A DNA stretch of 64,000 nt from an uncultured Microbulbifer sp. (GTDB lineage: Bacteria; Pseudomonadota; Gammaproteobacteria; Pseudomonadales; Cellvibrionaceae). The notes under the pieces are model-generated. The model saw only the letters and a program-made list of their open reading frames with translations. It made no database searches and was not told where the DNA came from. Location of the stretch: NCBI RefSeq assembly GCF_947498635.1, contig NZ_CANMKV010000002.1, forward strand, positions 1 through 64,000, given 5' to 3'. Shown piece after piece: positions 1-64,000 of the stretch. The translations under genes and the position numbers were made by a program. Position 1 is the stretch's first letter. Every line of letters starts with the position of its first letter.

Positions 1-293
1 AGGCTCTTTGCAAAGTACGCTGCGGCCTTTTTTAAGATCGCCAGCTCCTCTGCCTGCTCAGCCAGCTGCCGCTTTAGTCGAGCATTTTCTGTGGCCAGTT
101 CTCTCTCGGCATCCCCTCGGCTCTGATGTAACTTAGCCTTACTTCGCCATCCGTAAATCTGGGAAGGATGCAAGCCAAGCTGTTTAGCGGCAACGCTTAC
201 TCCGACCTTGAGTGCCAGTGCCAGGGCATCTTTTCTATATTCCTCTGAGTATTGTTTACGAGTGGTTTTGGTTGGTTTACTTGATCTTGTCAT
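1..293 (-). CDS. IS3-family transposase OrfA, 5' part (runs off window)
   Basis: This frame is open from an ATG at 293 to the window edge and gives at least 97 residues. The start is MTRSSKPTKTTRKQYSEEY. A helix-turn-helix follows (VSVAAKQLGLHPSQIYGWR), then a leucine-zipper-like stretch (ENARLKRQLAEQAEELAIL) ending in KKAAAYFAKS. This is the standard architecture of the IS3-family OrfA DNA-binding subunit, which is normally joined to the DDE catalytic OrfB by programmed -1 frameshifting just past the point where the window ends. OrfA binds the terminal repeats. The family call is strong; the exact IS cannot be named. Confidence 0.85.
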   Translation of the reverse strand, partial: MTRSSKPTKTTRKQYSEEYRKDALALALKVGVSVAAKQLGLHPSQIYGWRSKAKLHQSRGDAERELATENARLKRQLAEQAEELAILKKAAAYFAKS

Positions 294-329
294 AGAGCAC
301 CTCTGCTGCGTAGTTTATCGCTTAAGAGA

Positions 330-355
330 GTGTCCGTCGTTGGTGGGCAGGATCA
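330..355. repeat. Probable terminal inverted repeat of the IS3 element
   Basis: On the minus strand this reads TGATCCTGCCCACCA, then ACGACGGACACT. It sits immediately outside orfA and starts with the TG dinucleotide typical of IS3-family ends. The partner repeat is not in the window, so the assignment rests on motif and position only. Confidence 0.55.
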
Positions 356-461
356 GAAAGTACGTTATCGAGGTTTAGAAAAAACACACAGCGTTTTTTT
401 CTGCTGGCCAACTTTACCAAATTATTAGTTGGGAAAAAAATCGGCGGCTCTAAGGTCAGTG

Positions 462-494
462 TATCTTAAATCTTCTGCATGCAGATTTAAGATA
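462..494. repeat. 12-bp inverted repeat
   Basis: TATCTTAAATCT at 462-473 and AGATTTAAGATA at 483-494 are perfect reverse complements separated by 9 nt. The central part also contains the palindrome CTGCATGCAG, so two alternative hairpins are possible. It lies about 105 bp inside from the IS end. No T-tract follows on the plus strand, so it is not an obvious terminator. Confidence 0.5.
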
Positions 495-1038
495 GTAAAA
501 ATGGAGATGGCTGGACATAAGAACTGGAGCTTCGAACAAAAAATAACCATTTTTAGTTATGTGAAACGTGATATGAGGCTAAAGGTTAATTTTTCAGAGC
601 ATCCCTAGATCTAAATTAAAGTTATTGGACTTTTAAAGATAACATCTTATTAGTAATGACCTTCGCTCAAAAGAAGACAGCCCCTCCTGTTTAGTTAGCA
701 TTGGGTAAACAGACATCGATAAGTAATTCAAAGTGATTGAAACTAGAGAGCGTAAAACAATGACAAACAGCAGGATCTGTAGCATAACCCGAAGAGCACA
801 CTATGAAGACCCTTAAACTAATTGTTGCCGTTGGACTCCAAGGTAACAGTTACTGGCTGATTTTGACAAAATCAAAAACCGCTTAGTCTAAGACATATCC
901 CGTAGAGAAATTATTTATCAACAACGGACTCATTAAAGCAAAAAAACTCACAAAACCTCATCTCAAGCAAAATATCCCCCCCCCAGAGGAACAAAAATTA
1001 GCCAGAAAATTAAGATTTAATCCGCTAAACATCTGATG

Positions 1039-1061
1039 TTGTGACTAATAAGCTGTCACAA
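1039..1061. promoter_or_regulatory. Inverted repeat upstream of the TonB receptor, candidate operator
   Basis: TTGTGAC at 1039-1045 and GTCACAA at 1055-1061 are reverse complements with a 9-nt spacer, about 100 bp before the receptor start. The half-sites resemble CRP half-sites (TGTGA/TCACA), but the spacing between these cores (11 nt) is wrong for CRP, which needs 6. The binding protein is unknown. Confidence 0.3.
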
Positions 1062-1162
1062 TAGTTCCAAAACGCTCTAAATTGATTTAAAGTCAGCATC
1101 GACAGGTTATCTTGTATACACCTAATAACCACAAAAGCACCTTAAGTATAAAAGGTTCCACT

Positions 1163-3904
1163 ATGATCAAGACCAAACTGAGCGTTGCCATTGCAGCACT
1201 GGGCACCATCGCCAGCTCTGGCGTTTTCGCCCAGGAATCCATTCCCGGGCCAGAGGTTGAGGAAGTAGTTGTTACTGGCTCCCGCATTGCGCGTGACCCC
1301 CTATCCACTACCGGTCCTATCACTCTGGTTGACTCTGAAGCCATCCAGCGTTCCGGTGTGGGCACCATTGATGAGCTGCTCAACCAGCTTCCATCTATGG
1401 GTACTACCGGTATCAATGCTAATGACAACAACGGCGGTGCTGGTCTGTCATTTGTGGACCTGCGTAACCTGGGTTCTGCACGCACCCTGGTACTGGTGAA
1501 CGGCCGTCGCTTTGTATCCTCCAGCTCCGGCGTGAGCTCTGCAGTGGATATGAACAATATCCCAGTAGATATGATTGACCGTATTGAGGTTCTGACCGAC
1601 GGCGCCTCTGCTGTTTATGGCTCTGATGCGGTCGCCGGTGTGATCAACGTTGTACTGAAAGACTCTTTCGACGGTGTTCGTGTTAACGCCCGTGCGGGCG
1701 CCACCGAAGCGGGTGGGGGCGAGAATGGCGAGCTGTCCATTACCTTCGGTAAGGAATTCGATCGCGGTCAATTTATTGGTAATTTAACCCACAGCAAGCG
1801 TGATGAAATTACTTACAAAGACCGAGACTGGGCAGGATTAACAAGTGCTGTAGCTGCCACAGGTTCCTTATTCACCAAATATGGTGATGATGGGGCTTAC
1901 ACCATCAAGGAGGGCGGTACTGAGCTTGGAGATTACACCCCTTACGATATTGGCCAGTATATGTGGCTCTCTGGTGCTATGGAGCGTACCAGCTTAACAG
2001 GAAGCGGTACCTTCTCGCTCACCGACTCTATCGAGCTTTATGGTGAAGGCTCCTATACCCTTAAAACCACTAACCAGCAAATGGCCGCTCAGCCGTTATA
2101 CACGGGTAATGGTTTAGCCTTAACCACAGACCATCTTCCTGCCGAAATTCAGTCACAGCTGGCAGAAGCTTGGGATGAAGCAGAGAGCCAATACCAAATT
2201 AAGCTGGCGGAGTACGAAGCCGCTAACGCAAAGTGGGAAGAGCTGGGTAAACCCGATGGACTCGAGCCTGAAAAACCCACACCTTCCCATGGTGATAATT
2301 GGTCTGATGGTGTCTCCTCTATTCTTGTTCGCCCCGTAGACGCAGGAACCCGTGACTCAGAACAAAAAACGGAAACCTTCCGTATCCTCGGCGGAGCACG
2401 TGGCGACCTGAATAATGGCTGGGGTTGGGACACCTTCTTAAGCTATGGCAAAAATGAAGGTGAAAACACCTTGGACAACGCCATCAGCAAAACAAAGCTA
2501 CAGGAGATTCTCGACGGCACCAGTGGCATTGATGAAGAGAATATTCAATTCTTCGGCGGTCTCAGTGATGAAGTAGCCAACTACATCGGCTACACCGACT
2601 ATGAAGATAATGAATATGAAATGATCAACTTCGGCGCCAGTCTGACTGGAGACATCGAAGCTATTCAGTTCCAGGGTGGCGCACTAGGTTTTGCGACTGG
2701 TGTTGAGTACCGCAAAGAATCTGGCGAGTTCAATCCAAGTGTAGAAACCCAAAGTGGTGACACTTTTGCCAATAAGCAGGAAGCAACTTCCGGTGATTTT
2801 GCCGTTACCGAGGTCTTTGCGGAGTTTAACCTGCCAATTTTGTCCGGGGCCAGGTTCGCAGATGAACTCTCAGTTGATGCGGCTATACGCTACTCCGACT
2901 ACGATACTTTTGGCGGCCAAGCAACATACAAAGTTGGTGCCGTTTACGCACCGACAGAAAACTTGCGTTTCCGCTCCAGTCTATCTACCGCTTTCCGTGC
3001 ACCTGGAATCTATGAACTCTATAGTGGCACCGCCCAGAGTTACCCATCACTAACAGACCCTTGTATCACTGATGATAAGGCTAACCCTAAAGGTCGCGGA
3101 GATAACTGTGATTCACAGCAAGTTTCCAAGACTGTAGTACAGGTAGGCAGCCAAATTCCGGTAAACATTGGCGGCAATGCTGACTTGCAGCCTGAAGAGT
3201 CAACCAGTTTCACAGCCGGTGTTGTGTGGACCCCAGCATTTACTGAAGATTTATCCATTACCTTGGACTACTTCAAGATAAAAGTTGAGGACGCAATCCA
3301 GTCTCCCGACCTCCAGCAAATACTGGACGATTGTTACCGTAACGAAGGCAAAGAGGCTGCCTGTAACTTGATTACCCGCCAGAATAATAACGATATCATC
3401 GACATAAATGGCCAAAAGATGAATGTTGGTGAAATCAATACCAGTGGTATCGATATCGATGTAGTACAAAATTTCCACTATGACGCCGGTAAGCTTGCCC
3501 TGCGCGCGCAGGCTACTCACCTACTTGAATATGAAGAGTACAATTCCCAAACGGGTAGTACTACTGACTACCTGGATAAAATCGAAGATACATCAGGTGC
3601 TTATACCAAGTGGCGTGGCTTGGCGAGCGCAACCTGGTACGCCGATAACTGGGACTTTGGCGCAGATGTCCAGTACATCGGTGATGGCCATAGCAAAACG
3701 TTGAATATGCCCTCCCACACTTACCTGAACCTAAAGGCAGGTTGGGATGTTAGTGAAGCTATGCGTTTAAGCGCAGGTATCGACAACGTAACCGATCGCG
3801 ATCCATCCTATACCGCAATCAATGATGTGAATAGCTTCGATACCAATAGCACTTACGACGCCCAAGGCCGCTACGCATGGGCTGGTGTTACTTACCAGTT
3901 CTAA
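1163..3904 (+). CDS. TonB-dependent outer-membrane receptor (Oar-like)
   Basis: A 913-residue receptor that would take up a large substrate, such as a glycan, peptide or iron chelate, across the outer membrane using TonB energy. An earlier TTG at 1112 is in frame, but the ATG at 1163 places a clean signal peptide (MIKTKLSVAIAALG...GVFAQE) at the N-terminus. The plug follows: EEVVVTGSRI, then VYGSDAVAGVINVVLK. The chain ends WAGVTYQF with a terminal aromatic residue, as in outer-membrane beta barrels. A charged helical insertion rich in Glu, Lys and Pro, about residues 335-380, interrupts the early barrel and is unusual. Two short cysteine pairs lie in the C-terminal half. It stands alone; no TonB, ExbBD or substrate-specific enzyme is adjacent, so the substrate cannot be inferred. 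Confidence 0.9.
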   Translation: MIKTKLSVAIAALGTIASSGVFAQESIPGPEVEEVVVTGSRIARDPLSTTGPITLVDSEAIQRSGVGTIDELLNQLPSMGTTGINANDNNGGAGLSFVDLRNLGSARTLVLVNGRRFVSSSSGVSSAVDMNNIPVDMIDRIEVLTDGASAVYGSDAVAGVINVVLKDSFDGVRVNARAGATEAGGGENGELSITFGKEFDRGQFIGNLTHSKRDEITYKDRDWAGLTSAVAATGSLFTKYGDDGAYTIKEGGTELGDYTPYDIGQYMWLSGAMERTSLTGSGTFSLTDSIELYGEGSYTLKTTNQQMAAQPLYTGNGLALTTDHLPAEIQSQLAEAWDEAESQYQIKLAEYEAANAKWEELGKPDGLEPEKPTPSHGDNWSDGVSSILVRPVDAGTRDSEQKTETFRILGGARGDLNNGWGWDTFLSYGKNEGENTLDNAISKTKLQEILDGTSGIDEENIQFFGGLSDEVANYIGYTDYEDNEYEMINFGASLTGDIEAIQFQGGALGFATGVEYRKESGEFNPSVETQSGDTFANKQEATSGDFAVTEVFAEFNLPILSGARFADELSVDAAIRYSDYDTFGGQATYKVGAVYAPTENLRFRSSLSTAFRAPGIYELYSGTAQSYPSLTDPCITDDKANPKGRGDNCDSQQVSKTVVQVGSQIPVNIGGNADLQPEESTSFTAGVVWTPAFTEDLSITLDYFKIKVEDAIQSPDLQQILDDCYRNEGKEAACNLITRQNNNDIIDINGQKMNVGEINTSGIDIDVVQNFHYDAGKLALRAQATHLLEYEEYNSQTGSTTDYLDKIEDTSGAYTKWRGLASATWYADNWDFGADVQYIGDGHSKTLNMPSHTYLNLKAGWDVSEAMRLSAGIDNVTDRDPSYTAINDVNSFDTNSTYDAQGRYAWAGVTYQF

Positions 3905-3930
3905 GTAACGACTCTCTAAGTCGAAAGTAA

Positions 3931-3956
3931 AAAGGGGCCATCTTGGCCCCTTTTTT
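3931..3956. terminator. Bidirectional rho-independent terminator
   Basis: A GGGGCCA / TGGCCCC stem with a 3-nt loop is flanked by A-rich and T-rich tracts. It sits between the convergent TonB receptor and the TPR lipoprotein and would serve both directions. Confidence 0.85.
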
Positions 3957-4022
3957 GTTGGTAACGGTGTATTCGGGAGTGCCCCGCCCGATTGACCTTA
4001 CCTATTTAGTCCAAGTAAGGAT

Positions 4023-5156
4023 TTATTCACTCTCGATCACTAAGTGCAACTTACGTTGATACGCATTAACGGTTGAAAGACTAGTTACCCGCGAAAAAGC
4101 CTCTTCAAAGCTCTGTCGCGATGCGGCCATGTCACCGAGCTGATATCGAGTTAAACCAAGTAGAAAGTGGAAACGATGATCGTCCTCATGGCGTGAAACA
4201 GCTTTGCGCAGACGGCGCTCGGCGCGCTTGAAGTCCCCCTGCTCATAGGCGTCTCGTGCTTGGTAGAAAAGGAAGTAGGGATTGCGCTCCCGGTGGAAGC
4301 GGGCACGCTTGGCGTAGAGGTCGGCCAGTTCAGCTTTGCCATTGTAGCGGTGTAGCCTCTCCAGATTACTGATGGCAACGAGATTACTGCTTTTTAAATG
4401 AAGGGCCTGCAGGTAGCTCTGTTGTGCTTCGCGCATAAAACCGAAATGGCTGTACATGGCCCCCAAATTGGCCCATAGGTCACTTCTCTGCGGGCGTAAC
4501 TCTAGTGCTTTACGCAGGTATAAAAAGGCCTGCTCCCTCTCGCCTGCACGCATTAATTCGACCCCACGGTTGCTGTAGTAAAGAGCGAAGGCCGTCGTGT
4601 CATCCAGGGTGTGCTGATCATAGGCGGAATCATAAGCAGAGAGGTTAAAGTCGATCACGCGACGGCCACGGGCGCTTTCCGACACCATATTCACATGGCG
4701 ATAGACTACAAAGGTCTCGGCGTCGTCATGACTCCAAACCGGGGGGACTGCCACCTGATTAAAAGAGGCTTCGGCCCCTAGCTCCCTCGCCATCGCGACC
4801 ATCATCAGAGTAAATGCCAAACAATTTCCCCGCGCTTGGCGGTAAGTCTCCATGGCGGTGAGAGTACTGCTTTCGTCGTATTCAACGGTAAAGTCGCGCT
4901 GCTCAAAGGCGCGAATCAATGCCGCCAAGCGGCTTTGTGGACTGGCGCTTGGAGCCAGCGCTCTCAAGTAGGCTCGTACATCGGAATCTAATCCCAGAAG
5001 ATCCTCTTGTGGCAACTCCTTCATAGAGACGGTTCTGCCAAGCAAAGCTTCGCCACTCAAGGCTCTATCCAAGTCAATTGGATGGTTATCAGTGGAGGGC
5101 ATGCTGACACAAGCGGTAAAAAACAAGCTCAGACTGAGTAGCAATAGGGTTTTCAT
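4023..5156 (-). CDS. TPR lipoprotein with transglutaminase-like domain
   Basis: A 377-residue predicted lipoprotein: the N-terminus MKTLLLLSLSLFFTACVSM carries a lipobox (FTAC). Residues about 85-175 look like a transglutaminase-like fold: ARGNCLAFTLMMVAMARELG supplies the nucleophile-type cysteine context, and a His follows in YRHVNM. From about residue 190 there are TPR-type helical repeats (for example ALYYSNRGVELMRAGEREQA and YLRKALELRPQRSDLWANLG). Such proteins usually act as periplasmic scaffolds; whether the cysteine centre is catalytic is unknown. It is monocistronic, converges with the TonB receptor and diverges from the POT transporter. The ATG start is the only one that keeps the lipobox near the N-terminus. 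Confidence 0.7.
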   Translation of the reverse strand: MKTLLLLSLSLFFTACVSMPSTDNHPIDLDRALSGEALLGRTVSMKELPQEDLLGLDSDVRAYLRALAPSASPQSRLAALIRAFEQRDFTVEYDESSTLTAMETYRQARGNCLAFTLMMVAMARELGAEASFNQVAVPPVWSHDDAETFVVYRHVNMVSESARGRRVIDFNLSAYDSAYDQHTLDDTTAFALYYSNRGVELMRAGEREQAFLYLRKALELRPQRSDLWANLGAMYSHFGFMREAQQSYLQALHLKSSNLVAISNLERLHRYNGKAELADLYAKRARFHRERNPYFLFYQARDAYEQGDFKRAERRLRKAVSRHEDDHRFHFLLGLTRYQLGDMAASRQSFEEAFSRVTSLSTVNAYQRKLHLVIESE

Positions 5157-5536
5157 TGTTATTTTCCCCTTAATATCCTTTGTTATTCAGGATTTAACAC
5201 TTATCAGGCAGCAATGGAAGCACCCTATTAGCAATTCTCTAAATTGTCTCACAACGGTTCGCCTGTAAATTAGACAGCTGGTAAACTCTGGAGATTGCTT
5301 TGGAGGCTAGCGCGCTAGTTTCAATCACCGAGCTCAACGAGTAAGACTCTCTCGTAGCTAAGAATGGAACTGGTTAGCGAAAGTATCCTGAAACAATATC
5401 TTGAGGGGATATAGTTTCCCCTGAATAGACGAGAGGACCGAATGGTCACAGTGAGCCATTGCTCAGGATCAATAGAGATGTACCCGGTATGCCCCTGCAT
5501 ACCCTACTAGAGCTATAACAACTGGAAATTCAGCTT
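5157..5536. other. Divergent intergenic region upstream of the POT transporter
   Basis: No gene is seen. Two short hairpins lie in the probable leader of the POT gene: GGGGA/TCCCC at 5405-5421 and GGTATG/CATACC at 5486-5503. They could be leader structure or operator sites; nothing identifies a known riboswitch. Confidence 0.4.
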
Positions 5537-7069
5537 ATGTCGTCGAACGCACATCAGAATGGGGGAGGCTTTTTTGGTCACCCAAAAGGGCTTTCCACGC
5601 TTTTCTTCACCGAAATGTGGGAGCGAATGAGTTACTACGGTATGCGCGCCCTGCTCGTACTGTTTATGACCGCCAGCTTGCAAGAAGAAGGGTTAGCCTT
5701 CACTGTTGCTGCGGCAACGGCTATTTATGGTCTTTACACCGGTGCCGTCTACTTCCTTGGTCTGCCCGGTGGCTGGATTGCGGATCGCCTACTCGGTGGT
5801 CAGCGGACGATATGGTACGGCGGCATTATCATTATGTGCGGCCATATCGTTCTGGCAATCCCGACTGATAGCAGTTTCTTTATTGGCTTGATCCTGGTTG
5901 CTTGCGGTACTGGTTTACTCAAACCCAATATCAGTGCCCTGGTCGGCCACCTCTATCAGCCCGATGATGTTCGCCGCGATAGTGGCTATGCGCTCTACTA
6001 TATGGGCATCAACATCGGCTCCATACTCGGTTATGCAATTTGTGGATACTTTGGCGAAAATGTCGGCTGGCACTGGGGCTTTGGCGCCGCAGCAGTCGGG
6101 ATGGCAGTCGGCCTAGTCCAGTACCGCAGGACCATTGGCAATCTTGGTGATGCCAGCCTGGCACCAGAGAATCCCTTAGCGCCAGAGAAGGCCAAGCTCG
6201 CATGGCGAGTCATTGGCGTAATCGCTATCGCTGTAGCCCTGATCACTGGTCTGGCTATGAATGGCACTATCACTATCAACCCAACCGTCATGGCCCAGTA
6301 TGTCGCCGTGGCCTTTACCCTGACCTTCCTGGCCTATTTCGGATTCATCTACTTCGGCGGCAAGCTGAGCGCTTCCGAGAAAAAGAAAATGTGGGCCCTG
6401 TTCCTGGTTTGTGTGGCCTCTACCTTTTTCTGGTCAGGCTTCGAGCAGGCTGGATCTTCTCTTAACCTGTTCGGCCGCGATTACACTGACCGCCTGATCG
6501 GCTCCTTTGAGATGCCAGCATCCTGGCTGCAAAGCTTCAACTCACTATTTATCATTACCTTATCGCCTTTCTTCGCCGCTCTGTGGATTAATCTCGGTAA
6601 ACGAATGATTACTCCCTCCTACGGGCTCAAGTGTGCGATTGGTCTTATCATCATGGCCAGCGGCTTCCTGGTCATGTTCTTCGCGGCTCAGTATGCTGCC
6701 GAAGGATTGAAAGTTGCGCCTTACTGGTTGGTCACAACTTACTTCCTGCACACTGTTGGTGAGCTTTGCCTGAGCCCAGTAGCATTGAGTGCAGTGAGCA
6801 AGCTGTCTCCACGCCGCTTTGCTGGACAGATGATGGGTGTCTTTGTACTGACCTACTCCATTGGCAATATCTTCTCAGGCCTACTGGCCGGACACTTTGA
6901 TCCTAGCAATGTCGCCGAAATGCCAAGCTTGTACCTACAAATCAGTCTGTTTACCATCGGCGTAGGCATCATTCTCGCCCTGATCAGCTTGAAGTCGAAG
7001 TATTGGGAGAGTGACACCGGCGAGGCCCAACAGGCAGCCCCTTCTGGAGCAGGCACTAAAACTGCATAG
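5537..7069 (+). CDS. POT-family proton-dependent di-/tripeptide transporter
   Basis: A 510-residue integral inner-membrane protein of the proton-coupled oligopeptide transporter family (PTR2/DtpA type). TM1 carries the hallmark ExxER-x-x-YY signature as EMWERMSYYG (about residues 30-39), which couples proton and peptide binding. The next conserved segment, GGWIADRLLGGQRTIWYGG, is the MFS-type loop between TM2 and TM3. About 12-14 hydrophobic helices span the chain, and length is normal for the family. It imports small peptides with protons. It is a single gene ended by the hairpin at 7099. The ATG is preceded by a weak GGAAA. Confidence 0.92.
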   Translation: MSSNAHQNGGGFFGHPKGLSTLFFTEMWERMSYYGMRALLVLFMTASLQEEGLAFTVAAATAIYGLYTGAVYFLGLPGGWIADRLLGGQRTIWYGGIIIMCGHIVLAIPTDSSFFIGLILVACGTGLLKPNISALVGHLYQPDDVRRDSGYALYYMGINIGSILGYAICGYFGENVGWHWGFGAAAVGMAVGLVQYRRTIGNLGDASLAPENPLAPEKAKLAWRVIGVIAIAVALITGLAMNGTITINPTVMAQYVAVAFTLTFLAYFGFIYFGGKLSASEKKKMWALFLVCVASTFFWSGFEQAGSSLNLFGRDYTDRLIGSFEMPASWLQSFNSLFIITLSPFFAALWINLGKRMITPSYGLKCAIGLIIMASGFLVMFFAAQYAAEGLKVAPYWLVTTYFLHTVGELCLSPVALSAVSKLSPRRFAGQMMGVFVLTYSIGNIFSGLLAGHFDPSNVAEMPSLYLQISLFTIGVGIILALISLKSKYWESDTGEAQQAAPSGAGTKTA

Positions 7070-7098
7070 AGCTCACTAGCAATCGTGCCTAAGAAAAT

Positions 7099-7127
7099 AA
7101 AAAGCCGCTGTTCTCAGCGGCTTTTTA
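7099..7127. terminator. Bidirectional rho-independent terminator
   Basis: AAAAGCCGCTG / CAGCGGCTTTTT with a short TTCT loop lies between the convergent POT transporter and TauE/SafE gene. Both strands carry a T-tract after the stem. Confidence 0.88.
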
Positions 7128-7168
7128 TTTTTGAACATCAAAACCTATCCCCAGAATAAAATCTGGTA

Positions 7169-7993
7169 CTAGCCAGTGATTAAGTTGTAATTTTCCCAGA
7201 TAAAGTGAATCCCGATCGCAAAAAGCAATAAAGCAAAGCAAAGCTTCAACCGTGCGGCTGAGAATCGGTGGGCCAAGCTCGCGCCTAATTTGGCAAAAAA
7301 TACACTGGTCAGAACAATCCCCAAAAAAGCTGGCCAATAAATATAACCACTGCTCCAGCTTGGTAGTAACCTGTTACCCCATCCCTGTACAACAAAACTA
7401 AGTGACCCGGAAATTGCAATCGGCAAGCCAAAAGCAGCAGACGTACCAACCGCTTGCTGCATAGCTACACGAAAATGTGACAGGTAGGGCACAACAAGAG
7501 CTCCCCCACCAATACCAAAGATGGCAGCAAGCCAGCCGATGCCCCCTCCCGAACACAATAGCGGGAGTGAACCTGGCAGATTGGCTTCACCATCTACTAA
7601 CTCTCCTGAATGCAAACTCCCCAATCCCATGCGGAAAGCCATTACTATGGCGAAAATACCTATAAACAGCTGCAGCCAGGCGCCAGGTAATAAATCCGCC
7701 GTAACGCCGCCGAGCCAAGAGCCAAAAAGTATCCCCGGAGTCATGACCCAAAATAAGTGCCAATCCACTGCACCCTTTGCGTTATGGGCCCATACAGAAC
7801 TGATGGAAGTCACGATAATAGTGGCCAGCGAGGTCCCCACAGCCATATGGGTCAACACTTCAGGAGAGACACCTGTAGCAGAAAAAATTAGTACCAGTGC
7901 CGGAACAATAATCAGGCCTCCGCCAATCCCCAGAAGACCTGCCGCAGTGCCAGCAACTGCACCGAGTAAAAGGTAAATGAATAAAATATCCAT
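7169..7993 (-). CDS. TSUP (TauE/SafE) family membrane transporter, copy 1
   Basis: A 274-residue inner-membrane protein with eight or so hydrophobic helices and the duplicated Gly-rich motifs of the TauE/SafE family (GLLGIGGGLIIVPALVLIF near the N-terminus and AIFGIGGGALVVPYL in the second half). Members export or import sulfite, sulfoacetate or other small organosulfur anions; the substrate here is not evident. The neighbouring gene at 8188-9012 is a close paralogue of the same length, so the pair probably arose by tandem duplication. A short possible ORF sits between them. The start is the ATG at 7993. Confidence 0.88.
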   Translation of the reverse strand: MDILFIYLLLGAVAGTAAGLLGIGGGLIIVPALVLIFSATGVSPEVLTHMAVGTSLATIIVTSISSVWAHNAKGAVDWHLFWVMTPGILFGSWLGGVTADLLPGAWLQLFIGIFAIVMAFRMGLGSLHSGELVDGEANLPGSLPLLCSGGGIGWLAAIFGIGGGALVVPYLSHFRVAMQQAVGTSAAFGLPIAISGSLSFVVQGWGNRLLPSWSSGYIYWPAFLGIVLTSVFFAKLGASLAHRFSAARLKLCFALLLFAIGIHFIWENYNLITG

Positions 7994-8038
7994 ATCGTTT
8001 TAGTTTAGCCGCAAAAAACGATACGACTAATCACCCAA

Positions 8039-8161
8039 TTATTTGGAGGGGATTGCTCCATATTTAAGGAGCCAGAAGACAATTGGATAAATGACCAAAA
8101 CACCCCAAATAACTCCTGTCATTTCAAGAGCTTCAATCAAATAGCTGTACCATAGAGGCAC
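8039..8161 (-). CDS. Possible small membrane protein (40 aa) between the TauE paralogues
   Basis: A GTG-initiated frame gives 40 residues with one hydrophobic segment (TGVIWGVLVIYPIVFWLL) and ends IPSK. It lies in the 194-bp gap between two same-strand transporter genes. There is no good Shine-Dalgarno sequence before the GTG, and internal TTG or ATG starts are possible, so expression is doubtful. The bias toward hydrophobic codons is the main reason to list it. I recognise no family. Confidence 0.3.
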   Translation of the reverse strand: MPLWYSYLIEALEMTGVIWGVLVIYPIVFWLLKYGAIPSK

Positions 8162-8187
8162 TTTTTTATTAGGGTAAGCGAGTAGCC

Positions 8188-9012
8188 TTATGAAACGAGT
8201 AGATTACTATTGAGCCAAATAAAACGCCCACCGATGATACAGAGCAACACCGCAAAACCATGCTTTAACCACTTTGCCGGAAGACGGTGAGCCAGATTGG
8301 CGCCCAAGCGGGCAAAAATAGTGCTTGTTGCAACAATGCCCAAAAAGGCCGGCCAATAGATATAGCCGCTACTCCAGCCAGGTAATAGGATGTTGCCCCA
8401 GCCCTGCACCGCAAAACTCAGAGCGCCCGCTAGAGCAATAGGCAAACCACAGGCTGAGGATGTGGCAACCGCACGCTGCATTTGCACCCGGCAGCGGGAT
8501 AGAAATGGCACCGTGAGTGAACCCCCTCCAATACCAAAAATCGCAGAGGCCCAGCCAATTCCAGCTCCGGAAAGAATCATTATGGGAGCGGCCGGTATAT
8601 GGCCTACCCCCTCTGCCGCCTCGTTGTGCCGCAAGCCGCTCAACCACATGCGAGCGGCAATAATAATGGCAAAGATACCAATTAATAATTGCAGCCAGGC
8701 GCCGGGCAGCCACTCCGCCGTAACGCCTCCAAACCAAGAACCAAGGAGAATACCGGGAGTCATCATCCAAAATAAGCGCCAATCCACTGCGCCTTTTTTA
8801 TTATGTGCGCGTACGGAGCTGATGGAGGTAATGATAATAGTTGCGAGAGATGTCCCCACCGCCATGTGGGTAAGAATATCCGAGGATATACCCATTGCAG
8901 TAAAAACCAGTACCAGTGCTGGAACAATAATCAAGCCACCGCCCACCCCAAATAGACCGGCAATAGTTCCAGCCGCAGCCCCCACCAAGAGATATACAAG
9001 TAAGGTTTCCAT
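8188..9012 (-). CDS. TSUP (TauE/SafE) family membrane transporter, copy 2
   Basis: A 274-residue inner-membrane protein, closely similar along its full length to the product of 7169-7993. It shares GTSLATIIITSISSVRAHNKKGAVDW-type loops and the repeated glycine motifs (GLFGVGGGLIIVPALVLVF and AIFGIGGGSLTVPFL). Identical lengths and conserved landmarks indicate duplication. Known TauE/SafE proteins move sulfite, sulfonates or related anions; nothing nearby points to sulfur metabolism, so specificity is open. It is probably cotranscribed with copy 1, being on the same strand and 194 bp upstream. The ATG start is at 9012. Confidence 0.88.
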   Translation of the reverse strand: METLLVYLLVGAAAGTIAGLFGVGGGLIIVPALVLVFTAMGISSDILTHMAVGTSLATIIITSISSVRAHNKKGAVDWRLFWMMTPGILLGSWFGGVTAEWLPGAWLQLLIGIFAIIIAARMWLSGLRHNEAAEGVGHIPAAPIMILSGAGIGWASAIFGIGGGSLTVPFLSRCRVQMQRAVATSSACGLPIALAGALSFAVQGWGNILLPGWSSGYIYWPAFLGIVATSTIFARLGANLAHRLPAKWLKHGFAVLLCIIGGRFIWLNSNLLVS

Positions 9013-9106
9013 CCAATCCCTATCCTTACGAAGTCGCGAACACTGAGGACAGCCCTGCTTTGATTAAGAGTTCTTTATAAAGAGCATGGAAAGCGTTTTC
9101 GAGGCA

Positions 9107-9883
9107 TTAATACCCTCGAGCTTCGACGGTAAGCCAGTCAAACCCGTCTTGCTGGCAAGCAAAAATACAGTTTTCAACACTTTCCAGCATTTCAGCCAAA
9201 GCGGAGCGGGCAAGTTCCAGCGAATTGTTTTTCTCGCTAATATGGGCAACTACCAAATGTTGAAGCTGCTCGTAACCCACGCGCTGTAGAAACCCCGCAG
9301 CCTGCTGGTTACTGAGGTGTCCATAAGCACCGCCCACCCGCCTCTTTAAAGAAGGAGGATAAGGTCCTTGGGCCAACATCTGAGGGTCGTGATTAGCCTC
9401 CAGAACCAGCGCATCGCACCCGGCAAAATGGGACTCTACGTGGGGAGTCACCGTGCCGAGGTCAGTCAAAAGACCAAGGCTGCTCCCGCGGCTGCGAAAT
9501 ACATACTGCGCAGCCTCTCTAGCATCGTGAGGCACGGCAACAGGTGTTACCTGGATATCGGCAACCACAAATGGCTGATGTCCCTCAATCAGATGTACTT
9601 GCGGCAGTTTGCCGATATCGCGGGCGCGGAGTGTTCCGGGGGTCAGGTAAATTGGCAGGCCATATTTACGCGCAAGCGGCGCGACACCAGAGAGATGATC
9701 GCTGTGCTCATGAGTGACCAGTATTGCCGTGAGGTCAGCAGGTGACATGCCGAGCCTCAACATGCGTCGCTCAGTTTGCTTGATCGTAAAGCCGCAGTCT
9801 ACAAGGAGACATTGGTCACCACTGGCGACCAATGTACCGTTACCCTTACTGCCGCTTCCCAGAGAGGCGAAGCGCAAGCCCAT
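9107..9883 (-). CDS. MBL-fold metallo-hydrolase (YycJ/WalJ-like)
   Basis: A 258-residue metallo-beta-lactamase-fold enzyme. The dinuclear metal motif HxHxDH is present as THEHSDHLSG (about residues 57-66), after a typical first strand MGLRFASLGSGSKGN and LLVDCGF. Later ligands include DH-type positions around LEANHDPQ and the closing VVAHISEKN. Family members are nucleases or phosphodiesterases linked to envelope or DNA metabolism; the substrate is unknown here. Its ATG overlaps the bamC stop by one base (TAATG), implying translational coupling. The dapA-bamC-MBL order matches Pseudomonas, where purC comes next; here purC is 40 kb away. Confidence 0.85.
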   Translation of the reverse strand: MGLRFASLGSGSKGNGTLVASGDQCLLVDCGFTIKQTERRMLRLGMSPADLTAILVTHEHSDHLSGVAPLARKYGLPIYLTPGTLRARDIGKLPQVHLIEGHQPFVVADIQVTPVAVPHDAREAAQYVFRSRGSSLGLLTDLGTVTPHVESHFAGCDALVLEANHDPQMLAQGPYPPSLKRRVGGAYGHLSNQQAAGFLQRVGYEQLQHLVVAHISEKNNSLELARSALAEMLESVENCIFACQQDGFDWLTVEARGY

Positions 9884-11076
9884 TAAATCAGATTCTGCTG
9901 AATGGAAAGCAGCAGCTGGGAGGCCTTATTGCGTGAGAGAGGCTGGCCACGGGTATCGCGGACACGCACTTCGATTTCATCATTTTTGCCGCGAATCATG
10001 ATCAGGTAGCCGGGGTAGTCGTCTTCGGGGACAGCGCCCACACCCAGCCCTTTAATTTCCTTGAATAGGGCCGGCTCACTTTCTACCGTGGGATCAATAC
10101 CAGCGAGAATCTGCTGAAGAGTTACCTGGTCAGCGCTCTCGGCCAGCTCATCATCCTGTTTGGACTTTTTCCCCCAGGAGAACCAACCGCCGTCATCTTC
10201 TTCACTCTCCGCCAACTCGCGCTCTTCATCATAGGTGACGTAGAAAAGACCAATATCGGAGTCCTCGCGATGCAGGCGATAGGCGCCGGCGTTCACTGCG
10301 TGGGCAACCGTAGCCCAGGCGCGGTCCATTTCGAGACCCATAGAAATATAGGGCTCGTGTCCAACCGGTTCTTGCAGCTGCACTTTTACGGAGCTACCAC
10401 CGATCGCCTGAGCCACCAGAGAAGCGGAGGCACCAGCAGTATCGGCAGCCAGGGCCGTGGACATTTCGTCGATCATCCAGCCCTCCCGTTCGGGACTGAC
10501 AGAGCGCTCTGGCCAATTGACCGAACCACCTACCGGCGAATCGACGCCTACGGACAGGTGGCGCACATGGACTTCCGTGGTATCTGGCTGAACCCCGGTT
10601 TCGATCTGCAGACGGTATTTATCTTTGGTATCCGGACTTTCGTCGAAAGTCATCCAGGCGGTTTCCATAATACCGGTACTGGCGTCAGACATTTCCACTC
10701 GCAAGCCTGAGCTGCGAAGAAAATAGTGCAATTGAGGCCAGACCTCTTCCGGGGGCTGGGAAACCAATACCCAGCGATTGCTGCCCAGCTTCTGAATTTT
10801 TACCCGCTCCAGCCCCGCATTAACAGATATCGCCTGGGGACGCGGTACTTCAAAGTCGCCGCCCTCTAAGCCATTTGCGGCGATCTGAGGAATCTCATAG
10901 AGCTCTTCCTGATGTTTGGTATTGATACCTTCAGGGATTTGTAGGGGGGTCAGGCTATCTGCCTGCTGGTAATCGTTACTGCGATCGCGAAAATAGCCAT
11001 CGTTGCCGAACACACCACAACCCGCCAGGGTGAGACTGGAAATACAGAGCGCGGCTCCAACGGTCAATTTGTTCAT
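9883..11076 (-). CDS. bamC: Outer-membrane assembly lipoprotein BamC
   Basis: A 397-residue lipoprotein of the Bam complex, which folds beta-barrel proteins into the outer membrane. The signal peptide MNKLTVGAALCISSLTLAGC ends in a lipobox with the acylated Cys at residue 20, which is why the ATG at 11076 is preferred to an upstream in-frame codon at 11154. After it comes the Tyr/Asp-rich unstructured segment (DGYFRDRSNDY) that contacts BamD, then two helix-grip domains. It is longer than the roughly 345-residue E. coli protein because of an acidic insertion (about residues 285-315, SEEDDGGWFSWGKKSKQDDE). It follows dapA by 34 bp, the order known as dapA-nlpB in E. coli. Confidence 0.9.
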   Translation of the reverse strand: MNKLTVGAALCISSLTLAGCGVFGNDGYFRDRSNDYQQADSLTPLQIPEGINTKHQEELYEIPQIAANGLEGGDFEVPRPQAISVNAGLERVKIQKLGSNRWVLVSQPPEEVWPQLHYFLRSSGLRVEMSDASTGIMETAWMTFDESPDTKDKYRLQIETGVQPDTTEVHVRHLSVGVDSPVGGSVNWPERSVSPEREGWMIDEMSTALAADTAGASASLVAQAIGGSSVKVQLQEPVGHEPYISMGLEMDRAWATVAHAVNAGAYRLHREDSDIGLFYVTYDEERELAESEEDDGGWFSWGKKSKQDDELAESADQVTLQQILAGIDPTVESEPALFKEIKGLGVGAVPEDDYPGYLIMIRGKNDEIEVRVRDTRGQPLSRNKASQLLLSIQQNLI

Positions 11077-11110
11077 TAAAGCTTTCCTGATTAATTCACG
11101 ATTCGCAGGT

Positions 11111-11986
11111 TCATAGTACGCCGGCACTGCGCAGAGCCTCGCGCACTGTAGCATGATGCTCGGGGGAGAGACTGGTCAGCGGCAGGCGGATACCGCCATC
11201 CATACGGCCCATCTCCCTGAGAGCCCATTTCACCGGTATCGGGTTGGACTCCAAAAACAAAACTTTGTGCAATATTTGAATACGTTGATCTATGGCCCAC
11301 GCCGTCTCGGCATCATCAGTCAACGCGGCCTCGCACATCTGAGCCACCGCCGCCGGAGCCACATTGGCCGTCACACTAATATTGCCCTGCCCGCCCATCA
11401 GTATGAGCTCCATCGCAGTGCTGTCATCCCCGGAATAGACAGCAAACCCCTCTGGTAGAGTATCCAATAAAACTCTAGCGCGCTCCAGGTCACCGGTGGC
11501 CTCTTTGATTCCGATGATATTACTCACCGCGGCCAAGCGCTGAACCGTCTCGGGCAGCATGTCTACGGCAGTACGACCGGGTACGTTGTAGAGAATTTGC
11601 GGGATCGCCACCGCCTTGGCAATCGCGCGGTAATGCTGGTACAGCCCTTCCTGGCTCGGCTTGTTGTAATAAGGGGTCACCAGTAGGCAGGCATCGGCGC
11701 CACAGCGGGTAGCGTTTTCGGTTAAATCGATAGCCTCGGCGGTAGAGTTGGCGCCAGTTCCCGCAATTACCGGAATACGCCCCGCAACCTGATCCACCAC
11801 CCGGCGGATAACCTCAATATGTTCATTGACATCGAGCGTCGCGGACTCCCCGGTAGTGCCCACGGCAACCAGCGCACGCGTGCCCTGCTCGATATGCCAC
11901 TCAACCAGGTTGTGCAAACTGTCCCAGTCCAAGCTTCCGTCTGCGTACATTGGGGTGGCCAGGGCCACCATACTGCCGGTAAACAT
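11111..11986 (-). CDS. dapA: 4-hydroxy-tetrahydrodipicolinate synthase
   Basis: A 291-residue class I aldolase-type enzyme that condenses pyruvate with aspartate semialdehyde, the first committed step to lysine and meso-diaminopimelate for peptidoglycan. Family landmarks are GSMVALATPM at the start, GTTGESATL (substrate-binding loop), YYNKPSQEGLYQHY (catalytic Tyr) and IIGIKEATGD, which contains the Schiff-base Lys. Although an in-frame GTG lies at 11992, the ATG at 11986 has an AAGGAG seven bases upstream and gives the usual MFTGSMVAL N-terminus. It heads the dapA-bamC-MBL operon; a 92-bp gap separates it from the upstream acyltransferase. Confidence 0.96.
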   Translation of the reverse strand: MFTGSMVALATPMYADGSLDWDSLHNLVEWHIEQGTRALVAVGTTGESATLDVNEHIEVIRRVVDQVAGRIPVIAGTGANSTAEAIDLTENATRCGADACLLVTPYYNKPSQEGLYQHYRAIAKAVAIPQILYNVPGRTAVDMLPETVQRLAAVSNIIGIKEATGDLERARVLLDTLPEGFAVYSGDDSTAMELILMGGQGNISVTANVAPAAVAQMCEAALTDDAETAWAIDQRIQILHKVLFLESNPIPVKWALREMGRMDGGIRLPLTSLSPEHHATVREALRSAGVL

Positions 11987-12078
11987 CCTCACTCCTTAAT
12001 TATCGCGCTCGGCCTGGAATAGCACCGCCAGAGTCGAACCAGTATGTTACTTAGGGCGCAGAATCTATGCCAGTGCGA

Positions 12079-13044
12079 CTAAGTCGCCACTTTTCTGCGC
12101 TTCTTTTTCTTCTTGCGCACCCCTTCGTACACATTGGTCGCTCCCTCTGGGCGGGTCTTAAAGCGGCGGTGCACCCACATATACTGCTCGGGAGCCTCGC
12201 GGATACGGGCTTCAACGAAGCGGTTGACCAGAATTGCGTCCTGGAGTTCATCTCCAGAGGGAATTTCATCAATGGGGTCGTACACCTTAAGGCGGTAACC
12301 GGAGTTGTCATCCAATCGGGTAACAACATAGGGTACGACCCGCGCGCGACCCACACGTGCGAAGCGCGAAGTCCCCGTCACCGTCGCCGCAGGCACATCA
12401 AAAAGAGGCGCAAAAACCCCCTGTTTGATCCCGTAGTCCTGGTCCGGAGCATACCAGACGATCCGGCCACGTTGCAGGGCGCGCAGTACCCCCCGCACAT
12501 CTTTGCGCTGGTAAACGCTGCCACCGCGGGTATGACGCTCGCGTCCCTTGCGCTGCATATAGTCGTAAACAGGGTTCTTGTGGGGCCGGTACATGCCATC
12601 CAGGGTCATGCAGGTACCCATCAGCGCCGCTCCAAGTTCCAGCGTGGTGAAGTGCATTGCCATCAGCAATACACCCTGCCCCTGGGTATGGATTTCCTGT
12701 AGCTGCTCCAGGCCCTCGATGACACAGCGCTTGCGCAGCCAGCGCGCCGAGCGAAACCAGGCCATGCCGGTTTCCATCAAGGCGATACCGCTGGACTCGA
12801 AATTGCGGTGCAACAGGACGGCGCGCTCGGTGTCGCTGAGTTCGGGAAAGCAGAGAGCCAGGTTGCGCTCGGCAATGGTTCGGCGGCTGGTGGCCAACCG
12901 GAGCATTGTCCGGCCAAAACCACGCCCCATCGCCAGTTGCCAGCGGTAAGGTAGTTGAGCCACCAGAAACCAAAGGCCAAACAGCAGCCAGGTCAGCCAG
13001 TACCGGGGGTGCAGCAGGGCCGCTCGAAAACGGGGTTTTTCCAT
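12079..13044 (-). CDS. Lipid A biosynthesis acyltransferase (LpxL family)
   Basis: A 321-residue membrane-associated late acyltransferase that transfers a fatty acyl chain from acyl-ACP to the lipid A precursor. An N-terminal membrane anchor (YWLTWLLFGLWFLVAQLPY) precedes the catalytic HX4E motif, HFTTLE, near residue 131. Downstream blocks MYRPHKNPVYD and WYAPDQDYG are typical of LpxL/LpxP. The C-terminus ends in a run of Lys/Arg. Which acyl position it modifies (lauroyl, myristoyl or palmitoleoyl) cannot be told from sequence alone. It lies upstream of dapA on the same strand. Confidence 0.88.
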   Translation of the reverse strand: MEKPRFRAALLHPRYWLTWLLFGLWFLVAQLPYRWQLAMGRGFGRTMLRLATSRRTIAERNLALCFPELSDTERAVLLHRNFESSGIALMETGMAWFRSARWLRKRCVIEGLEQLQEIHTQGQGVLLMAMHFTTLELGAALMGTCMTLDGMYRPHKNPVYDYMQRKGRERHTRGGSVYQRKDVRGVLRALQRGRIVWYAPDQDYGIKQGVFAPLFDVPAATVTGTSRFARVGRARVVPYVVTRLDDNSGYRLKVYDPIDEIPSGDELQDAILVNRFVEARIREAPEQYMWVHRRFKTRPEGATNVYEGVRKKKKKRRKVAT

Positions 13045-13157
13045 CGGATTTCGCTACGAAACCGGCACCCAGGTGCCGGTCCAATCGGTTGAATTCGGCG
13101 TAGTATAACCCATGGAATACGGCACTGGCGCGAACAACTGGCTAGCGCCTAGATACA

Positions 13158-13391
13158 TTAATGGCGTAGTAACGAGTCGAGCTCATCGACCGCGACGCAC
13201 CAGTCAGAGTCTTCTTCTATGGCGCTCTGCAAAAACTGTCGCTGCCCCTCGCTCCAGAAGGATGCCGCGGACAGTTTCTCGTGCCGGTGCAGGTAGTGGG
13301 TAATCAAAAATTCGTGTATTTCCGCATCCTCTGAGGCCAGCCCAAGCTGGGCGAACAAATCATTGAGGGTGTGATGTCCGGTCGTCTCCAT
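13158..13391 (-). CDS. DUF2789 family small protein
   Basis: A 77-residue protein beginning METTGHHTLNDLFAQLGL and ending VDELDSLLRH. This matches my memory of the DUF2789 family, small acidic helical proteins common in Pseudomonas and related bacteria, of unknown function. An upstream in-frame start at 13442 would add 17 residues with no family resemblance, so the ATG at 13391 is chosen. It is soluble and probably cytoplasmic. It lies between the LpxL-like gene and the Tas-like reductase on the same strand, with gaps of 74 to 113 bp. Confidence 0.75.
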   Translation of the reverse strand: METTGHHTLNDLFAQLGLASEDAEIHEFLITHYLHRHEKLSAASFWSEGQRQFLQSAIEEDSDWCVAVDELDSLLRH

Positions 13392-13465
13392 AAATGCTCC
13401 CCTGTTGTGTTCCCTTTCCGGTTTCGCAATTTTCTCTACCAATTATAGATAGCCCGGAACCCTCA

Positions 13466-14509
13466 CTAAGGCGCGGGATTAGGGTTATCGCTGTGAACCG
13501 CCTCAATCGCAGTCAGCAGCTCTTCGCCAAGCCGCACATCGACACTGGCGAGGTTACTGCGCAGCTGATCCAGGGAGGTCGCACCGATGATATTGGAAGT
13601 CACAAACGGCTGTTGGTTGACAAATGCCAGGGCCATTTGAGCCGGGTTCAGGCCAAACTGACGGGCCAGCTCGACGTAGGCCGCGGTAGCGATGCTGCTG
13701 CGCTCCCCGGCATAGCGCTGGAAACGCTCGTACAAAGTGAGCCGCGCACCTGCGGGTTTTTCACCCCCCAAATACTTGCCAGAGAGCATTCCAAAGGCCA
13801 GTGGTGAATAGGCCAGCAAGCCACACTGCTCGCGCAGGGACATCTCGGCGCAACCGACCTCAAAGGTACGATTCAAGAGGTTATAGGGGTTTTGGATAGA
13901 AACGATACGTGGCTTGCCTAGAGTCACCGACTCCTTGAGATACTCGTGCATACCCCAGGGCGTTTCATTGGAAATACCGATATGACGGGCCTTGCCCAAT
14001 TTCACCAGTTCTTCCAGTGCACTGAGAGTCTCGGCAATGGCGATACCCTCATCTGCGCTGTGCTGGTAACCGAGGCGCCCGAAGAAGTTAGTATGGCGCT
14101 CTGGCCAGTGCACTTGGTAGAGATCGATATAGTCGGTGCCCAACCTTTTAAGAGAGTGATCGCAAGCCTCCAATATTTGCTTGCGATTGAGCCTGGGCCC
14201 GGAACGCAGATGACCCACACCGGAGTTGGCCTCACCGCGCCCAGCCACCTTGGTGGCAATAATCAGCTGGTCGCGCCCCCCCCGAGCTGTGAGCCACCTG
14301 CCGATATACGCCTCAGTCCGCCCCTGGGTTTCAGGGCGCGGTGGCACCGGATACATTTCTGCGCAGTCGATAAAGTTCACCCCCTGGCTCAGGGCATAGT
14401 CCAGCTGCTCAGCGGCATCATCGGCATTGTTTTGCTCGCCAAAGGTCATGGTGCCCAGGCAGATCTGGCTGACTTTGAGGTTGCTAGTACCGAGCTGGCG
14501 GTATTCCAT
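13466..14509 (-). CDS. NADP(H)-dependent aldo/keto reductase (Tas-like)
   Basis: A 347-residue TIM-barrel aldo/keto reductase. The tetrad is visible as Asp and Tyr in DCAEMYP (about residue 50), Lys in IIATKVAG and His in QVHWPERHT. The insertion PVPPRPETQGRTEAYIG is characteristic of the E. coli Tas subgroup. It reduces small carbonyls with NADPH; the physiological substrate is unknown. The start is the ATG at 14509, preceded by a strong GGAGGA seven bases away; the frame is open further upstream, but that stretch lacks any family similarity. Confidence 0.9.
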   Translation of the reverse strand: MEYRQLGTSNLKVSQICLGTMTFGEQNNADDAAEQLDYALSQGVNFIDCAEMYPVPPRPETQGRTEAYIGRWLTARGGRDQLIIATKVAGRGEANSGVGHLRSGPRLNRKQILEACDHSLKRLGTDYIDLYQVHWPERHTNFFGRLGYQHSADEGIAIAETLSALEELVKLGKARHIGISNETPWGMHEYLKESVTLGKPRIVSIQNPYNLLNRTFEVGCAEMSLREQCGLLAYSPLAFGMLSGKYLGGEKPAGARLTLYERFQRYAGERSSIATAAYVELARQFGLNPAQMALAFVNQQPFVTSNIIGATSLDQLRSNLASVDVRLGEELLTAIEAVHSDNPNPAP

Positions 14510-14625
14510 GGAGTCCTCCTCCGCACAAATAAACAGGGAATTATGCCCCGCGTCGCCACTGATGGGGTAGAGGGCTAGGGGAACTTCACAAGAAGAGAGG
14601 CGGCAAATAAATAGTGCCGCAGGAG

Positions 14626-14652
14626 GTTGGGGGTGGCATCGCCACCCCCAAC
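14626..14652. terminator. Perfect 12-bp hairpin downstream of fabV, terminator-like
   Basis: GTTGGGGGTGGC at 14626-14637 and GCCACCCCCAAC at 14641-14652 form a perfect GC-rich stem with a 3-nt loop, 31 bp after the fabV stop. No T-tract follows, so it may act as an mRNA-stabilising or rho-assisted element rather than a classic intrinsic terminator. Confidence 0.55.
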
Positions 14653-14683
14653 AGCAGGGACCCTGGAATTGCCCCCGCAATGA

Positions 14684-15862
14684 TCAGCTAAATTCGGCCT
14701 CAACTTGCGGGCTGGTCTCCGCATCGTAGTCGACTCCCGCGACCCCAAAACCAAATAACTTGAGGAAATCGGCCTGGTAACCTTTGTAGTCGGTCAGCTC
14801 AAACAGGTTTTCCGCGGTTACTTGCGGCCATAATTTCTCAATTTTTGCCTGAGTCTCCGAACGCAACTCTTTGTCGTCCATGCGCAGGCGGTTTTCCCCA
14901 TCGAGGCGTGGAGTGTCGGTATAAAGCCCCTCGGTGTAGAGGCGATAAAGCTGTTCAATACAGCCTTCATGGGTACCCTCTTCCTTCATCACCCTGTAAA
15001 TAAGGGAAATATACAGAGGCATCACCGGAATCGCAGAACTGGACTGGGTGACCAGGGCCTTGAGCACCGCTACGTTGGCCGCCGCCGGACTACTCTCGGT
15101 AATCGCTCTGGCTGCGCGGTCCAGATCCTCCTTCGCCTTGCCAATCGTCGCGTGGCCGTATATCGGCCAGGTGAGCTTTTCGCCGATGTAGGTGTAAGCC
15201 ACAGTTTTGCAGTTATCGGACAGCACACCGGCTTCGCCAAGCGCCTGCATCCACAGCTCCCAGTCCTCACCGCCCATCACCTTCACGGTGTTGGCAATCT
15301 CTTCCTCATTAGCCGGATCCACCGTGATATCAGTGATTTCCAGCTTATCGGTATTCAGGTTTTTTGCCGTGTAGGACTCGCCAATGGGTTTCAGTACAGA
15401 GCTGTAGAGCTCACCAGTCTTGGGGTCTGTGCGGCGCGGTGAGGCGAGGCTGTAGACCACAAGATCCACCTGGCCCAGATCCTCCTTAATCATCTCCACC
15501 GCCTTGGCTTTTATGGCGTCGGAGAAGGCATCGCCATTGATACTCTTGGCATAGAGACCGGCCTTGTGCGCCTCGCTTTCAAAGGCCGCAGAATTGTAGT
15601 AACCGGCAGAAGCGGTGCGCTTCTCCGTGGGCGGTTTTTCGAAGAATACCCCCAGAGTCTTGGCGCCACTACCGAAAGCGGCGGTTATCCGCGAGGCCAG
15701 TCCGTAACCGGTGGAGGCACCCACAACCAAGACCCGTTTGGGGCCATTGTCGATCGCTGGCTGCGACTGAATGTACTCAATCTGTTCGCGCACATTGGCG
15801 GCACAACCCTGCGGGTGGGCATTGGTACAAATGAATCCGCGTACTTTCGGCTGGATAATCAT
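14684..15862 (-). CDS. fabV: Enoyl-ACP reductase FabV (trans-2-enoyl-CoA/ACP reductase)
   Basis: A 392-residue short-chain-dehydrogenase-type reductase that performs the last step of the fatty-acid elongation cycle with NADH; FabV proteins are typically insensitive to triclosan. The N-terminus [20 protein letters not shown] and the nucleotide-binding segment [16 protein letters not shown] are diagnostic. The active-site Y-x8-K motif appears as [10 protein letters not shown] (about residues 235-245), and YSLASPR is conserved. Length is normal (about 400). It appears monocistronic or is the first gene of the minus-strand run, with a 465-bp upstream intergenic region. Confidence 0.95.
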
Positions 15863-16327
15863 CCTTACTGTCTCTCCCTTTGCACTTGGGGAATCGTGGT
15901 TATGTGATCACAGATACGCTGACCGCGCATCGGGAAAACTATGGCGTAAAAAGCGGCATATCGACGCCTGAGTCACACCGCTTCGCCATTCTAATGGTTG
16001 TGTCTCAGGAGTCCCATAGCGGCTTTTCCCTCCTGTTAACCGGGCTGTCCAGAATATCCCCCGTGGCGGCCAAAGTGGCTACAATCCCTCACTATTGTGA
16101 CTCAATGCACTATTTTTGAGCTAGAAATAGAGATTCGCGCCACCTTTGAGCGCTAACCCTCTATTTATGGCACCATTTTTTCTTATTTCCTTGGCTACAC
16201 TTTTTCTGGCTTGGCACGCTGTATGCAGAATTTATTTTGTGGGTACCGTGATCACCTCACCCAGGTGGCTTCCGCACCCTCGATTACCATCGGCTGTTAA
16301 ACCTCAAGCTAGTTAAGGAAGGTTCGC
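15863..16327. other. Intergenic region between fabV and the thioesterase (divergent)
   Basis: No ORF with support. It holds a perfect palindrome TGTGATCACA at 15903-15912, 41 bp before the fabV start, and a sigma-54-like element at 16212-16227, about 100 bp before the thioesterase. Confidence 0.45.
16212..16227 (+). promoter_or_regulatory. Sigma-54-like -24/-12 promoter upstream of the thioesterase
   Basis: TTGGCAC followed by GCTGT and ATGCA keeps the invariant GG and GC dinucleotides with the correct 10-bp separation. One base of the TTGC box is changed (ATGC). It lies about 100 bp before the GTG start of the thioesterase. Chance occurrence is possible. Confidence 0.35.
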
Positions 16328-16756
16328 GTGAAATACTACTCCCGTCACTGTGTAAAACCCGGCGATCTGAACCCAGCCCAGCGCCTGTTTGGCGGCCAGT
16401 TACTCGCCTGGATTGATGAAGAGGCGGCCATTTTCGCCGGCTGCCAGATGGGCACGCCTATGCTGGTGACCAAAATCATGTCTGAGATTGATTTCATCAG
16501 CCCGGCCTGCTGTGGCGATGTGGTGGAGTTTGGTTTTGAGGTCGTGGGCATCGGCCAAACCTCCCTGACCGTGCACTGCGAGGTGCGCAACAAACAGACC
16601 CAGCAACTCATTGTGCACGTAGAACAGATCGTATTTGTTGCGCTGGATGCCAACGGCAAACCCACGCCCCACGCCAAAGCTGGTATGACGCTGAAACAGG
16701 CACACAACGCCACGCAACGCGAGCGGGAGGTGCGCGAACGCCGGCTCGCCAGCTAG
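16328..16756 (+). CDS. Hotdog-fold acyl-CoA thioesterase
   Basis: A 142-residue hotdog-fold enzyme that hydrolyses acyl-CoA to free acid and CoA. The segment DLNPAQRLFGGQLLAWIDEEA contains the conserved Asn, Gly-Gly and Asp of the YciA/YkhA-type acyl-CoA hydrolases, and the long central strand runs VVEFGFEVVGIGQTSLTV. Such enzymes usually form hexamers in the cytoplasm. It starts at GTG 16328, supported by AAGGAAGG upstream. It is followed by a 287-bp gap with no convincing gene. Confidence 0.87.
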   Translation: MKYYSRHCVKPGDLNPAQRLFGGQLLAWIDEEAAIFAGCQMGTPMLVTKIMSEIDFISPACCGDVVEFGFEVVGIGQTSLTVHCEVRNKQTQQLIVHVEQIVFVALDANGKPTPHAKAGMTLKQAHNATQREREVRERRLAS

Positions 16757-17043
16757 CCCCCCAACGGTAATAAGCACAGCTTCCGGGTGGCGGTACACAA
16801 ATCCTTGCGTCTACCGCCATCGAACAGATTGTCACTGGGTTATGAAACGTTGAAAGATCGAGTTCAAAGCTTCCTCAGCGGCCTCGATTTCTCCAAACAA
16901 GCCCCCTGGCAACTGGCTGCACCCATGCCCGCTTAATCACTGGGAGCCCGCACCGAAAAGAACCATAAGGCGCCATCCACAAAACAGGTCATTAGTGTAT
17001 GCTGGCGCGGATATACCTTGTCTGCAATGGGGTTTCCGCAGTT

Positions 17044-17754
17044 ATGTCCAGTCTTCGCCAACACGGGTACCGCCTGTTATTACTGGCCATTTTCACTCTT
17101 GCCTGGTCCTGGGCCGCCTGGGAACCGCTGCATCCGGATGACTGGCTATTGGAAAATTACCTGGTCTTCGCCGCCCTGCCGATTATTTTACTCAGCACCC
17201 GTATTTTTCCTCTCTCCAATGTTTCCTACACACTGATCACCCTATTTATGTGCTTGCATGTGATCGGATCGCACTACACCTATGCCGAGGTGCCCTTTGG
17301 CGTCACCCTCGGCGAGTGGCTCGATACTGAACGCAATATGTACGACCGGCTTGTGCATTTCAGTTTTGGCTTATTACTGGCCTATCCAGCCCGAGAAATT
17401 TTGATTCGCCTCGCCGGCCTGCGTGGGTTTTGGGCCTATTTTTTCCCGGTGGATATCACTTTCGCCCTCTCTTCCATCTACGAAATTATTGAGTGGCTAG
17501 CCGCGCGCAGCGTGTCACCGGAACTCGGCATCGCCTTTCTCGGTTCGCAAGGAGATATCTGGGATGCACAAAAAGATATGCTGCTTGCGGGGCTCGGCGC
17601 CATATTGGCCATGTCCATCGTCCTCGCCCTGAACCTTTGGCTGAACGCCAATACTTGGCGGGACATTCGCAATAGTGTGCAGGTGCCCGCAGGGGATCGC
17701 ACCCTCGGGGAGACCAAGCTCCTGCAGTGGTGGCGCAAGCGCCACGGCCACTAA
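17044..17754 (+). CDS. DUF2238 (YjdF-like) inner-membrane protein
   Basis: A 236-residue polytopic membrane protein with about six hydrophobic segments. The characteristic DUF2238 features are the acidic/aromatic loop YTYAEVPFG, then the amphipathic NMYDRLVHFSFGLLLAYPARE with conserved Asp/Arg/His, and later IYEIIEWLAA and QGDIWDAQKDML. Function is unknown. The ATG at 17044 is preferred to an upstream ATG-type codon at 16999 because it leaves a short basic N-terminus before TM1. It converges on the Lrp-family gene with only 9 bp between the stops and no terminator. Confidence 0.8.
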   Translation: MSSLRQHGYRLLLLAIFTLAWSWAAWEPLHPDDWLLENYLVFAALPIILLSTRIFPLSNVSYTLITLFMCLHVIGSHYTYAEVPFGVTLGEWLDTERNMYDRLVHFSFGLLLAYPAREILIRLAGLRGFWAYFFPVDITFALSSIYEIIEWLAARSVSPELGIAFLGSQGDIWDAQKDMLLAGLGAILAMSIVLALNLWLNANTWRDIRNSVQVPAGDRTLGETKLLQWWRKRHGH

Positions 17755-17763
17755 AGCAGCCTC

Positions 17764-18240
17764 TCAGCCCCCATCGGCATAGGTTAACGGCAGGCGAGTT
17801 GTCTGCTTCATGGTTTCCATCACAAAACTGGAACTGACGTCGAAAAGGTCGGCCTTGATCAGCGCCTTGTAGAGGCGGTCATAACCGGGCATATCGGTCA
17901 CCACCGCCTTGATCAGGTAATCGAGATCCCCACTCATTCGGTGAACCTCTAAAATCTCCGCAATACCCTGCACCAGGGTATTGAATTGCGTCGCCCACTG
18001 ATCATTGTGCTGGTTGGTACGGATGGAGATATACACCGTGAGCGGCAGGTTGAGCTTATGCGGATTGAGGAGCGTGACTCGCTCCGCGATCACTCCCTCC
18101 TCCTCCATTTTCTGGATACGGCGCCAGCAGGCTGATTTCGAAAGTCCTACCCTATCGGCAATTTCCCCAACCGAGAGCGTCGCATCCTGCTGCAATAACT
18201 CCAAAATTTGCCTGTCCTGCCTGTTAAGCCCTGTCCCCAT
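17764..18240 (-). CDS. Lrp/AsnC family transcriptional regulator
   Basis: A 158-residue regulator with an N-terminal winged helix-turn-helix (DRQILELLQQDATLSVGEIADRVGLSKSACWRRI, split here around residues 7-40) and a C-terminal RAM ligand-binding domain containing VHRMSGDLDYLIKAV and the dimer contacts. Lrp/AsnC proteins sense amino acids and usually regulate a divergent neighbour. Here the divergent neighbour is the class-V PLP enzyme 193 bp away, so it most likely controls that gene in response to the enzyme's amino-acid substrate or product. The ATG start has no in-frame upstream alternative. Confidence 0.92.
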   Translation of the reverse strand: MGTGLNRQDRQILELLQQDATLSVGEIADRVGLSKSACWRRIQKMEEEGVIAERVTLLNPHKLNLPLTVYISIRTNQHNDQWATQFNTLVQGIAEILEVHRMSGDLDYLIKAVVTDMPGYDRLYKALIKADLFDVSSSFVMETMKQTTRLPLTYADGG

Positions 18241-18302
18241 TTACTCTCCCCTACCGCTACCAACCTCATCTGTGAAGCTATCGTCTCACCAAACAAATAA
18301 AT

Positions 18303-18316
18303 TTCAAAACATTGAA
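18303..18316. promoter_or_regulatory. Candidate Lrp-type operator in the divergent promoter region
   Basis: TTCAA and TTGAA flank AACA in an AT-rich stretch between the Lrp-family gene and the PLP-enzyme gene. Lrp-type proteins favour short AT-rich inverted repeats; the fit is by position and symmetry only. Confidence 0.3.
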
Positions 18317-18433
18317 CCCCAATATAGAGAATATCGGCACAACGTATCGAAATTAGAAAAAAAATCGTGCAAATAGGAACATTGTTTCGGGCCCAAGGCA
18401 CTAGAGTGGCACTACAAAACAAGGAGAAGGGCT

Positions 18434-20107
18434 ATGATCACTCTTATCAAGCACATCCGTGAATCTGTCATCGGCGACAGGCTGCCAATCCCCACGCCTT
18501 TTGGATCCAGACCCCTGATCTATGCCGACTACACCGCATCCGGCCGCTCACTGAGTTTTATCGAGGATGCGATCCGCCAGCGGGTCCTGCCCTTCTATGC
18601 CAACACCCACAGTGAAAGCTCTTATACCGGCGCGCAAACCTCTGCTCTGCGGGAAGAGGCCCGCGAAGAAATTCGCCGTGCGGTCAATGCGGGCCCAGAA
18701 CACAAGGTGATTTTCTGTGGTTCCGGGGCTACCGCCGCCATCAACAAATTGATCGATATCCTCAATTTACGCCTGCCGGCGGACCTGAATGAACGCTACC
18801 AACTGCTGGAGAGAATCCCGCAGGAGCAGCGGCCAGTGGTTTTTATTGGCCCCTACGAGCACCATTCAAATGAACTGCCCTGGCGAGAGAGCATTGCCGA
18901 ACTGGTATCTATTCCCTTGGACAGTGATGGGAGCCTGGATACCGAGAGCCTGGAAAACCACTTGTGTACTTACGCCGAGCGCCCCCTGAAAATCGGCAGT
19001 TTTTCCGCCGCCTCCAATGTGACCGGAATCATCACCGATATAAAAGCCGTAACCCGCCTGCTGCACACGCACGGCGCCCTGTCATTTTGGGACTATGCGG
19101 CGGCGGCGCCCTATTTGAAGATCGACATGTGCCCTGCCGAGGACTCTCAGGAATATGCCACTATGGAGGCGGTCTTTATCTCTCCACACAAATTTGTCGG
19201 TGGCCCAGGCACGCCTGGTGTCCTAATCGCACATCAAAAACTGTTGCAAAACTCAGTCCCGGCAACACCCGGTGGGGGCACTGTGCTTTATGTGACTCCA
19301 GAAGATCACCGCTATCTGAAAGATCCGGAACGCTGTGAAGAGGGCGGTACGCCCGCTATTGTCGAGTCGATTCGCGCCGGAATGGTCTTCAAGCTGCAGA
19401 GCATGGTGGGCACCGATGAAATTACCCGACGTGAAGAGGTATTGGTAAAGCGCGCCCTGCGGCGCTGGTCGCAGGTGGATAACCTCGAAATTCTCGGCAG
19501 CCTGGATGCGCCGCGCCTCTCCATCGTTTCCCTACGGGTCCGCTGGCAGGATAAAGACCTGCATTACGGTTTTGTCGTGGCGCTGCTTAACGACCTTTTC
19601 GGCATTCAGGCACGCGGTGGCTGCTCCTGCGCGGGCCCATACGGTCACACCCTACTGGGCCTCGATATGGATTACAGCCACGCCCTCGAAAAACAGATTA
19701 TTCAGGGGCAAAAACTCTTGCGTCCGGGCTGGGTACGCCTGAACTTTAATTATTTTATTGACGATGAGGTCTTCGAATACCTGCTAGAAGCGGTGGCCTT
19801 GATCGCGCGACACGGCTGGAGACTACTGCCCTACTACGCCTTTGACACAACCCAAGCGGTCTGGCGTTATCAGAATACAGCCCCGGAGCCGAGAACTAGC
19901 CTGGCAGAACTGGACTTTCTCAATTTAGAGGGGGGTCGGAAGGAAAGCACCCAGCCGCTGCGCGCGCTGGGCGATTATCTGGCCATCGCCAAGGAAGCGT
20001 TGTGTTGCAAGCGGCGGGAAGCACACTACTGCGATGTAACACTTCCCGCAGAGGCTGAGGCTCTACGCTGGTTCGTCAGCCCCGGGGAAGCAGCTCGCGC
20101 GCTCTAG
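18434..20107 (+). CDS. Class-V aminotransferase-fold PLP enzyme (cysteine desulfurase-like)
   Basis: A 557-residue PLP-dependent enzyme, about 150 residues longer than typical cysteine desulfurases because of a C-terminal extension. Visible are the phosphate-binding GSGATAAINKL (about residue 97), EHHSN (His stacking on PLP, 142-146), the Asp in WDYAAAAPY (D220), the Schiff-base Lys in SPHKFVGGPGTPG (K253) and RGGCSCAGPYG (Cys397 and Cys399), located where SufS/Csd enzymes carry their catalytic Cys loop. Possible activities are cysteine/selenocysteine lyase or another amino-acid lyase; I cannot choose. It has a strong AAGGAGAAGG before the ATG and a divergent Lrp-type regulator, which suggests amino-acid-responsive expression. 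Confidence 0.75.
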   Translation: MITLIKHIRESVIGDRLPIPTPFGSRPLIYADYTASGRSLSFIEDAIRQRVLPFYANTHSESSYTGAQTSALREEAREEIRRAVNAGPEHKVIFCGSGATAAINKLIDILNLRLPADLNERYQLLERIPQEQRPVVFIGPYEHHSNELPWRESIAELVSIPLDSDGSLDTESLENHLCTYAERPLKIGSFSAASNVTGIITDIKAVTRLLHTHGALSFWDYAAAAPYLKIDMCPAEDSQEYATMEAVFISPHKFVGGPGTPGVLIAHQKLLQNSVPATPGGGTVLYVTPEDHRYLKDPERCEEGGTPAIVESIRAGMVFKLQSMVGTDEITRREEVLVKRALRRWSQVDNLEILGSLDAPRLSIVSLRVRWQDKDLHYGFVVALLNDLFGIQARGGCSCAGPYGHTLLGLDMDYSHALEKQIIQGQKLLRPGWVRLNFNYFIDDEVFEYLLEAVALIARHGWRLLPYYAFDTTQAVWRYQNTAPEPRTSLAELDFLNLEGGRKESTQPLRALGDYLAIAKEALCCKRREAHYCDVTLPAEAEALRWFVSPGEAARAL

Positions 20108-20144
20108 GGCCCCAGTTCAACAGCGCCTAAGTGTCAATGCAGTA

Positions 20145-21044
20145 TCAGCGCAACAACAGTAACGGCTGGCGAGTCTTCAACAGCATCTTTGCGGTGATGC
20201 TGCCCATTAACAGATCGCGCAGGCGATTGTGGCTAAAAGCCCCCATCACGGTGAGATCAATCTGATGTTCAGCCTGGTAGTCAATCAGGGACTCCACTGG
20301 ATTGCCCTCCAGATGGCTGGCGGTCACCGCCAGGCCGGCCGCATCCAGTTCCGCACTGGCCTGCGCCAGTAGTTTTTGCGCGACGTCCTCAGGCCCCACA
20401 CTCACCAAGTGGCAAGATAACGGTTGAAACAACGGGCTCTGGGCCACCAGAGACAGCGCTTTGCGCGCGGCCTCACTGCCGTCGTAAGCGAGCATGATGC
20501 GCTTCGGAGGCTGGAATTCCCGATTCACGACCAGAATGGGCTTGTGCAGCGCTCGCACCACCGTTTCCAATTGAGTGCCCAGGCCTTTATCGGAATCTGC
20601 GTGTTCTTCGCCGCGAATCCCCAACACCAGAACGCGAATGGAGTCTTCAAGCTCGACAACGGATTCGGCCAGGCTATCGTGACGCTGACAGGTCATCGCC
20701 TGCTGAACCCCGGCAGCTTCAACACGGCTTCGCGCAGCCTGTAACATCAGTTTGCCCTGCTTCACCAGCAGCTGTGCGCGCTGCTGTTCCAGCGCGGTCA
20801 ACTCCTCCAGCAACTCTTCCTGACTGCCCAGGCCGATACTACCGGTAAAGTCTGTTACCGCCGGAACCTCACTGCGCTCGATGTTGTGCAACAGCTTGAG
20901 CGGCGCGCCCAGGTTATCGGCCAGCCAGGCCGAGTAATCGCAGACCGAGCCGGTATAACGGGAGCCGTCGATACAGGAAAGTATCAGCGGCGCGGTCGCG
21001 CCAGTTCCCGGTACAGGGTTGTTATCGCTGTTGCTTATGGCCAT
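20145..21044 (-). CDS. Tandem UspA-domain universal stress protein
   Basis: A 299-residue protein with two universal-stress-protein domains. The first begins APLILSCIDGSRYTG; the second begins PKRIMLAYDGSEAAR and ends with the ATP-binding pattern GAFSHNRLRDLLMGS, so the C-terminal domain probably binds nucleotide. It is cytoplasmic. Its ATG overlaps the SulP stop by one base (TGATG), so the two are translationally coupled; a Usp domain next to SulP transporters is a recurrent arrangement and may regulate the transporter. An in-frame TTG at 21047 is less likely. Confidence 0.9.
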   Translation of the reverse strand: MAISNSDNNPVPGTGATAPLILSCIDGSRYTGSVCDYSAWLADNLGAPLKLLHNIERSEVPAVTDFTGSIGLGSQEELLEELTALEQQRAQLLVKQGKLMLQAARSRVEAAGVQQAMTCQRHDSLAESVVELEDSIRVLVLGIRGEEHADSDKGLGTQLETVVRALHKPILVVNREFQPPKRIMLAYDGSEAARKALSLVAQSPLFQPLSCHLVSVGPEDVAQKLLAQASAELDAAGLAVTASHLEGNPVESLIDYQAEHQIDLTVMGAFSHNRLRDLLMGSITAKMLLKTRQPLLLLR

Positions 21045-22549
21045 CAATGTCCTCCAAGAACCCTTTCAATTTCCTCGGGTTTATCGTGTACGCCGAACCG
21101 ATCGACGATCGTCTCAGTGGCTTTATTTAACCCCACCAACTCCACCTGGGAGCCCTCGCGACGAAACTTCAACACGACCTTATCGAGGGCGCTCACCGCA
21201 GATACATCCCAGAAGTGCGCGCGGCTCAAATCAATAACGACGGTGTCCACGACTTCTTTGAAGTCGAACGACGCGGTAAATTTATCGGCGGAGTTGAAAA
21301 ATACCTGCCCTATCACTTTATAGGTGCGACGACTCTGTGCCTCATCGAGCTTGCTGCTCACATACATAAAGTGGCTTACCTTGTTGGCGAAGAACAACGA
21401 CGCCAGTAGCACACCGACAAATACACCATAAGCCAGGTTATGCGTCCACACTACCACAATCACCGTCGCCAGCATCACCAAGTTGGTGGAGAGCGGATAG
21501 TGCTTCAAGTTGCGGATGGAGCCCCAGTCAAAGGTGCCAATAGAAACCATGATCATCACCGCAACCAGTGCCGCCATGGGAATCACTGCCACCCAGTCAC
21601 TGAGGAAAACCACCAGGGTTAAGAGGCCAATACCTGCTACCAGGGTCGAGAGACGCCCGCGACCGCCGGACTTCACGTTGATCACCGACTGGCCGATCAT
21701 CGCACAGCCGGCCATGCCGCCCAGAGTGCCGGCGGCAATATTGGCAATGCCCTGCCCCTTACACTCGCGATTTTTGTCGCTGGGGGTATCGGTCAAGTCA
21801 TCGACAATAGTCGCCGTCATCAGAGATTCCAGCAGACCCACCACCGCCAAACCGGCGGAATAGGGGAAGATGATCTGCAGGGTTTCGAAATTTAGCGGCA
21901 CTTCGGGCCAGAGGAAAATTGGCAGAGTGTCGGGCAGTTCACCCATATCGCCGACGGTGCGGATATCTATCCCCATGATCACGGCAACCGCAGTGAGCAA
22001 CAAAATACACACCAGCGGTGAAGGAATTGTCTTACCGATTACGGGCACATAGGGGAAAAGATAAATAATCCCCAGGCCCGCTGCCGTCATGGCGTAGACC
22101 TCCCAGCCACCGCCGACCAACTCGGGCATCTGTGCCAGGAAAATCAGAATCGCCAAAGCATTCACAAACCCGGTCACCACAGCGCGGGAAACGAAGCTCA
22201 TCAAGCTTCCCAGCTTCAGGTAGCCGGCGATAATTTGCAGTACCCCCGTGAGCAGCGTCGCCGCCAGCAGGTATTGCAGCCCGTGCTCCTTCACCAGTGT
22301 AACCATCAGCAACGCCATGGCACCGGTGGCCGCGGAAATCATCCCCGGCCGGCCACCGACAAAGGCGATAACCACCGCAATACAGAAAGAGGCGTAGAGT
22401 CCGACCCTGGGATCTACCCCGGCGATAATGGAAAAGGCGATGGCCTCGGGAATCAGGGCCAGAGCCACTACCAGGCCGGCGAGGACGTCGCGACGTATAT
22501 TGCCGAACCAGTCGGCTTTGGTCGATGAGAGCAGCGAAGGAAGGAACAT
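21044..22549 (-). CDS. SulP family anion transporter with STAS domain
   Basis: A 501-residue inner-membrane transporter. The N-terminal block [23 protein letters not shown] is the SulP signature, followed by about 12-14 membrane segments with [18 protein letters not shown] and a conserved [18 protein letters not shown]. The C-terminus holds a STAS domain ([20 protein letters not shown], about residues 430-450). Bacterial SulP proteins carry bicarbonate, sulfate or dicarboxylates; in marine bacteria sodium-bicarbonate is common, but the substrate is not shown here. It is coupled to the UspA gene. Confidence 0.9.
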
Positions 22550-22715
22550 AAACGCAATAAATTTGAATTGATCAAAAAAAGGCCGCGCACTCTACCACAA
22601 GCACAGCCCCCCCGCATGAATCCCCCTTTCAGACCATAGGTTGCGTGGACAGGTTTTTGCCATCCGCTTTGCCCGGTTTCACTTACCCCCACCTTTTACT
22701 GCCCCGTTCAAACAC

Positions 22716-22750
22716 CGGACAGGGCGGACAGCGGACACTTTTCGCGGACA
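22716..22750. promoter_or_regulatory. CGGACA repeat cluster, candidate enhancer (UAS) for the NtrC-type regulator
   Basis: CGGACA occurs at 22716, 22725, 22732 and 22745, all in the same orientation, with a related TGGACA at 22646. The cluster is about 75-110 bp upstream of the sigma-54 promoter, the usual distance for activator binding. The match to the regulator encoded at 28275 is inferred. Confidence 0.5.
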
Positions 22751-22824
22751 CCCCAGTAAAACCTCGCCATCTTTCAAAAATTAAAAAAACTATATATTTC
22801 AACAGGTTAAACCATTTTCAAAAG

Positions 22825-22841
22825 TTGGCACAGAGCTTGCT
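22825..22841 (+). promoter_or_regulatory. Sigma-54 (-24/-12) promoter
   Basis: TTGGCAC-AGAGC-TTGCT matches the RpoN consensus TGGCAC-N5-TTGC with GG and GC separated by exactly 10 bp. Transcription would start near 22852, about 80 bp before the adaptor start. A sigma-54-dependent activator is encoded six genes downstream. Confidence 0.85.
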
Positions 22842-22933
22842 ATCTACCCGGAAAAACCAATTTTTTGGATTTGCATCCGAACAGAAAAGCTTTTGCATCC
22901 AAGTTGGGAAAGCAAAAGTATCGATACAGAGAA

Positions 22934-24226
22934 ATGGACAGCAAGATGATCAGAGACACTTCCAGGCAAGATACAAAAATAGAAGCAGCGCCACTGTGGA
23001 AGAACCCCAAAGCAATAAAAAGTACCTTGGCTCTCGGCTTCGCCGTTGCTTTTCTCACCTGGGGAATCAACGCTTGGCACAGCACGGGCTCAGTCGATCA
23101 CACCCTCTCGCTGTCGCGCATCAACATCGCCCAGGTCGAGCGCGGCAACCTGGTACGCGATCTAGTCGTACAAGGCAAAGTGATCGCCGCCAACAGCCCC
23201 ACCTTGTTCAGTCCAGCGCAGGGCATAGTGAAGTTTTCCGTAAAAGCCGGCGACAGCGTCAAAGCCGCCCAGAGACTCGCCTCGGTGGATAGCCCGGAGC
23301 TGTCCAGTCAGCTCGCCCAAGAGAAGGGCCAACTCAACCAGCTTTCAGTGCAACTGCAACGACAGAAAATTCAAGCCAAGCGCCAGCAGATGGAAAACCA
23401 GCAGAAGGCCGATCTGGCCGAGGTTAATCTCATCGCGGCCAAGCGGGAACTGAAGCGCTCGGAACTCTCCATGGAGAAACAGATTATCTCCCTGCTCGAT
23501 TTTGAAAGAAGCAAAGATGATATGTCCCGCGCCAAGCTGGAATACCGCCAGGCCGTACAAAATGCGGAGCTGGAAAAAGAATCCCTCACCTTTGAAACCC
23601 AGACACTGGAATTGCAGCTGTCCCAGCAACAGCTCCAGGTTGAAGAGCTCGAACGCCGCGTGCGCGAGCTCGACATTCTCTCTCCCGTAGATGGAACCAT
23701 TGGCAGCCTCGCGGTCACCCAGCGCAGCGCCGTCGCCGCTAACACACCGCTGATCACCGTCGTAGACCTCACCAGCTTCGAGCTGGAAGCCGCAGTCCCC
23801 GAAAACTATGCCGACGATCTGGGCCTGAATATGGCCGTAGCAATCAATTTGGGGGGCAGTGAGCTGCCCGGTGAAATTACCGCAATATCCCCGGAAGTGA
23901 TCAACAACCAGGTCATCGCCCGCGTGCGTTTTACCGAGGCACAACCACAGAACCTGCGTCAGAACCTGCGCCTCACCGCTCGCGTGCTGCTGGAGAACCG
24001 CAATAACGTATTGCTGGTAAAACGCGGCAGCTTTCTCGATCAGAGCGGGGGTCGCCATGTATTTCGCCTCAACGATGAACAACAGGCCGAGCGCGTTGCC
24101 ATCCAGGTCGGCGCACTGGGTTTAAGGCAGGTGGAGATCGTTTCCGGTTTGCAGGAGGGGGACCAGATCATTATCTCCGCCGCCGAAGAGCTGGAGAGCG
24201 CGCAACTGGTTGCCTTGAAGAAATAG
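22934..24226 (+). CDS. HlyD/MacA-type periplasmic adaptor
   Basis: A 430-residue membrane-fusion protein. One N-terminal membrane helix (STLALGFAVAFLTWGINAW) is followed by a split lipoyl domain, a long coiled coil (about residues 120-240, rich in Gln/Glu/Lys/Arg) and a beta-barrel with a final ligand-like domain. It would bridge the inner-membrane ABC transporter at 24316-27561 to an outer-membrane channel such as TolC, which is not encoded here. The ATG at 22934 is preferred to an upstream TTG (22865), which lies only a few codons after the predicted transcription start. It is the first gene behind the sigma-54 promoter. Confidence 0.85.
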   Translation: MDSKMIRDTSRQDTKIEAAPLWKNPKAIKSTLALGFAVAFLTWGINAWHSTGSVDHTLSLSRINIAQVERGNLVRDLVVQGKVIAANSPTLFSPAQGIVKFSVKAGDSVKAAQRLASVDSPELSSQLAQEKGQLNQLSVQLQRQKIQAKRQQMENQQKADLAEVNLIAAKRELKRSELSMEKQIISLLDFERSKDDMSRAKLEYRQAVQNAELEKESLTFETQTLELQLSQQQLQVEELERRVRELDILSPVDGTIGSLAVTQRSAVAANTPLITVVDLTSFELEAAVPENYADDLGLNMAVAINLGGSELPGEITAISPEVINNQVIARVRFTEAQPQNLRQNLRLTARVLLENRNNVLLVKRGSFLDQSGGRHVFRLNDEQQAERVAIQVGALGLRQVEIVSGLQEGDQIIISAAEELESAQLVALKK

Positions 24227-24315
24227 AGACACTCAATGACCGGCGGCTGTAGAAATTCTATGACTCCGCTAATGAAACAATTTAAAAATTCAGTGAAAAA
24301 ACAAGGAACATCGCC

Positions 24316-25017
24316 ATGCTTAAAATGCATAACGTTCGCAAGAGTTTCCGTACAGACACCATAGAAACCCACGCCCTGCGCGACTTCAGCCTGGAAGTGA
24401 AAGAGGGAGAGTTCGTCTCTGTCACCGGCCCCAGCGGCTCCGGTAAGACCACTTTTCTCAATATCGCAGGGTTATTGGAAACCCCAACCGGAGGACAATA
24501 CTTGCTGGATGGTGAAGATGTCAGCAACCTGAATGACCGCCAGCGCTCACGACTGCGCAATGAGAAAATTGGTTTTATTTTCCAGGGATTTAACCTGATC
24601 CCCGACCTGAATCTGTTCGACAATATCGATGTACCGCTGCGCTATCGCGGCTTCAATGCCAACGAGCGGCGCAAGCGTATCGAAAAAGTGCTGGAACAAG
24701 TGGGCCTGTCCGCCCGCGCCAAACATCTACCCGCACAATTATCCGGTGGACAACAACAGCGTATCGCTATCGCCCGCGCCCTGGCCGGCGAACCGCGCTT
24801 TCTGCTCGCCGATGAACCCACCGGTAATCTCGACTCCCTGATGGCACGCCAGGTTATGGAGCTATTGGAGTTTATTAACGAGTGGGGCACGACCATTGTG
24901 ATGGTTACCCACGATCCGGAACTGGCCCGTCGCGCACACCGAAATATTCAAATTGTGGATGGCCAGGTTTGCGATTTACGCGCAGTTCCCGCCCAGCCTG
25001 CTGCCGTTACCGTCTGA
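24316..25017 (+). CDS. MacB/LolD-type ABC transporter ATPase
   Basis: A 233-residue ATP-binding subunit. Walker A is GPSGSGKTT (about residues 39-47), the Q-loop region is GFIFQGFNLIPDLN, the signature is LSGGQQQR and Walker B is FLLADEPTGNLDS. The sequence groups with the LolD/MacB class, which power mechanotransmission-type exporters rather than classical pumps. It is followed after 12 bp by two FtsX-like permease genes, with which it forms the transporter. Confidence 0.95.
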   Translation: MLKMHNVRKSFRTDTIETHALRDFSLEVKEGEFVSVTGPSGSGKTTFLNIAGLLETPTGGQYLLDGEDVSNLNDRQRSRLRNEKIGFIFQGFNLIPDLNLFDNIDVPLRYRGFNANERRKRIEKVLEQVGLSARAKHLPAQLSGGQQQRIAIARALAGEPRFLLADEPTGNLDSLMARQVMELLEFINEWGTTIVMVTHDPELARRAHRNIQIVDGQVCDLRAVPAQPAAVTV

Positions 25018-25029
25018 GGAGTTGGCACA

Positions 25030-26343
25030 ATGCTTGGATACTATATATCTCTGGCCCTGCGCAGCCTGCGCGGTACGCCTATTCTCAGCGCTCTTATGAT
25101 CGCCGCTATCGCCGTTGGCGTGGGCGCATCTATGACCGTACTCACTCTCAACTATATGATGTCGCAAAATGCACTGAAACATAAGGACGATGTACTTTTC
25201 GCGGTGCAGCTTGATAGCTGGGATGTTAACAAGGCTGCGAACACGGCCAATGAAATTCCCTGGCAGCTGACTTATCGGGATGCGCAGGCGCTGCTGCGCT
25301 CAGAGATCCCCACTCGCCAGGTTGCCATGCACCGCTTCGGATTTACTGTAGAGCTGTTAAATTCCTCGATACGTCCTTTCACCGCATCAACTCGTGTTAC
25401 TACACGTGACTTTTTCTCTCTTTTTGACGTGCCCTTCCTCTACGGCGGAACTTGGGAAAGTGAAGCAGACGCTTCTCCAAGCCAAGTTGTCATTCTCTCT
25501 AAGTCCACCAATGAAAAACTGTTTTCCGGCGAGAACAGCGTAGGTAAAACTATTAGCCTAAACGGCGAACCCTTTACTGTGATTGGTGTTATCGACCACT
25601 GGGAACCCGCGCCCAAGGTTCACGACCTCAACAACGGTGACTTTGCTAAATCTGCAAATCTGTTTATACCGTTCGGCTTGCACAGAGAGTACGAAATTTA
25701 CAGCTGGGGCAACACCAACGGATGGGACAACAAAAGACCCAATGGCTACGAAGGCTTCCTGCAGGGTGAGTACATCTGGATTCAGTACTGGGTAGAGCTC
25801 AGTAGCAGTGCGCAGAAAGCGCAATATGAAGATTTTCTGAGTGCATACATTCAAGGGGAAAAGGCCCAGGGACGCTTCGAACGACCACTGAAATTTGCCT
25901 TGAGTAAGCCCTCTGAATGGTTGGTTCTTAACGAAGTGCTCAGTGATGATAACCGTGTACTGGGCTGGGTATCCCTGGCTTTTCTCTTGGTTTGCGTTAT
26001 TAATGCCGTAGCTCTACTGCTCGCCAAGTTTTTGCGTAAAGCCTCTGAAGCCGGTGTGCGTCGTGCTCTCGGTGCCAGTCGCAGCGCTATTTTTATTCAA
26101 CATTTAATTGAAAGTGCTGCAATTGGACTTATTGGAGGTATCGCAGGTATTTTCATCGCCGTCATGGGAATTAGCGGAATACGCTATCTGGCCATGGGGC
26201 AGATAGACACCGTGGCAACGATGGATTGGATAATGATGCTTGCCGCTATCGGTCTCGCCTTGATCGCCAGCCTGCTTGCTGGGTTCTATCCCGCCTGGCG
26301 CATCAGCCGCACCAACCCCTCTATATACTTAAAAACCCAGTGA
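25030..26343 (+). CDS. FtsX/MacB-type ABC permease, first subunit
   Basis: A 437-residue permease with the MacB topology: an N-terminal helix (TPILSALMIAAIAVGVGASM), a large periplasmic domain (about residues 45-310, with a MacB_PCD-like core) and three C-terminal helices. VRRALGASRSAIFIQHLIE is the cytoplasmic loop that touches the ATPase. It probably pairs with the following permease to form a heterodimer. GAGGAG lies before the ATG. Which molecules are handled is unknown; related systems export peptides, macrolides or lipoprotein cargo. Confidence 0.88.
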   Translation: MLGYYISLALRSLRGTPILSALMIAAIAVGVGASMTVLTLNYMMSQNALKHKDDVLFAVQLDSWDVNKAANTANEIPWQLTYRDAQALLRSEIPTRQVAMHRFGFTVELLNSSIRPFTASTRVTTRDFFSLFDVPFLYGGTWESEADASPSQVVILSKSTNEKLFSGENSVGKTISLNGEPFTVIGVIDHWEPAPKVHDLNNGDFAKSANLFIPFGLHREYEIYSWGNTNGWDNKRPNGYEGFLQGEYIWIQYWVELSSSAQKAQYEDFLSAYIQGEKAQGRFERPLKFALSKPSEWLVLNEVLSDDNRVLGWVSLAFLLVCVINAVALLLAKFLRKASEAGVRRALGASRSAIFIQHLIESAAIGLIGGIAGIFIAVMGISGIRYLAMGQIDTVATMDWIMMLAAIGLALIASLLAGFYPAWRISRTNPSIYLKTQ

Positions 26344-26352
26344 GGCCGAATC

Positions 26353-27561
26353 ATGCTCGAATTAAAACCCATGCTGTCCGCCCTCTGGCGCAACAAAGTC
26401 TCAGCCCTGTTAATCACCCTACAGCTGGCATTAACACTGGCAATCATCAGTAATATTGTTGTTATTGTGCAGGATCGAATTGAAAAAATAGAACGCCCTA
26501 CCGGTATTGCCGTAGAGGACATTATCGCCCTCAACTTTATGGCGATACCCCAGGACTACGATATGATCGGGGCAATCTCTGCCGACCTGGATTTGTTACG
26601 CGCACTTCCCGATGTCAAAGACGCTACAGTGACAAATCAAGTCCCTTTATCCCAGTCGGGATCGGCAGGTACTTACTATACCCAAGCAAACCAGGAAATC
26701 GGCGGAGAAAATTCAAACTACTACAATACTGATCCACATTTTATTAATACTCTGGGTCTCAAGTTAATAGCGGGCCGCAATTTCACCGATGCGGAAATTC
26801 AGTTCTCTGAACCCAATAAAAACCCGGAAATAGCCGTTGCCGTTGTTACCCAGCAGTTTGCCGAAAAGCTCTATCCTGGACAGGACCCGATTGGAAAACC
26901 TCTCTTTGATGGCAGCGACTCCAATCCCATAGAAATTATCGGTGTGGTTGAACGGCACCTGGGTGCTTGGGTAGATTGGTCAAATGCCGGTAATGTCGCC
27001 TTCTTCCCCTCAATTAAAAATACCCAGGACACAAATTACCTAATACGCACCGAGCCCGGCAAGCGCGATCAAGTATTGAAAACTTTAGTGCAGAAATTAT
27101 CCGAACGCGATCCGCAGAGAGTGATTAAGACTAAGGTACTTTCAGAGTATGTGGCTCGAAGTTATGCGCGCGACAACCTGATGGTTAAAGTATTATCTAT
27201 CGTTGCGGCCATGCTCAGCTTTATTGTGGCCCTCGGCATTGTCGGCCTGACCATTTTCTGGATTAACCAGCGCGCCAAGCAAATTGGTGTAAGGCGCGCA
27301 CTGGGTGCGACACGTAGTAACATCAGCCGTTATTTCCTGCTGGAAAACTGCCTGATCGCCGGTTTCGGCATTACCCTGGGTAGCGCTGCAGCATTAATTG
27401 CCAACCAATATATGGTAAGCGACTACTCTCAGCCGGCGCTACCACTGACGCCGCTAGCCATCTGTGCGTTTCTAGTATTAATCGTGAGCCTCGTTGCAGC
27501 TCTGGCACCTGCGCTGCGCGCCGCCAATATCTCCCCAGCAACTGCTACTCGGAGTGTTTAA
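26353..27561 (+). CDS. FtsX/MacB-type ABC permease, second subunit
   Basis: A 402-residue permease with the same four-helix plan as its neighbour: N-terminal helix (VSALLITLQLALTLAIISNIVVIV), periplasmic domain, three C-terminal helices and the coupling segment GVRRALGATRSNISRYFLLE. It starts 9 bp after the first permease. Sequence divergence from the first permease suggests an obligate heterodimer rather than redundancy. Confidence 0.88.
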   Translation: MLELKPMLSALWRNKVSALLITLQLALTLAIISNIVVIVQDRIEKIERPTGIAVEDIIALNFMAIPQDYDMIGAISADLDLLRALPDVKDATVTNQVPLSQSGSAGTYYTQANQEIGGENSNYYNTDPHFINTLGLKLIAGRNFTDAEIQFSEPNKNPEIAVAVVTQQFAEKLYPGQDPIGKPLFDGSDSNPIEIIGVVERHLGAWVDWSNAGNVAFFPSIKNTQDTNYLIRTEPGKRDQVLKTLVQKLSERDPQRVIKTKVLSEYVARSYARDNLMVKVLSIVAAMLSFIVALGIVGLTIFWINQRAKQIGVRRALGATRSNISRYFLLENCLIAGFGITLGSAAALIANQYMVSDYSQPALPLTPLAICAFLVLIVSLVAALAPALRAANISPATATRSV

Positions 27562-27631
27562 AAAACGCAACGAAGGATATTGAAAAGGCGGCTCTGCGAG
27601 GAGCCAGCCCAAAACCATACAGGTTATTTTT

Positions 27632-28165
27632 ATGCGCAAATATATTTTAGCAGTATGCTTCTCTACACTGTCGTCCTCCTTCAGCGTAGCGTTTGCTCAG
27701 GAGCACCCCGTCGTTGCCGGGCCCCAAGTCACAAAAGCGTTAGAAAAAGAAATCAGCGCTGTGGACGCACAGCTTTTTGATGCTGTCTTCAACAGCTGCG
27801 ACATTAACAAACTGAGTCAACTCGTAACCGAAGACTTTGAAATGTACCACGATAAGTGGGGAAAAACCGCAAGCTCAGCTCGCGAGTTCCTTGATGGTAT
27901 CAGCAGCATGTGTGAACGACAAAAATCCGGCAGCGATATCAAGGCTCGCCGCCAGTTAATCGCTAAAAGCGTAAAGATATTTCCAATGAATAGCTACGGC
28001 GCCATCCAAACTGGAACGCATAATTTTTATGGTATTCATGCCGACAACAAAGAAGTACTGCGTGAGAGCGGGCAGTTTACCCATCTCTGGCAAAAGGTAG
28101 ATGGACAATGGAGGCTCGCCAGGGTGCTGAGCTTTGACCACCAACCGGCCGGCAGTGGCCAGTAG
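27632..28165 (+). CDS. Secreted NTF2-like (DUF4440/SnoaL-type) protein
   Basis: A 177-residue protein with a signal peptide (MRKYILAVCFSTLSSSFSVAFAQE) and a mature cone-shaped NTF2-like domain: LFDAVFNSCDINKLSQLVTEDFEMYHDKWG, then SGQFTHLWQKVDGQWRLARVLSFDHQP. DUF4440-type proteins bind small molecules or act as minor enzymes; catalytic residues are not evident. Two Cys, one in FNSC and one in SSMC, may form a disulfide. It lies 70 bp after the second permease on the same strand, so a periplasmic role with the exporter is plausible but unproven. Confidence 0.72.
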   Translation: MRKYILAVCFSTLSSSFSVAFAQEHPVVAGPQVTKALEKEISAVDAQLFDAVFNSCDINKLSQLVTEDFEMYHDKWGKTASSAREFLDGISSMCERQKSGSDIKARRQLIAKSVKIFPMNSYGAIQTGTHNFYGIHADNKEVLRESGQFTHLWQKVDGQWRLARVLSFDHQPAGSGQ

Positions 28166-28245
28166 CGCCTAGAACTTTAGTTTGTCCCTAGGGGTACCTA
28201 TTACCCCTGCCGTAGTTCCCCCTCAATAGCCACTCATTGCATAAT

Positions 28246-28265
28246 GGCCAGCTTACAAGCTGGCC
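28246..28265. promoter_or_regulatory. Perfect hairpin just upstream of the response-regulator start
   Basis: GGCCAGCTT and AAGCTGGCC form a 9-bp stem with a 2-nt loop, ending 9 bp before the ATG at 28275. No Shine-Dalgarno sequence is visible, so the hairpin could modulate translation or be an operator. A second, weaker GGGGTA/TACCCC hairpin lies at 28191-28207. Confidence 0.4.
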
Positions 28266-28274
28266 CTAGACCCT

Positions 28275-29627
28275 ATGGATAAAATACTCATCATCGACGA
28301 TAACAGCGGTATCGTCTCAGCTCTCGAGATACTGCTGTCACTGCATGAGCTACAGCCTCTGTGCGCCATTACGCCCCAGGCTGGCCTACAGCTACTGCGA
28401 GAAAACAAGGATATCTGCCTGGTTATCCAGGATATGAATTTCACTGCGGATACCACCTCCGGAGAAGAGGGGCGCGAGCTGTTTTTCGCTATTCGCGAAA
28501 TAAATCCAGACCTGCCCATAATCTTACTCACGGCCTGGACCCAGTTGGAAATGGCAGTGGAGCTAGTCCGGGCCGGCGCTGCGGACTACCTAGGAAAACC
28601 CTGGGATGACAACAAACTGATCGCCACTATCAATAATCTGCTGGAACTGGGCGAGTTGCAAAAGCGCCAGCGAGCCTCCCAGCAACAAGCGATGAATGCC
28701 CGCAGCGCGTTACAGGAAAAATATGATCTGCGCGATATCATCTATCGCAGCGACAAAATGCAACAACTACTGGAAATGGCTACCCAGGTAGCCACATCCG
28801 ATGTCCCCGTTCTGATCACCGGGCCCAATGGCGCAGGAAAAGAAAAAATTGCCGAAATTGTGCAAGTCAACTCCCAGTTGCGCGACGGTCCCTTTGTCAA
28901 GGTCAATGTAGGTGCCCTACCGGAAGATTTGATGGAGGCAGAATTATTTGGCGCCGAGCCCGGCGCCTATACCGGTGCGGGTAACAGGGCCCGTGAGGGG
29001 CGTTTCGAGGCTGCCGATAACGGAACTCTATTCCTCGATGAGATCGGCGAGCTCTCTGCCAGCGGCCAGGTAAAATTATTACGCGTACTGCAAACCGGGG
29101 AGTTCCAACGCCTTGGCAGCAGCCAAACCCGTAAGGTTAAAGTGCGGGTTATCAGTGCCACCAATAGCGACCTGCCCAAGGCCATTGCCGAGGGTATCTT
29201 TCGCCAAGACCTGTTCTACCGCTTGAATGTAATTGAACTACGCCTACCCCCACTTTGTGAACGCCCCGAGGACATAGCTCCTCTGGCCATGAATTTTTTA
29301 CTCGAAAACAGCAATTCGAAAAAACTATCTCCCCAAGCCGTGACTGCCCTCACCCGTTACCTGTGGCCCGGCAATGTGCGCGAATTGCAGAACGTAATGC
29401 AGCGCGCTTCGGTACTTTGCCGCGAAGAAACTATTGATGAAAACTTGCTGGCCCTACCGGAACACACACAAATAGAAAAAGCAGATGTAAACTTCGAACC
29501 GAGCCGCGAACTCCTGCAACAAACCCTGACCAGCTGTAACGGCATTATCGCCCAGGCTGCCAGAGAGCTGGGTATGAGTCGCCAAGCACTGTATCGCCGA
29601 CTGGAAAAACACGGTATTCCCTATTGA
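28275..29627 (+). CDS. NtrC-family sigma-54-dependent response regulator
   Basis: A 450-residue response regulator. The receiver domain has acidic residues D8/D9, phospho-acceptor D53 in LVIQDMNF and the conserved Lys in YLGKPWDD. The AAA+ domain has Walker A GPNGAGKEK, the sigma-54 contact loop as GAYTGA (usually GAFTGA; Tyr occurs in natural activators) and Walker B TLFLDEIGEL. The C-terminus ends in a Fis-type helix-turn-helix (AQAARELGMSRQALYRRL). It should activate RpoN promoters when phosphorylated by the coupled kinase, most simply the promoter at 22825 for this same cluster. Confidence 0.94.
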   Translation: MDKILIIDDNSGIVSALEILLSLHELQPLCAITPQAGLQLLRENKDICLVIQDMNFTADTTSGEEGRELFFAIREINPDLPIILLTAWTQLEMAVELVRAGAADYLGKPWDDNKLIATINNLLELGELQKRQRASQQQAMNARSALQEKYDLRDIIYRSDKMQQLLEMATQVATSDVPVLITGPNGAGKEKIAEIVQVNSQLRDGPFVKVNVGALPEDLMEAELFGAEPGAYTGAGNRAREGRFEAADNGTLFLDEIGELSASGQVKLLRVLQTGEFQRLGSSQTRKVKVRVISATNSDLPKAIAEGIFRQDLFYRLNVIELRLPPLCERPEDIAPLAMNFLLENSNSKKLSPQAVTALTRYLWPGNVRELQNVMQRASVLCREETIDENLLALPEHTQIEKADVNFEPSRELLQQTLTSCNGIIAQAARELGMSRQALYRRLEKHGIPY

Positions 29628-30961
29628 TGTCTGAGTATTTTTCTCTGGAAGGGCGCATTCTTGCCTGCACCGGCCTGGCCCTGGCTGTTGGCACCACACT
29701 CCCCTGGCTAGGCATATATTTAGGATTAGGCCCCCGGCTATCCTGGATCGCAGGCCTTCTCCTGGGCGTTATCCTCATAATTGTTTTGATTCGCTTGGCA
29801 TTGAGTCCCCTAACCACCACTCTGAAATCCTTACAAAACGGATTACTCAATTTTCGCGATGGCGATTTCTCTATTTCACTAGTCCCCCCTCGGGATGTCG
29901 AGCTGCAACAAATCACAAATTTATACAACGAAATTGGGGAACACCTTAGACGCGAGCGCGCCCATATTTATCAACGAGAACTACTGCTTGATACCGTAAT
30001 ACAGAGCTCCCCACAGGCTTTAATTCTGGTGGATCAGAGCGAACATATTATTTATTCCAACAGCAGTGCCAAGAAATTGCTCAATGAAGGAAGGCCCATT
30101 CAGGGATTGCTGCTGAAAAAGCTACTACCGAATAGCCCCAAGGAAATTGCCAGTGCCATCGAGCACTGGGAAGACGGTCTGTTTAACTATTCCGATAGCA
30201 ATGGCACGCACTCCATGCACATCGGCAATAGTACTTTTGTGCTTAATGCGCATAAGCACCGCCTCATTGTTTTGCGTGAGATGACAAAAGAGCTCACCAG
30301 AGCCGAGGTTGAAGTATGGAAAAAAGTGATTCGCCTAATCAGCCACGAATTGAATAACTCTCTGGCGCCAATTTCATCATTGGCACATTCCGGTAAAATG
30401 CTCATTGCCAAACCAGATAAGAGCGCTGCACTGGAAAAGGTCTTCGATATTATCGCCGAGCGCTGCAAACACCTTACCGAATTTACTCAAGGCTACGCCA
30501 GCTTTGCCAAGCTGCCTCCCCCCAGCTGTCGTGAAGTTAACTGGCGAGAACTGATTGAACGTATAGCCCCCCTACAGGAATTCTCCTTAAAGGGTGGGCT
30601 GCCTGAGCACCCTGGCTATTTTGACCCGATACAAATTGAGCAGGCCCTACTCAATTTAATCAAAAATTCCCGAGAAGCGGGCTCCAACAGCTTAGATATA
30701 GAATTGGCGATTAGTACCGACGGTCTCGGCCAGAAACTGGTGATCACTGACCGTGGCTGCGGTATGAGTGAAAAAATTTTGCAGCAAGCACTTCTGCCAT
30801 TTTTCTCAACCAAAGAACAGGGGGTGGGGCTGGGACTGGCCCTATGCCGGGAAATTATTGATGCGCACGGAGGGCGCATTCAATTATTAAATCGAAACGG
30901 GGGCGGCCTGCAGATTACCCTTTGGCTACCCTGGGCAGCGGAACCCACCCCAAAGGGATAA
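29627..30961 (+). CDS. PAS-containing sensor histidine kinase (NtrB/NtrY-like)
   Basis: A 444-residue membrane kinase. Two N-terminal helices (about residues 10-55) with a short loop precede a HAMP-like linker, then a PAS domain (LLDTVIQSSPQALILVDQ...IIYSNSSA). The dimerisation/phosphoacceptor block carries His in LISHELNNSLAPISS. The ATPase domain follows: N-box NLIKNSREAG, G1 DRGCGMSE and G2 GVGLGLALCREI. The ATG overlaps the regulator stop by one base (TGATG), so the two are translationally coupled. There is little periplasmic sensing surface, so the signal may be membrane-derived or cytoplasmic. Confidence 0.9.
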   Translation: MSEYFSLEGRILACTGLALAVGTTLPWLGIYLGLGPRLSWIAGLLLGVILIIVLIRLALSPLTTTLKSLQNGLLNFRDGDFSISLVPPRDVELQQITNLYNEIGEHLRRERAHIYQRELLLDTVIQSSPQALILVDQSEHIIYSNSSAKKLLNEGRPIQGLLLKKLLPNSPKEIASAIEHWEDGLFNYSDSNGTHSMHIGNSTFVLNAHKHRLIVLREMTKELTRAEVEVWKKVIRLISHELNNSLAPISSLAHSGKMLIAKPDKSAALEKVFDIIAERCKHLTEFTQGYASFAKLPPPSCREVNWRELIERIAPLQEFSLKGGLPEHPGYFDPIQIEQALLNLIKNSREAGSNSLDIELAISTDGLGQKLVITDRGCGMSEKILQQALLPFFSTKEQGVGLGLALCREIIDAHGGRIQLLNRNGGGLQITLWLPWAAEPTPKG

Positions 30962-31272
30962 AGCGGATAGAGGTACAAAATAAAAAGAAATATAAATTTA
31001 AAAAAATAAACTTTATTGGATTTTTTTATTTCCTAGAGACACCCAATAGGCCAAATAAAACCCAAGAAAAAGCAAATAGTGGTATTGCCAAGGCCGTCAC
31101 AAAAAAATTATTGCGGCCAAAGCATTCTGGTTCGTTGAATCATAAGTGTCGGCTGCGAACTGCGGCCGACCTCTGCGGCCCAGGCAGAAGTGCACAATCA
31201 AAGTGCCCCAACTATTGAAACCTTGACCCCTGGGCCGTTCGTTTTTAAAACAAAAATGAAAAGAAGGGATCA
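30962..31272. other. AT-rich intergenic region upstream of the M6 protease
   Basis: No gene is seen. The first half is strongly AT-rich. A GTCGGC/GCCGAC inverted repeat at 31148-31170 could be an operator or weak hairpin. The promoter of the protease gene is expected in the last 200 bp but is not identifiable. Confidence 0.4.
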
Positions 31273-33594
31273 ATGCTTAAAATTAATAGTCTGCTGCCGG
31301 TCAGCGCACTGGCTTTCAGCCTGCTGGCTGCAAACAGCTACGCGGCCCCCTCGCCACAAGCCCAAAATAATCAAGTCGATTTGGTTATCGCCAACGAAGC
31401 CAAGCTGATCGATATGCTGAAACGCTCCGGGCGTATCAGCAAAAATGCAACTATCAGCGAAGCCGAGCGCACCCTGCATCAATTCCTGAAAGAGCGCGCC
31501 AGCCAAAACCAAAGCCTGCCTCAGGATTTGTCCAGTGAAACGGTACAAATGATGAAGCACGCCCGTGGCGGCGCTAAGCACCCGAAGCTGGGGAGAGGCA
31601 AAGGCAAGGGGCACTTTTTCCACCCCCACGGCCGCGCGCCGGGCCCCATTCAGCTTGAAAACTACGAAGGTGAGATGCGCACCGCTAAGGTGCTAGCCAT
31701 CCTGATGGACTTCCCCGATTTCCCCCACAACAGCATCGAGCCCGGGGAAACGGATATGTACTACGAGGACTACGCCGCGCAGCACTATGCCAACTTACTG
31801 TTCTCCCAGGAGGGTTTCACTGGCCCGCAAGGTGAAAACCTACTCTCCATGCAGCAGTTTTACTGGCAGCAGTCCGGCAACAGCTACTCCGTGGAGGGTG
31901 CGGTTGCCGGTTGGTACACGGCCAGCCAGCCAGCGGCCTTCTACGGCAACAATGAAGATGGCGATGCCCGCGCCCTAGTGCGTGAAGCACTGCAAGCCGC
32001 TGCGGCAGATCCCAGCGTTAACCTGTCCGACTTTGATATCGAAGACCGCTACGACCTGGATGGCGATGGGGATTTCTGGGAGGCCGATGGCCTTGTGGAC
32101 CACATCATGATCTTCCACTCCTCGGTGGGTGAAGAGGCCGGTGGCGGTCAGCTGGGAGAAGACGCCATCTGGGCGCACCGCTGGAATCTCGGCGATATTT
32201 TCTCCATTGCGGGAACCACGGCGGAAGTCGACTACTGGGGCGGAACCATGGCAGCCTACGACTACACCGTACAGCCGGCCGATGCCGCTGCCGGCGTTGT
32301 CAGCCATGAGTACGGCCACGATCTGGGCCTTCCCGATGAATACGATACCGATGGCTCTGGCCGCGGTGAGCCCATTTCTTCCTGGTCTGTGATGTCCAGC
32401 GGCAGCTGGGCCGGTATTATTCCCGGTTCCGAACCCACAGGTTTCTCAGCCTGGGCGAAGGAGTATTTACAGCACAACCACGGTGGTAACTGGCTGCATG
32501 GCGAGACCATCGCCCTCGAAGACATCCCCCGTCGAGGAGTCCGACTTCTGTTGGATGAGGCTGTACACAAGGGCACCAACAACGATGCTGTGCGTATAGA
32601 CCTGCCCCAGAAAAAAGTCGTCGTAACTGTACCCAGCAGTGGGGAATACGCCTACTTCAGTGGCAGTGACAACAACCTGCAGAACTCAATGGTGATCCCC
32701 GTCGATCTCAGCGACGCGCAGAGTGCCAGCCTGACCTTCAAGGCCTGGTATGACATTGAGCAAGACTGGGACTACGGTTCGGTCATGATTGACCTGGGCG
32801 AAGGCTTTATCTCCATCCCCGGAAACATCACCACCGAGAGCAATCCGAATCAGCAAAATCCAGGCAACGGTATCACCGGCAGCTCCGGTGGCTGGGTCGA
32901 TGCCGAGTTTGATCTAAGCGCCTTCGCCGGCCAGCAGTTCAACCTGGCAATCTCCTATACCACCGACGGCTATGAGGCTAACCCAGGTCTGTTCGCCGAT
33001 GACATCGCACTCAACATCAACGGACAAGCCACCCTCTTCGACGATGCGGAGAGTGAAGGCCAGTTTGACCTGGCGGGCTTCAGCCGCCACCCCGGCTACA
33101 ACCTGCACGACCACTACTACCTGCTGGAGTGGCGCACCCACCGCGGTGTGGACCAGGGCCTAGCGCACATCAATGTGGCCGGCCAACAGCTGACCTACAA
33201 CGAAGGGCTGCTAATTTGGTATGCCGACACCAGCCAGGACAATAACTGGGTTGGCATCCACCCCGGCGACGGTTTCCTCGGCGTAGTGGATGCGGATCAG
33301 CAGGTGCTGAAGTGGAGCGATGATTCTGTGGCCTCTACCCGCTACCAGATTCACGATGCCACCTTCGGTGTCGACTGGGCCGAGCAGCTGAACCTGGACC
33401 TCCTGGAAGAGTTCGGCATTACCATGACCGATATCCACAACCGTCCCCACCGGGTATTCAGTGATCGCAGAAGCTTTAGCAGCGATGAGATTCCCGATGC
33501 CGGCCGTGCAATCACACCTTACGGTCTGAAAGTACGTGTTGTTGCCCAGAGCAGGGATAAATCCGTAAGTAAAATATTCATCACTAAAAAGTGA
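31273..33594 (+). CDS. Secreted M6-family metalloprotease (immune inhibitor A-like)
   Basis: A 773-residue extracellular zinc protease. A signal peptide (MLKINSLLPVSALAFSLLAANSYA) is followed by a propeptide of roughly 100 residues, then the catalytic domain: the HExxH zinc motif is HEYGHDLGLPDEYD at about residues 345-358, the M6-type extended form. A Ca-binding-like DLDGDGDFWEADG (261-273) precedes it. The second half contains beta-sandwich modules (VIPVDLSDAQSASLTFKAWY, and GLFADDIALNINGQ), like the InhA C-terminal and MAM-type regions. InhA proteases degrade host or environmental proteins; in a marine bacterium protein scavenging is likely. It is monocistronic and ended by tandem hairpins. 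Confidence 0.9.
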   Translation: MLKINSLLPVSALAFSLLAANSYAAPSPQAQNNQVDLVIANEAKLIDMLKRSGRISKNATISEAERTLHQFLKERASQNQSLPQDLSSETVQMMKHARGGAKHPKLGRGKGKGHFFHPHGRAPGPIQLENYEGEMRTAKVLAILMDFPDFPHNSIEPGETDMYYEDYAAQHYANLLFSQEGFTGPQGENLLSMQQFYWQQSGNSYSVEGAVAGWYTASQPAAFYGNNEDGDARALVREALQAAAADPSVNLSDFDIEDRYDLDGDGDFWEADGLVDHIMIFHSSVGEEAGGGQLGEDAIWAHRWNLGDIFSIAGTTAEVDYWGGTMAAYDYTVQPADAAAGVVSHEYGHDLGLPDEYDTDGSGRGEPISSWSVMSSGSWAGIIPGSEPTGFSAWAKEYLQHNHGGNWLHGETIALEDIPRRGVRLLLDEAVHKGTNNDAVRIDLPQKKVVVTVPSSGEYAYFSGSDNNLQNSMVIPVDLSDAQSASLTFKAWYDIEQDWDYGSVMIDLGEGFISIPGNITTESNPNQQNPGNGITGSSGGWVDAEFDLSAFAGQQFNLAISYTTDGYEANPGLFADDIALNINGQATLFDDAESEGQFDLAGFSRHPGYNLHDHYYLLEWRTHRGVDQGLAHINVAGQQLTYNEGLLIWYADTSQDNNWVGIHPGDGFLGVVDADQQVLKWSDDSVASTRYQIHDATFGVDWAEQLNLDLLEEFGITMTDIHNRPHRVFSDRRSFSSDEIPDAGRAITPYGLKVRVVAQSRDKSVSKIFITKK

Positions 33595-33600
33595 TTTTTT

Positions 33601-33666
33601 GTAAGGCGACACAAAGTGTCGCCTTACCTGCACGGAAGTAAGATTGATTCTTACTTCCGTTCTTTT
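33601..33666 (+). terminator. Two tandem perfect hairpins after the M6 protease
   Basis: GTAAGGCGACAC/GTGTCGCCTTAC (33601-33627) is followed at once by ACGGAAGTAAGA/TCTTACTTCCGT (33632-33660) and TCTTTT. Both stems are perfect 12-mers; the second has the T-tract and is the likely terminator. Confidence 0.8.
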
Positions 33667-33757
33667 CCGCAGTAAAAATGCCTCTCCAGCAAAAATTCCA
33701 AATCCGGCTAATCTGAAAAGCTAAAGACTCTTGCAAAGCATTTTGGATATTTTGCCA

Positions 33758-34042
33758 ATGGAAAAGCCACAGAATATTTCCCGCAGAAAGTTTCTAAGAT
33801 TGTCCGGGAGCGCCCTGGTAATACTGCCGGCGACACTGATCGCTACAGACCGGGCCAATGCCCAGATCAAAGCGAAAAAAGAAGCGGTCAATTATCAAGA
33901 CACCCCAAAAGACGGCAAGAAGTGCGTGGACTGCCAGCTGTTTACCCCGCCCAACGCCTGTATTGTGGTGGAGGGGGATATCAGTCCAGAGGGCTGGTGC
34001 AGCCTGTTTGTGCTCAAGCAGGGCAATGCCACCTCGGATTAA
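33758..34042 (+). CDS. High-potential iron-sulfur protein (HiPIP), Tat-exported
   Basis: A 94-residue periplasmic electron carrier. The twin-arginine signal is SRRKFLRLSGSALVILP, followed by a mature domain with four cysteines at about residues 56, 59, 68 and 81 (pattern C-x2-C-x8-C-x12-C), which bind one [4Fe-4S] cluster. HiPIPs shuttle single electrons between periplasmic complexes; pre-folded cofactor explains the Tat signal. The ATG at 33758 is chosen over an in-frame TTG at 33731 because it places the RR motif nine residues from the start. Its stop overlaps the converging AraC gene by 4 bp. Confidence 0.87.
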   Translation: MEKPQNISRRKFLRLSGSALVILPATLIATDRANAQIKAKKEAVNYQDTPKDGKKCVDCQLFTPPNACIVVEGDISPEGWCSLFVLKQGNATSD

Positions 34043-35001
34043 GCCGGCACCCGCAGTTCGCCACGCAGTTTGCTCACATCCGCGCGCGGCGGTAGGCCGA
34101 ACATTCGGCTGTACTCCCGGCTGAAATGGGAGGGGCTCTCATAGCCCACCCGATAACTTGCGGAGGCCGCCTCCAGCCCTTCGGACAGCATCAGCCGGCG
34201 GGCCTCGTGCAGGCGCAGTTTCTTTTGAAACTGAAGTGGTGACATACGAGTGATCTGTTTGAAGCTGTGATACAGGGAGGACTCACTCATATTGGCCTGC
34301 TCAGCCAGATCGCTGATACGCAGGGGCTCGGAAAAACGATCCTTGAGGACTTCGATCACCCGCGACACCCGATTTGCCTGGCTGTCGGCCATAGCGAACT
34401 TGCGCATCCGCGCCCCTATCTCTCCCATCAGGGCTCGATAAATAATCTCCCTCCGCGCCATGGGGGCCAATATTTGCGCATCCACAGGATCTTCCGCCAG
34501 GTGCACCAGGCGGCTCACCGCATCCAGGATCCCCTGGTCCATCTGGGTCACACAGAGTCCACAGCTCACCTCCGGGCAGTCGTAACCGGCCTCGATGCCC
34601 GGGGCTTTATCCCCCAGCTCCAGAACCAGATCCGCCACTTCCTTGGGATCGATGGTCAACTTCACTCCGAGAAAGGGCACATCCACAGAGGCCCGCTCAA
34701 CCCGCCCCAAAATCGGCAGGTGAACCGAAGTCGCCACATAACTGAGCGGCCTATAGGAAATTTCCCTGTCCCCCAACTCCAGAGTCTTGCTGCCCTGGAT
34801 AATAAAGTTCAGAGAGGGCGCGTAGACCGAGGAGGCACAGGCAAGCGGCTCATTGCAGCGAATCAGGGCCAGACCATTGAGGTTGGTCTCCATCAGGCCC
34901 TGCTCTGGGGCCTGGCGCATCAAACTTTGGATAAGCTTCTGTCGCGCCGGCTCCAGATCCGGCGCAACCATTTCTGCTCTCACTGTATCTTCGCGGCTCA
35001 T
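34039..35001 (-). CDS. AraC-family regulator with AraC_N domain
   Basis: A 320-residue regulator. An N-terminal AraC_N-type sensing domain (about residues 20-180; FIIQGSKTLELGDREISYRP is typical) precedes the double helix-turn-helix of the AraC/XylS family (SDLAEQANMSESSLYHSF, then ASYRVGYESPSHFSREYSRMFG). AraC_N regulators often respond to aldehydes, alcohols or other small organics. It is divergent from an RND efflux pair 391 bp away, so it probably controls those genes. The ATG at 35001 has GAGGGAAAA upstream; earlier in-frame starts (35037, TTG 35040) have less support. Confidence 0.88.
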   Translation of the reverse strand: MSREDTVRAEMVAPDLEPARQKLIQSLMRQAPEQGLMETNLNGLALIRCNEPLACASSVYAPSLNFIIQGSKTLELGDREISYRPLSYVATSVHLPILGRVERASVDVPFLGVKLTIDPKEVADLVLELGDKAPGIEAGYDCPEVSCGLCVTQMDQGILDAVSRLVHLAEDPVDAQILAPMARREIIYRALMGEIGARMRKFAMADSQANRVSRVIEVLKDRFSEPLRISDLAEQANMSESSLYHSFKQITRMSPLQFQKKLRLHEARRLMLSEGLEAASASYRVGYESPSHFSREYSRMFGLPPRADVSKLRGELRVPA

Positions 35002-35392
35002 AGTTTTCCCTCGCCCCCGCTTGCGGGTGGGCAGCATCAAACAAGATGGATCGAAGTATACGGAGTTTTAGGCAATTCAAGCAGGGCTTTGCAGGATTGG
35101 GCAATCACCGTGCAGTAATAGGTAACCTCAAGCGATTTCTTTCAGTCAAATCACTGCAATAACTCAGCAGAAACATGAACCCAACAAGAAAAAGCTAGTT
35201 ATATATACAGTACTAACTAGGAAGCTGAAAAGTCCGGTTGAATCCGCAGCTCCACCAACAAAAATAGAAATAGGCAATCAACCAATAGTTACCGGTTACC
35301 GCTCCCTGCTTGCCCCCCCTTAAAGTTGCGTCCCAACTGAGGGGACTGCCTAGCGGCGCCCCCTCTTCCGAAGCAAAGGGAGTACACGCGTA
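35002..35392. other. Divergent regulatory region, AraC regulator and RND efflux genes
   Basis: No gene. The central part is AT-rich and holds an inverted repeat CTAGTTA/TAACTAG at 35195-35220. The plus-strand promoter of the efflux operon and the minus-strand promoter of the regulator must lie here. Confidence 0.5.
35195..35220. promoter_or_regulatory. Inverted repeat, candidate operator for the efflux operon
   Basis: CTAGTTA at 35195-35201 and TAACTAG at 35214-35220 are perfect 7-bp arms with a 12-bp spacer, centred between the divergent regulator and efflux genes. AraC proteins usually bind direct repeats, so a second regulator could also be involved. Confidence 0.35.
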
Positions 35393-36535
35393 ATGGTGAA
35401 GAAACTTACCGCCACCTTGTTAGGCCTATCCGCACTGGTATTGGCCGGTTGTGGCACCGATAAGCCCTCCGGGCAGATGCCACCACCCCCGGCGGTCGAG
35501 ATAGCTCAAGTCAGCACCGAGGCTACTACCTTGTGGCGCAGCTTCACCGGACGTGTCGTCGCCCCAGAAACGGTGGCATTGCGCCCCCGTGTCAGTGGTT
35601 ATATCGATCGGGTATCGTTTACCGAAGGCGCTCTAGTTGAGCGCGGCGACGTACTCTTCACTATCGATCAGCGTCCCTACAAAGCCCGACTGCGCGCCGC
35701 CGAAGCCGATCTTCAGCGCGTACGCAGTCAGGTTTCCTTCAGCGAGAAGCAGGCCAAGCGCGCCCAACAGCTGCTGAGCAGCAAGGCGATTTCGCGCGAG
35801 GAATATGACCGGCGCTTGTCTGCACGGGATGTCGAGCGCGCCGCCCTGGGCTCCGCCGAAGCAGCGCTGGAAAACGCGCGTCTCGACCTGCATTACACCG
35901 AGGTGAAGGCACCGATTAGCGGCCGCGTCAGCCGCGCCCTGGTCACCCGTGGGAATCTGGCCAATGCGGATAGCACTCTACTGACCACCCTGGTTTCCGT
36001 GGACCCCATGTACGTGTATTTCGAGAGTGACGAGCAGACTTTTGGCGCCAGTCGCACCCTGTTGGATGCAGACGCCAGCCCCCAGGTACATATCGGCCTC
36101 GCCGGTGAAAAAGGCTACCCCCACACAGGCAAACTGGACTTTATCGATAACCGCCTCAACAGCCACACCGGCACCATCCAGTTTCGCGCAGTGGTGGCCA
36201 ACCCGGACGGCACCTTTCAGCCCGGCCAGTTCGCCCGTGTAGAAATGCCGATCGAGGAGATGACTCAAGCGGTATTAATCGACAGCAAGGCTGTTCTGAC
36301 CGATCAGGACCGCCGTTACGTCTATGTGGTCAACCAGGACAACATCACCGAGCGCCGCCCGGTGCAGGTCGGACCGCGACAGGGGTCCCGCACTCTGATC
36401 CGCAGCGGCCTCGAAACTGGCGACAAGATTGTGGTCAACGGTCTGCAGAAGATCTTCTTCCCCGGTATGCCGGTGGCCCCCGAGATGATCGCGCAAAAGA
36501 ACCCGGGCAGCGCTGCCCAGGCCGCTGGCCACTGA
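35393..36535 (+). CDS. RND efflux periplasmic adaptor (MexE/AcrA type)
   Basis: A 380-residue membrane-fusion lipoprotein. The signal peptide ends LSALVLAGCGTDKPSG with a lipobox Cys. It continues with barrel-sandwich/lipoyl halves (RPRVSGYIDRVSFTEGALVERGD and YTEVKAPISGRVSRALVTRG), a short coiled coil of about 60 residues between them, a beta-barrel and a membrane-proximal domain. It would couple the RND pump at 36632 to an outer-membrane channel; no channel gene is in the operon. AAAGGGAG precedes the ATG. Confidence 0.93.
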   Translation: MVKKLTATLLGLSALVLAGCGTDKPSGQMPPPPAVEIAQVSTEATTLWRSFTGRVVAPETVALRPRVSGYIDRVSFTEGALVERGDVLFTIDQRPYKARLRAAEADLQRVRSQVSFSEKQAKRAQQLLSSKAISREEYDRRLSARDVERAALGSAEAALENARLDLHYTEVKAPISGRVSRALVTRGNLANADSTLLTTLVSVDPMYVYFESDEQTFGASRTLLDADASPQVHIGLAGEKGYPHTGKLDFIDNRLNSHTGTIQFRAVVANPDGTFQPGQFARVEMPIEEMTQAVLIDSKAVLTDQDRRYVYVVNQDNITERRPVQVGPRQGSRTLIRSGLETGDKIVVNGLQKIFFPGMPVAPEMIAQKNPGSAAQAAGH

Positions 36536-36631
36536 CGTAGACATCGCCCACTGCCTGTGGGCGCCAAGTGATCAACGAGTCATTGCAATGAAATCCGAGC
36601 GGCCGACACGTCGCTCTCTGGGTAGCATCCT

Positions 36632-39600
36632 ATGAATTTTTCCCGTTTCTTTGTCGACAGACCCATTTTTGCCTCGGTGCTGTCGATCATTATCTTTGTG
36701 GTAGGGTTAATCAGCATCCCATCACTGCCGGTCAGTGAATACCCCGAAGTTGTCCCGCCCAGCGTGCAAGTAAGCGCCCGCTATCCTGGAGCCAACCCCA
36801 AGACCATTTCCGAAACCGTCGCCACACCGCTCGAAGAAGCCATCAACGGTGTGGAGAACATGATCTACATGAAATCCGTGGCGGGCAGCGATGGCACCCT
36901 GACCCTGAATGTGACCTTTGAATTGGGTACCGACCCAGATCAAGCCCAGGTGCAGGTACAAAATCGTGTATCCCAGGCACTGCCGCGCCTGCCCGAAGAT
37001 GTGCGCCGCCAGGGGGTGACTACTCAGAAGCAATCCCCCAACCTGATGATGGCGGTGCATCTGATCTCCCCAGATGACAGCCTCGACGCCACTTACATCC
37101 GCAACTACGCCGTACTGCATATCCGCGATGAATTATCGCGTATTCCCGGCGTGGGCCTCGCCGCGGTCTTTGGCTCCGGTGACTACGCGATGCGCCTGTG
37201 GGTGGACCCGCAAAAGGCCGCGGCGCTGGGCGTCACGGCAGCGGACATCGTCAACGCCGTGCGCGAGCAGAATGTACAGGTCTCCGCCGGGCAAATCGGC
37301 GCCACGCCCATGCCCGAGGGGTCTGATTTCCTGATTTCCATCAACGCCAAAGGCCGCTTGCAGAGCGAAGAGGAATTTGGCGATGTGGTCCTGAAAACAG
37401 GCGCCGGTGGGGAAATCACCCGCCTGCGGGATGTGGCGCGGGTTGAGCTGGCCTCTTCCCAAGACTCCCTGCGCGCCCTGTTGAACGGTCGCCAAGCGGT
37501 GGCCATTCCCATCTTCCAATCGCCGGGCTCCAACTCTCTGGAAGTCTCCGCCGCGGTGCGCGAGAAAATGGCCGAGCTGGGTGAGCAGTTCCCCGAGGGC
37601 CTGGACTGGGAAGTCGCCTACGACCCCACCGTATTCGTCAGCACCTCGATCAACTCCGTGATCAAGACCCTGCTCGAAGCGGTTCTGCTGGTAGTACTGG
37701 TCGTCATCCTGTTCCTGCAAACCTGGCGCGCTTCACTGATTCCCCTGTTGGCAGTGCCGGTTTCCATCGTGGGCACCTTCGCGGTGCTGCTGATGCTGGG
37801 CTTCTCCATCAACACTCTGACCCTGTTCGCGATGGTGCTGGCCATCGGCATCGTGGTGGATGACGCCATCGTGGTGGTGGAAAACGTAGAGCGCAATATC
37901 GAAGAGGGGCTTACACCCCTGGCCGCGGCTCATCAGGCCATGCGCGAAGTGAGCGGCCCCATTGTGGCGATCAGCTTGGTGCTGTGCGCGGTGTTCATTC
38001 CCATGGCATTCCTGGATGGCATTACCGGCCAGTTTTACCGTCAGTTCGCCACCACCATCGCCATCGCCACCATCATTTCCGCGATCAACTCACTGACTCT
38101 GTCTCCGGCCCTGGCAGCGACCTTACTCAAGCCGCACGGCGTGAAGCCAGATATGCCCGCGCGTATTCTCGAGCGGCTGTTCGGCTGGATTTTCCGCCCA
38201 TTCAATCGCTTCTTCCAGCGCAACTCCGAGCGCTACCAGCGGGTCGTAGGCCACAGCCTCAAGCGCCGTGGATTGGTTTTCGGGGTCTATCTGGTACTGC
38301 TGGCCGGCACCTTTGCCCTGTTCCAGCAGGTGCCCGGCGGCTTCATCCCCACTCAAGATAAGACTTACCTGGTGGGCAGTATTCGCCTACCGGAAGGCGC
38401 CTCTCTGGACCGCACCGAGGAAGTGGCTCGCCGTGTCAGTGCACTGGCAGTGGAAACCGAGGGTGTGTCCCACGCCGCCGCATTTGTGGGTTTCAACGCT
38501 CTGCAGAGCACAAACACCCCCAACGTAGGCACCGTATTTATCCTGTTTGACGACTTCGATGAACGCGAACGCAGCGCCACCGAGATCGCCGCCGAGTTGA
38601 ATGGCAAGCTCTCCCAAATCAAGGAGGGTTTTGCCATGACCTTTATGCCGCCGCCGATCTTCGGTCTCGGTGCCGGCTCCGGTTACACACTTTATGTACA
38701 AGACCGCCGCGGCGCCGGTTACGGCGAGCTGCAAAATGCCACCAATATGCTGGCCGGTGCCCTGAGCCAGGCCAGCGGTCTCAGCTACCCCTTCAGCTCC
38801 TACCAGGCGAATGTACCGCAGATGGATGCCGAAGTGGATCGCCTGCAGGCCAAGGCCCAAGGCGTGCGCATGGATGATTTGTTCGGCACCTTGCAGCTCT
38901 ATTTCGGCTCCATGTACATCAACGACTTCAACCTGTTTGGCCGGACCTACCAGGTGGTTGCCCAGGCGGACGCGCCTTTCCGCGATGAAGTCCAGGATCT
39001 CGACAACCTCTACACCCGCAATATGAATGGGGAGATGGTGCCAATTAGCACTATGGTGACCCTGCGCCAGAGCTACGGTCCCGACCCGGTCATCCGCTAC
39101 AACGGCTACCCGGCAGCAGACTTGATGGGCCAGTCCGACCCCAGCATGCTGTCCTCTTCCGAGGCGTTGGCTGCGGTGGAGAAAGTGGCCGGCCAGACCC
39201 TGCCCCCGGGGATGCAGATCCAGTGGACAGACCTGAGTTTCCAGCAGGTCAATCAGGGTAACGCCGCCATGGTGGTCTTCCCCCTCGCGGTACTGCTGGT
39301 GTTTTTGGTGCTGGCAGCCCTCTACGAGAGCTGGATCATGCCGCTGGCGGTCATCCTGATCGTGCCCATGTGTCTGCTTGCCGCGCTGTTTGGCGTCTGG
39401 GCAACCGGCGGGGATAACAATGTCTTTGTACAGGTGGGTTTGGTCGTACTGATGGGGCTCGCCTGTAAGAACGCCATTCTAATTGTGGAGTTTGCCCGCG
39501 AGCTGGAAATGGATGGCAAGGGCACTGTAGAAGCGGCGCTGGAAGCCTGTCGGATGCGTCTGCGCCCGATCATTATGACCTCGGTGGCATTTATCGCCGG

Positions 39601-39826
39601 TGTAATACCTCTGGTACTGGCCAGTGGTGCCGGCGCCGAGGTGCGCAATGCCATGGGCATTACTGTATTCACCGGTATGATTGGCGTGACCCTGTTCGGC
39701 CTCTTCCTCACCCCGGTGTTTTATGTCGCACTGCGCAAGCTTGCCGGTAGCAACCTCGCCATCACACAAAAAACCGACGAACCAACGCTGATCACGAGCC
39801 CCATGAAAGAGCCGAGCCACGGCTAG
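36632..39826 (+). CDS. RND multidrug efflux pump (HAE1 family)
   Basis: A 1064-residue inner-membrane pump, the usual length for HAE1 transporters. It starts MNFSRFFVDRPIFASVLSII with TM1 and has 12 membrane helices in two halves. The proton-relay aspartates are visible in TM4 (GIVVDDAIVVVENVER, D about 409-410), and the TM10 Lys in GLACKNAILIVEFAREL. Large periplasmic porter domains separate TM1/2 and TM7/8. It exports drugs, solvents or dyes with protons as MexF-like pumps do. It is followed by a terminator at 39864. Confidence 0.95.
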   Translation: MNFSRFFVDRPIFASVLSIIIFVVGLISIPSLPVSEYPEVVPPSVQVSARYPGANPKTISETVATPLEEAINGVENMIYMKSVAGSDGTLTLNVTFELGTDPDQAQVQVQNRVSQALPRLPEDVRRQGVTTQKQSPNLMMAVHLISPDDSLDATYIRNYAVLHIRDELSRIPGVGLAAVFGSGDYAMRLWVDPQKAAALGVTAADIVNAVREQNVQVSAGQIGATPMPEGSDFLISINAKGRLQSEEEFGDVVLKTGAGGEITRLRDVARVELASSQDSLRALLNGRQAVAIPIFQSPGSNSLEVSAAVREKMAELGEQFPEGLDWEVAYDPTVFVSTSINSVIKTLLEAVLLVVLVVILFLQTWRASLIPLLAVPVSIVGTFAVLLMLGFSINTLTLFAMVLAIGIVVDDAIVVVENVERNIEEGLTPLAAAHQAMREVSGPIVAISLVLCAVFIPMAFLDGITGQFYRQFATTIAIATIISAINSLTLSPALAATLLKPHGVKPDMPARILERLFGWIFRPFNRFFQRNSERYQRVVGHSLKRRGLVFGVYLVLLAGTFALFQQVPGGFIPTQDKTYLVGSIRLPEGASLDRTEEVARRVSALAVETEGVSHAAAFVGFNALQSTNTPNVGTVFILFDDFDERERSATEIAAELNGKLSQIKEGFAMTFMPPPIFGLGAGSGYTLYVQDRRGAGYGELQNATNMLAGALSQASGLSYPFSSYQANVPQMDAEVDRLQAKAQGVRMDDLFGTLQLYFGSMYINDFNLFGRTYQVVAQADAPFRDEVQDLDNLYTRNMNGEMVPISTMVTLRQSYGPDPVIRYNGYPAADLMGQSDPSMLSSSEALAAVEKVAGQTLPPGMQIQWTDLSFQQVNQGNAAMVVFPLAVLLVFLVLAALYESWIMPLAVILIVPMCLLAALFGVWATGGDNNVFVQVGLVVLMGLACKNAILIVEFARELEMDGKGTVEAALEACRMRLRPIIMTSVAFIAGVIPLVLASGAGAEVRNAMGITVFTGMIGVTLFGLFLTPVFYVALRKLAGSNLAITQKTDEPTLITSPMKEPSHG

Positions 39827-39863
39827 ACACTCAATCTTTGGCCCTTTACCCCAGGTCAACCCT

Positions 39864-39897
39864 AAGCCCCCGCTGCACTCTGTGCACGGGGGCTTTT
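39864..39897 (+). terminator. Rho-independent terminator of the RND operon
   Basis: AAGCCCCCG and CGGGGGCTT form a GC-rich stem extended inward by TGCA pairing and followed by a short T-tract on the plus strand. Confidence 0.85.
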
Positions 39898-39903
39898 GTT
39901 TGC

Positions 39904-40284
39904 CTAACCTTTCTCTTTGCGCCAGCGGGCGCTGGGGAAGATAAACACATACAGCCAGGTAAACAGGCCGAGTGGCACGCAGAACCAAATCACGATCATT
40001 CCCAGCAGTGCACGCATAAAATCACTGCCCTCTTCATGCTTTTCCGTGTGGTCCCAAAGATAACAGCGGTAACAGTGATCCGGGCCATCGATAGGCAGAA
40101 AAGCAAAATTGATCATCCACTCTAATATCCGCCAATAGCGACGAAAGGAGGTTTCCTTTACGCGGGTGAAATAGCCGCACCGTGCAGATATGGTGGCACC
40201 GGGATTCCCCCCTGCAATGGCATTGCCGAGCTGATCAATCGCGATACAGACACTGCGAATCCAGCTTTTTTTGGCGCCTATCAT
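39904..40284 (-). CDS. Conserved hypothetical membrane-anchored protein
   Basis: A 126-residue protein I recall as a recurring hypothetical family in Proteobacteria and phages, marked by an N-terminal block like VCIAIDQLGNAIAGGNPGAT followed by ISARCG. The last third is a hydrophobic pair of segments (LLGMIVIWFCVPLGLFTWLYVF) ending in a basic tail. A Cys/His pair (DHCYRCYLWDH) in the middle could bind a metal. Function is unknown. It converges with the RND operon and is divergent from the PLOD-like gene. Confidence 0.55.
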   Translation of the reverse strand: MIGAKKSWIRSVCIAIDQLGNAIAGGNPGATISARCGYFTRVKETSFRRYWRILEWMINFAFLPIDGPDHCYRCYLWDHTEKHEEGSDFMRALLGMIVIWFCVPLGLFTWLYVFIFPSARWRKEKG

Positions 40285-40521
40285 TACCAGCCTGTTTTAT
40301 TTCATGGGAAGCTCTGTCCACCCACAGATGCTAAGCCTGAGAGCCAAACTCCGCACCAAAAGGGAATACCATAGAAAGGATAATGCATCCGCACGCCGAT
40401 GCAGGGGCGACCCTACAAGTCCACCGCCCCACCCCAGAGCCTCGGCTAGACTTCATGCGTAGGGCGAAGAAACCTTTGCCGCAACAGAAAGTTACAAGTC
40501 TCAAGGTCCCCTCCTAAAATC

Positions 40522-41304
40522 ATGTTGCATATCGCCACTATTGCCACTCACTCAGAAAGAATGTTTCCTGTACTGCAGGAATCCGCCATACGCAATGACG
40601 TATCGTTAAGCATCCTCGGGCGCGACCATCCATGGAAGGATTTTTCATCAAAAATAGATATTTTACTCCCCTTCTTTCACCGCCTGCCCGAAGAAGACAG
40701 TGTCTGTTACCTGGACGGTTTCGATTCATTAATACTTCCGCCAATTCGCCATCTTGAAAAAAACTACCTTTCCTTTAACAAGGAAATCATTTTTTCCAAT
40801 GATCACCAGCATGGGGGCGCCCAGGGTTTTTTTGAAAAATTGTTTTTTCCTGGTGAGCATATTTTTTCCACTGGGATTTTTATCGGCAAAGTAAAAGCAT
40901 TGAAAACACTGTTCCATTCAGCTCAGGAGACCTACCCGAACTATCACGATGATCAGAAAATGATCCGGCGCTATTATGCCCATCACACCCCAACTGAAAT
41001 GGACATAGACCGCGATTTCAAGCTCTTTTATAACTTTGATTTCGCCGACAGCAGTTACAATCTACTCAATCAAATCAGCCATATCCATTGCGGAGAAATT
41101 TATCTACACAACGGACAGAATCCCAGCATCATCTCTTTTCCATGCAGCTGGTTCTCTGTTGGCATCAAAAAAAATCTGCATGTCCTGTTGGAAGAATTGG
41201 GTTATGAATACTGCCCAGAGGTGAACATCAGAAAAACGTTTACCGGTTTAAAATATTATATTGGCAATTCAATCAAAGAGCATATTAAAACGCTACTGAA
41301 ATAA
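40522..41304 (+). CDS. PLOD-like glycosyltransferase domain protein
   Basis: A 260-residue protein. The pattern DSVCYLDGFDSLILP (acidic metal-binding DxD-like), then FSTGIFIGKVKALKTLF, a YHDDQKMIR block and DRDFKLFYNF, parallels the glycosyltransferase domain of procollagen lysyl hydroxylase-associated (PLOD/GT25-type) enzymes as I know them (DAYD, SGGFIG, DDQ, and a Phe-rich end). It would transfer a sugar to an unknown acceptor. It is more AT-rich than its neighbours, which hints at recent acquisition. The ATG is the first in-frame start and no partner gene is adjacent. Confidence 0.6.
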   Translation: MLHIATIATHSERMFPVLQESAIRNDVSLSILGRDHPWKDFSSKIDILLPFFHRLPEEDSVCYLDGFDSLILPPIRHLEKNYLSFNKEIIFSNDHQHGGAQGFFEKLFFPGEHIFSTGIFIGKVKALKTLFHSAQETYPNYHDDQKMIRRYYAHHTPTEMDIDRDFKLFYNFDFADSSYNLLNQISHIHCGEIYLHNGQNPSIISFPCSWFSVGIKKNLHVLLEELGYEYCPEVNIRKTFTGLKYYIGNSIKEHIKTLLK

Positions 41305-41432
41305 TCCCAGCTCCACACCGCCAAAGCACAGGTTTCCCTGTTCATGTGCCGTTGATGAATCCCGATATAATCAACTGGTTTGGCCGGGCCAAATTATTTT
41401 CGCACCCGGCATAAATCCTATCTGTGTAGCCC

Positions 41433-41720
41433 TTAGTAAAAACTGTAACTCAACTCAAAAGGTGAATAGGGTCCGGCACACCAGTTCCCCGTATCCAACT
41501 GGTAGCAGTGCACTCCCTCAGCAATACAGTTACTCAGGTCCCCCATATAGACATCACAAGCCAAGCAAAAGCGCGGAAAGGCGGTCTGCTCATCCGGCGG
41601 AACGGGGCTGGTCTTGTAAGTGTAATAAATTGCCGTACCGTTCAAGTCCTGCCAAAACCCATCGGCACAGCCAATAAGCAGCTGCAAAACTACCAAAGAC
41701 AGAAAAATTTTAGTCTTCAT
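41433..41720 (-). CDS. Small Cys-rich lipoprotein 1
   Basis: A 95-residue predicted lipoprotein. MKTKIFLSLVVLQLLIGCADG ends in a lipobox (LIGC). The mature part has five further cysteines (RFCLACDVYM, SNCIAEGVHC, NWCAGP), suggesting disulfides or metal binding. I recognise no family. The longer frame extending to 42104 is out of line with a signal peptide and is discarded. The start overlaps the end of the next small lipoprotein by 11 bp, so the three small genes at 41433-42389 probably form one operon. Confidence 0.6.
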   Translation of the reverse strand: MKTKIFLSLVVLQLLIGCADGFWQDLNGTAIYYTYKTSPVPPDEQTAFPRFCLACDVYMGDLSNCIAEGVHCYQLDTGNWCAGPYSPFELSYSFY

Positions 41721-42006
41721 AGGAAATACAACGCCTTCCACCAGAAATATCAAAGCAACGGGCACTGGAAGGGCAAATAGAGCCCGGCGCCAGCTCCTCA
41801 GAATCGCCAGGACAACTGGAGTAATTGGATTTTCGTACCGAGGGGGCCGCGGGCATGGATGGGGACGGGTAAGCGCGGTACTCCGCGTGGCGGGGCATTG
41901 GCGCGCTAGTGGGGTAAACCACTTGGTTGCGAGTATCCGATGTGCCACAAGCCGAGAGTAGAAGAACAGTAGATAGTGCAGAAATAACCAGTGGGAATTG
42001 TTGCAT
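41710..42006 (-). CDS. Small Cys-rich lipoprotein 2
   Basis: A 98-residue predicted lipoprotein (MQQFPLVISALSTVLLLSACGTS; lipobox SAC). The mature protein is Pro/Ser-rich (YRAYPSPSMPAAPS) and ends with a Cys-bearing segment (SSCPGDSEELAPGSICP, then RCFDISGGRRC). Two in-frame ATGs are six bases apart: the upstream one at 42012 leaves the GGAGG only one base away, while the one at 42006 has the ideal seven-base spacing, so it is the start. The family is unknown; the paired Cys motifs recall lipoprotein 1. Confidence 0.6.
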   Translation of the reverse strand: MQQFPLVISALSTVLLLSACGTSDTRNQVVYPTSAPMPRHAEYRAYPSPSMPAAPSVRKSNYSSCPGDSEELAPGSICPSSARCFDISGGRRCISYED

Positions 42007-42119
42007 GGGCATGCCTCCGTATCGGTACCACGCGAAGCTAACTTCGCGTACTTCGGTAAAAGACCGGGGGGCGCAGCGACAACTCCACGCGCGGTCTTGT
42101 GCAAACCTTCCCGCGCGGC

Positions 42120-42389
42120 TTAATACACCCGCAGGACCGGAAAAAACCAGGTGTTAGAGTCATACACCTGGATGGCACAATCCCTGTCACATTCAAAGTT
42201 AGCCGGCAAGACCTGAGCAGATGCGGAAAGCGCTGTGCCAGCATCGACAAAACCGCTTTCCTCTACGCTCGCCTCAACCTCAAAAAAGAAAGGGTCTTCA
42301 CCCTCTACCTCTTCGGCGGGTAAAAACAGGCAGCCCTGCACCGCCAGTACCGCCACAAGCGGCAGGGCGAATTTCCTTGAAAGCCTCAT
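42120..42389 (-). CDS. Small lipoprotein 3
   Basis: An 89-residue predicted lipoprotein: MRLSRKFALPLVAVLAVQGCLF has a lipobox (VQGC). The mature part is acidic (EEVEGEDPFFFEVEASVEES) and has a CDRDC pair near its end. An in-frame GTG at 42404 lacks support. GGAG lies nine bases before the chosen ATG. It is the most upstream gene of the three-lipoprotein run. Confidence 0.55.
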   Translation of the reverse strand: MRLSRKFALPLVAVLAVQGCLFLPAEEVEGEDPFFFEVEASVEESGFVDAGTALSASAQVLPANFECDRDCAIQVYDSNTWFFPVLRVY

Positions 42390-42584
42390 GATTCGACACT
42401 CCACTTTCAGTGTTACGCTGATCGCTGTCTTTCAGAAAGTCTAGCTGTCGAGGAATACCCGGCCAGCTGGCGCCGAGTCATTTATGCGCACCATTCATTA
42501 TTTGGATGTTTTTGACGCCATTTTGAGCACTTTTTTACCCCCCCCTGTAGAGGGGACGCTTGTAACCAGGTCACCAGTACCAAT

Positions 42585-42612
42585 AAAAAAAGCGGCCTAT
42601 GGCCGCTTTTTT
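42585..42612. terminator. Bidirectional rho-independent terminator downstream of aceF
   Basis: AGCGGCC and GGCCGCT form a stem with a TAT loop, flanked by A- and T-tracts. On the minus strand it ends the aceEF transcript. Confidence 0.9.
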
Positions 42613-42641
42613 GAATCGAACGCAAGGTGGTATGAGGCGCT

Positions 42642-44300
42642 CTACAGCAGCAAACGGCGCACATCCGCCAGAACGCTGACAAGGTAAGTCATAAATCGCC
42701 CGGCATCACCGCCATTCACCGCGCGGTGATCGTAAGACAGTGCCAGTGGCAGCATCTGCCGCGGTGCAAAGTCTTTACCATTCCACACCGGCTTCACAGC
42801 CAACTTGGAAACACCGAGGATGCCGACTTCCGGGGAGTTAACGATCGGGGTAAATCCGCTACCACCGATAGCACCCAGGCTCGAAATGGTAAAGCAGGCA
42901 CCCTGCATTTCATTGGGCTTGAGCTTACCGTCGCGGGCTTTCAGAGCCATCTCCGCGGCCTCAGCCGCCAATTCGTATAGACCCTTTTTATCCACATCGC
43001 GAATGACCGGCACCATCAGACCTTTCGGCGTATCCACCGCCATGCCCACATGCACGTAGTCCTTGTGCACAATCTGCTCGCCATCGTTGTGCAGGGACAC
43101 ATTGAAACTGGGCTCTGCGCGCAAGGCGGCGGCCACCGCTTTTAGCAGGAAAGGCACCGGGGTGAGCCTTACACCGCGCTTCTCCGCCTCGGCCTTCATA
43201 GACTTGCGGAAGTCCTCGAGCTCGGTGATATCAGCATCGTCAAACTGAGTGACATGGGGCACATTGAGCCAGTTGCGCGACATATTGGCCGCGGTGATTT
43301 TATGGATCTTGCTCATAGGCTCCATTGTCACCGGACCAAATTGGCTGAAGTCGATATCCGGCATCTTCGCGATACCGATACCACCGCCAACACCCACAGC
43401 GCCGCTCTCTGCTTTTTTCACCTGCTCGCGAATATAATTGTGCAGGTCATCCTTGGTCACACGGTTGCGCGGACCACTGGCCTTCACCTTGTTCAAGGTG
43501 ACACCTAACTCCCGCGCCAATTTGCGCACGGCGGGGCCGGCGTAAACCTGAGCGGCTACCGTGAGATCCCGCTCCAACAGGTGGTCTTTCTGTGGAACCG
43601 CGGGTGGCTCAACCGTTTCCGGAGTCTGTTGAGGCTCAGTTTGGGCCGCAGGCGCAGACTCCTGGCTCGGCGCTGCTGTAGCGGCGGGCGCAACATTACC
43701 TTCGGCAGCCACTTTTAAGACACCCAACGCATCGCCAGTGGAAACTTTATCGCCCTCTTTGACGGCGATGGAAACTACGGTACCCGCGCTCGGCGAAGGT
43801 ACATCCATTGAAGCTTTGTCGCCTTCCACCACAATCAGGGAGTCGCCCTCGGCGACCGTATCGCCGGGCTGCACAGAGATCTCAATCACGTCCACGGCAT
43901 CGGCACCGCCCAGATCGGGAACCTGAATAGCCTCCTCTTTCGATTCGGCACCGCCTTTAGGCTTCGCTTTTGCCTCGGCTTGCGGCTCCGCAGCGGGCTC
44001 AGGAATTGGCTGGCTATCCTGCGCCGGGGCCTGACTGGACTCTGGTTCAGCCTCCACTGCTGTCTCGGTTTCAATTTTTCCTATCTCATCACCCTCGGAG
44101 ACCTTGTCACCCTCCTTAACGGTAATACTGAGAATTTTGCCGGCCACCGGGGCCGGTACATCCATGGAGGCCTTATCGCCCTCCACCACAATCAGAGAAT
44201 CCTCTTGCGCGACGATATCGCCGACAGCCACAGAGATCTCAATTACATCCACCTGATCGGCACCACCGAGATCAGGCACTTTAATGACTTGTTTTGCCAT
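42642..44300 (-). CDS. aceF: Dihydrolipoyl acetyltransferase, pyruvate dehydrogenase E2
   Basis: A 552-residue E2 core subunit. Two lipoyl domains are visible, each with the lipoylated Lys in GDKASMDVP (about residues 43 and 156), linked by Ala/Pro/Glu-rich hinges. Next is the peripheral E3-binding domain (AVRKLARELGVTLNKVKASG, about 260-280), and last the catalytic acetyltransferase with the active-site DHRAVNGGDAGRF near the C-terminus. It transfers acetyl from lipoyl to CoA in the complex with AceE and Lpd. Two lipoyl domains (E. coli has three) is common in Pseudomonas-type bacteria. It starts 17 bp after aceE. Confidence 0.97.
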   Translation of the reverse strand: MAKQVIKVPDLGGADQVDVIEISVAVGDIVAQEDSLIVVEGDKASMDVPAPVAGKILSITVKEGDKVSEGDEIGKIETETAVEAEPESSQAPAQDSQPIPEPAAEPQAEAKAKPKGGAESKEEAIQVPDLGGADAVDVIEISVQPGDTVAEGDSLIVVEGDKASMDVPSPSAGTVVSIAVKEGDKVSTGDALGVLKVAAEGNVAPAATAAPSQESAPAAQTEPQQTPETVEPPAVPQKDHLLERDLTVAAQVYAGPAVRKLARELGVTLNKVKASGPRNRVTKDDLHNYIREQVKKAESGAVGVGGGIGIAKMPDIDFSQFGPVTMEPMSKIHKITAANMSRNWLNVPHVTQFDDADITELEDFRKSMKAEAEKRGVRLTPVPFLLKAVAAALRAEPSFNVSLHNDGEQIVHKDYVHVGMAVDTPKGLMVPVIRDVDKKGLYELAAEAAEMALKARDGKLKPNEMQGACFTISSLGAIGGSGFTPIVNSPEVGILGVSKLAVKPVWNGKDFAPRQMLPLALSYDHRAVNGGDAGRFMTYLVSVLADVRRLLL

Positions 44301-44317
44301 AGGAGTTCTGCCTTCTC

Positions 44318-46987
44318 TTAGCTGATGCGCGGGTTAACTTTTTCGGCGTCGATATTGAGTGTCACGATCGCTTCCGCAACCTCTTTCGCATCCATCACCC
44401 CCTGCTTGGCCAGGCCGTTCAGAGCGGCGATCACCACATAGTTACGATCCACTTCGAAGAAGCGACGCAGTTGCTCGCGGGTGTCACTGCGACCGAAGCC
44501 ATCGGTGCCCAGAGTAGTCAGTTCGCCGTCGATAAATTCGCGCAGCGGCTCCACATAGGAACGGATGTAATCGGTGGAAGCGATCACCGGAGCCGTGTTG
44601 CCTTCGAACTGTTGGGTGATCCAGGCTTTGCGTGTTTCGGCTTGCGGGTGCAGCATATTCCAGCGCGCCACGTCCTGACCTTCACGGGCCGCTTCCACGG
44701 CAGAGGTGAGGCTCCAGACATCGGAGGTCACACCAAACTGATCGGCGAGAATGTCCGCCGCTGCCAGCACTTCGCGCAAAATGGTACCGCCGCCAATCAG
44801 CTGTACATGTTTCTTCGCCGTTTTGCCTTTGGCGCCTTTCTTGACGTTGGACTGCAGCTTGTAGATACCGCGAATAATGCCTTCTTCCACCCCCTGGGGC
44901 ATTTCCGGCTGCAGATAGTTTTCGTTCTCGATGGTGATGTAATAGAAGAGGTTCTTCTGCTCTTCGTACATCTCTCTCAGACCGCGCTGCATCACCACGG
45001 CCAGCTCGTACCCGTAAGCCGGATCGTAACTGCGACAGTTGGGGATTGTTGAGGACAATACATGGCTGTGGCCATCCTGGTGCTGCAAACCTTCGCCGTT
45101 CAACGTAGTGCGGCCGGCGGTGGCGCCGATGAGGAAGCCGCGCGCCTGCATATCGCCAGCGGCCCAGGCCAGGTCACCAATACGCTGGAAGCCGAACATG
45201 GAGTAGTAGATATAAAAAGGCACCATCGGCACGCCGTGGTTGCTGTAGGCCGTGGCCAACGCCATCCAGGTGGACATAGCGCCAGCTTCGTTGATGCCTT
45301 CTTCCAGTACCTGGCCCTTCTTGTCTTCCTTGTAATACATGATCTGGCCGTGATCCACCGGGGTGTAACGCTGCCCCTGGGAGGAGTAGATCCCCAGCTG
45401 GCGGAACAGCCCTTCCATACCAAAGGTGCGCGCTTCGTCCGGAACGATCGGCGCGATGTTCTTGCCGATATTCTTGTCCTTCACCAGCGCGGCGATGGCG
45501 CGTACAAACGCCATAGTGGTGGAGATTTCCCGCTCGCCGGAGCCCTTAGTCAATGCACTGAAGGCGTCGAGGCCGGGCACTTCCAGTTTCGGGCACTCGA
45601 TCTGGCGGCGCGGCACTGGCCCCCCCAGGGTCTTGCGGCGCTCGGCCATATATTTCATTTCCGGGCTATCCGGGGACGGGCGGTAGTAGGGCACTTCCTC
45701 CAGCTCTTTGTCCGTCAACGGAATAGCAAAGCGATCGCGGAAGCGCTTAAGGGAATCCAGATCCAGCTTCTTCACCGAGTGGGTGTCCATCGCCGCTTCG
45801 CCGGCGGAACCCAGACCGTAGCCTTTAACGGTCTGCGCCAGGATCACGGTGGGCTGGCCCTTGTGCGCCATCGCCGAAGCATAAGCCGCGTAAACTTTGT
45901 AGGGGTCGTGGCCGCCGCGGTTGAGCTTCATAATCTCGTCGTCGGACATATCCTTAACCAGTTCCAGCAGCTCCGGATATTTGCCGAAGAAGTGTTCGCG
46001 GGTATAGGCGCCGCCGTTGGCCTTGAAGTTCTGCATCTCACCATCGACCACTTCGTCCATGACTTTCTGCAGCAAGCCTTTGTCGTCTTTCTCCAGCAGT
46101 GGGTCCCACAGGCGACCCCAAAGCACTTTAACCACGTTCCAACCGGCACCGCGGAAGACGCCTTCCAGCTCCTGCACGATCTTGCCATTGCCGCGCACCG
46201 GGCCGTCCAGACGCTGCAGGTTGCAATTCACTACGAACACCAGGTTTTCCAGCTGCTCGCGGCCAGCCAGGGAGATGGCACCGAGTGTTTCCGGTTCGTC
46301 ACACTCACCGTCACCGAGGAAAGCCCACACCTTGCGATCGCCGCGCGGAGACAAACCGCGGGCGGACAGGTAGCGCATAATATGCGCTTGATAAATCGCC
46401 TGAATCGGCCCCAATCCCATAGAGACCGTGGGGAACTGCCAGTACTCCGGCATCAACCAGGGGTGCGGGTAGGATGAAAGACCGTTGCCGTTCACTTCGC
46501 GGCGGAAGTTATCCAGCTGCCCCTCATCAAAACGCCCTTCCAGATAGGAGCGCGCGTAGATACCCGGCGCACTGTGGCCCTGGAAGAAAACAAGATCGCC
46601 ACGCTCCTCACCTTCGTTACCGCGGAAAAAGTAGTTAAAACCCACATCGTAGAGGGTGGCCGCCGAGGAGAAACTGGAAATATGGCCGCCGAGATGGTCA
46701 TTATTCTGGTTGGCACGCACCACCATCGCCAGTGCATTCCAGCGAATTAAGGAGCGGATACGGCGTTCCATAAACAGGTCACCGGGCATGCGTTTTTCCG
46801 CACTGGGTGGAATCGTATTGCGGTAAGGGGTCGTGATAGCCGCGGGCAGCTGCACCCCCACATCGGTAGCGCGATCAGACAGCTGCTTTAACAGGAAGGC
46901 TGCGCGCTCTTTGCCGCTGTAGCGTATTACCGCCTGCAGCGCATCCAACCACTCCTGCGTTTCGAGGTTATCGGTATCTTCGTGCAT
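44318..46987 (-). CDS. aceE: Pyruvate dehydrogenase E1 (homodimeric type)
   Basis: An 889-residue thiamine-diphosphate enzyme that decarboxylates pyruvate and acetylates the E2 lipoyl group. The TPP/Mg motif is AFLGDGECDEPETLGAISLA followed by the NCNLQRLDG end of the pocket. The length fits the bacterial homodimeric E1 (about 885-890). The ATG at 46987 has GAGGAGC upstream; the in-frame TTG one codon earlier is unlikely. It is the first gene of the aceE-aceF operon; lpd is not here. A 447-bp upstream region is free of genes. Confidence 0.97.
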   Translation of the reverse strand: MHEDTDNLETQEWLDALQAVIRYSGKERAAFLLKQLSDRATDVGVQLPAAITTPYRNTIPPSAEKRMPGDLFMERRIRSLIRWNALAMVVRANQNNDHLGGHISSFSSAATLYDVGFNYFFRGNEGEERGDLVFFQGHSAPGIYARSYLEGRFDEGQLDNFRREVNGNGLSSYPHPWLMPEYWQFPTVSMGLGPIQAIYQAHIMRYLSARGLSPRGDRKVWAFLGDGECDEPETLGAISLAGREQLENLVFVVNCNLQRLDGPVRGNGKIVQELEGVFRGAGWNVVKVLWGRLWDPLLEKDDKGLLQKVMDEVVDGEMQNFKANGGAYTREHFFGKYPELLELVKDMSDDEIMKLNRGGHDPYKVYAAYASAMAHKGQPTVILAQTVKGYGLGSAGEAAMDTHSVKKLDLDSLKRFRDRFAIPLTDKELEEVPYYRPSPDSPEMKYMAERRKTLGGPVPRRQIECPKLEVPGLDAFSALTKGSGEREISTTMAFVRAIAALVKDKNIGKNIAPIVPDEARTFGMEGLFRQLGIYSSQGQRYTPVDHGQIMYYKEDKKGQVLEEGINEAGAMSTWMALATAYSNHGVPMVPFYIYYSMFGFQRIGDLAWAAGDMQARGFLIGATAGRTTLNGEGLQHQDGHSHVLSSTIPNCRSYDPAYGYELAVVMQRGLREMYEEQKNLFYYITIENENYLQPEMPQGVEEGIIRGIYKLQSNVKKGAKGKTAKKHVQLIGGGTILREVLAAADILADQFGVTSDVWSLTSAVEAAREGQDVARWNMLHPQAETRKAWITQQFEGNTAPVIASTDYIRSYVEPLREFIDGELTTLGTDGFGRSDTREQLRRFFEVDRNYVVIAALNGLAKQGVMDAKEVAEAIVTLNIDAEKVNPRIS

Positions 46988-47434
46988 CAAGTGCTCCTCG
47001 GCGAATTAGGCGACATCAAGTCGGTCTATTTCTCATAAATCGGTACGCGGGCAAACTACAGCGCAGGCAAAAAAATGCTGCCTTTTTTTCAGAGTTCCGC
47101 CAATTCACCACCATCGTTGGCGGAAATACAAGGTGTGGATATTCACCCGATCATGGCGGAGAGGGAAGGTGACGCCAGTCTGTGCCGCGAGTGCTTAGTT
47201 TGACTGTAATTATCTGTTCCGGGGCCCGCGCAGTGTGGCGGACAAAACCCCTTTCCCGGTTATTCGCGGAGAGGATTGTAGTATTACTACAAAAAATTTT
47301 CCAGATAGGACGGTTAGTAACAAACAAAACAAAATGGTAAAACAATTATTTTTCTTTTTTGTGTTTTACCGGAATATTTTATGGGAACTTCGAGAAAACG
47401 GACTACAAAATCGAGTCCCAGATACAGAGACCAG
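46988..47434. other. Intergenic region between the aceE and sortase operons
   Basis: No gene is seen. The part nearest the sortase gene is AT-rich. GGTAAAACA/TGTTTTACC at 47336-47370 with a 17-nt loop could terminate the sortase operon on the minus strand, where a T-rich stretch follows, though the stem is weak. The aceE promoter should be near 47000-47250; I could not define it. Confidence 0.45.
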
Positions 47435-48013
47435 TCACAACCGCACCACCTCCCCTCCAGATTGATATTCAGCGTAGACCAAATAGCGCAGAGGCCCTCC
47501 CGCCGCGACGGCATCAAAGGGGTAACAGGTCACGAGCAGCAATCCCCGCTCAGCAAAAACCGGGAGGCGTTCGCGTTCACTATTAACGATACGCAACTCG
47601 CTAACCCGATAGGTATGCCAGTGGCCGCGCTCATCCTGCAAGTAAATGGCGCTGCCACGCCGCACTGATTGCAGACCGGCGAAGTGGGTATCCCGGTGTG
47701 CCGCAATAACCGTGGTGCGAAAGTCCCCCGGCTTGCCGGAGCCCGCCAGCAGCCCAGGGCCAAAAGCGAGGGACGCACCACTGCCGCCGGCGAGCACAAC
47801 CAGCGGGCGCTGCCCCTCCAACTTGAGCTTGGCCACCGGCCGGGTATCCGCCCAGGGCCAGGGCTTTTGTGGAACCCCGTCCTGCAGCTGTGTCTCCCAG
47901 GCCTCGGCGATCAGCCGCTGGGCCAACTGCGCCTTGGCCAGTAACCAGCCCGCAGAACCCAGCTGCCAAAGCCCCGCCGCCAGACACAACAGGAAAAGCA
48001 GGGGGCGGATCAT
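47435..48013 (-). CDS. Class GN (marine proteobacterial) sortase
   Basis: A 192-residue membrane-anchored transpeptidase. An N-terminal helix (RPLLFLLCLAAGLWQLGSAGW) anchors it in the inner membrane. The catalytic triad is visible: His106 (VIAAHRDTHF), Cys163 (LLLVTCYPF) and Arg176 (GGPLRYLVYAEY). This matches the Gram-negative sortase family that occurs next to a single vWA-type substrate. It would cleave a sorting signal in the target encoded upstream and join it to an unknown acceptor. The ATG overlaps the target stop as ATGA, implying coupled translation. Confidence 0.9.
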   Translation of the reverse strand: MIRPLLFLLCLAAGLWQLGSAGWLLAKAQLAQRLIAEAWETQLQDGVPQKPWPWADTRPVAKLKLEGQRPLVVLAGGSGASLAFGPGLLAGSGKPGDFRTTVIAAHRDTHFAGLQSVRRGSAIYLQDERGHWHTYRVSELRIVNSERERLPVFAERGLLLVTCYPFDAVAAGGPLRYLVYAEYQSGGEVVRL

Positions 48014-50391
48014 CCGCGAATATTCCTGATTCGAGCCTCAAGGCCACCTTGAGGTCGACGTATATCCGGCACAACTCTGCGCAATTGCTGGCGCAGCTCA
48101 CGCAATAAATTACCGCGAACCTTGCGCCCACGACGCAACAGTGCTGCCAGGCTGAGCAGACTCAGGGCCGCGAGCAACTGAGCGTACACCCCCGCAGCCG
48201 TGCTCGGGTAAGCCTGGCGCTGCAATACTTGCCCCTTAGGCATCGTATTGGCAACCGAACTGTGGGAAAACTCATTACCCGCCTTGCGCACGACCTCTTC
48301 CTCAACCGCGACAAAACTTGTATAGGGACTGGCGATCTGGTGCCCCAGGGCGAGGTGCAGAATTTGTTCACGCAGCGCCAATCCCGCGTTGCTACCCTCC
48401 CCCACCAGGGTCTGGCGATCACGCAAAGATTCGATCTTGCTACGCGCCCAAAGACTGCCGATTCCGACAGTGCTGGGCGACTGCCCTGCGCGCAATACCA
48501 GCTTGCGCACAAACTGTTTGCCTGCCATACGCCCACGCAACTGGATTTCTCCCTGCATTTCATCGCCTTCAATCCTGGCTACCAGCTGCAGCGGCTCACC
48601 GCGATACAGATCCGGAATACGCTTCGGGTAGGCCTCCGCAACCACCCCCTGAGGCCAGCTCAACTGCAGATCGGTGGCCATGGGGTTTTCGAGCTTGGCG
48701 AACAGAGTCTGCATACGCCCACGCACCTCGGAGATATCGCCGATGCTCACAAAGGCACCGCGACCAAATTGTGCAGCCTTGCGCATAAAGTGGTTATTGG
48801 GCGCGGAGCCAATGCCTACGGTAAACAGGCGCGCACTACCCAGGTGCTGATTAATCAACTCAAACAAAGCCTGCTCGTTACCCACGGCGCCATCGGTGAT
48901 AAATACTACCTGGTGCACCAGACTGGTCTCATCGGGCAACTGCTGCCCAAGCGCCAGACGCAGAGCCGAAGCCATCTCGGTGCCCCCATCGGCATTTAAC
49001 CGTTCAATTTCCCGGCGTGCGCGCTGAACATTCTGCTTACTTGCGACCACAGGACGCGTGAAGAAAGCGCGGGGACTGTTGTTAAACTCGATCACATTGA
49101 AACGGTCGTTAGCCTGCAAGCGGGAAAGTGCCAAGACCAGGCTCTCCTTGGCTTGTCGAATGGAATTACCGCCCATTGAGCCAGAAGTATCGATCACATA
49201 AACGACTTCCCGCGGCAGGCGCCGGGCGCGGGTACCCTCATCCGGCGGCAGTAACATTACCTGCAGATATCTACCGGCTTTTGCACCCGCATTTTCTTCA
49301 TTGCCAATTTCTTCTTCGCGGACACGCTCACTAAATAACGCTGCACGCGGCATCGCCGAGGGCTCCGCCTGCCAGCTTAAGAGAAAGTCCCGATCCATTT
49401 TCACAGCACCATCGCGCAAGCGAATGGAATAATGCTCCCCAGCTTTCTCATCGATCGTAATGTCGTGGTAGGGGCTAGCAATTTTTACCAGTGGCAGACC
49501 ACCCTCCAGTTCCACCTCTATCTCGATATTATGACTACCCACAACCTCCCGCTCTGCTGCCGGCTGCATATACGGTGAAATCGCCGGAGCGTCCTTTACC
49601 TGGTCCGTAGGCAAAGCCCAGCCACTGCCCTCTGTGACCAGTTTCTGTTCGGTACCACCAAGAGTATTAAAGGGAACCGGCTCACCGGGTATGTAACGCG
49701 GAGTCAGAGTCGTAGGCATACGCAGTGAAAAGACACCATTGTCATAGACTACTGGCTGTAAGTAGCGAATATTCACCTGTACTGTTTCCCCCGGTGCGAT
49801 ATTGGCCACTTTATTGGTAAACAAATTGGGGCGCTGCTGCTCCAGAAGAGCCGCGCGCTTACCCGCCGCGCGCGCGGCCTTATAAATCTTCGCCGCCTGT
49901 TTTCGTTCGCGTACCTTGCCGACAATACGGCGCTCACCCAATTGAATTTCGAGGCCGGTCACTGCGGCTCGATCCGGTAGTGGCAAAGCGTAAATCGCCT
50001 CCTGCCAGTTTTCACTGGTATTTTGGAATGCCTGTTGTAGCCACACTTCTGCCACCAGGCCGCGTACAGCAATACTGACCCGACTATCCTGGTGTACCGC
50101 CGGAATATATTTCCCCGCTTCACCGCCAGTAAACAACAAATTCCCTGCTTTCACCTCACCTAGGGTGATAGCTTCGACAGCTTCCTCATCGCCACTATCC
50201 GCCGCGTCGTCAAGCGCCTGGGCATTCACTTCGGCACCAATAGCCGCAATCACTACCGCCAATACAACCACAATAAATAATAACCAGCGGCCCACACCCC
50301 CGCTTTTCTGACGGCGACGATAGTATTCTTCCGTCGGCAACATCAGCTCATCTTTATGAAAACGCTGCCCAAACAATATCACCCTGTTCAC
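48010..50391 (-). CDS. Marine proteobacterial sortase target protein (VIT + vWA)
   Basis: A 793-residue membrane protein, probably displayed in the periplasm or on the surface. An N-terminal helix (about residues 35-58) acts as signal anchor. A VIT domain follows (around residues 75-235; for example VRGLVAEVWLQQAFQNTSEN), then a vWA domain with a metal-ion adhesion motif DTSGSM (about residue 405). The C-terminus has a candidate sorting signal YPSTA, a hydrophobic stretch (YAQLLAALSLLSLAALL) and a basic tail of 41 residues, much longer than the usual 3-6. The GTG at 50391 has GGAG eight bases upstream; the ATG at 50343 is an alternative with a weaker site. It is the partner of the sortase. 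Confidence 0.88.
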   Translation of the reverse strand: MNRVILFGQRFHKDELMLPTEEYYRRRQKSGGVGRWLLFIVVVLAVVIAAIGAEVNAQALDDAADSGDEEAVEAITLGEVKAGNLLFTGGEAGKYIPAVHQDSRVSIAVRGLVAEVWLQQAFQNTSENWQEAIYALPLPDRAAVTGLEIQLGERRIVGKVRERKQAAKIYKAARAAGKRAALLEQQRPNLFTNKVANIAPGETVQVNIRYLQPVVYDNGVFSLRMPTTLTPRYIPGEPVPFNTLGGTEQKLVTEGSGWALPTDQVKDAPAISPYMQPAAEREVVGSHNIEIEVELEGGLPLVKIASPYHDITIDEKAGEHYSIRLRDGAVKMDRDFLLSWQAEPSAMPRAALFSERVREEEIGNEENAGAKAGRYLQVMLLPPDEGTRARRLPREVVYVIDTSGSMGGNSIRQAKESLVLALSRLQANDRFNVIEFNNSPRAFFTRPVVASKQNVQRARREIERLNADGGTEMASALRLALGQQLPDETSLVHQVVFITDGAVGNEQALFELINQHLGSARLFTVGIGSAPNNHFMRKAAQFGRGAFVSIGDISEVRGRMQTLFAKLENPMATDLQLSWPQGVVAEAYPKRIPDLYRGEPLQLVARIEGDEMQGEIQLRGRMAGKQFVRKLVLRAGQSPSTVGIGSLWARSKIESLRDRQTLVGEGSNAGLALREQILHLALGHQIASPYTSFVAVEEEVVRKAGNEFSHSSVANTMPKGQVLQRQAYPSTAAGVYAQLLAALSLLSLAALLRRGRKVRGNLLRELRQQLRRVVPDIRRPQGGLEARIRNIRG

Positions 50392-50799
50392 AAACTTCTC
50401 TCCACTTTTAAACTGGAAGCTAAAGGAATTAAAAACGCTAAAACGGGCGAAAGACGGCAGGGAATCGGGTGAAAGCCGGGAGGAATAATGACGAATTGTG
50501 GCGGAGGGGATACTTTGACATATTTCAGGGGTACCAGGTAATCCTGCAATAACTCTCAGCTTTAAACGCAGATTTACAATCTAGGCTCAAATATCTAGAT
50601 CCGTCAAAATATCACAGCGCGGAGCGTGAAGCTCACCGGCAACCCCACCGGGCAGGGCTGCTGCGCTGCAATCATCACACAAGGATATTGCGAGATTATT
50701 CAGAGAGTCTCTAAAGGTCTTTTATTTCACGCCAATCTCTTCCTATGACCAAAATGACACATCTTATACCAATGGAAAATATCGAAACAATCGATCACT
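50392..50799. other. Intergenic region upstream of the sortase target
   Basis: Nothing gene-like is seen. It must hold the promoter of the sortase operon (minus strand) and the end of the large lipoprotein gene. No terminator hairpin is obvious. Confidence 0.4.
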
Positions 50800-52851
50800 T
50801 CAGCAATCCTTGGCCTTACAAATTTCGATATCCGTTTCACTATCCGAATTTAATGGCAAGAAGATGATAGTAATTTTTTTACCCGATGCACCTCTAATAT
50901 TACCCCGTTTAAAGTCATCGGTAGCCTGTCCATTTATCTTCACCACAATATCACTTTCATTTTCCCAGCCCTCCAACACAAACGCAGGATTAAATACTGG
51001 GTTAGCGCTTGAGCCACTTAAACGAAAAGACAGTGAGTCGCTTGCATCAAAATAATACGCTCGCTGCGCCTCATCATAACCGTAGTCTGATGAGCCAGTA
51101 ACATTGGCAACTACAGGTGCCTGCAACCAGGATTTCGCCAGCTTGGTCACTTGTGCAGTTGACATATTAGATAATCCAGTAAGCAGTAGCCGGGTTTGCG
51201 AAGAATCATCTTGCTTAAACGGTGGATTGAAAGCCATATGAAACAATGATGTATGACTTGGGTAAAGCGAATCGGAGGCTCCACGACCAAACGCGCGTAT
51301 TTGGTTTACCGGCCAGTGATCCCAGCGCACAAAGTGATGATCTGGATATTCTTCTTCGAAACCCACTTCAGAATAGGGGATAATCTCCAGCGAACCACCA
51401 TGCTCCATAATCGTGAAGGTGTCAAACTCTGTATCTTTCAAATTAATACGAGCTATATTCGCCTGTAAAGGTAGTTCAAAAGCCTCACTACCTCGGTTAT
51501 TAATCCCACCATTGGCCCCATCATAACTTTCTGCCTGCCCATTCATATTTACAAGCGTGAGCGTGTTGTCAATCTCAATGTTATCCCATGGATCTTTGCC
51601 GGCACTGTGAATAATCATAGCCTCATGGTATTCGAACCCATTGGGAGCATCACCGTAGGTATTGACTTGCTGACTGAATAACGTGTTTCGGGAAAGCACC
51701 GTTCCATCTGGATAGATATAAAAAACAAATTCTGACGCTGCACCCCATCCATCTGGCGAGTCTTCCGTATCAATTAAGTTGTAACAAATACCGGTGGGAT
51801 GATATCGCCACTGAACCACGACCCTTGCAGGAGTATTTTCAATGACGCGAACATGACTGTAGCGAACCTGCTTATCATTCATGGGTTCAGCACCACCACT
51901 TTCACACATTTCCGGCCACCCCCAACTTTCATTGAATTCATTACTGAACCATGCACCGTTTTCAGAAACCAAACTTGGCACAAAGCCTAAGCCTCGCCAA
52001 AATACCCACTTAGTGTCATTGCCATCAAAATTAACAATCACATCGGGATCGGCATGTACTTGCCAGTTATCATTCCACAAATTTGACCTTGGCTGATATT
52101 GATCCTCTGGGCCTGTATCCCATGCCCCGACGTATCCCAATTTAGTGTATTGCGCTCCAAAGCCTGAATCTGGTCCCGCAGGCAAAGCATCGGCACTATA
52201 AAACTCGGGCACAGGTGAGACGTAAGCGGACGGCTGAGCAGAAACTTGAGTGATAGTGCCATTCGGATTTAAGGTCAAATTATGAGTAATCTTACGCTCG
52301 TTATCATGATCATATGTCTCACGTAAGATCGTTCGGTCAGGTTTCACTGTGTAGTATTCATCAACCCATCCGGTCCAACCCGGCAGCATTGGATCCTTGT
52401 GAACATCAAACTTTGGTGCATAACGCCAATGTATTACCACGTCGTTTTGTGACTGGCGAATGATCCGTACATGAGAGTGGCGATTGAGTTTATCCCAACG
52501 CAATCCGACTCCATCCCCCCGCGTCTCGAAGAGTTGCTCCACGTAGTTGACACCCTGACCGGTGTGCCACCTTGGTAGATAGCTCGAAGCTCTCCAGAAA
52601 TAGAACTGTTCAGTGTCAGAAAAGTTTACAACGATGTCAGCAAACTCACTGACCATCTGGTGAGCCTCCCAGGATTCACCGGAATCCATTCGCGAGTAAT
52701 ATGCGTAAAAATCAGTCTCAGTATTTTCACTTGTCGATTTATCATCTCCTTTTGAGTCTGAACCGGTGGAACATGCAGTACCCATAAAAAGGATACAGAA
52801 CGGGAGTAGACACTTATATAGAAGTGTTGCCTTAATCGTTTTTATCAACAT
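50800..52851 (-). CDS. Large secreted lipoprotein with an internal domain duplication
   Basis: A 683-residue lipoprotein (signal peptide ending FMGTACSTG; lipobox TAC). It contains two copies of a roughly 110-residue unit, at about residues 72-180 and 268-395. Shared landmarks are DIVVNF/DVIVNF, FYFWRASSYLPRW/WVFWRGLGFVPS, HSHVRIIRQSQNDVVIHWRY/YSHVRVIENTPARVVVQWRY and a YPDGT or KPDRT strand. Paired His (125/127 and 141 in copy 1; 333 in copy 2, where the second is Gln347) could be catalytic. The pattern makes me suspect a beta-propeller-type polysaccharide lyase or sugar-binding enzyme of a marine bacterium, but I cannot name a family. It is monocistronic. Confidence 0.45.
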   Translation of the reverse strand: MLIKTIKATLLYKCLLPFCILFMGTACSTGSDSKGDDKSTSENTETDFYAYYSRMDSGESWEAHQMVSEFADIVVNFSDTEQFYFWRASSYLPRWHTGQGVNYVEQLFETRGDGVGLRWDKLNRHSHVRIIRQSQNDVVIHWRYAPKFDVHKDPMLPGWTGWVDEYYTVKPDRTILRETYDHDNERKITHNLTLNPNGTITQVSAQPSAYVSPVPEFYSADALPAGPDSGFGAQYTKLGYVGAWDTGPEDQYQPRSNLWNDNWQVHADPDVIVNFDGNDTKWVFWRGLGFVPSLVSENGAWFSNEFNESWGWPEMCESGGAEPMNDKQVRYSHVRVIENTPARVVVQWRYHPTGICYNLIDTEDSPDGWGAASEFVFYIYPDGTVLSRNTLFSQQVNTYGDAPNGFEYHEAMIIHSAGKDPWDNIEIDNTLTLVNMNGQAESYDGANGGINNRGSEAFELPLQANIARINLKDTEFDTFTIMEHGGSLEIIPYSEVGFEEEYPDHHFVRWDHWPVNQIRAFGRGASDSLYPSHTSLFHMAFNPPFKQDDSSQTRLLLTGLSNMSTAQVTKLAKSWLQAPVVANVTGSSDYGYDEAQRAYYFDASDSLSFRLSGSSANPVFNPAFVLEGWENESDIVVKINGQATDDFKRGNIRGASGKKITIIFLPLNSDSETDIEICKAKDC

Positions 52852-53259
52852 TAAACATCTTCACTTTACAGTAATGAATTGTGTTTTCTTAACGCTATAT
52901 TTATTAAGTTTACACAGTGGGCACAGCGAAAAGTGAAACATAAAAAATATTTAATCTAAGGTTAGCGCCTTGAAAAAGACTAGCCGCCCTCTCAGAAGCC
53001 ATGAATTTTATTGTGTCACTGCTCATGCCCCGCGCCTTACATGACTGATATCTCTAAAGTCACGGAGTAAATCCTGGAATTGGCACAACACCCAGATACC
53101 CTTCTAGTGCAACCTCCAGCACCATCTTGGTATTTTTTTTCGCAAAACACAGTAAGGAAGAAATTATGCCTTTGGGCATAGCCTCAAACTGAGGGGGGGG
53201 GAATTAGCGGGCATAAAAAAACCGGCGCAAGCGCCGGTTTTTTTTCGATGAGGGCTCGG
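52852..53259. other. Intergenic region between the large lipoprotein and purC
   Basis: No gene. It contains a G-run near 53192-53201 and ends with the purC terminator at 53215-53245. Confidence 0.45.
53215..53245. terminator. Terminator downstream of purC
   Basis: ACCGGCG and CGCCGGT with a CAAG loop are flanked by A- and T-runs on both sides, so termination is possible in both directions; on the minus strand it ends purC. Confidence 0.92.
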
Positions 53260-54363
53260 TCAGTCGATCAGCCCATAATCCTTGCGCAAAACCTCAACCA
53301 GCTCCGCTTTTGGATTATCAGACAGCTTCAATTCCTTTCCGGTAATTTTCTCCGCGATACCGACATAGGTTTTAGAAAGATCCATCAGCATGGATTCCGG
53401 CAGCTCGTTATCACGGGCCAAGGCCAGGCGCTCATCCATGCGGTCTTTATTCAGCAGAATATCGGCATCTGGGAAGTAATTGAGCAGGGCCTGACGGAAA
53501 CCCTCTTTGGAGTTTTCCACAACCTTGCCGGTGCGGTACTGCTCACCGTCCCAAATGCGGGAGGAGTCCGGGGTGCCCACTTCGTCCATATAGATCAACT
53601 TTTCTTCACCATTGGCATCGGTGACATAGCCGAATTCGAATTTAGTATCGACAAAAATCTGGTCGAGCTTCTCCAGCTCTGCGGAGATCACATCGAAACC
53701 TTCTTTCAGCAGTTTTTCGTACAGGTCGATATCCCCTGCACTGCGGAAATTAAAAGCGTCGACGTTGTCTTCGATATTCTTACGGGTGATATTCACATCA
53801 TCCGCTTCCGGCACGCCGGGAATATCTTTGAGAATACCTTTGGTGGAGGGGGTGATCAGCAGCTCGGGCAGCTTCTGGTCCTTCTGCAGACCATCCGGAA
53901 TCTCGATACCGCAGAAGTCGCGCTCGCCCTTTTGGTAGGAGCGCCACATGGAGCCGGTGATGTACTGTCGGGCGATAGCCTCGATCATGACCGGGCGGGC
54001 CTTCTGTACGATCCAAACCAGGGGATGGGGAATATCTAGGATATGGCTGTCGGCCAGGCCCTGCTCCTTGAACAGCTTGAACCAGTGGTTGGAAATAGCG
54101 TTCAGTGCGGCACCTTTCCCGGGTACGCCGCGCATGCCGCCTTTGCCGGTCCATATGCAGTCGAATGCGGAGATGCGGTCGGAAATGACCATCACCGCGA
54201 GAGGGGCATCCGGTGCTACCGGGTATCCTTTCTCCTCGATCAGGCGACGGCTATCGGCTTCGGTCAACCAGTAAACGGAGCGGACCTTACCGCTGTGGAT
54301 GGGCTTGTCGGTACGGATCGGCAGGTCATTATTGACCGCTAGAACTTTGTCAGCCAGGCTCAT
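53260..54363 (-). CDS. purC: SAICAR synthetase (long type)
   Basis: A 367-residue enzyme that joins aspartate to CAIR in de novo purine synthesis. GKVRSVYW contains the N-terminal ATP-binding segment (about residues 24-31), with [31 protein letters not shown] and a DTKFEFGYV block typical of the family. It is about 130 residues longer than the E. coli enzyme, as in many marine gammaproteobacteria and yeast. In Pseudomonas purC follows dapA-bamC-MBL; here it follows perM, 105 bp downstream, on the same strand. Confidence 0.95.
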
Positions 54364-54468
54364 GAGCTCTCACCTATTTGGAGGGACAAATAAAGGAAAG
54401 CGCGGCATTCTAACAACGGCCTCGTGCGGACACAAAGAAAAGATATCGGCCGGCCGCGCCAGGGGCTG

Positions 54469-55578
54469 TTATTCCGATATCCGTTTGGCCTCCCACTCCG
54501 CCTGGTGCTCACTGGTGGGCCAAGCCGTCATAATCGCTTTGAGCAGGGTGGCCAACGGAATTGCGAAGAAGACCCCCCAAAACCCCCAAATTCCCCCAAA
54601 AAACAAGACCGCCAGAATAATTGCCACCGGGTGCAGATTAACCGCCTCGGAAAACAGCAGTGGCACCAGCACATTGCCGTCGAGCAGCTGAATAATGCCG
54701 TAGGTCATGATCAGGTAAAAAAACTCGTTGCTCCAGCCCCACTGAAACAAGCCGATAGCCGCCACCGGGATAGTCACCACCGCCGCACCGATATAGGGGA
54801 TCAATACGCTAAAGCCCACAGCCACCGCGAGCAGCAGCGCATAATTCACCCCCAGTAACAGGAAAGCGGCATAACTCACCGCCGTCACTATGCCGATCTC
54901 TACCACCTTGCCGCGCACATAGTTGGCCACCTGATCGTTCATCTCGTGCCAAATCTGATGCAACATCGGGCGCTGTTTGGGCAGGAAAGACGTACACCAG
55001 CGAATTAGCTGATCCGAGTCCTTAAGGAAGAAAAACACCAAAATCGGCACCACCACCACATAAATCAGCAAGCCGGCAAAAATGGGCAGGTTGGTGAGGG
55101 AGAAGGCCAGGAGGGTCTGCCCCATGCCTCCGAGTTCCTTGCCGAGAGTATTGAATACCTCATCGATCTGCGCAGCCGAGACCAGGCGCGGGTAGCGCTC
55201 CGGTAACAACAAGAGTAACTCCTGTCCGCGCTGCACCATATTTGGCAACTCCGCACCGAGACGCACTAGCTGACGCCAAATAATCGGCAGCACTACAAAC
55301 AGCAGCGCTACGATGGCACCGACCAACACCAGGCAGGATAGTGTTACCGCGAGCCAGTGAGGCACCCGCCAGGACTTCAGCTTCTGCACCATGCCCTGCA
55401 TCAGAAAAGCGATAACCAGGGCCGTAAGTACAGGCGCCAGTACAGCTCCGAGCGTGGCCAGTATCACCAGCGCTACCGTGAGAAGCAGCACGAGCAGCAC
55501 CACTTCCTCCTGACTGAAGTAACGGTTCACCCAGCCTTTAACAATCGACAACATAGACTCTCGGGATTGATTCTTCAT
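54469..55578 (-). CDS. AI-2E/PerM family transporter
   Basis: A 369-residue polytopic membrane protein with about eight helices. The family signature region is seen as FGGIWGFWGVFFAIPLATLLKAI near the C-terminus, and SVLIPYIGAAVVTIPVA in the conserved loop. Substrate claims for PerM/TqsA members differ (AI-2, ions, peptides), so specificity is open. The ATG overlaps the upstream tusA-like stop as ATGA; this overlap favours 55578 over an in-frame TTG at 55596. It belongs to the nadA/bepA/tusA/perM neighbourhood known in Pseudomonas. Confidence 0.88.
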   Translation of the reverse strand: MKNQSRESMLSIVKGWVNRYFSQEEVVLLVLLLTVALVILATLGAVLAPVLTALVIAFLMQGMVQKLKSWRVPHWLAVTLSCLVLVGAIVALLFVVLPIIWRQLVRLGAELPNMVQRGQELLLLLPERYPRLVSAAQIDEVFNTLGKELGGMGQTLLAFSLTNLPIFAGLLIYVVVVPILVFFFLKDSDQLIRWCTSFLPKQRPMLHQIWHEMNDQVANYVRGKVVEIGIVTAVSYAAFLLLGVNYALLLAVAVGFSVLIPYIGAAVVTIPVAAIGLFQWGWSNEFFYLIMTYGIIQLLDGNVLVPLLFSEAVNLHPVAIILAVLFFGGIWGFWGVFFAIPLATLLKAIMTAWPTSEHQAEWEAKRISE

Positions 55579-55853
55579 TTGCCAGCGTACAGCCAATAGT
55601 GGAAGGTATTATCACGCCTTTCAGCGCGCAGCAGGGGTCTGCCACTCAGAGCGGCAAAGCTGTGAAAGTCTCGCCAGGAGCCCTCATCGGTGGCCATAAC
55701 ACACAGCAGAGTACCCGTTTCATATTCGTTTAGGGCTCTGCGCATGGCCAATAGAGGCTGCGGGCACGGCAGCTGGCGGGCATCCACCATCACCGCGGCA
55801 CGCCAATCCGGCTCTGGTTGTTCACGGATGGTATCGGAGGAAGGCACGACCAT
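55575..55853 (-). CDS. TusA/SirA-like sulfur carrier protein
   Basis: A 92-residue small protein with the TusA fold. The N-terminal Cys-Pro-x-Pro motif is DARQLPCPQPLLAMRRAL (Cys at about residue 30), where the Cys carries a persulfide. Family members pass sulfur to tRNA or molybdopterin pathways, or have unknown roles. The C-terminal half (DEGSWRDFHSFAALSG) fits. It is translationally coupled to perM and diverges from the M48 gene. Confidence 0.87.
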   Translation of the reverse strand: MVVPSSDTIREQPEPDWRAAVMVDARQLPCPQPLLAMRRALNEYETGTLLCVMATDEGSWRDFHSFAALSGRPLLRAERRDNTFHYWLYAGK

Positions 55854-56061
55854 TGATTAATCAGTCACAAATTTTGCAGAGCCGTGGATTATAACGCGGA
55901 ATCCGTGCCAGATACCGCCAAAGCTTTACGCTTTTTAACCCACCGCGTGGCGTAAACCCGAACCTTTTAGGGGCTACCCGGTCAAAACCTCGACAGTTCA
56001 ACGGGGTTGCGTATAGAGTTGGACTATAGATCCTTCACGGACAGACCGAGCAGTAATCAAG

Positions 56062-57570
56062 ATGACTAACCCACAAAAAAACCTGCCTCGTCGATCACAC
56101 AAATTGCCACCCTCACAGCGATTGCGCCGCGGTATAAAGGCACTGGGTATCGGCCTGCTGCTTGCCAGCACCCCTATCGCCGCCACAACTGAGCCGGAGG
56201 GTATCCGCCTGCCGGAGCTGGGCGATAGCACGAGCGGCGTCGTATCCCCACAGCGGGAAAAGGAACTCGGGCAGATGTGGTTGCGCATGTTTCGCAGCCA
56301 GGTAAAAACATCCTCGGACGCGCTTCTGCAACAATATGTAGAGAAAACCGTTAAAGAGCTCGCCAGTTACACCCCCCTGGAAGACAAGAATATCGATGTG
56401 GTCGTGGTCAACAATGAAACCATGAACGCATTCGCGGTCCCCGGCGGCATTATGGGGGTACACACAGGCCTCTTCCTGTTCGCCGAAAATGAAGACCAGT
56501 TTGCCTCGGTGATCGCCCACGAACTCGGCCACCTCAGCCAGCGACACTATGCCCGCTCTCTCGAAGCGCAGCGCAACAACAGAATTCCCACCCTGGCCGG
56601 TATGCTCGGCGCCCTCGTACTTGCCGCCACCGCTGGCGGCGGAGCGGGAATCGCCGCCATGACCGCCACCCAGGCGGCGGCACTGGACAGCCAACTGCGC
56701 TTTAGTCGCAAGAACGAACAAGAAGCGGACCGAGTCGGTATCGAGACCCTGGCGGCATCCGGGCGCGATCCAGATGCCGCCGGTGAAATGTTCGAGCAGA
56801 TGCTCAAGGCCACACGCTACTATCAGCGTCCACCCGAGTTCCTCCTGACTCACCCCGTTACCGAAAAACGGATCGCCGATGCCAAGCTCCGCTCCCAGCG
56901 AATGGAGACTGTACCGCCGAGCGACAGCCGCGACTTCCACCTGATGCGCGCCCGTATTCGTGTCGCTGGCGAACCCACTCCTCAACAGGCGGTGAAACGT
57001 TTCCAGGCCGAGCTCAACGGTATCAATGACAACGAAGACGCCGCTCGCTATGGCCTGGCTCTGGCGCAACTGGCGGCCGGCAGGCCCGACAATGCACTGG
57101 ACACCCTGCAGCCGCTGCTCGACAAAGAACCCTCCAAGGGTGCTTTTGTACTGGCGCGCGCGGATATCGACCTGGTACGCCGGGATTACAGCGGCGCCAC
57201 CCAACGGCTGCAATACGCCCTCGACCGCAACCCCGGCGACCACGCCCTGCTCATGGGACTCGCCAATGCACACTTCAAGGCGGGTAACTTCCTCGCGGCA
57301 GAGCGCATGCTGGCCAAGTACAGCCGCGCACGCAAGAAAGACCCCACCGTATGGTATCTGCTGGCTGAAACCCACGGCTTGGCCGGAGATATCGTCGGAG
57401 TGCATGAAGCTCGCGCTGAGTACTACATTTTGAACGGGGTTTTCGACAAGGCCCTGCAGCACCTGCGCCACGGTATTCGCATGACCAAAGACAACTACCA
57501 GACCAACGCTATCTTGAAACAGCGCCTCAAAGATGTCATCAAGATGCAGGAGAAAGCCAAAGAGCTTTAA
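56062..57570 (+). CDS. bepA: Periplasmic M48 metalloprotease with TPR domain (BepA-like)
   Basis: A 502-residue zinc protease. A signal peptide (about residues 26-45, LGIGLLLASTPIAA) precedes the catalytic domain; the HExxH motif is IAHELGHLSQRH (about residues 152-163), and the third ligand Glu is in EQEADRVGIE. The second half has TPR-like helical repeats (about 290-480). BepA degrades stalled outer-membrane proteins such as LptD and interacts with the Bam complex, matching the nearby bamC theme. It is ended by the hairpin at 57609 shared with the convergent nadA. Confidence 0.9.
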   Translation: MTNPQKNLPRRSHKLPPSQRLRRGIKALGIGLLLASTPIAATTEPEGIRLPELGDSTSGVVSPQREKELGQMWLRMFRSQVKTSSDALLQQYVEKTVKELASYTPLEDKNIDVVVVNNETMNAFAVPGGIMGVHTGLFLFAENEDQFASVIAHELGHLSQRHYARSLEAQRNNRIPTLAGMLGALVLAATAGGGAGIAAMTATQAAALDSQLRFSRKNEQEADRVGIETLAASGRDPDAAGEMFEQMLKATRYYQRPPEFLLTHPVTEKRIADAKLRSQRMETVPPSDSRDFHLMRARIRVAGEPTPQQAVKRFQAELNGINDNEDAARYGLALAQLAAGRPDNALDTLQPLLDKEPSKGAFVLARADIDLVRRDYSGATQRLQYALDRNPGDHALLMGLANAHFKAGNFLAAERMLAKYSRARKKDPTVWYLLAETHGLAGDIVGVHEARAEYYILNGVFDKALQHLRHGIRMTKDNYQTNAILKQRLKDVIKMQEKAKEL

Positions 57571-57608
57571 GTCGGCACCATAAATGCCTCAGGCGGCGGG
57601 ATAACCAA

Positions 57609-57633
57609 AAAGAGCGGCCAATGGCCGCTCTTT
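57609..57633. terminator. Bidirectional terminator between bepA and nadA
   Basis: AAAGAGCGGCC and GGCCGCTCTTT form a perfect 11-bp stem with an AAT loop between convergent genes. The 3' tract is T-rich on the plus strand. Confidence 0.85.
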
Positions 57634-57663
57634 CTCTGTCCGCTAGGATCACCGTACCGGGCA

Positions 57664-58716
57664 CTAGCCCTTGCGGAAATCCAGCATTCTCTGCAGTGGG
57701 ATCATCGCCTTGCGGCCCAATTCCGCGTCCACAAAGATTTCATTGTCGCCGCGCTCCAGCACAGCACAGAGATTCTCCAGGGAGTTCATCGCCATCCAGG
57801 GGCAGTTGGCGCAACTGCGACAGGTAGCGCCGGCTCCAGCGGTTGGGGCGACCATCAACTCTTTGTCCGGGCACTCCTGCTGCATCTTGTAGAAGATGCC
57901 CTGGTCGGTCGCCACGATAAAGCGTTTCTCGGGGCGGGTCTTGGCCGCATTGATAATCTGTGAGGTAGAACCCACCACATCGGCCAGAGCCACAACGGCA
58001 GCGGGAGACTCCGGATGCACCAGCACCACGGCATCCGGGTAGAGGGCCTTCAGATCCTCAACCCCTTTTGCCTTGAACTCCTCATGTACGATACAGGAGC
58101 CATCCCACAGCAGGACGTCCGCACCGGTTTCACGCTGCACATAGCCCCCCAGGTGTTTATCCGGAGCCCAAAGGATTTTCTCACCCTGGGCATCCAGGTG
58201 ATCCACCACGTCCAGAGCGATACTCGAAGTTACCACCCAATCGGCACGGGCCTTCACCGCCGCCGAGGTGTTTGCATAGACAACCACCGTGCGATCGGAA
58301 TGCTGGTCGCAAAACTCGGAAAATTCATCCGGAGGGCACCCCAGGTCCAGAGAGCAAGTCGCCTCCAGGGTTGGCATCAAAACACGCTTGTTTGGCGTTA
58401 GAATCTTGGCGGTTTCGCCCATAAATTTCACTCCGGCCACCACCAGAGTATCGGCGCTGTGCTCGGCGCCGAAGCGGGCCATTTCCAGCGAGTCAGAAAC
58501 ACAGCCACCAGTCTCTTCGGCCAGCGCCTGAATCAATGGATCAGTGTAATAGTGAGCCACTAGCACGGCATTCTGCTCGTTTAGCAGGCGCTTGATTCGA
58601 TCGCGCCAGGCCTGCAGCTCCTCTTCACTGTACTGGGGCACAACCGGCTCCGCAAAGTGCGCCTGCACCAAAGAGCGGGAATCAACCGTTTCTGCAACAA
58701 TGGACTTTTGGGTCAT
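57664..58716 (-). CDS. nadA: Quinolinate synthase A
   Basis: A 350-residue iron-sulfur enzyme that condenses iminoaspartate with dihydroxyacetone phosphate to quinolinate in NAD synthesis. It has [18 protein letters not shown] near the N-terminus, [14 protein letters not shown] with the first cluster Cys region, and [15 protein letters not shown] with two further Cys near the C-terminus that hold the [4Fe-4S] cluster. Length is normal. It lies convergent with bepA, in the order known from Pseudomonas. Confidence 0.96.
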
Positions 58717-58895
58717 GGCTAACTACCACTAGCGAAAAAACGCGCAGTATAACGCATTGTTGCGCCATATCAGCGCACCTGAAATATCAACCACTACCTG
58801 TTTGACCCCGTCACTGGATGAGTCGCTCAGCAAACCCCACTCCGGCAAACCAGTACACTTAAAGAGTCTCTTTCCTGCAGCCGAATGGCCCCTCT

Positions 58896-60008
58896 ATGGA
58901 AATGGTAGAGAGTATTGTAATTGGCGCCGGAGCTATCGGTCTCGCCAGCGCCTATGCCCTGGCCACCAGAGGCCATCGAGTGCTGGTTTTAGAGCAACAC
59001 ACTGCCATAGGCACCGAAATCAGCGCCCGCAGCAGCGAGGTAATCCACGCTGGCATCTATTACCCGACCAACAGCCTAAAAGCCCGGGCCTGTGTTGCGG
59101 GAAAAGCCAGTCTGTATCGCTTCTGCCGTGAACACGGTGTGCCACACAAACCCATCGGCAAACTGATCCTGGCCACCGATAAAGCCCAGTTACCCCAACT
59201 AAAAGCCCTAAAGGCACAGGGCGATGCTAATGGCGCGGGCAGCCTAATGCTACTGAACGGACAAGAAACCAGGGCGATGGAACCAGAGCTGCAATGTCAC
59301 GGTGCCATTTATTCACCAAACACAGGCATTTTCGACAGCCATTCCCTACTACTGGCGCTGCAGGGCGCTCTTGAGGCCCTGGGCGGCCAGGTTGTACCAA
59401 ACACAAAAGTAATCGCATTATTGCGGGGTAGTGACAACTACCAGCTGACCATGGAGGATGGATACTCCCTCGGTACGCCGCACTTAGTGGTAGCTGCCGG
59501 GCTCCACAGCCATGGATTGCTCAGCAATATCAACGACGTGAGCATACGCAAGGCAGTTCCGACTCAATACTTGGCAAAGGGCAATTACTTCTCCCTCGAC
59601 CACAAGCCACCCTTCTCACACTTAATTTACCCACTTCCGGAGCCGGGTGGCCTGGGCATTCACCTCACGCTGGACCTGCAGGGGTATGCCCGTTTCGGGC
59701 CCGACGTGGAGTGGGTAAACGCGATTGATTACAGGGTGGATAGCCGTCGCAGGCATAAATTCTACCGCAGTATTCAACGTTACTGGCCCGCCCTTCCAGA
59801 GAGATCTCTGCGTACAGATTATGCCGGTATTCGCCCAAAGCTCGCTCCCATGGGGGCCCCACCACAGGACTTTAAGCTATTCCGAAGCGGCGGTGACGGG
59901 AAACCACAGTTAGTCGCTTTTTTTGGGATTGAATCCCCCGGCCTGACCAGCTGCCTTTCCCTGGGGGAAATGGCGGCGAATTTCATTAGCGGCCAATCCC
60001 ACGCTTAA
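58896..60008 (+). CDS. FAD-dependent oxidoreductase (LhgO/DAO-like)
   Basis: A 370-residue flavoprotein. The N-terminal dinucleotide-binding motif is IVIGAGAIGLASAYALATRG, followed by LVLEQHTAIGTEISARSS, then SEVIHAGIYYP, which is characteristic of L-2-hydroxyglutarate oxidase/LhgO-like proteins. The C-terminal end ESPGLTSCLSLGEMAA is the usual second FAD contact. Substrate may be L-2-hydroxyglutarate or a D-amino acid; I would not choose. There is an alternative ATG two codons later. It stands alone upstream of the tRNA-Lys pair. Confidence 0.82.
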   Translation: MEMVESIVIGAGAIGLASAYALATRGHRVLVLEQHTAIGTEISARSSEVIHAGIYYPTNSLKARACVAGKASLYRFCREHGVPHKPIGKLILATDKAQLPQLKALKAQGDANGAGSLMLLNGQETRAMEPELQCHGAIYSPNTGIFDSHSLLLALQGALEALGGQVVPNTKVIALLRGSDNYQLTMEDGYSLGTPHLVVAAGLHSHGLLSNINDVSIRKAVPTQYLAKGNYFSLDHKPPFSHLIYPLPEPGGLGIHLTLDLQGYARFGPDVEWVNAIDYRVDSRRRHKFYRSIQRYWPALPERSLRTDYAGIRPKLAPMGAPPQDFKLFRSGGDGKPQLVAFFGIESPGLTSCLSLGEMAANFISGQSHA

Positions 60009-60115
60009 GCCAACCTGAAGAAATCCAGACATTGCTCTAGGAGAAACGCATTAAATATAAGAGACCGCTCACACGAAGAAGCGACAAGAAATAAGAGTGG
60101 GAAATTAAGAAGAAG

Positions 60116-60191
60116 TGGTGGGTCGTGCTGGATTCGAACCAGCGACCAATTGGTTAAAAGCCAACTGCTCTACCAACTGAGCTAACGACCC
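60116..60191 (-). tRNA. tRNA-Lys (UUU), copy 1
   Basis: A 76-nt gene on the minus strand with the CCA end encoded. Acceptor arm GGGTCGT pairs with ACGACCC, the anticodon loop is CTTTTAA (anticodon TTT) and the T-arm has GGTTCGAATCC. It is identical to copy 2. Confidence 0.97.
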
Positions 60192-60294
60192 TATGGTGAC
60201 TGGGAAAACTTGGTATGTCCCAGCTTAGGATGCCTTCACCCTCACGCAGAGGTGTAAAAGCTGTGGGTTTGCTGTGAGCATCCCCGGTGGAAAA

Positions 60295-60370
60295 TGGTGG
60301 GTCGTGCTGGATTCGAACCAGCGACCAATTGGTTAAAAGCCAACTGCTCTACCAACTGAGCTAACGACCC
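60295..60370 (-). tRNA. tRNA-Lys (UUU), copy 2
   Basis: Identical in sequence to the copy at 60116-60191, also with encoded CCA, 103 bp away. Such repeats next to queC are a common integration site for genomic islands in Pseudomonas; no island is present here. Confidence 0.97.
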
Positions 60371-60420
60371 TTTTCCGTGCCTCGATGTGAGGAGCTGCGT
60401 ATCTTACGGATCTATTATGA

Positions 60421-60475
60421 AAAAACAATACCTAACTCGAAAAAAAATCTAACGAATTTAAGGAGTTAGGTATTT
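60421..60475 (-). terminator. Terminator downstream of queC
   Basis: AATACCTAACTC at 60428-60439 and GAGTTAGGTATT at 60464-60475 form a 12-bp stem with a 24-nt loop; on the minus strand a GTTTTTTC tract follows the stem. Confidence 0.65.
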
Positions 60476-60501
60476 CCCTCAAAATTGACGCCAACTGACA
60501 A

Positions 60502-61179
60502 TCAGCTGGCGTAAACCGTTGGGTCCGCAAGGCCTGCATCGGCGAATCCCGCAGCGCGCAGTCTACAGCTATCGCAGCGACCGCAGGCCGCACCATCTGG
60601 GCGCGCCTGATAACAGGATACCGTCAAGCTGTAATCAACCCCAAGGCGCGTCCCTTCAATCACGATATCGGCCTTGCTCATTTGCATCAACGGTGCCCGC
60701 ACGGAGAGCTTGTGGCCCTCAACTCCGGCGCGAGTAGCCAGATTGGCCATTGTCTCATAGGCCTCGACATATTCCGGCCGGCAATCCGGGTAGCCGGAAT
60801 AGTCCACCGCATTGACACCGACAAAAATATCCTGTGCTCCGAGGACCTCGGCCCACCCCAGGGCAATGGAGAGAAAAACCGTGTTGCGTGCCGGTACATA
60901 AGTCACCGGGATACCGCTGGTTTCCTCTTCCGGAACCTCAATCGTGTCATCGGTCAGGGCCGAACCGCCGATAGAGCGCAGGTCGAGCTTCACCACCTTG
61001 TGCTCTACCGCCCCAAGATCACTCGCCACACGTTTCGCCGCCAACAGTTCCGCTTCGTGACGCTGGCCATAATCGAAACCCAGAGCGTAACACTCGTACC
61101 CGTCTGCACGCGCCATGGCGAGCACTGTGGCCGAGTCGAGGCCACCGGACAGCAAAATTACCGCTTTCTTTGCAGTCAT
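60502..61179 (-). CDS. queC: 7-cyano-7-deazaguanine synthase QueC
   Basis: A 225-residue ATP-dependent ligase-type enzyme that turns 7-carboxy-7-deazaguanine into preQ0 in the queuosine pathway. The ATP-pyrophosphatase P-loop is [10 protein letters not shown] (about residues 9-18), and the C-terminal zinc motif is CxxCxxC-like in [21 protein letters not shown] precedes the ATG. It follows queE by 38 bp on the same strand, and the tRNA-Lys genes follow. Confidence 0.96.
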
Positions 61180-61217
61180 CTCTTCCTCAATTCATCAATA
61201 CACAATCACCGGGCCAA

Positions 61218-61877
61218 TCAGACACCCGGGATATCCCCCCACAGCAATTTATGCAGCTGCATCTGCATGCGGACCGGCAGACCATCCTGCAAGATCCACT
61301 CCGCCAGTTGCCGCGCCGGCAACTGCTCATAGCTGGGCGAGAAAAGCACCTCTCCCACTCGCTCCGGCAAGCGGTACTGGTCCAAGGTAAATCTGGCCCA
61401 GTCGTAATCACTGCGATCACAAATTACGAACTTGATCTGGTCCCGGCGAGTCAGCACCTGCATATTTTCCATGCGATTGCGGTGCTGCTCCCCGGAAGCC
61501 GGCGTCTTCAGGTCGACAACCCGTGAGACACGCGGATCCACATTTTCCACCGGCATGGCACCGCTGGTCTCCAAGGATACTGAATAGCCCGCATCGCACA
61601 GAGCCTCCAACAGCGGCAGACAATTGGGCTGGGCCAATGGCTCACCACCGGTCACACAGACATAGCGCGCCGGATAACTTTGCACCTGCTGCAATATCTG
61701 CTCCAGGGTCATGCGCTCGCCGCCATAAAAAGCGTACTCCGAGTCGCAATAAGTACAGCGCAGCGGGCACCCCGTTAGGCGCACGAACACCGTTGGTAGG
61801 CCGCATTCCCGCGCCTCCCCTTGGAGAGAGTAGAAAATTTCACTAATTCTGAGCGATTCTTTAGACAGACTGGTCAT
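61218..61877 (-). CDS. queE: 7-carboxy-7-deazaguanine synthase QueE
   Basis: A 219-residue radical SAM enzyme that rearranges the substrate to 7-carboxy-7-deazaguanine. The cluster motif CPLRCTYC (C-x3-C-x2-C; about residues 37-44) is followed by DSEYAFYGGERM, and YVCVTGGEPLAQ is the SAM-binding region. An upstream in-frame ATG at 61916 lies inside the terminator hairpin of the tol-pal operon, so the ATG at 61877 is chosen. It forms an operon with queC. Confidence 0.93.
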   Translation of the reverse strand: MTSLSKESLRISEIFYSLQGEARECGLPTVFVRLTGCPLRCTYCDSEYAFYGGERMTLEQILQQVQSYPARYVCVTGGEPLAQPNCLPLLEALCDAGYSVSLETSGAMPVENVDPRVSRVVDLKTPASGEQHRNRMENMQVLTRRDQIKFVICDRSDYDWARFTLDQYRLPERVGEVLFSPSYEQLPARQLAEWILQDGLPVRMQMQLHKLLWGDIPGV

Positions 61878-61890
61878 AAACACCCGACAC

Positions 61891-61922
61891 AAAAACGCCC
61901 GGATGGCACATGCCATTCGGGC
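61891..61922 (-). terminator. Terminator of the tol-pal-cpoB operon
   Basis: GCCCGGATGGCA at 61897-61908 and TGCCATTCGGGC at 61911-61922 form a stem with one G-T-type pair; on the minus strand it is followed by GTTTTTG. It separates cpoB from queE. Confidence 0.85.
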
Positions 61923-61990
61923 GCGGGATCATAGGCTTTTTCTGGTTAAAAAACCAGCGACGCAACTGGCTCAGCAGCGCCTATACGCGA

Positions 61991-62827
61991 CTAGAAGTTA
62001 TCCTGGAGATACTTCTTAGCCAGGTTGGATGCCCTGGCATCACTGCTCGCCACCTGCTCTAACAGGTTGCGAGCTTTCTGCTGGTCGCCCAGCTGGTGGT
62101 AAACGGTTCCCAGCTTGTAGCGGCCATCCCAAACCTTATTGGAGTTGGGGTAGCCATCGAGTAGCGCCACAAACCACCCTCGAGCCTCTTCAAGATTTCC
62201 TTGAACCAGGGCTATCTCTCCCAGCCAGTAGTTGGCATTGGGAGCATACTGGCCGTTGGGAAAGTCTTGCAGCAGACTCTTAAACTGAGCACTGGCACCG
62301 CCGTAATCACCGTTGCGAGCCAAGCCAAAACTGGCCTGGTAACGATCGCGCTCGCTCTTGCCGTCTTTCGGCCCCTGCGGCTTGGGTGGCATCGCCGATC
62401 CGCTCTGGACAGCGGCACCGCCTCCCCCTTTAACCGGCGGCTGGGCGGAGGGTTGTGCCGAGGGCTCAGTGCCGCTCAGGCGGGCAATCCGCCGATCCAG
62501 ATCCATATAATCCTCAGTGCGCTGCTGCTTGAGACGCTTGATCTCGTGGCGCAGCTCTTCAACCGATCCACGCAATTCGCGCACTTCCTGCTGCAGCACC
62601 TGCATCTGGTAGTAGGCTTCGGCCTGGGGGTTGGTCTGAGCTCTGGGGCTGGGACTTGCGGCGCGGGCGAGGTGAATTTCCTCGACACCACGGCCACTCG
62701 TGGGGAGCGACTGCTCCTGACTACTGGCAGACAGGTCGACAATCGGGGCCTGGGAGAATACGGGCGATGCCGCAGCCATCATTGCTGCAGCGATCGCCAG
62801 TTTTCTAATCGTAAAAGCCATTGGCAT
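61991..62827 (-). CDS. cpoB: Cell division coordinator CpoB (YbgF)
   Basis: A 278-residue periplasmic protein. The signal peptide (MAFTIRKLAIAAAMMAAASPVFSQ) is followed by a coiled-coil trimerisation segment (YYQMQVLQQEVRELRGSVEE to LKQQR, about residues 65-105), a Pro/Gly/Ala-rich linker and three TPR repeats, the last VYHQLGDQQKARNLLEQV. CpoB ties outer-membrane constriction by Tol to peptidoglycan synthesis. It follows pal after 12 bp. Two ATGs lie six bases apart; the first has a weak site. Confidence 0.93.
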   Translation of the reverse strand: MPMAFTIRKLAIAAAMMAAASPVFSQAPIVDLSASSQEQSLPTSGRGVEEIHLARAASPSPRAQTNPQAEAYYQMQVLQQEVRELRGSVEELRHEIKRLKQQRTEDYMDLDRRIARLSGTEPSAQPSAQPPVKGGGGAAVQSGSAMPPKPQGPKDGKSERDRYQASFGLARNGDYGGASAQFKSLLQDFPNGQYAPNANYWLGEIALVQGNLEEARGWFVALLDGYPNSNKVWDGRYKLGTVYHQLGDQQKARNLLEQVASSDARASNLAKKYLQDNF

Positions 62828-62839
62828 CCATTTTGACGA

Positions 62840-63325
62840 TTAGTTAATAACAACGCGACGGTTCATCGCACGGGCAGCTTCGTTAGAGCCCATCTGAGCC
62901 GGACGCTCTTCACCGTAGCTGATCACTTCCAGATTAGCTGCGTCTACGCCTTGCAGTACCAAAAAGTCGCGTACGGCATTTGCGCGGCGCTCACCCAGAG
63001 CCAGGTTGTACTCGCGAGTGCCCAGCTCATCGGCGTGACCTTCGAGGCGAACAGCAGAGGCTGCACCGCGCATGCGATCGGCGTGACGGATCAGCAGCTC
63101 ACGGGTTTCCGGGTTCAGCAGGGACTGGTCGAAGTCGAAGTACACTACGTTTTCCAGAGGAGCCAGGGTTTCACTCTCCTCTACAACGCTGGTTTCAACC
63201 TGGGTATCCACCTCAGGCTGAGTGTATTCCTCACCGCTGGTATTGTCGCTGCTGGTGTTGCTACAACCGGCCATTACTGCCAAAACACAGGCCAGGCCCA
63301 GTCCCGTTTTTACTGATTTCAACAT
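62840..63325 (-). CDS. pal: Peptidoglycan-associated lipoprotein Pal
   Basis: A 161-residue outer-membrane lipoprotein: MLKSVKTGLGLACVLAVMAGC has the lipobox Cys at residue 21. After an acidic linker comes the OmpA-like domain with VVYFDFDQSLL, then RLEGHADELGTREYN and GEERPAQMGSNEAAR, the residues that bind meso-diaminopimelate of peptidoglycan. It works with TolB and TolQRA in outer-membrane constriction. It lies 96 bp after tolB. Confidence 0.96.
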   Translation of the reverse strand: MLKSVKTGLGLACVLAVMAGCSNTSSDNTSGEEYTQPEVDTQVETSVVEESETLAPLENVVYFDFDQSLLNPETRELLIRHADRMRGAASAVRLEGHADELGTREYNLALGERRANAVRDFLVLQGVDAANLEVISYGEERPAQMGSNEAARAMNRRVVIN

Positions 63326-63421
63326 AAGCTACTCCGCTTTTAGTGTTATCGAAAATCCTGAAAGATTTTTTTTAAATTGGTCTTATAAATACCCTACGCT
63401 TCTGAGCGTTGGGCCCCCGCC

Positions 63422-64000
63422 TCAATCAAAGTATGGCGACCATGCCGGTTCACGGACATCGCCCCTCTGTGAGGGCAGGTTGTACTTCACCCCAGCATCT
63501 AGCGATACCGCAGCCAGAATGCCCTTGTCTCCGCGCTTGGTTGCGTACATCAGCATGGCCCCATTCGGCGCAATGCTGGGGGATTCGTCCAGGGTGGTCT
63601 CCGTGAGGACACGCATTCTGCCCGAATTAATATCCATCGTAGCGATGGTAAAAGTTCCCCGGTTGCGATGTACCATGACCAGCGTCTTCCCGTCAGGAGA
63701 AACACGCGGCCGCGCATTGTAGTCGCCATCGAAGGTTAAGCGGTCGACTTGACCAGTGGCAAGAGTCAATTGATAAATTTGTGGCTTCCCTCCCCTATCT
63801 GAGGTGAAAACCAGCGATTTACCATCCGGCATCCAGTTCGGCTCGGTATCAATAGAGAAGTGTCTGGTCATACGAGTGAACTTGCCGCTCGCTAAATCCA
63901 GGACATAGATCTCCGGGTTGCCGTCCTTGGAGAGCACCATAGCCAACTTGGTTCCATCGGGAGACCAGGTCGGTGAGCTGTTGATGCCCTTGAAGTTAGT
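63422..64000 (-). CDS. tolB: TolB, C-terminal part (runs off window)
   Basis: An open frame from the stop at 63422 to the right edge, at least 192 residues. It shows beta-propeller blades with repeated SPDG-type turns ([39 protein letters not shown]), the hallmark of TolB. TolB is a periplasmic hub between Pal and TolA/colicins. The N-terminal domain and start are outside the window. Confidence 0.95.

Follow-up and report, generated by a model that had tools for sequence, protein, structure and literature searches.

A putative self-contained, positively autoregulated sigma-54 export module in Microbulbifer

Exporter genes that stand behind a sigma-54-like promoter, in one run with an NtrC-type regulator and a histidine kinase, raise the question whether the regulator drives the very operon in which it is encoded and what the pump would handle. 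The 64 kb stretch of DNA analysed here (the window), from a marine Microbulbifer, already the subject of an earlier note, probably contains a self-contained, positively autoregulated export module, combining the circuit proposed below with a pump for amphiphile defence or self-protection. The regulatory circuit is well supported by sequence comparison, and the substrate and the mode of sensing are what we infer.

Gene content of the locus

Domain searches confirmed the order and the families that the earlier note had assigned to the genes, an HlyD-ABC-permease-permease-NTF2 run followed by an NtrC-type regulator and a kinase (Table 1). Exporter, regulator and kinase form one compact run of genes, preceded by a conserved enhancer, an IHF-like site and a -24/-12 promoter. 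The ATG listed for the adaptor (MIRDTS...) is its most likely start, since 17 of the 19 loci L006-L024 show a MIR(D/N)TS start and the remaining two lack that part of the MFP gene. The structure model of the adaptor is poor overall (mean pLDDT 54.1); its confident part (block means 79-95) is a predicted long alpha-hairpin with about 60 residues per arm (H117-177/H183-241), in keeping with a MacA-type adaptor. The prediction for permease 1 was unusable (mean pLDDT 43.9), and the closest solved structures are MacA for the adaptor and MacB for permease 1. The DUF4440 protein was rejected as a core part, being intact in 6 of 20 Microbulbifer-like loci. It had also been claimed that the cluster encodes no outer-membrane channel; indeed, none of the five TolC-family proteins of the genome (10 domain matches) lies in the window, all being encoded elsewhere.

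Concerning the kinase, previously described as a coupled PAS kinase, no PAS domain was detected by Pfam at E<=1e-3, although the region in question is covered by alignments to the AtoS, NtrB and PhoR models. A simple hydropathy scan of 59 kinases points to an N-terminal pair of hydrophobic segments with the periplasmic loop almost absent, the layout of the intramembrane-sensing kinases of Bce-type systems. In the held-out set no kinase was found at L124, and the assigned kinase start of L135 yields no hydrophobic N-terminus.

Table 1. Features of the putative module and of its upstream region (positions in the window)
Feature	Position	Strand	Remarks
Enhancer, four CGGACA repeats (22716, 22725, 22732, 22745)	22716..22750	+	presumed site of the module's own regulator
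IHF-like site TTTCAACAGGTTA	22797..22809	+	8/9 to WATCAANNNNTTR; between enhancer and promoter
Sigma-54 -24/-12 element TTGGCACAGAGCTTGCT	22825..22841	+	sequence match, conserved in relatives
Leader with two TGCATCC repeats	22872..22900	+	
Whole gene run, MFP-ABC-permease-permease-(DUF4440)-NtrC-type regulator-kinase	22946-30961	+	3' of the -24/-12 element
HlyD/MacA-type periplasmic adaptor (MFP), 426 aa	22946..24226	+	ORF open from TTG 22865
ABC ATPase (LolD/MacB/DarD-like)	24316..25017	+	
MacB_PCD+FtsX permease 1	25030..26343	+	aligns to N-terminal half of the ADOP duplicated-permease model
MacB_PCD+FtsX permease 2	26353..27561	+	aligns to C-terminal half of the ADOP and DarB models
Small DUF4440/SnoaL-like protein, signal-peptide-like N-terminus (by eye)	27632..28165	+	optional accessory; NTF2-like
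NtrC-type response regulator	28275..29627	+	receiver, AAA+ with GAYTGA, Fis-type HTH (SRQALYRR)
Histidine kinase	29627..30961	+	ATG 29627 overlaps the regulator stop codon by one base

The promoter, its enhancer and their conservation

The sigma-54 element of the earlier note was recovered as TTGGCACAGAGCTTGCT, with 10 bp between its GG (22827-22828) and its GC (22839-22840). It is the sole match to TGGCAC-N5-TTGCW with zero mismatches in the window, and one of five in the 4.52 Mb genome. The four CGGACA repeats reported upstream of it are likewise in place, 109, 100, 93 and 80 bp before 22825, and the most conserved part of this enhancer is the 13-bp pair GGACAC-N7-GGACAC. Taken singly, CGGACA is no commoner in the window than chance (35 observed vs 28.6 expected). 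Close tandems (CGGACA-N1..14-CGGACA) are rare, with four matches in the genome, three of them at this enhancer and the fourth within an unrelated open reading frame. The pattern TGTCC-N2..18-GGACA-N8-GGACA had no match anywhere in the window's own genome, module enhancer included; the dyad of this enhancer is incomplete because it has no TGTCC half-site, an inverted half that many relatives possess. Inverted TGTCCG/CGGACA dyads are carried by some relatives, such as L009. Searched as DNA against plasmids, the promoter region gave no match.

The IHF-like site was scored against WATCAANNNNTTR, which we take to be the IHF consensus. In all of the Microbulbifer-like loci (18/18) the best match falls at -27 to -29 from TTGG. 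Within the window that match is by itself not significant (p ~0.20), and it is the position only that is conserved; p<=0.05 is reached by the IHF-like sites of only 9 of 41 loci. Four points go beyond the earlier note, namely the relatives' inverted dyads, the presence of an IHF-like site, the kinase's intramembrane-sensing layout and the indication of a single target described below.

Both the RpoN box and the repeats, whose lack of conservation in homologous clusters would, as stated there, have refuted the reading, are kept in those clusters and were recovered in a held-out set. Specifically, at least two TGTCCG/CGGACA boxes lie upstream in 39 of 42 homologous clusters (held-out set, 18/18), with a mean over the 42 loci of 3.9 boxes per upstream region vs 0.23 per control window, and a -24/-12 element scoring at least 10/12 is present in 37 of 42 (held-out set, 15/18), the spacing being nearly fixed. 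For 9 of the 24 non-Microbulbifer loci in the 42-locus set, the -24/-12 score of the single locus is no better than chance (p > 0.1), and the top-scoring element of the held-out L136 lies upstream of the boxes and is thus misplaced. Three loci were kept as misses in the box count: L093, where the boxes precede a DUF4440 gene which itself precedes that of the MFP; L067, with its box cluster about 600-660 bp upstream; and L082, with one 6-mer and three 5-mers. For L067 and L093 a loose pattern gave no promoter between boxes and gene. Loci were excluded before counting for a spurious 22-residue match (L025), for having no adaptor match (L012, L020, L062, L078, L079, L096) or for being diverged with no adaptor match (L068, L069, L071, L072, L100, L102), and L125 and L130 were excluded from the held-out set.

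The fixed-geometry pattern GGACA-N8-GGACA-N52..80-TGGCAC occurs once per genome in 42 of 48 Microbulbifer genomes, six being without the exact pattern; 41 of these matches, compared by eye, share a contig with the regulator and precede it by 4.7-8.3 kb. The full architecture is found in one copy per genome in 42/48, with 41 copies at this operon. A reversed control pattern gave seven matches across 144 genomes. Chance occurrence of the repeats was ruled out by the rarity of the tandems, the conservation in the 42-locus and held-out sets and these pattern counts.

The regulator, its putative signal and the cargo

The regulator bears the receiver Asp (VIQDMNF), the AAA+ GAYTGA loop and the Fis HTH of the sigma-54-dependent NtrC family, and its presumed target operon offers, at the sequence level, the promoter with upstream activator sites typical of such systems. 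Since at least two boxes are present in 39 of 42 loci with orthologues of this regulator vs 0 of 6 loci with regulators of about 41% identity, it is the likely user of the CGGACA repeats. Its recognition helix reads SRQA or TRQA in the orthologues, and SRSA or similar in the ~41%-identical regulators without boxes. Across genera, the putative operator follows the regulator.

Of 144 family genomes, 83 carry both the regulator (at least 50% identity) and the permease and 57 carry neither, while one has the regulator only and three the permease only. Inspection of these odd genomes revealed a full module with a diverged permease (G403), a module that stops at a contig edge (G419), a regulator split over two frames (G510) and a genuine loss of regulator and kinase in which box cluster and promoter are absent too (G376). 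It is very improbable that the boxes belong to another regulator and that the adjoining two-component system acts elsewhere. Such an arrangement would accommodate the direct repeats, the only kind in the window, the further NtrC-type regulators of the genome (closest, 39% identity) and the similar half-site of GlrR/QseF, whose operator is TGTC-N10-GACA in published excerpts. Against it, the operator of the module goes with the regulator encoded in cis, and with that regulator's recognition helix, from one family to another, and where the regulator has been lost (G376) the box cluster is gone as well. GlrR as the identity of the regulator was rejected, its equivalog model scoring 291.8 bits against a cut-off of 763. 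The conservation of boxes and promoter, the tracking of orthologues and the co-loss in G376 thus argue for the earlier proposal that the regulator drives its own operon.

This operon also seems to be the regulator's only target in its own genome, as judged with exact patterns, which degenerate targets could escape. A wider regulon was not seen with these patterns, the fourth tandem-box match being inside an open reading frame. Because the target seems to be single, a promoter reporter would directly read the natural signal of the pump and offer a route to its substrate.

In the autoregulated module that we propose, a signal located within or at the inner membrane would activate the intramembrane-type kinase, which would phosphorylate the regulator and let it oligomerise on the TGTCCG/CGGACA boxes; DNA looping, probably IHF-assisted, would then allow it to open the sigma-54 promoter, raising the levels of pump, regulator and kinase together. 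The pump would be a mechanotransmitting ABC exporter of a split MacB/ADOP type, working with a MacA-like adaptor and borrowing a TolC-family channel encoded elsewhere. Its cargo would most likely be an amphiphilic peptide, lipopeptide or lipid-like compound, whose removal from the periplasm or inner membrane would give the cell a tunable means of defence or self-protection. With so little of the kinase in the periplasm, sensing may fall to the transporter itself, as it does in Bce modules. More tentatively, the locus could represent Gram-negative flux sensing, a possibility we hold as rather doubtful, in which the MacB/ADOP-type transporter would sense and signal through the membrane to the two-helix kinase and on to an NtrC-type activator on a single dedicated sigma-54 enhancer. 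If true, the logic of Bce modules would here have been rebuilt out of unrelated regulatory components.

Concerning the cargo, no neighbour is widely common to homologous loci. In flanks of a few kb, with recurrence counted from three loci upward, just one protein group among 203 flanking ORFs (at least 100 aa) of 28 non-Microbulbifer loci recurs, in three loci, and a cargo gene adjoining the module was rejected within that range. In Microbulbifer-like loci a SulP gene recurs upstream and an M6 protease downstream in several; these are taken as genus synteny and not as cargo.

The same circuit might instead serve a pump that, like DarBCD with darobactin, exports something made by the cell itself, either a secondary metabolite or a lipid of the envelope, with the kinase reporting the build-up of that product. 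We consider this unlikely. DarC, DarD and DarB are among the NCBIfam matches of MFP, ATPase and permease 2, all below the curated equivalog cut-offs (87.1/450, 271/375 and 42.1/700 bits, respectively), and a biosynthetic cluster on the Rahnella plasmid pRAHAQ01 (KASIII-type, phosphopantetheine-binding protein, P450, MupA-type monooxygenase and phosphopantetheinyl transferase genes) holds a diverged form in which a single long gene encodes the permease. Against this, no biosynthetic or other gene is widely common beside the module in the short flanks of the 28 non-Microbulbifer loci, and the module is carried by 48 of 48 Microbulbifer genomes, while secondary metabolism is usually less uniform within a genus. 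Such presence would also suit a housekeeping role, a point against the main reading proposed above. Envelope maintenance, in which the MacB/FtsX-type pair would extract or move lipids, lipoproteins or damaged membrane components in a LolCDE-like manner and the kinase would sense the membrane directly, is in our estimation less likely still. The ATPase matches the LolD and FtsE models strongly and permease 1 that of LolCE weakly, and both the intramembrane kinase layout and the genus-wide presence would fit; however, an adaptor that resembles MacA and has a long predicted hairpin marks tripartite exporters rather than LolCDE, and the function is dispensable, since under the thresholds applied 57 of 144 family genomes have neither the regulator nor the permease.

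Comparison with known systems

Among the open-access matches listed, titles and abstract openings contained no paper describing this operator or module. Enrichment of predicted sigma-54 promoters at COG0577 (FtsX/MacB-type permease) genes has been reported in Gammaproteobacteria, Opitutia and Bacteroidia, as the first such evidence according to the available portions of that source (PMC12316311, 2025), which do not assign these transporters a regulator of their own, an operator, an operon layout or a way of sensing; its main text, as available, contains 0 occurrences of Microbulbifer or HlyD. The module may account for part of that enrichment, and an apparently uncharacterised, widespread gammaproteobacterial exporter would gain a regulator of its own, together with a defined operator and a sensing model open to testing.

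GlrR/QseF shares the NtrC-type regulator, and its operator, as excerpted, resembles the dyads of relatives such as L009, but the target here is an exporter operon. Like MacAB-TolC, the module has a MacA-type adaptor and MacB_PCD+FtsX permeases; in MacB, however, the ATPase is fused to one permease that forms a homodimer, whereas here the ATPase is separate, the permease role is divided between two dissimilar subunits and the cluster holds no TolC. Permease 1 aligns to one half of the ADOP model and permease 2 to the other, and the ATPase and adaptor align to DarD and DarC of the darobactin exporter. Unlike ADOP and DarBCD, the module has a split permease and its own two-component system, and all its scores are below the curated cut-offs. 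Bce-type systems have a single large BceB permease of the FtsX family (10 TM) and an OmpR-type regulator. Compared with these, the module has two shorter MacB-like permeases plus an adaptor in place of the one large BceB, and its regulator is of the NtrC/sigma-54 type. By analogy with BceAB-BceRS (PMC10314905), our reading is of an export or detoxification module that would amplify itself and have a single regulatory target, and which may be like a Gram-negative sigma-54 counterpart of the Bce modules.

Gene organization and distribution of the module

The earlier note had described an HlyD-ABC-permease-permease-NTF2 series followed by a regulator and a kinase, and the same families were recovered in that order, the NTF2-like member belonging to DUF4440. 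Intergenic gaps span 9-109 bp and the regulator stop codon is overlapped by the kinase ATG. Since a MIR(D/N)TS start is kept in 17/19 relatives (the remaining two are without that stretch), the adaptor start is best placed at the ATG listed.

Features of the exporter module and its surroundings (window coordinates)
Feature	Position	Strand	Remarks
Four CGGACA repeats	22716-22750	+	
Sigma-54 -24/-12 element	22825-22841	+	TTGGCACAGAGCTTGCT
TGCATCC, twice	22872-22900		operon leader
Gene run	22946-30961	+	adaptor, ATPase, two permeases, DUF4440 protein, regulator, kinase
Adaptor	first gene, start ATG 22946	+	HlyD/MacA-type
ABC ATPase	second gene	+	
Permeases 1 and 2	third and fourth genes	+	both MacB_PCD+FtsX
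Small DUF4440 protein	27632-28165	+	signal-peptide-like start
Response regulator	sixth gene	+	NtrC-type
Histidine kinase	last gene	+	
InhA-like M6 metalloprotease	31273-33594		directly downstream of module

Because permease 1 aligns to the N-terminal half of the ADOP duplicated-permease model and permease 2 to the C-terminal half, both below the cut-off, the pair looks like a split ADOP/DarB-type permease; a diverged Rahnella version has one long permease gene instead of two. In the predicted adaptor structure the hairpin arms of about 60 residues are the confident part of an overall poor model. A TolC-family partner must be encoded outside the cluster, and the genome (4.52 Mb, 173 contigs) holds five TolC-family proteins. 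Although it recurs, the DUF4440 gene is an optional passenger: 6/20 Microbulbifer-like loci have it intact and L016 has an apparent remnant, and in L093 it precedes the adaptor and the boxes lie ahead of it. Two neighbouring matches to the permease query P0003 in genomes G465 and G473 represent a second permease copy, which would also fit the approximately 2.7 kb between the ATPase and the best permease match in L017. The metalloprotease gene is present in several Microbulbifer relatives too.

Regulator orthologues at ≥50% identity occur in 48/48 Microbulbifer genomes and 36/96 other genomes of the family. Counting the genome of the window, they were found in 12/370 sampled genomes of the class (E ≤ 1e-85) and 26/397 of the phylum (E ≤ 1e-110), all of the same class.

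Conservation of the promoter and the boxes

The -24/-12 element and the four upstream CGGACA repeats proposed earlier are both present in the window. Single CGGACA is not enriched there (35 observed, 28.6 expected); the genome has four close tandems of it, three at this promoter region and the fourth within an unrelated open reading frame. The earlier note had staked its sigma-54 circuit on conservation in homologous clusters. A permease 1 search returned 20 loci (18 labelled Microbulbifer, one gammaproteobacterial MAG and one spurious 22-residue match), which identifies the window as Microbulbifer DNA. Upstream regions were taken from Microbulbifer, two Pseudoalteromonas replicons and other members of the class and the family. 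Requiring a regulator of >50% identity and a recognisable adaptor gave 42 discovery loci, 18 Microbulbifer-like (window included) and 24 others; L012, L020, L062, L078, L079 and L096, with orthologous regulators, were left out for want of an adaptor match. In a 470-bp stretch covering the adaptor start and its upstream side, at least two TGTCCG/CGGACA boxes were found in 39/42 loci, and a -24/-12 element matching at ≥10 of 12 positions in 37/42, so both elements proved to be conserved. Boxes averaged 3.9 per locus vs 0.23 in other windows of the same loci (n = 42), and in 38/42 the count was higher than in any control window from that locus. The -24/-12 score by itself is at chance level (p > 0.1) in 9/24 non-Microbulbifer loci.

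The same rule was applied to 20 held-out loci, mostly of other genera, of which at least two (L127, L128) share a genus with discovery locus L065; 18 had the adaptor in the fetched stretch. At least two boxes were found in 18/18 and a -24/-12 score ≥10 in 15/18, including L136, whose element is misplaced, lying upstream of the boxes. Control windows averaged 0.20 boxes (n = 892).

Probable use of the boxes by the regulator, and promoter geometry

The boxes are likely used by the module's own NtrC-type regulator, as judged from sequence comparison. Loci with boxes have SRQA or TRQA in the recognition helix of this regulator, and a diverged group (about 41% identity) has SRSA or similar; in that group boxes were found in 0/6 loci and a -24/-12 element ≥10 in 4/6. 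Of 144 family genomes, with regulators counted at ≥50% identity, 83 have both regulator and permease, 1 has the regulator only, 3 have the permease only and 57 have neither (Fisher p about 3e-35, in a test that ignores shared ancestry). The four exceptions comprise a complete module whose permease has diverged (G403), a contig edge (G419), a regulator in two frames (G510) and a true loss (G376). The latter (L113, G376:C3:336500-352000) is a natural experiment: adaptor (67%), ATPase (84%) and permeases (72% and 63%) are retained, while neither regulator nor kinase was matched in the 15.5 kb fetched, nor the regulator genome-wide at E ≤ 1e-85. Upstream of its adaptor there is no box cluster or good -24/-12 element, only a lone GGACA at about 250 bp and, at about 460 bp, a poor sole match to the loose promoter pattern. 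This loss further supports use of the boxes by the regulator.

The distance from the start of the final two GGACA boxes to TTGG is about 92 and 79 bp in most Microbulbifer loci and in many others, the rest having a shift of ~20 bp or other arrangements. The pattern GGACA-N8-GGACA-N52..80-TGGCAC occurs once per genome in 42/48 Microbulbifer genomes, and in 41/42 of these the match shares a contig with the regulator and precedes it by 4.7-8.3 kb (coordinates compared by eye); in G455 the two are on different contigs. Ten other family genomes have a match, six at the module locus and four elsewhere, the latter agreeing with chance, since a reversed control pattern gave 7 matches among 144 genomes. 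Because several relatives carry inverted dyads, e.g., TGTCCG-N6-CGGACA, the direct repeats of the window appear to be a reduced dyad. Measured from TTGG, the best IHF-like match sits at -27 to -29 in 18/18 Microbulbifer-like loci; of the 23 others, 17 have it at -28 to -30 or -16 to -18. Matches reach p ≤ 0.05 in only 9/41 loci, the evidence being their constant position.

The diverged regulators (L050, L068-L072, L097-L102) are often beside exporter genes; GAFTDA is present in 5/12, the loop pattern is unmatched in the other 7, and the recognition helix differs. In Pseudoalteromonas xiamenensis (L049, 2684-3997) a second sigma-54-interacting regulator gene lies just upstream of the operon. 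At least one TGCATCC occurs in 16/18 Microbulbifer-like leaders vs 0/24 others, and the genome of the window has just two sites with the paired form. The G376 leader keeps one although it is without the sigma-54 promoter. These repeats are possibly a second, separate regulatory layer.

Proposed working and relation to known systems

The simplest reading would be a single-target autoregulatory loop, in which the phosphorylated regulator would bind the enhancer, the DNA would bend at the IHF-like site and the sigma-54 promoter would open, so that pump, regulator and kinase all rise. A simple hydropathy scan covered 59 kinases from 60 loci, one locus having no kinase match. The N-terminal hydrophobic segments fall within the first ~80 residues, and a periplasmic domain would have almost no space; the scan merges the two segments in some loci, and many kinases show an extra borderline segment in the PAS-like region, around residues 114-145. 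Among the held-out loci, L124 gave no kinase match and the kinase of L135 has no hydrophobic start as assigned. The predicted layout is that of the intramembrane-sensing kinase type. Since 28 non-Microbulbifer loci (few-kb flanks) have neither a cargo gene nor any other neighbour widely in common, an outside or general amphiphilic substrate is favoured over a dedicated product. Counting against this preference, a Rahnella plasmid (L050, NC_015062.1 250216-269607) carries a diverged exporter and NtrC-type two-component system inside a biosynthetic cluster, and diverged versions can thus sit among biosynthesis genes.

Sigma-54 enrichment at COG0577 permeases has been reported, and termed the first evidence there (PMC12316311, 2025). 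A dedicated regulator, operator, fixed geometry, single target and intramembrane kinase are not found in the accessible portion of that paper, and for this module they are undescribed in the titles and abstract openings listed by searches of an open-access library; to that extent, these predicted features would be what is new beside the published enrichment. As far as the available part of PMC10314905 goes, Bce modules have a two-component system without a dedicated sensing domain, proposed to follow transporter cycling. The present module resembles them in its apparent intramembrane-type kinase and FtsX-type transporter, with the kinase-transporter contact putative here.
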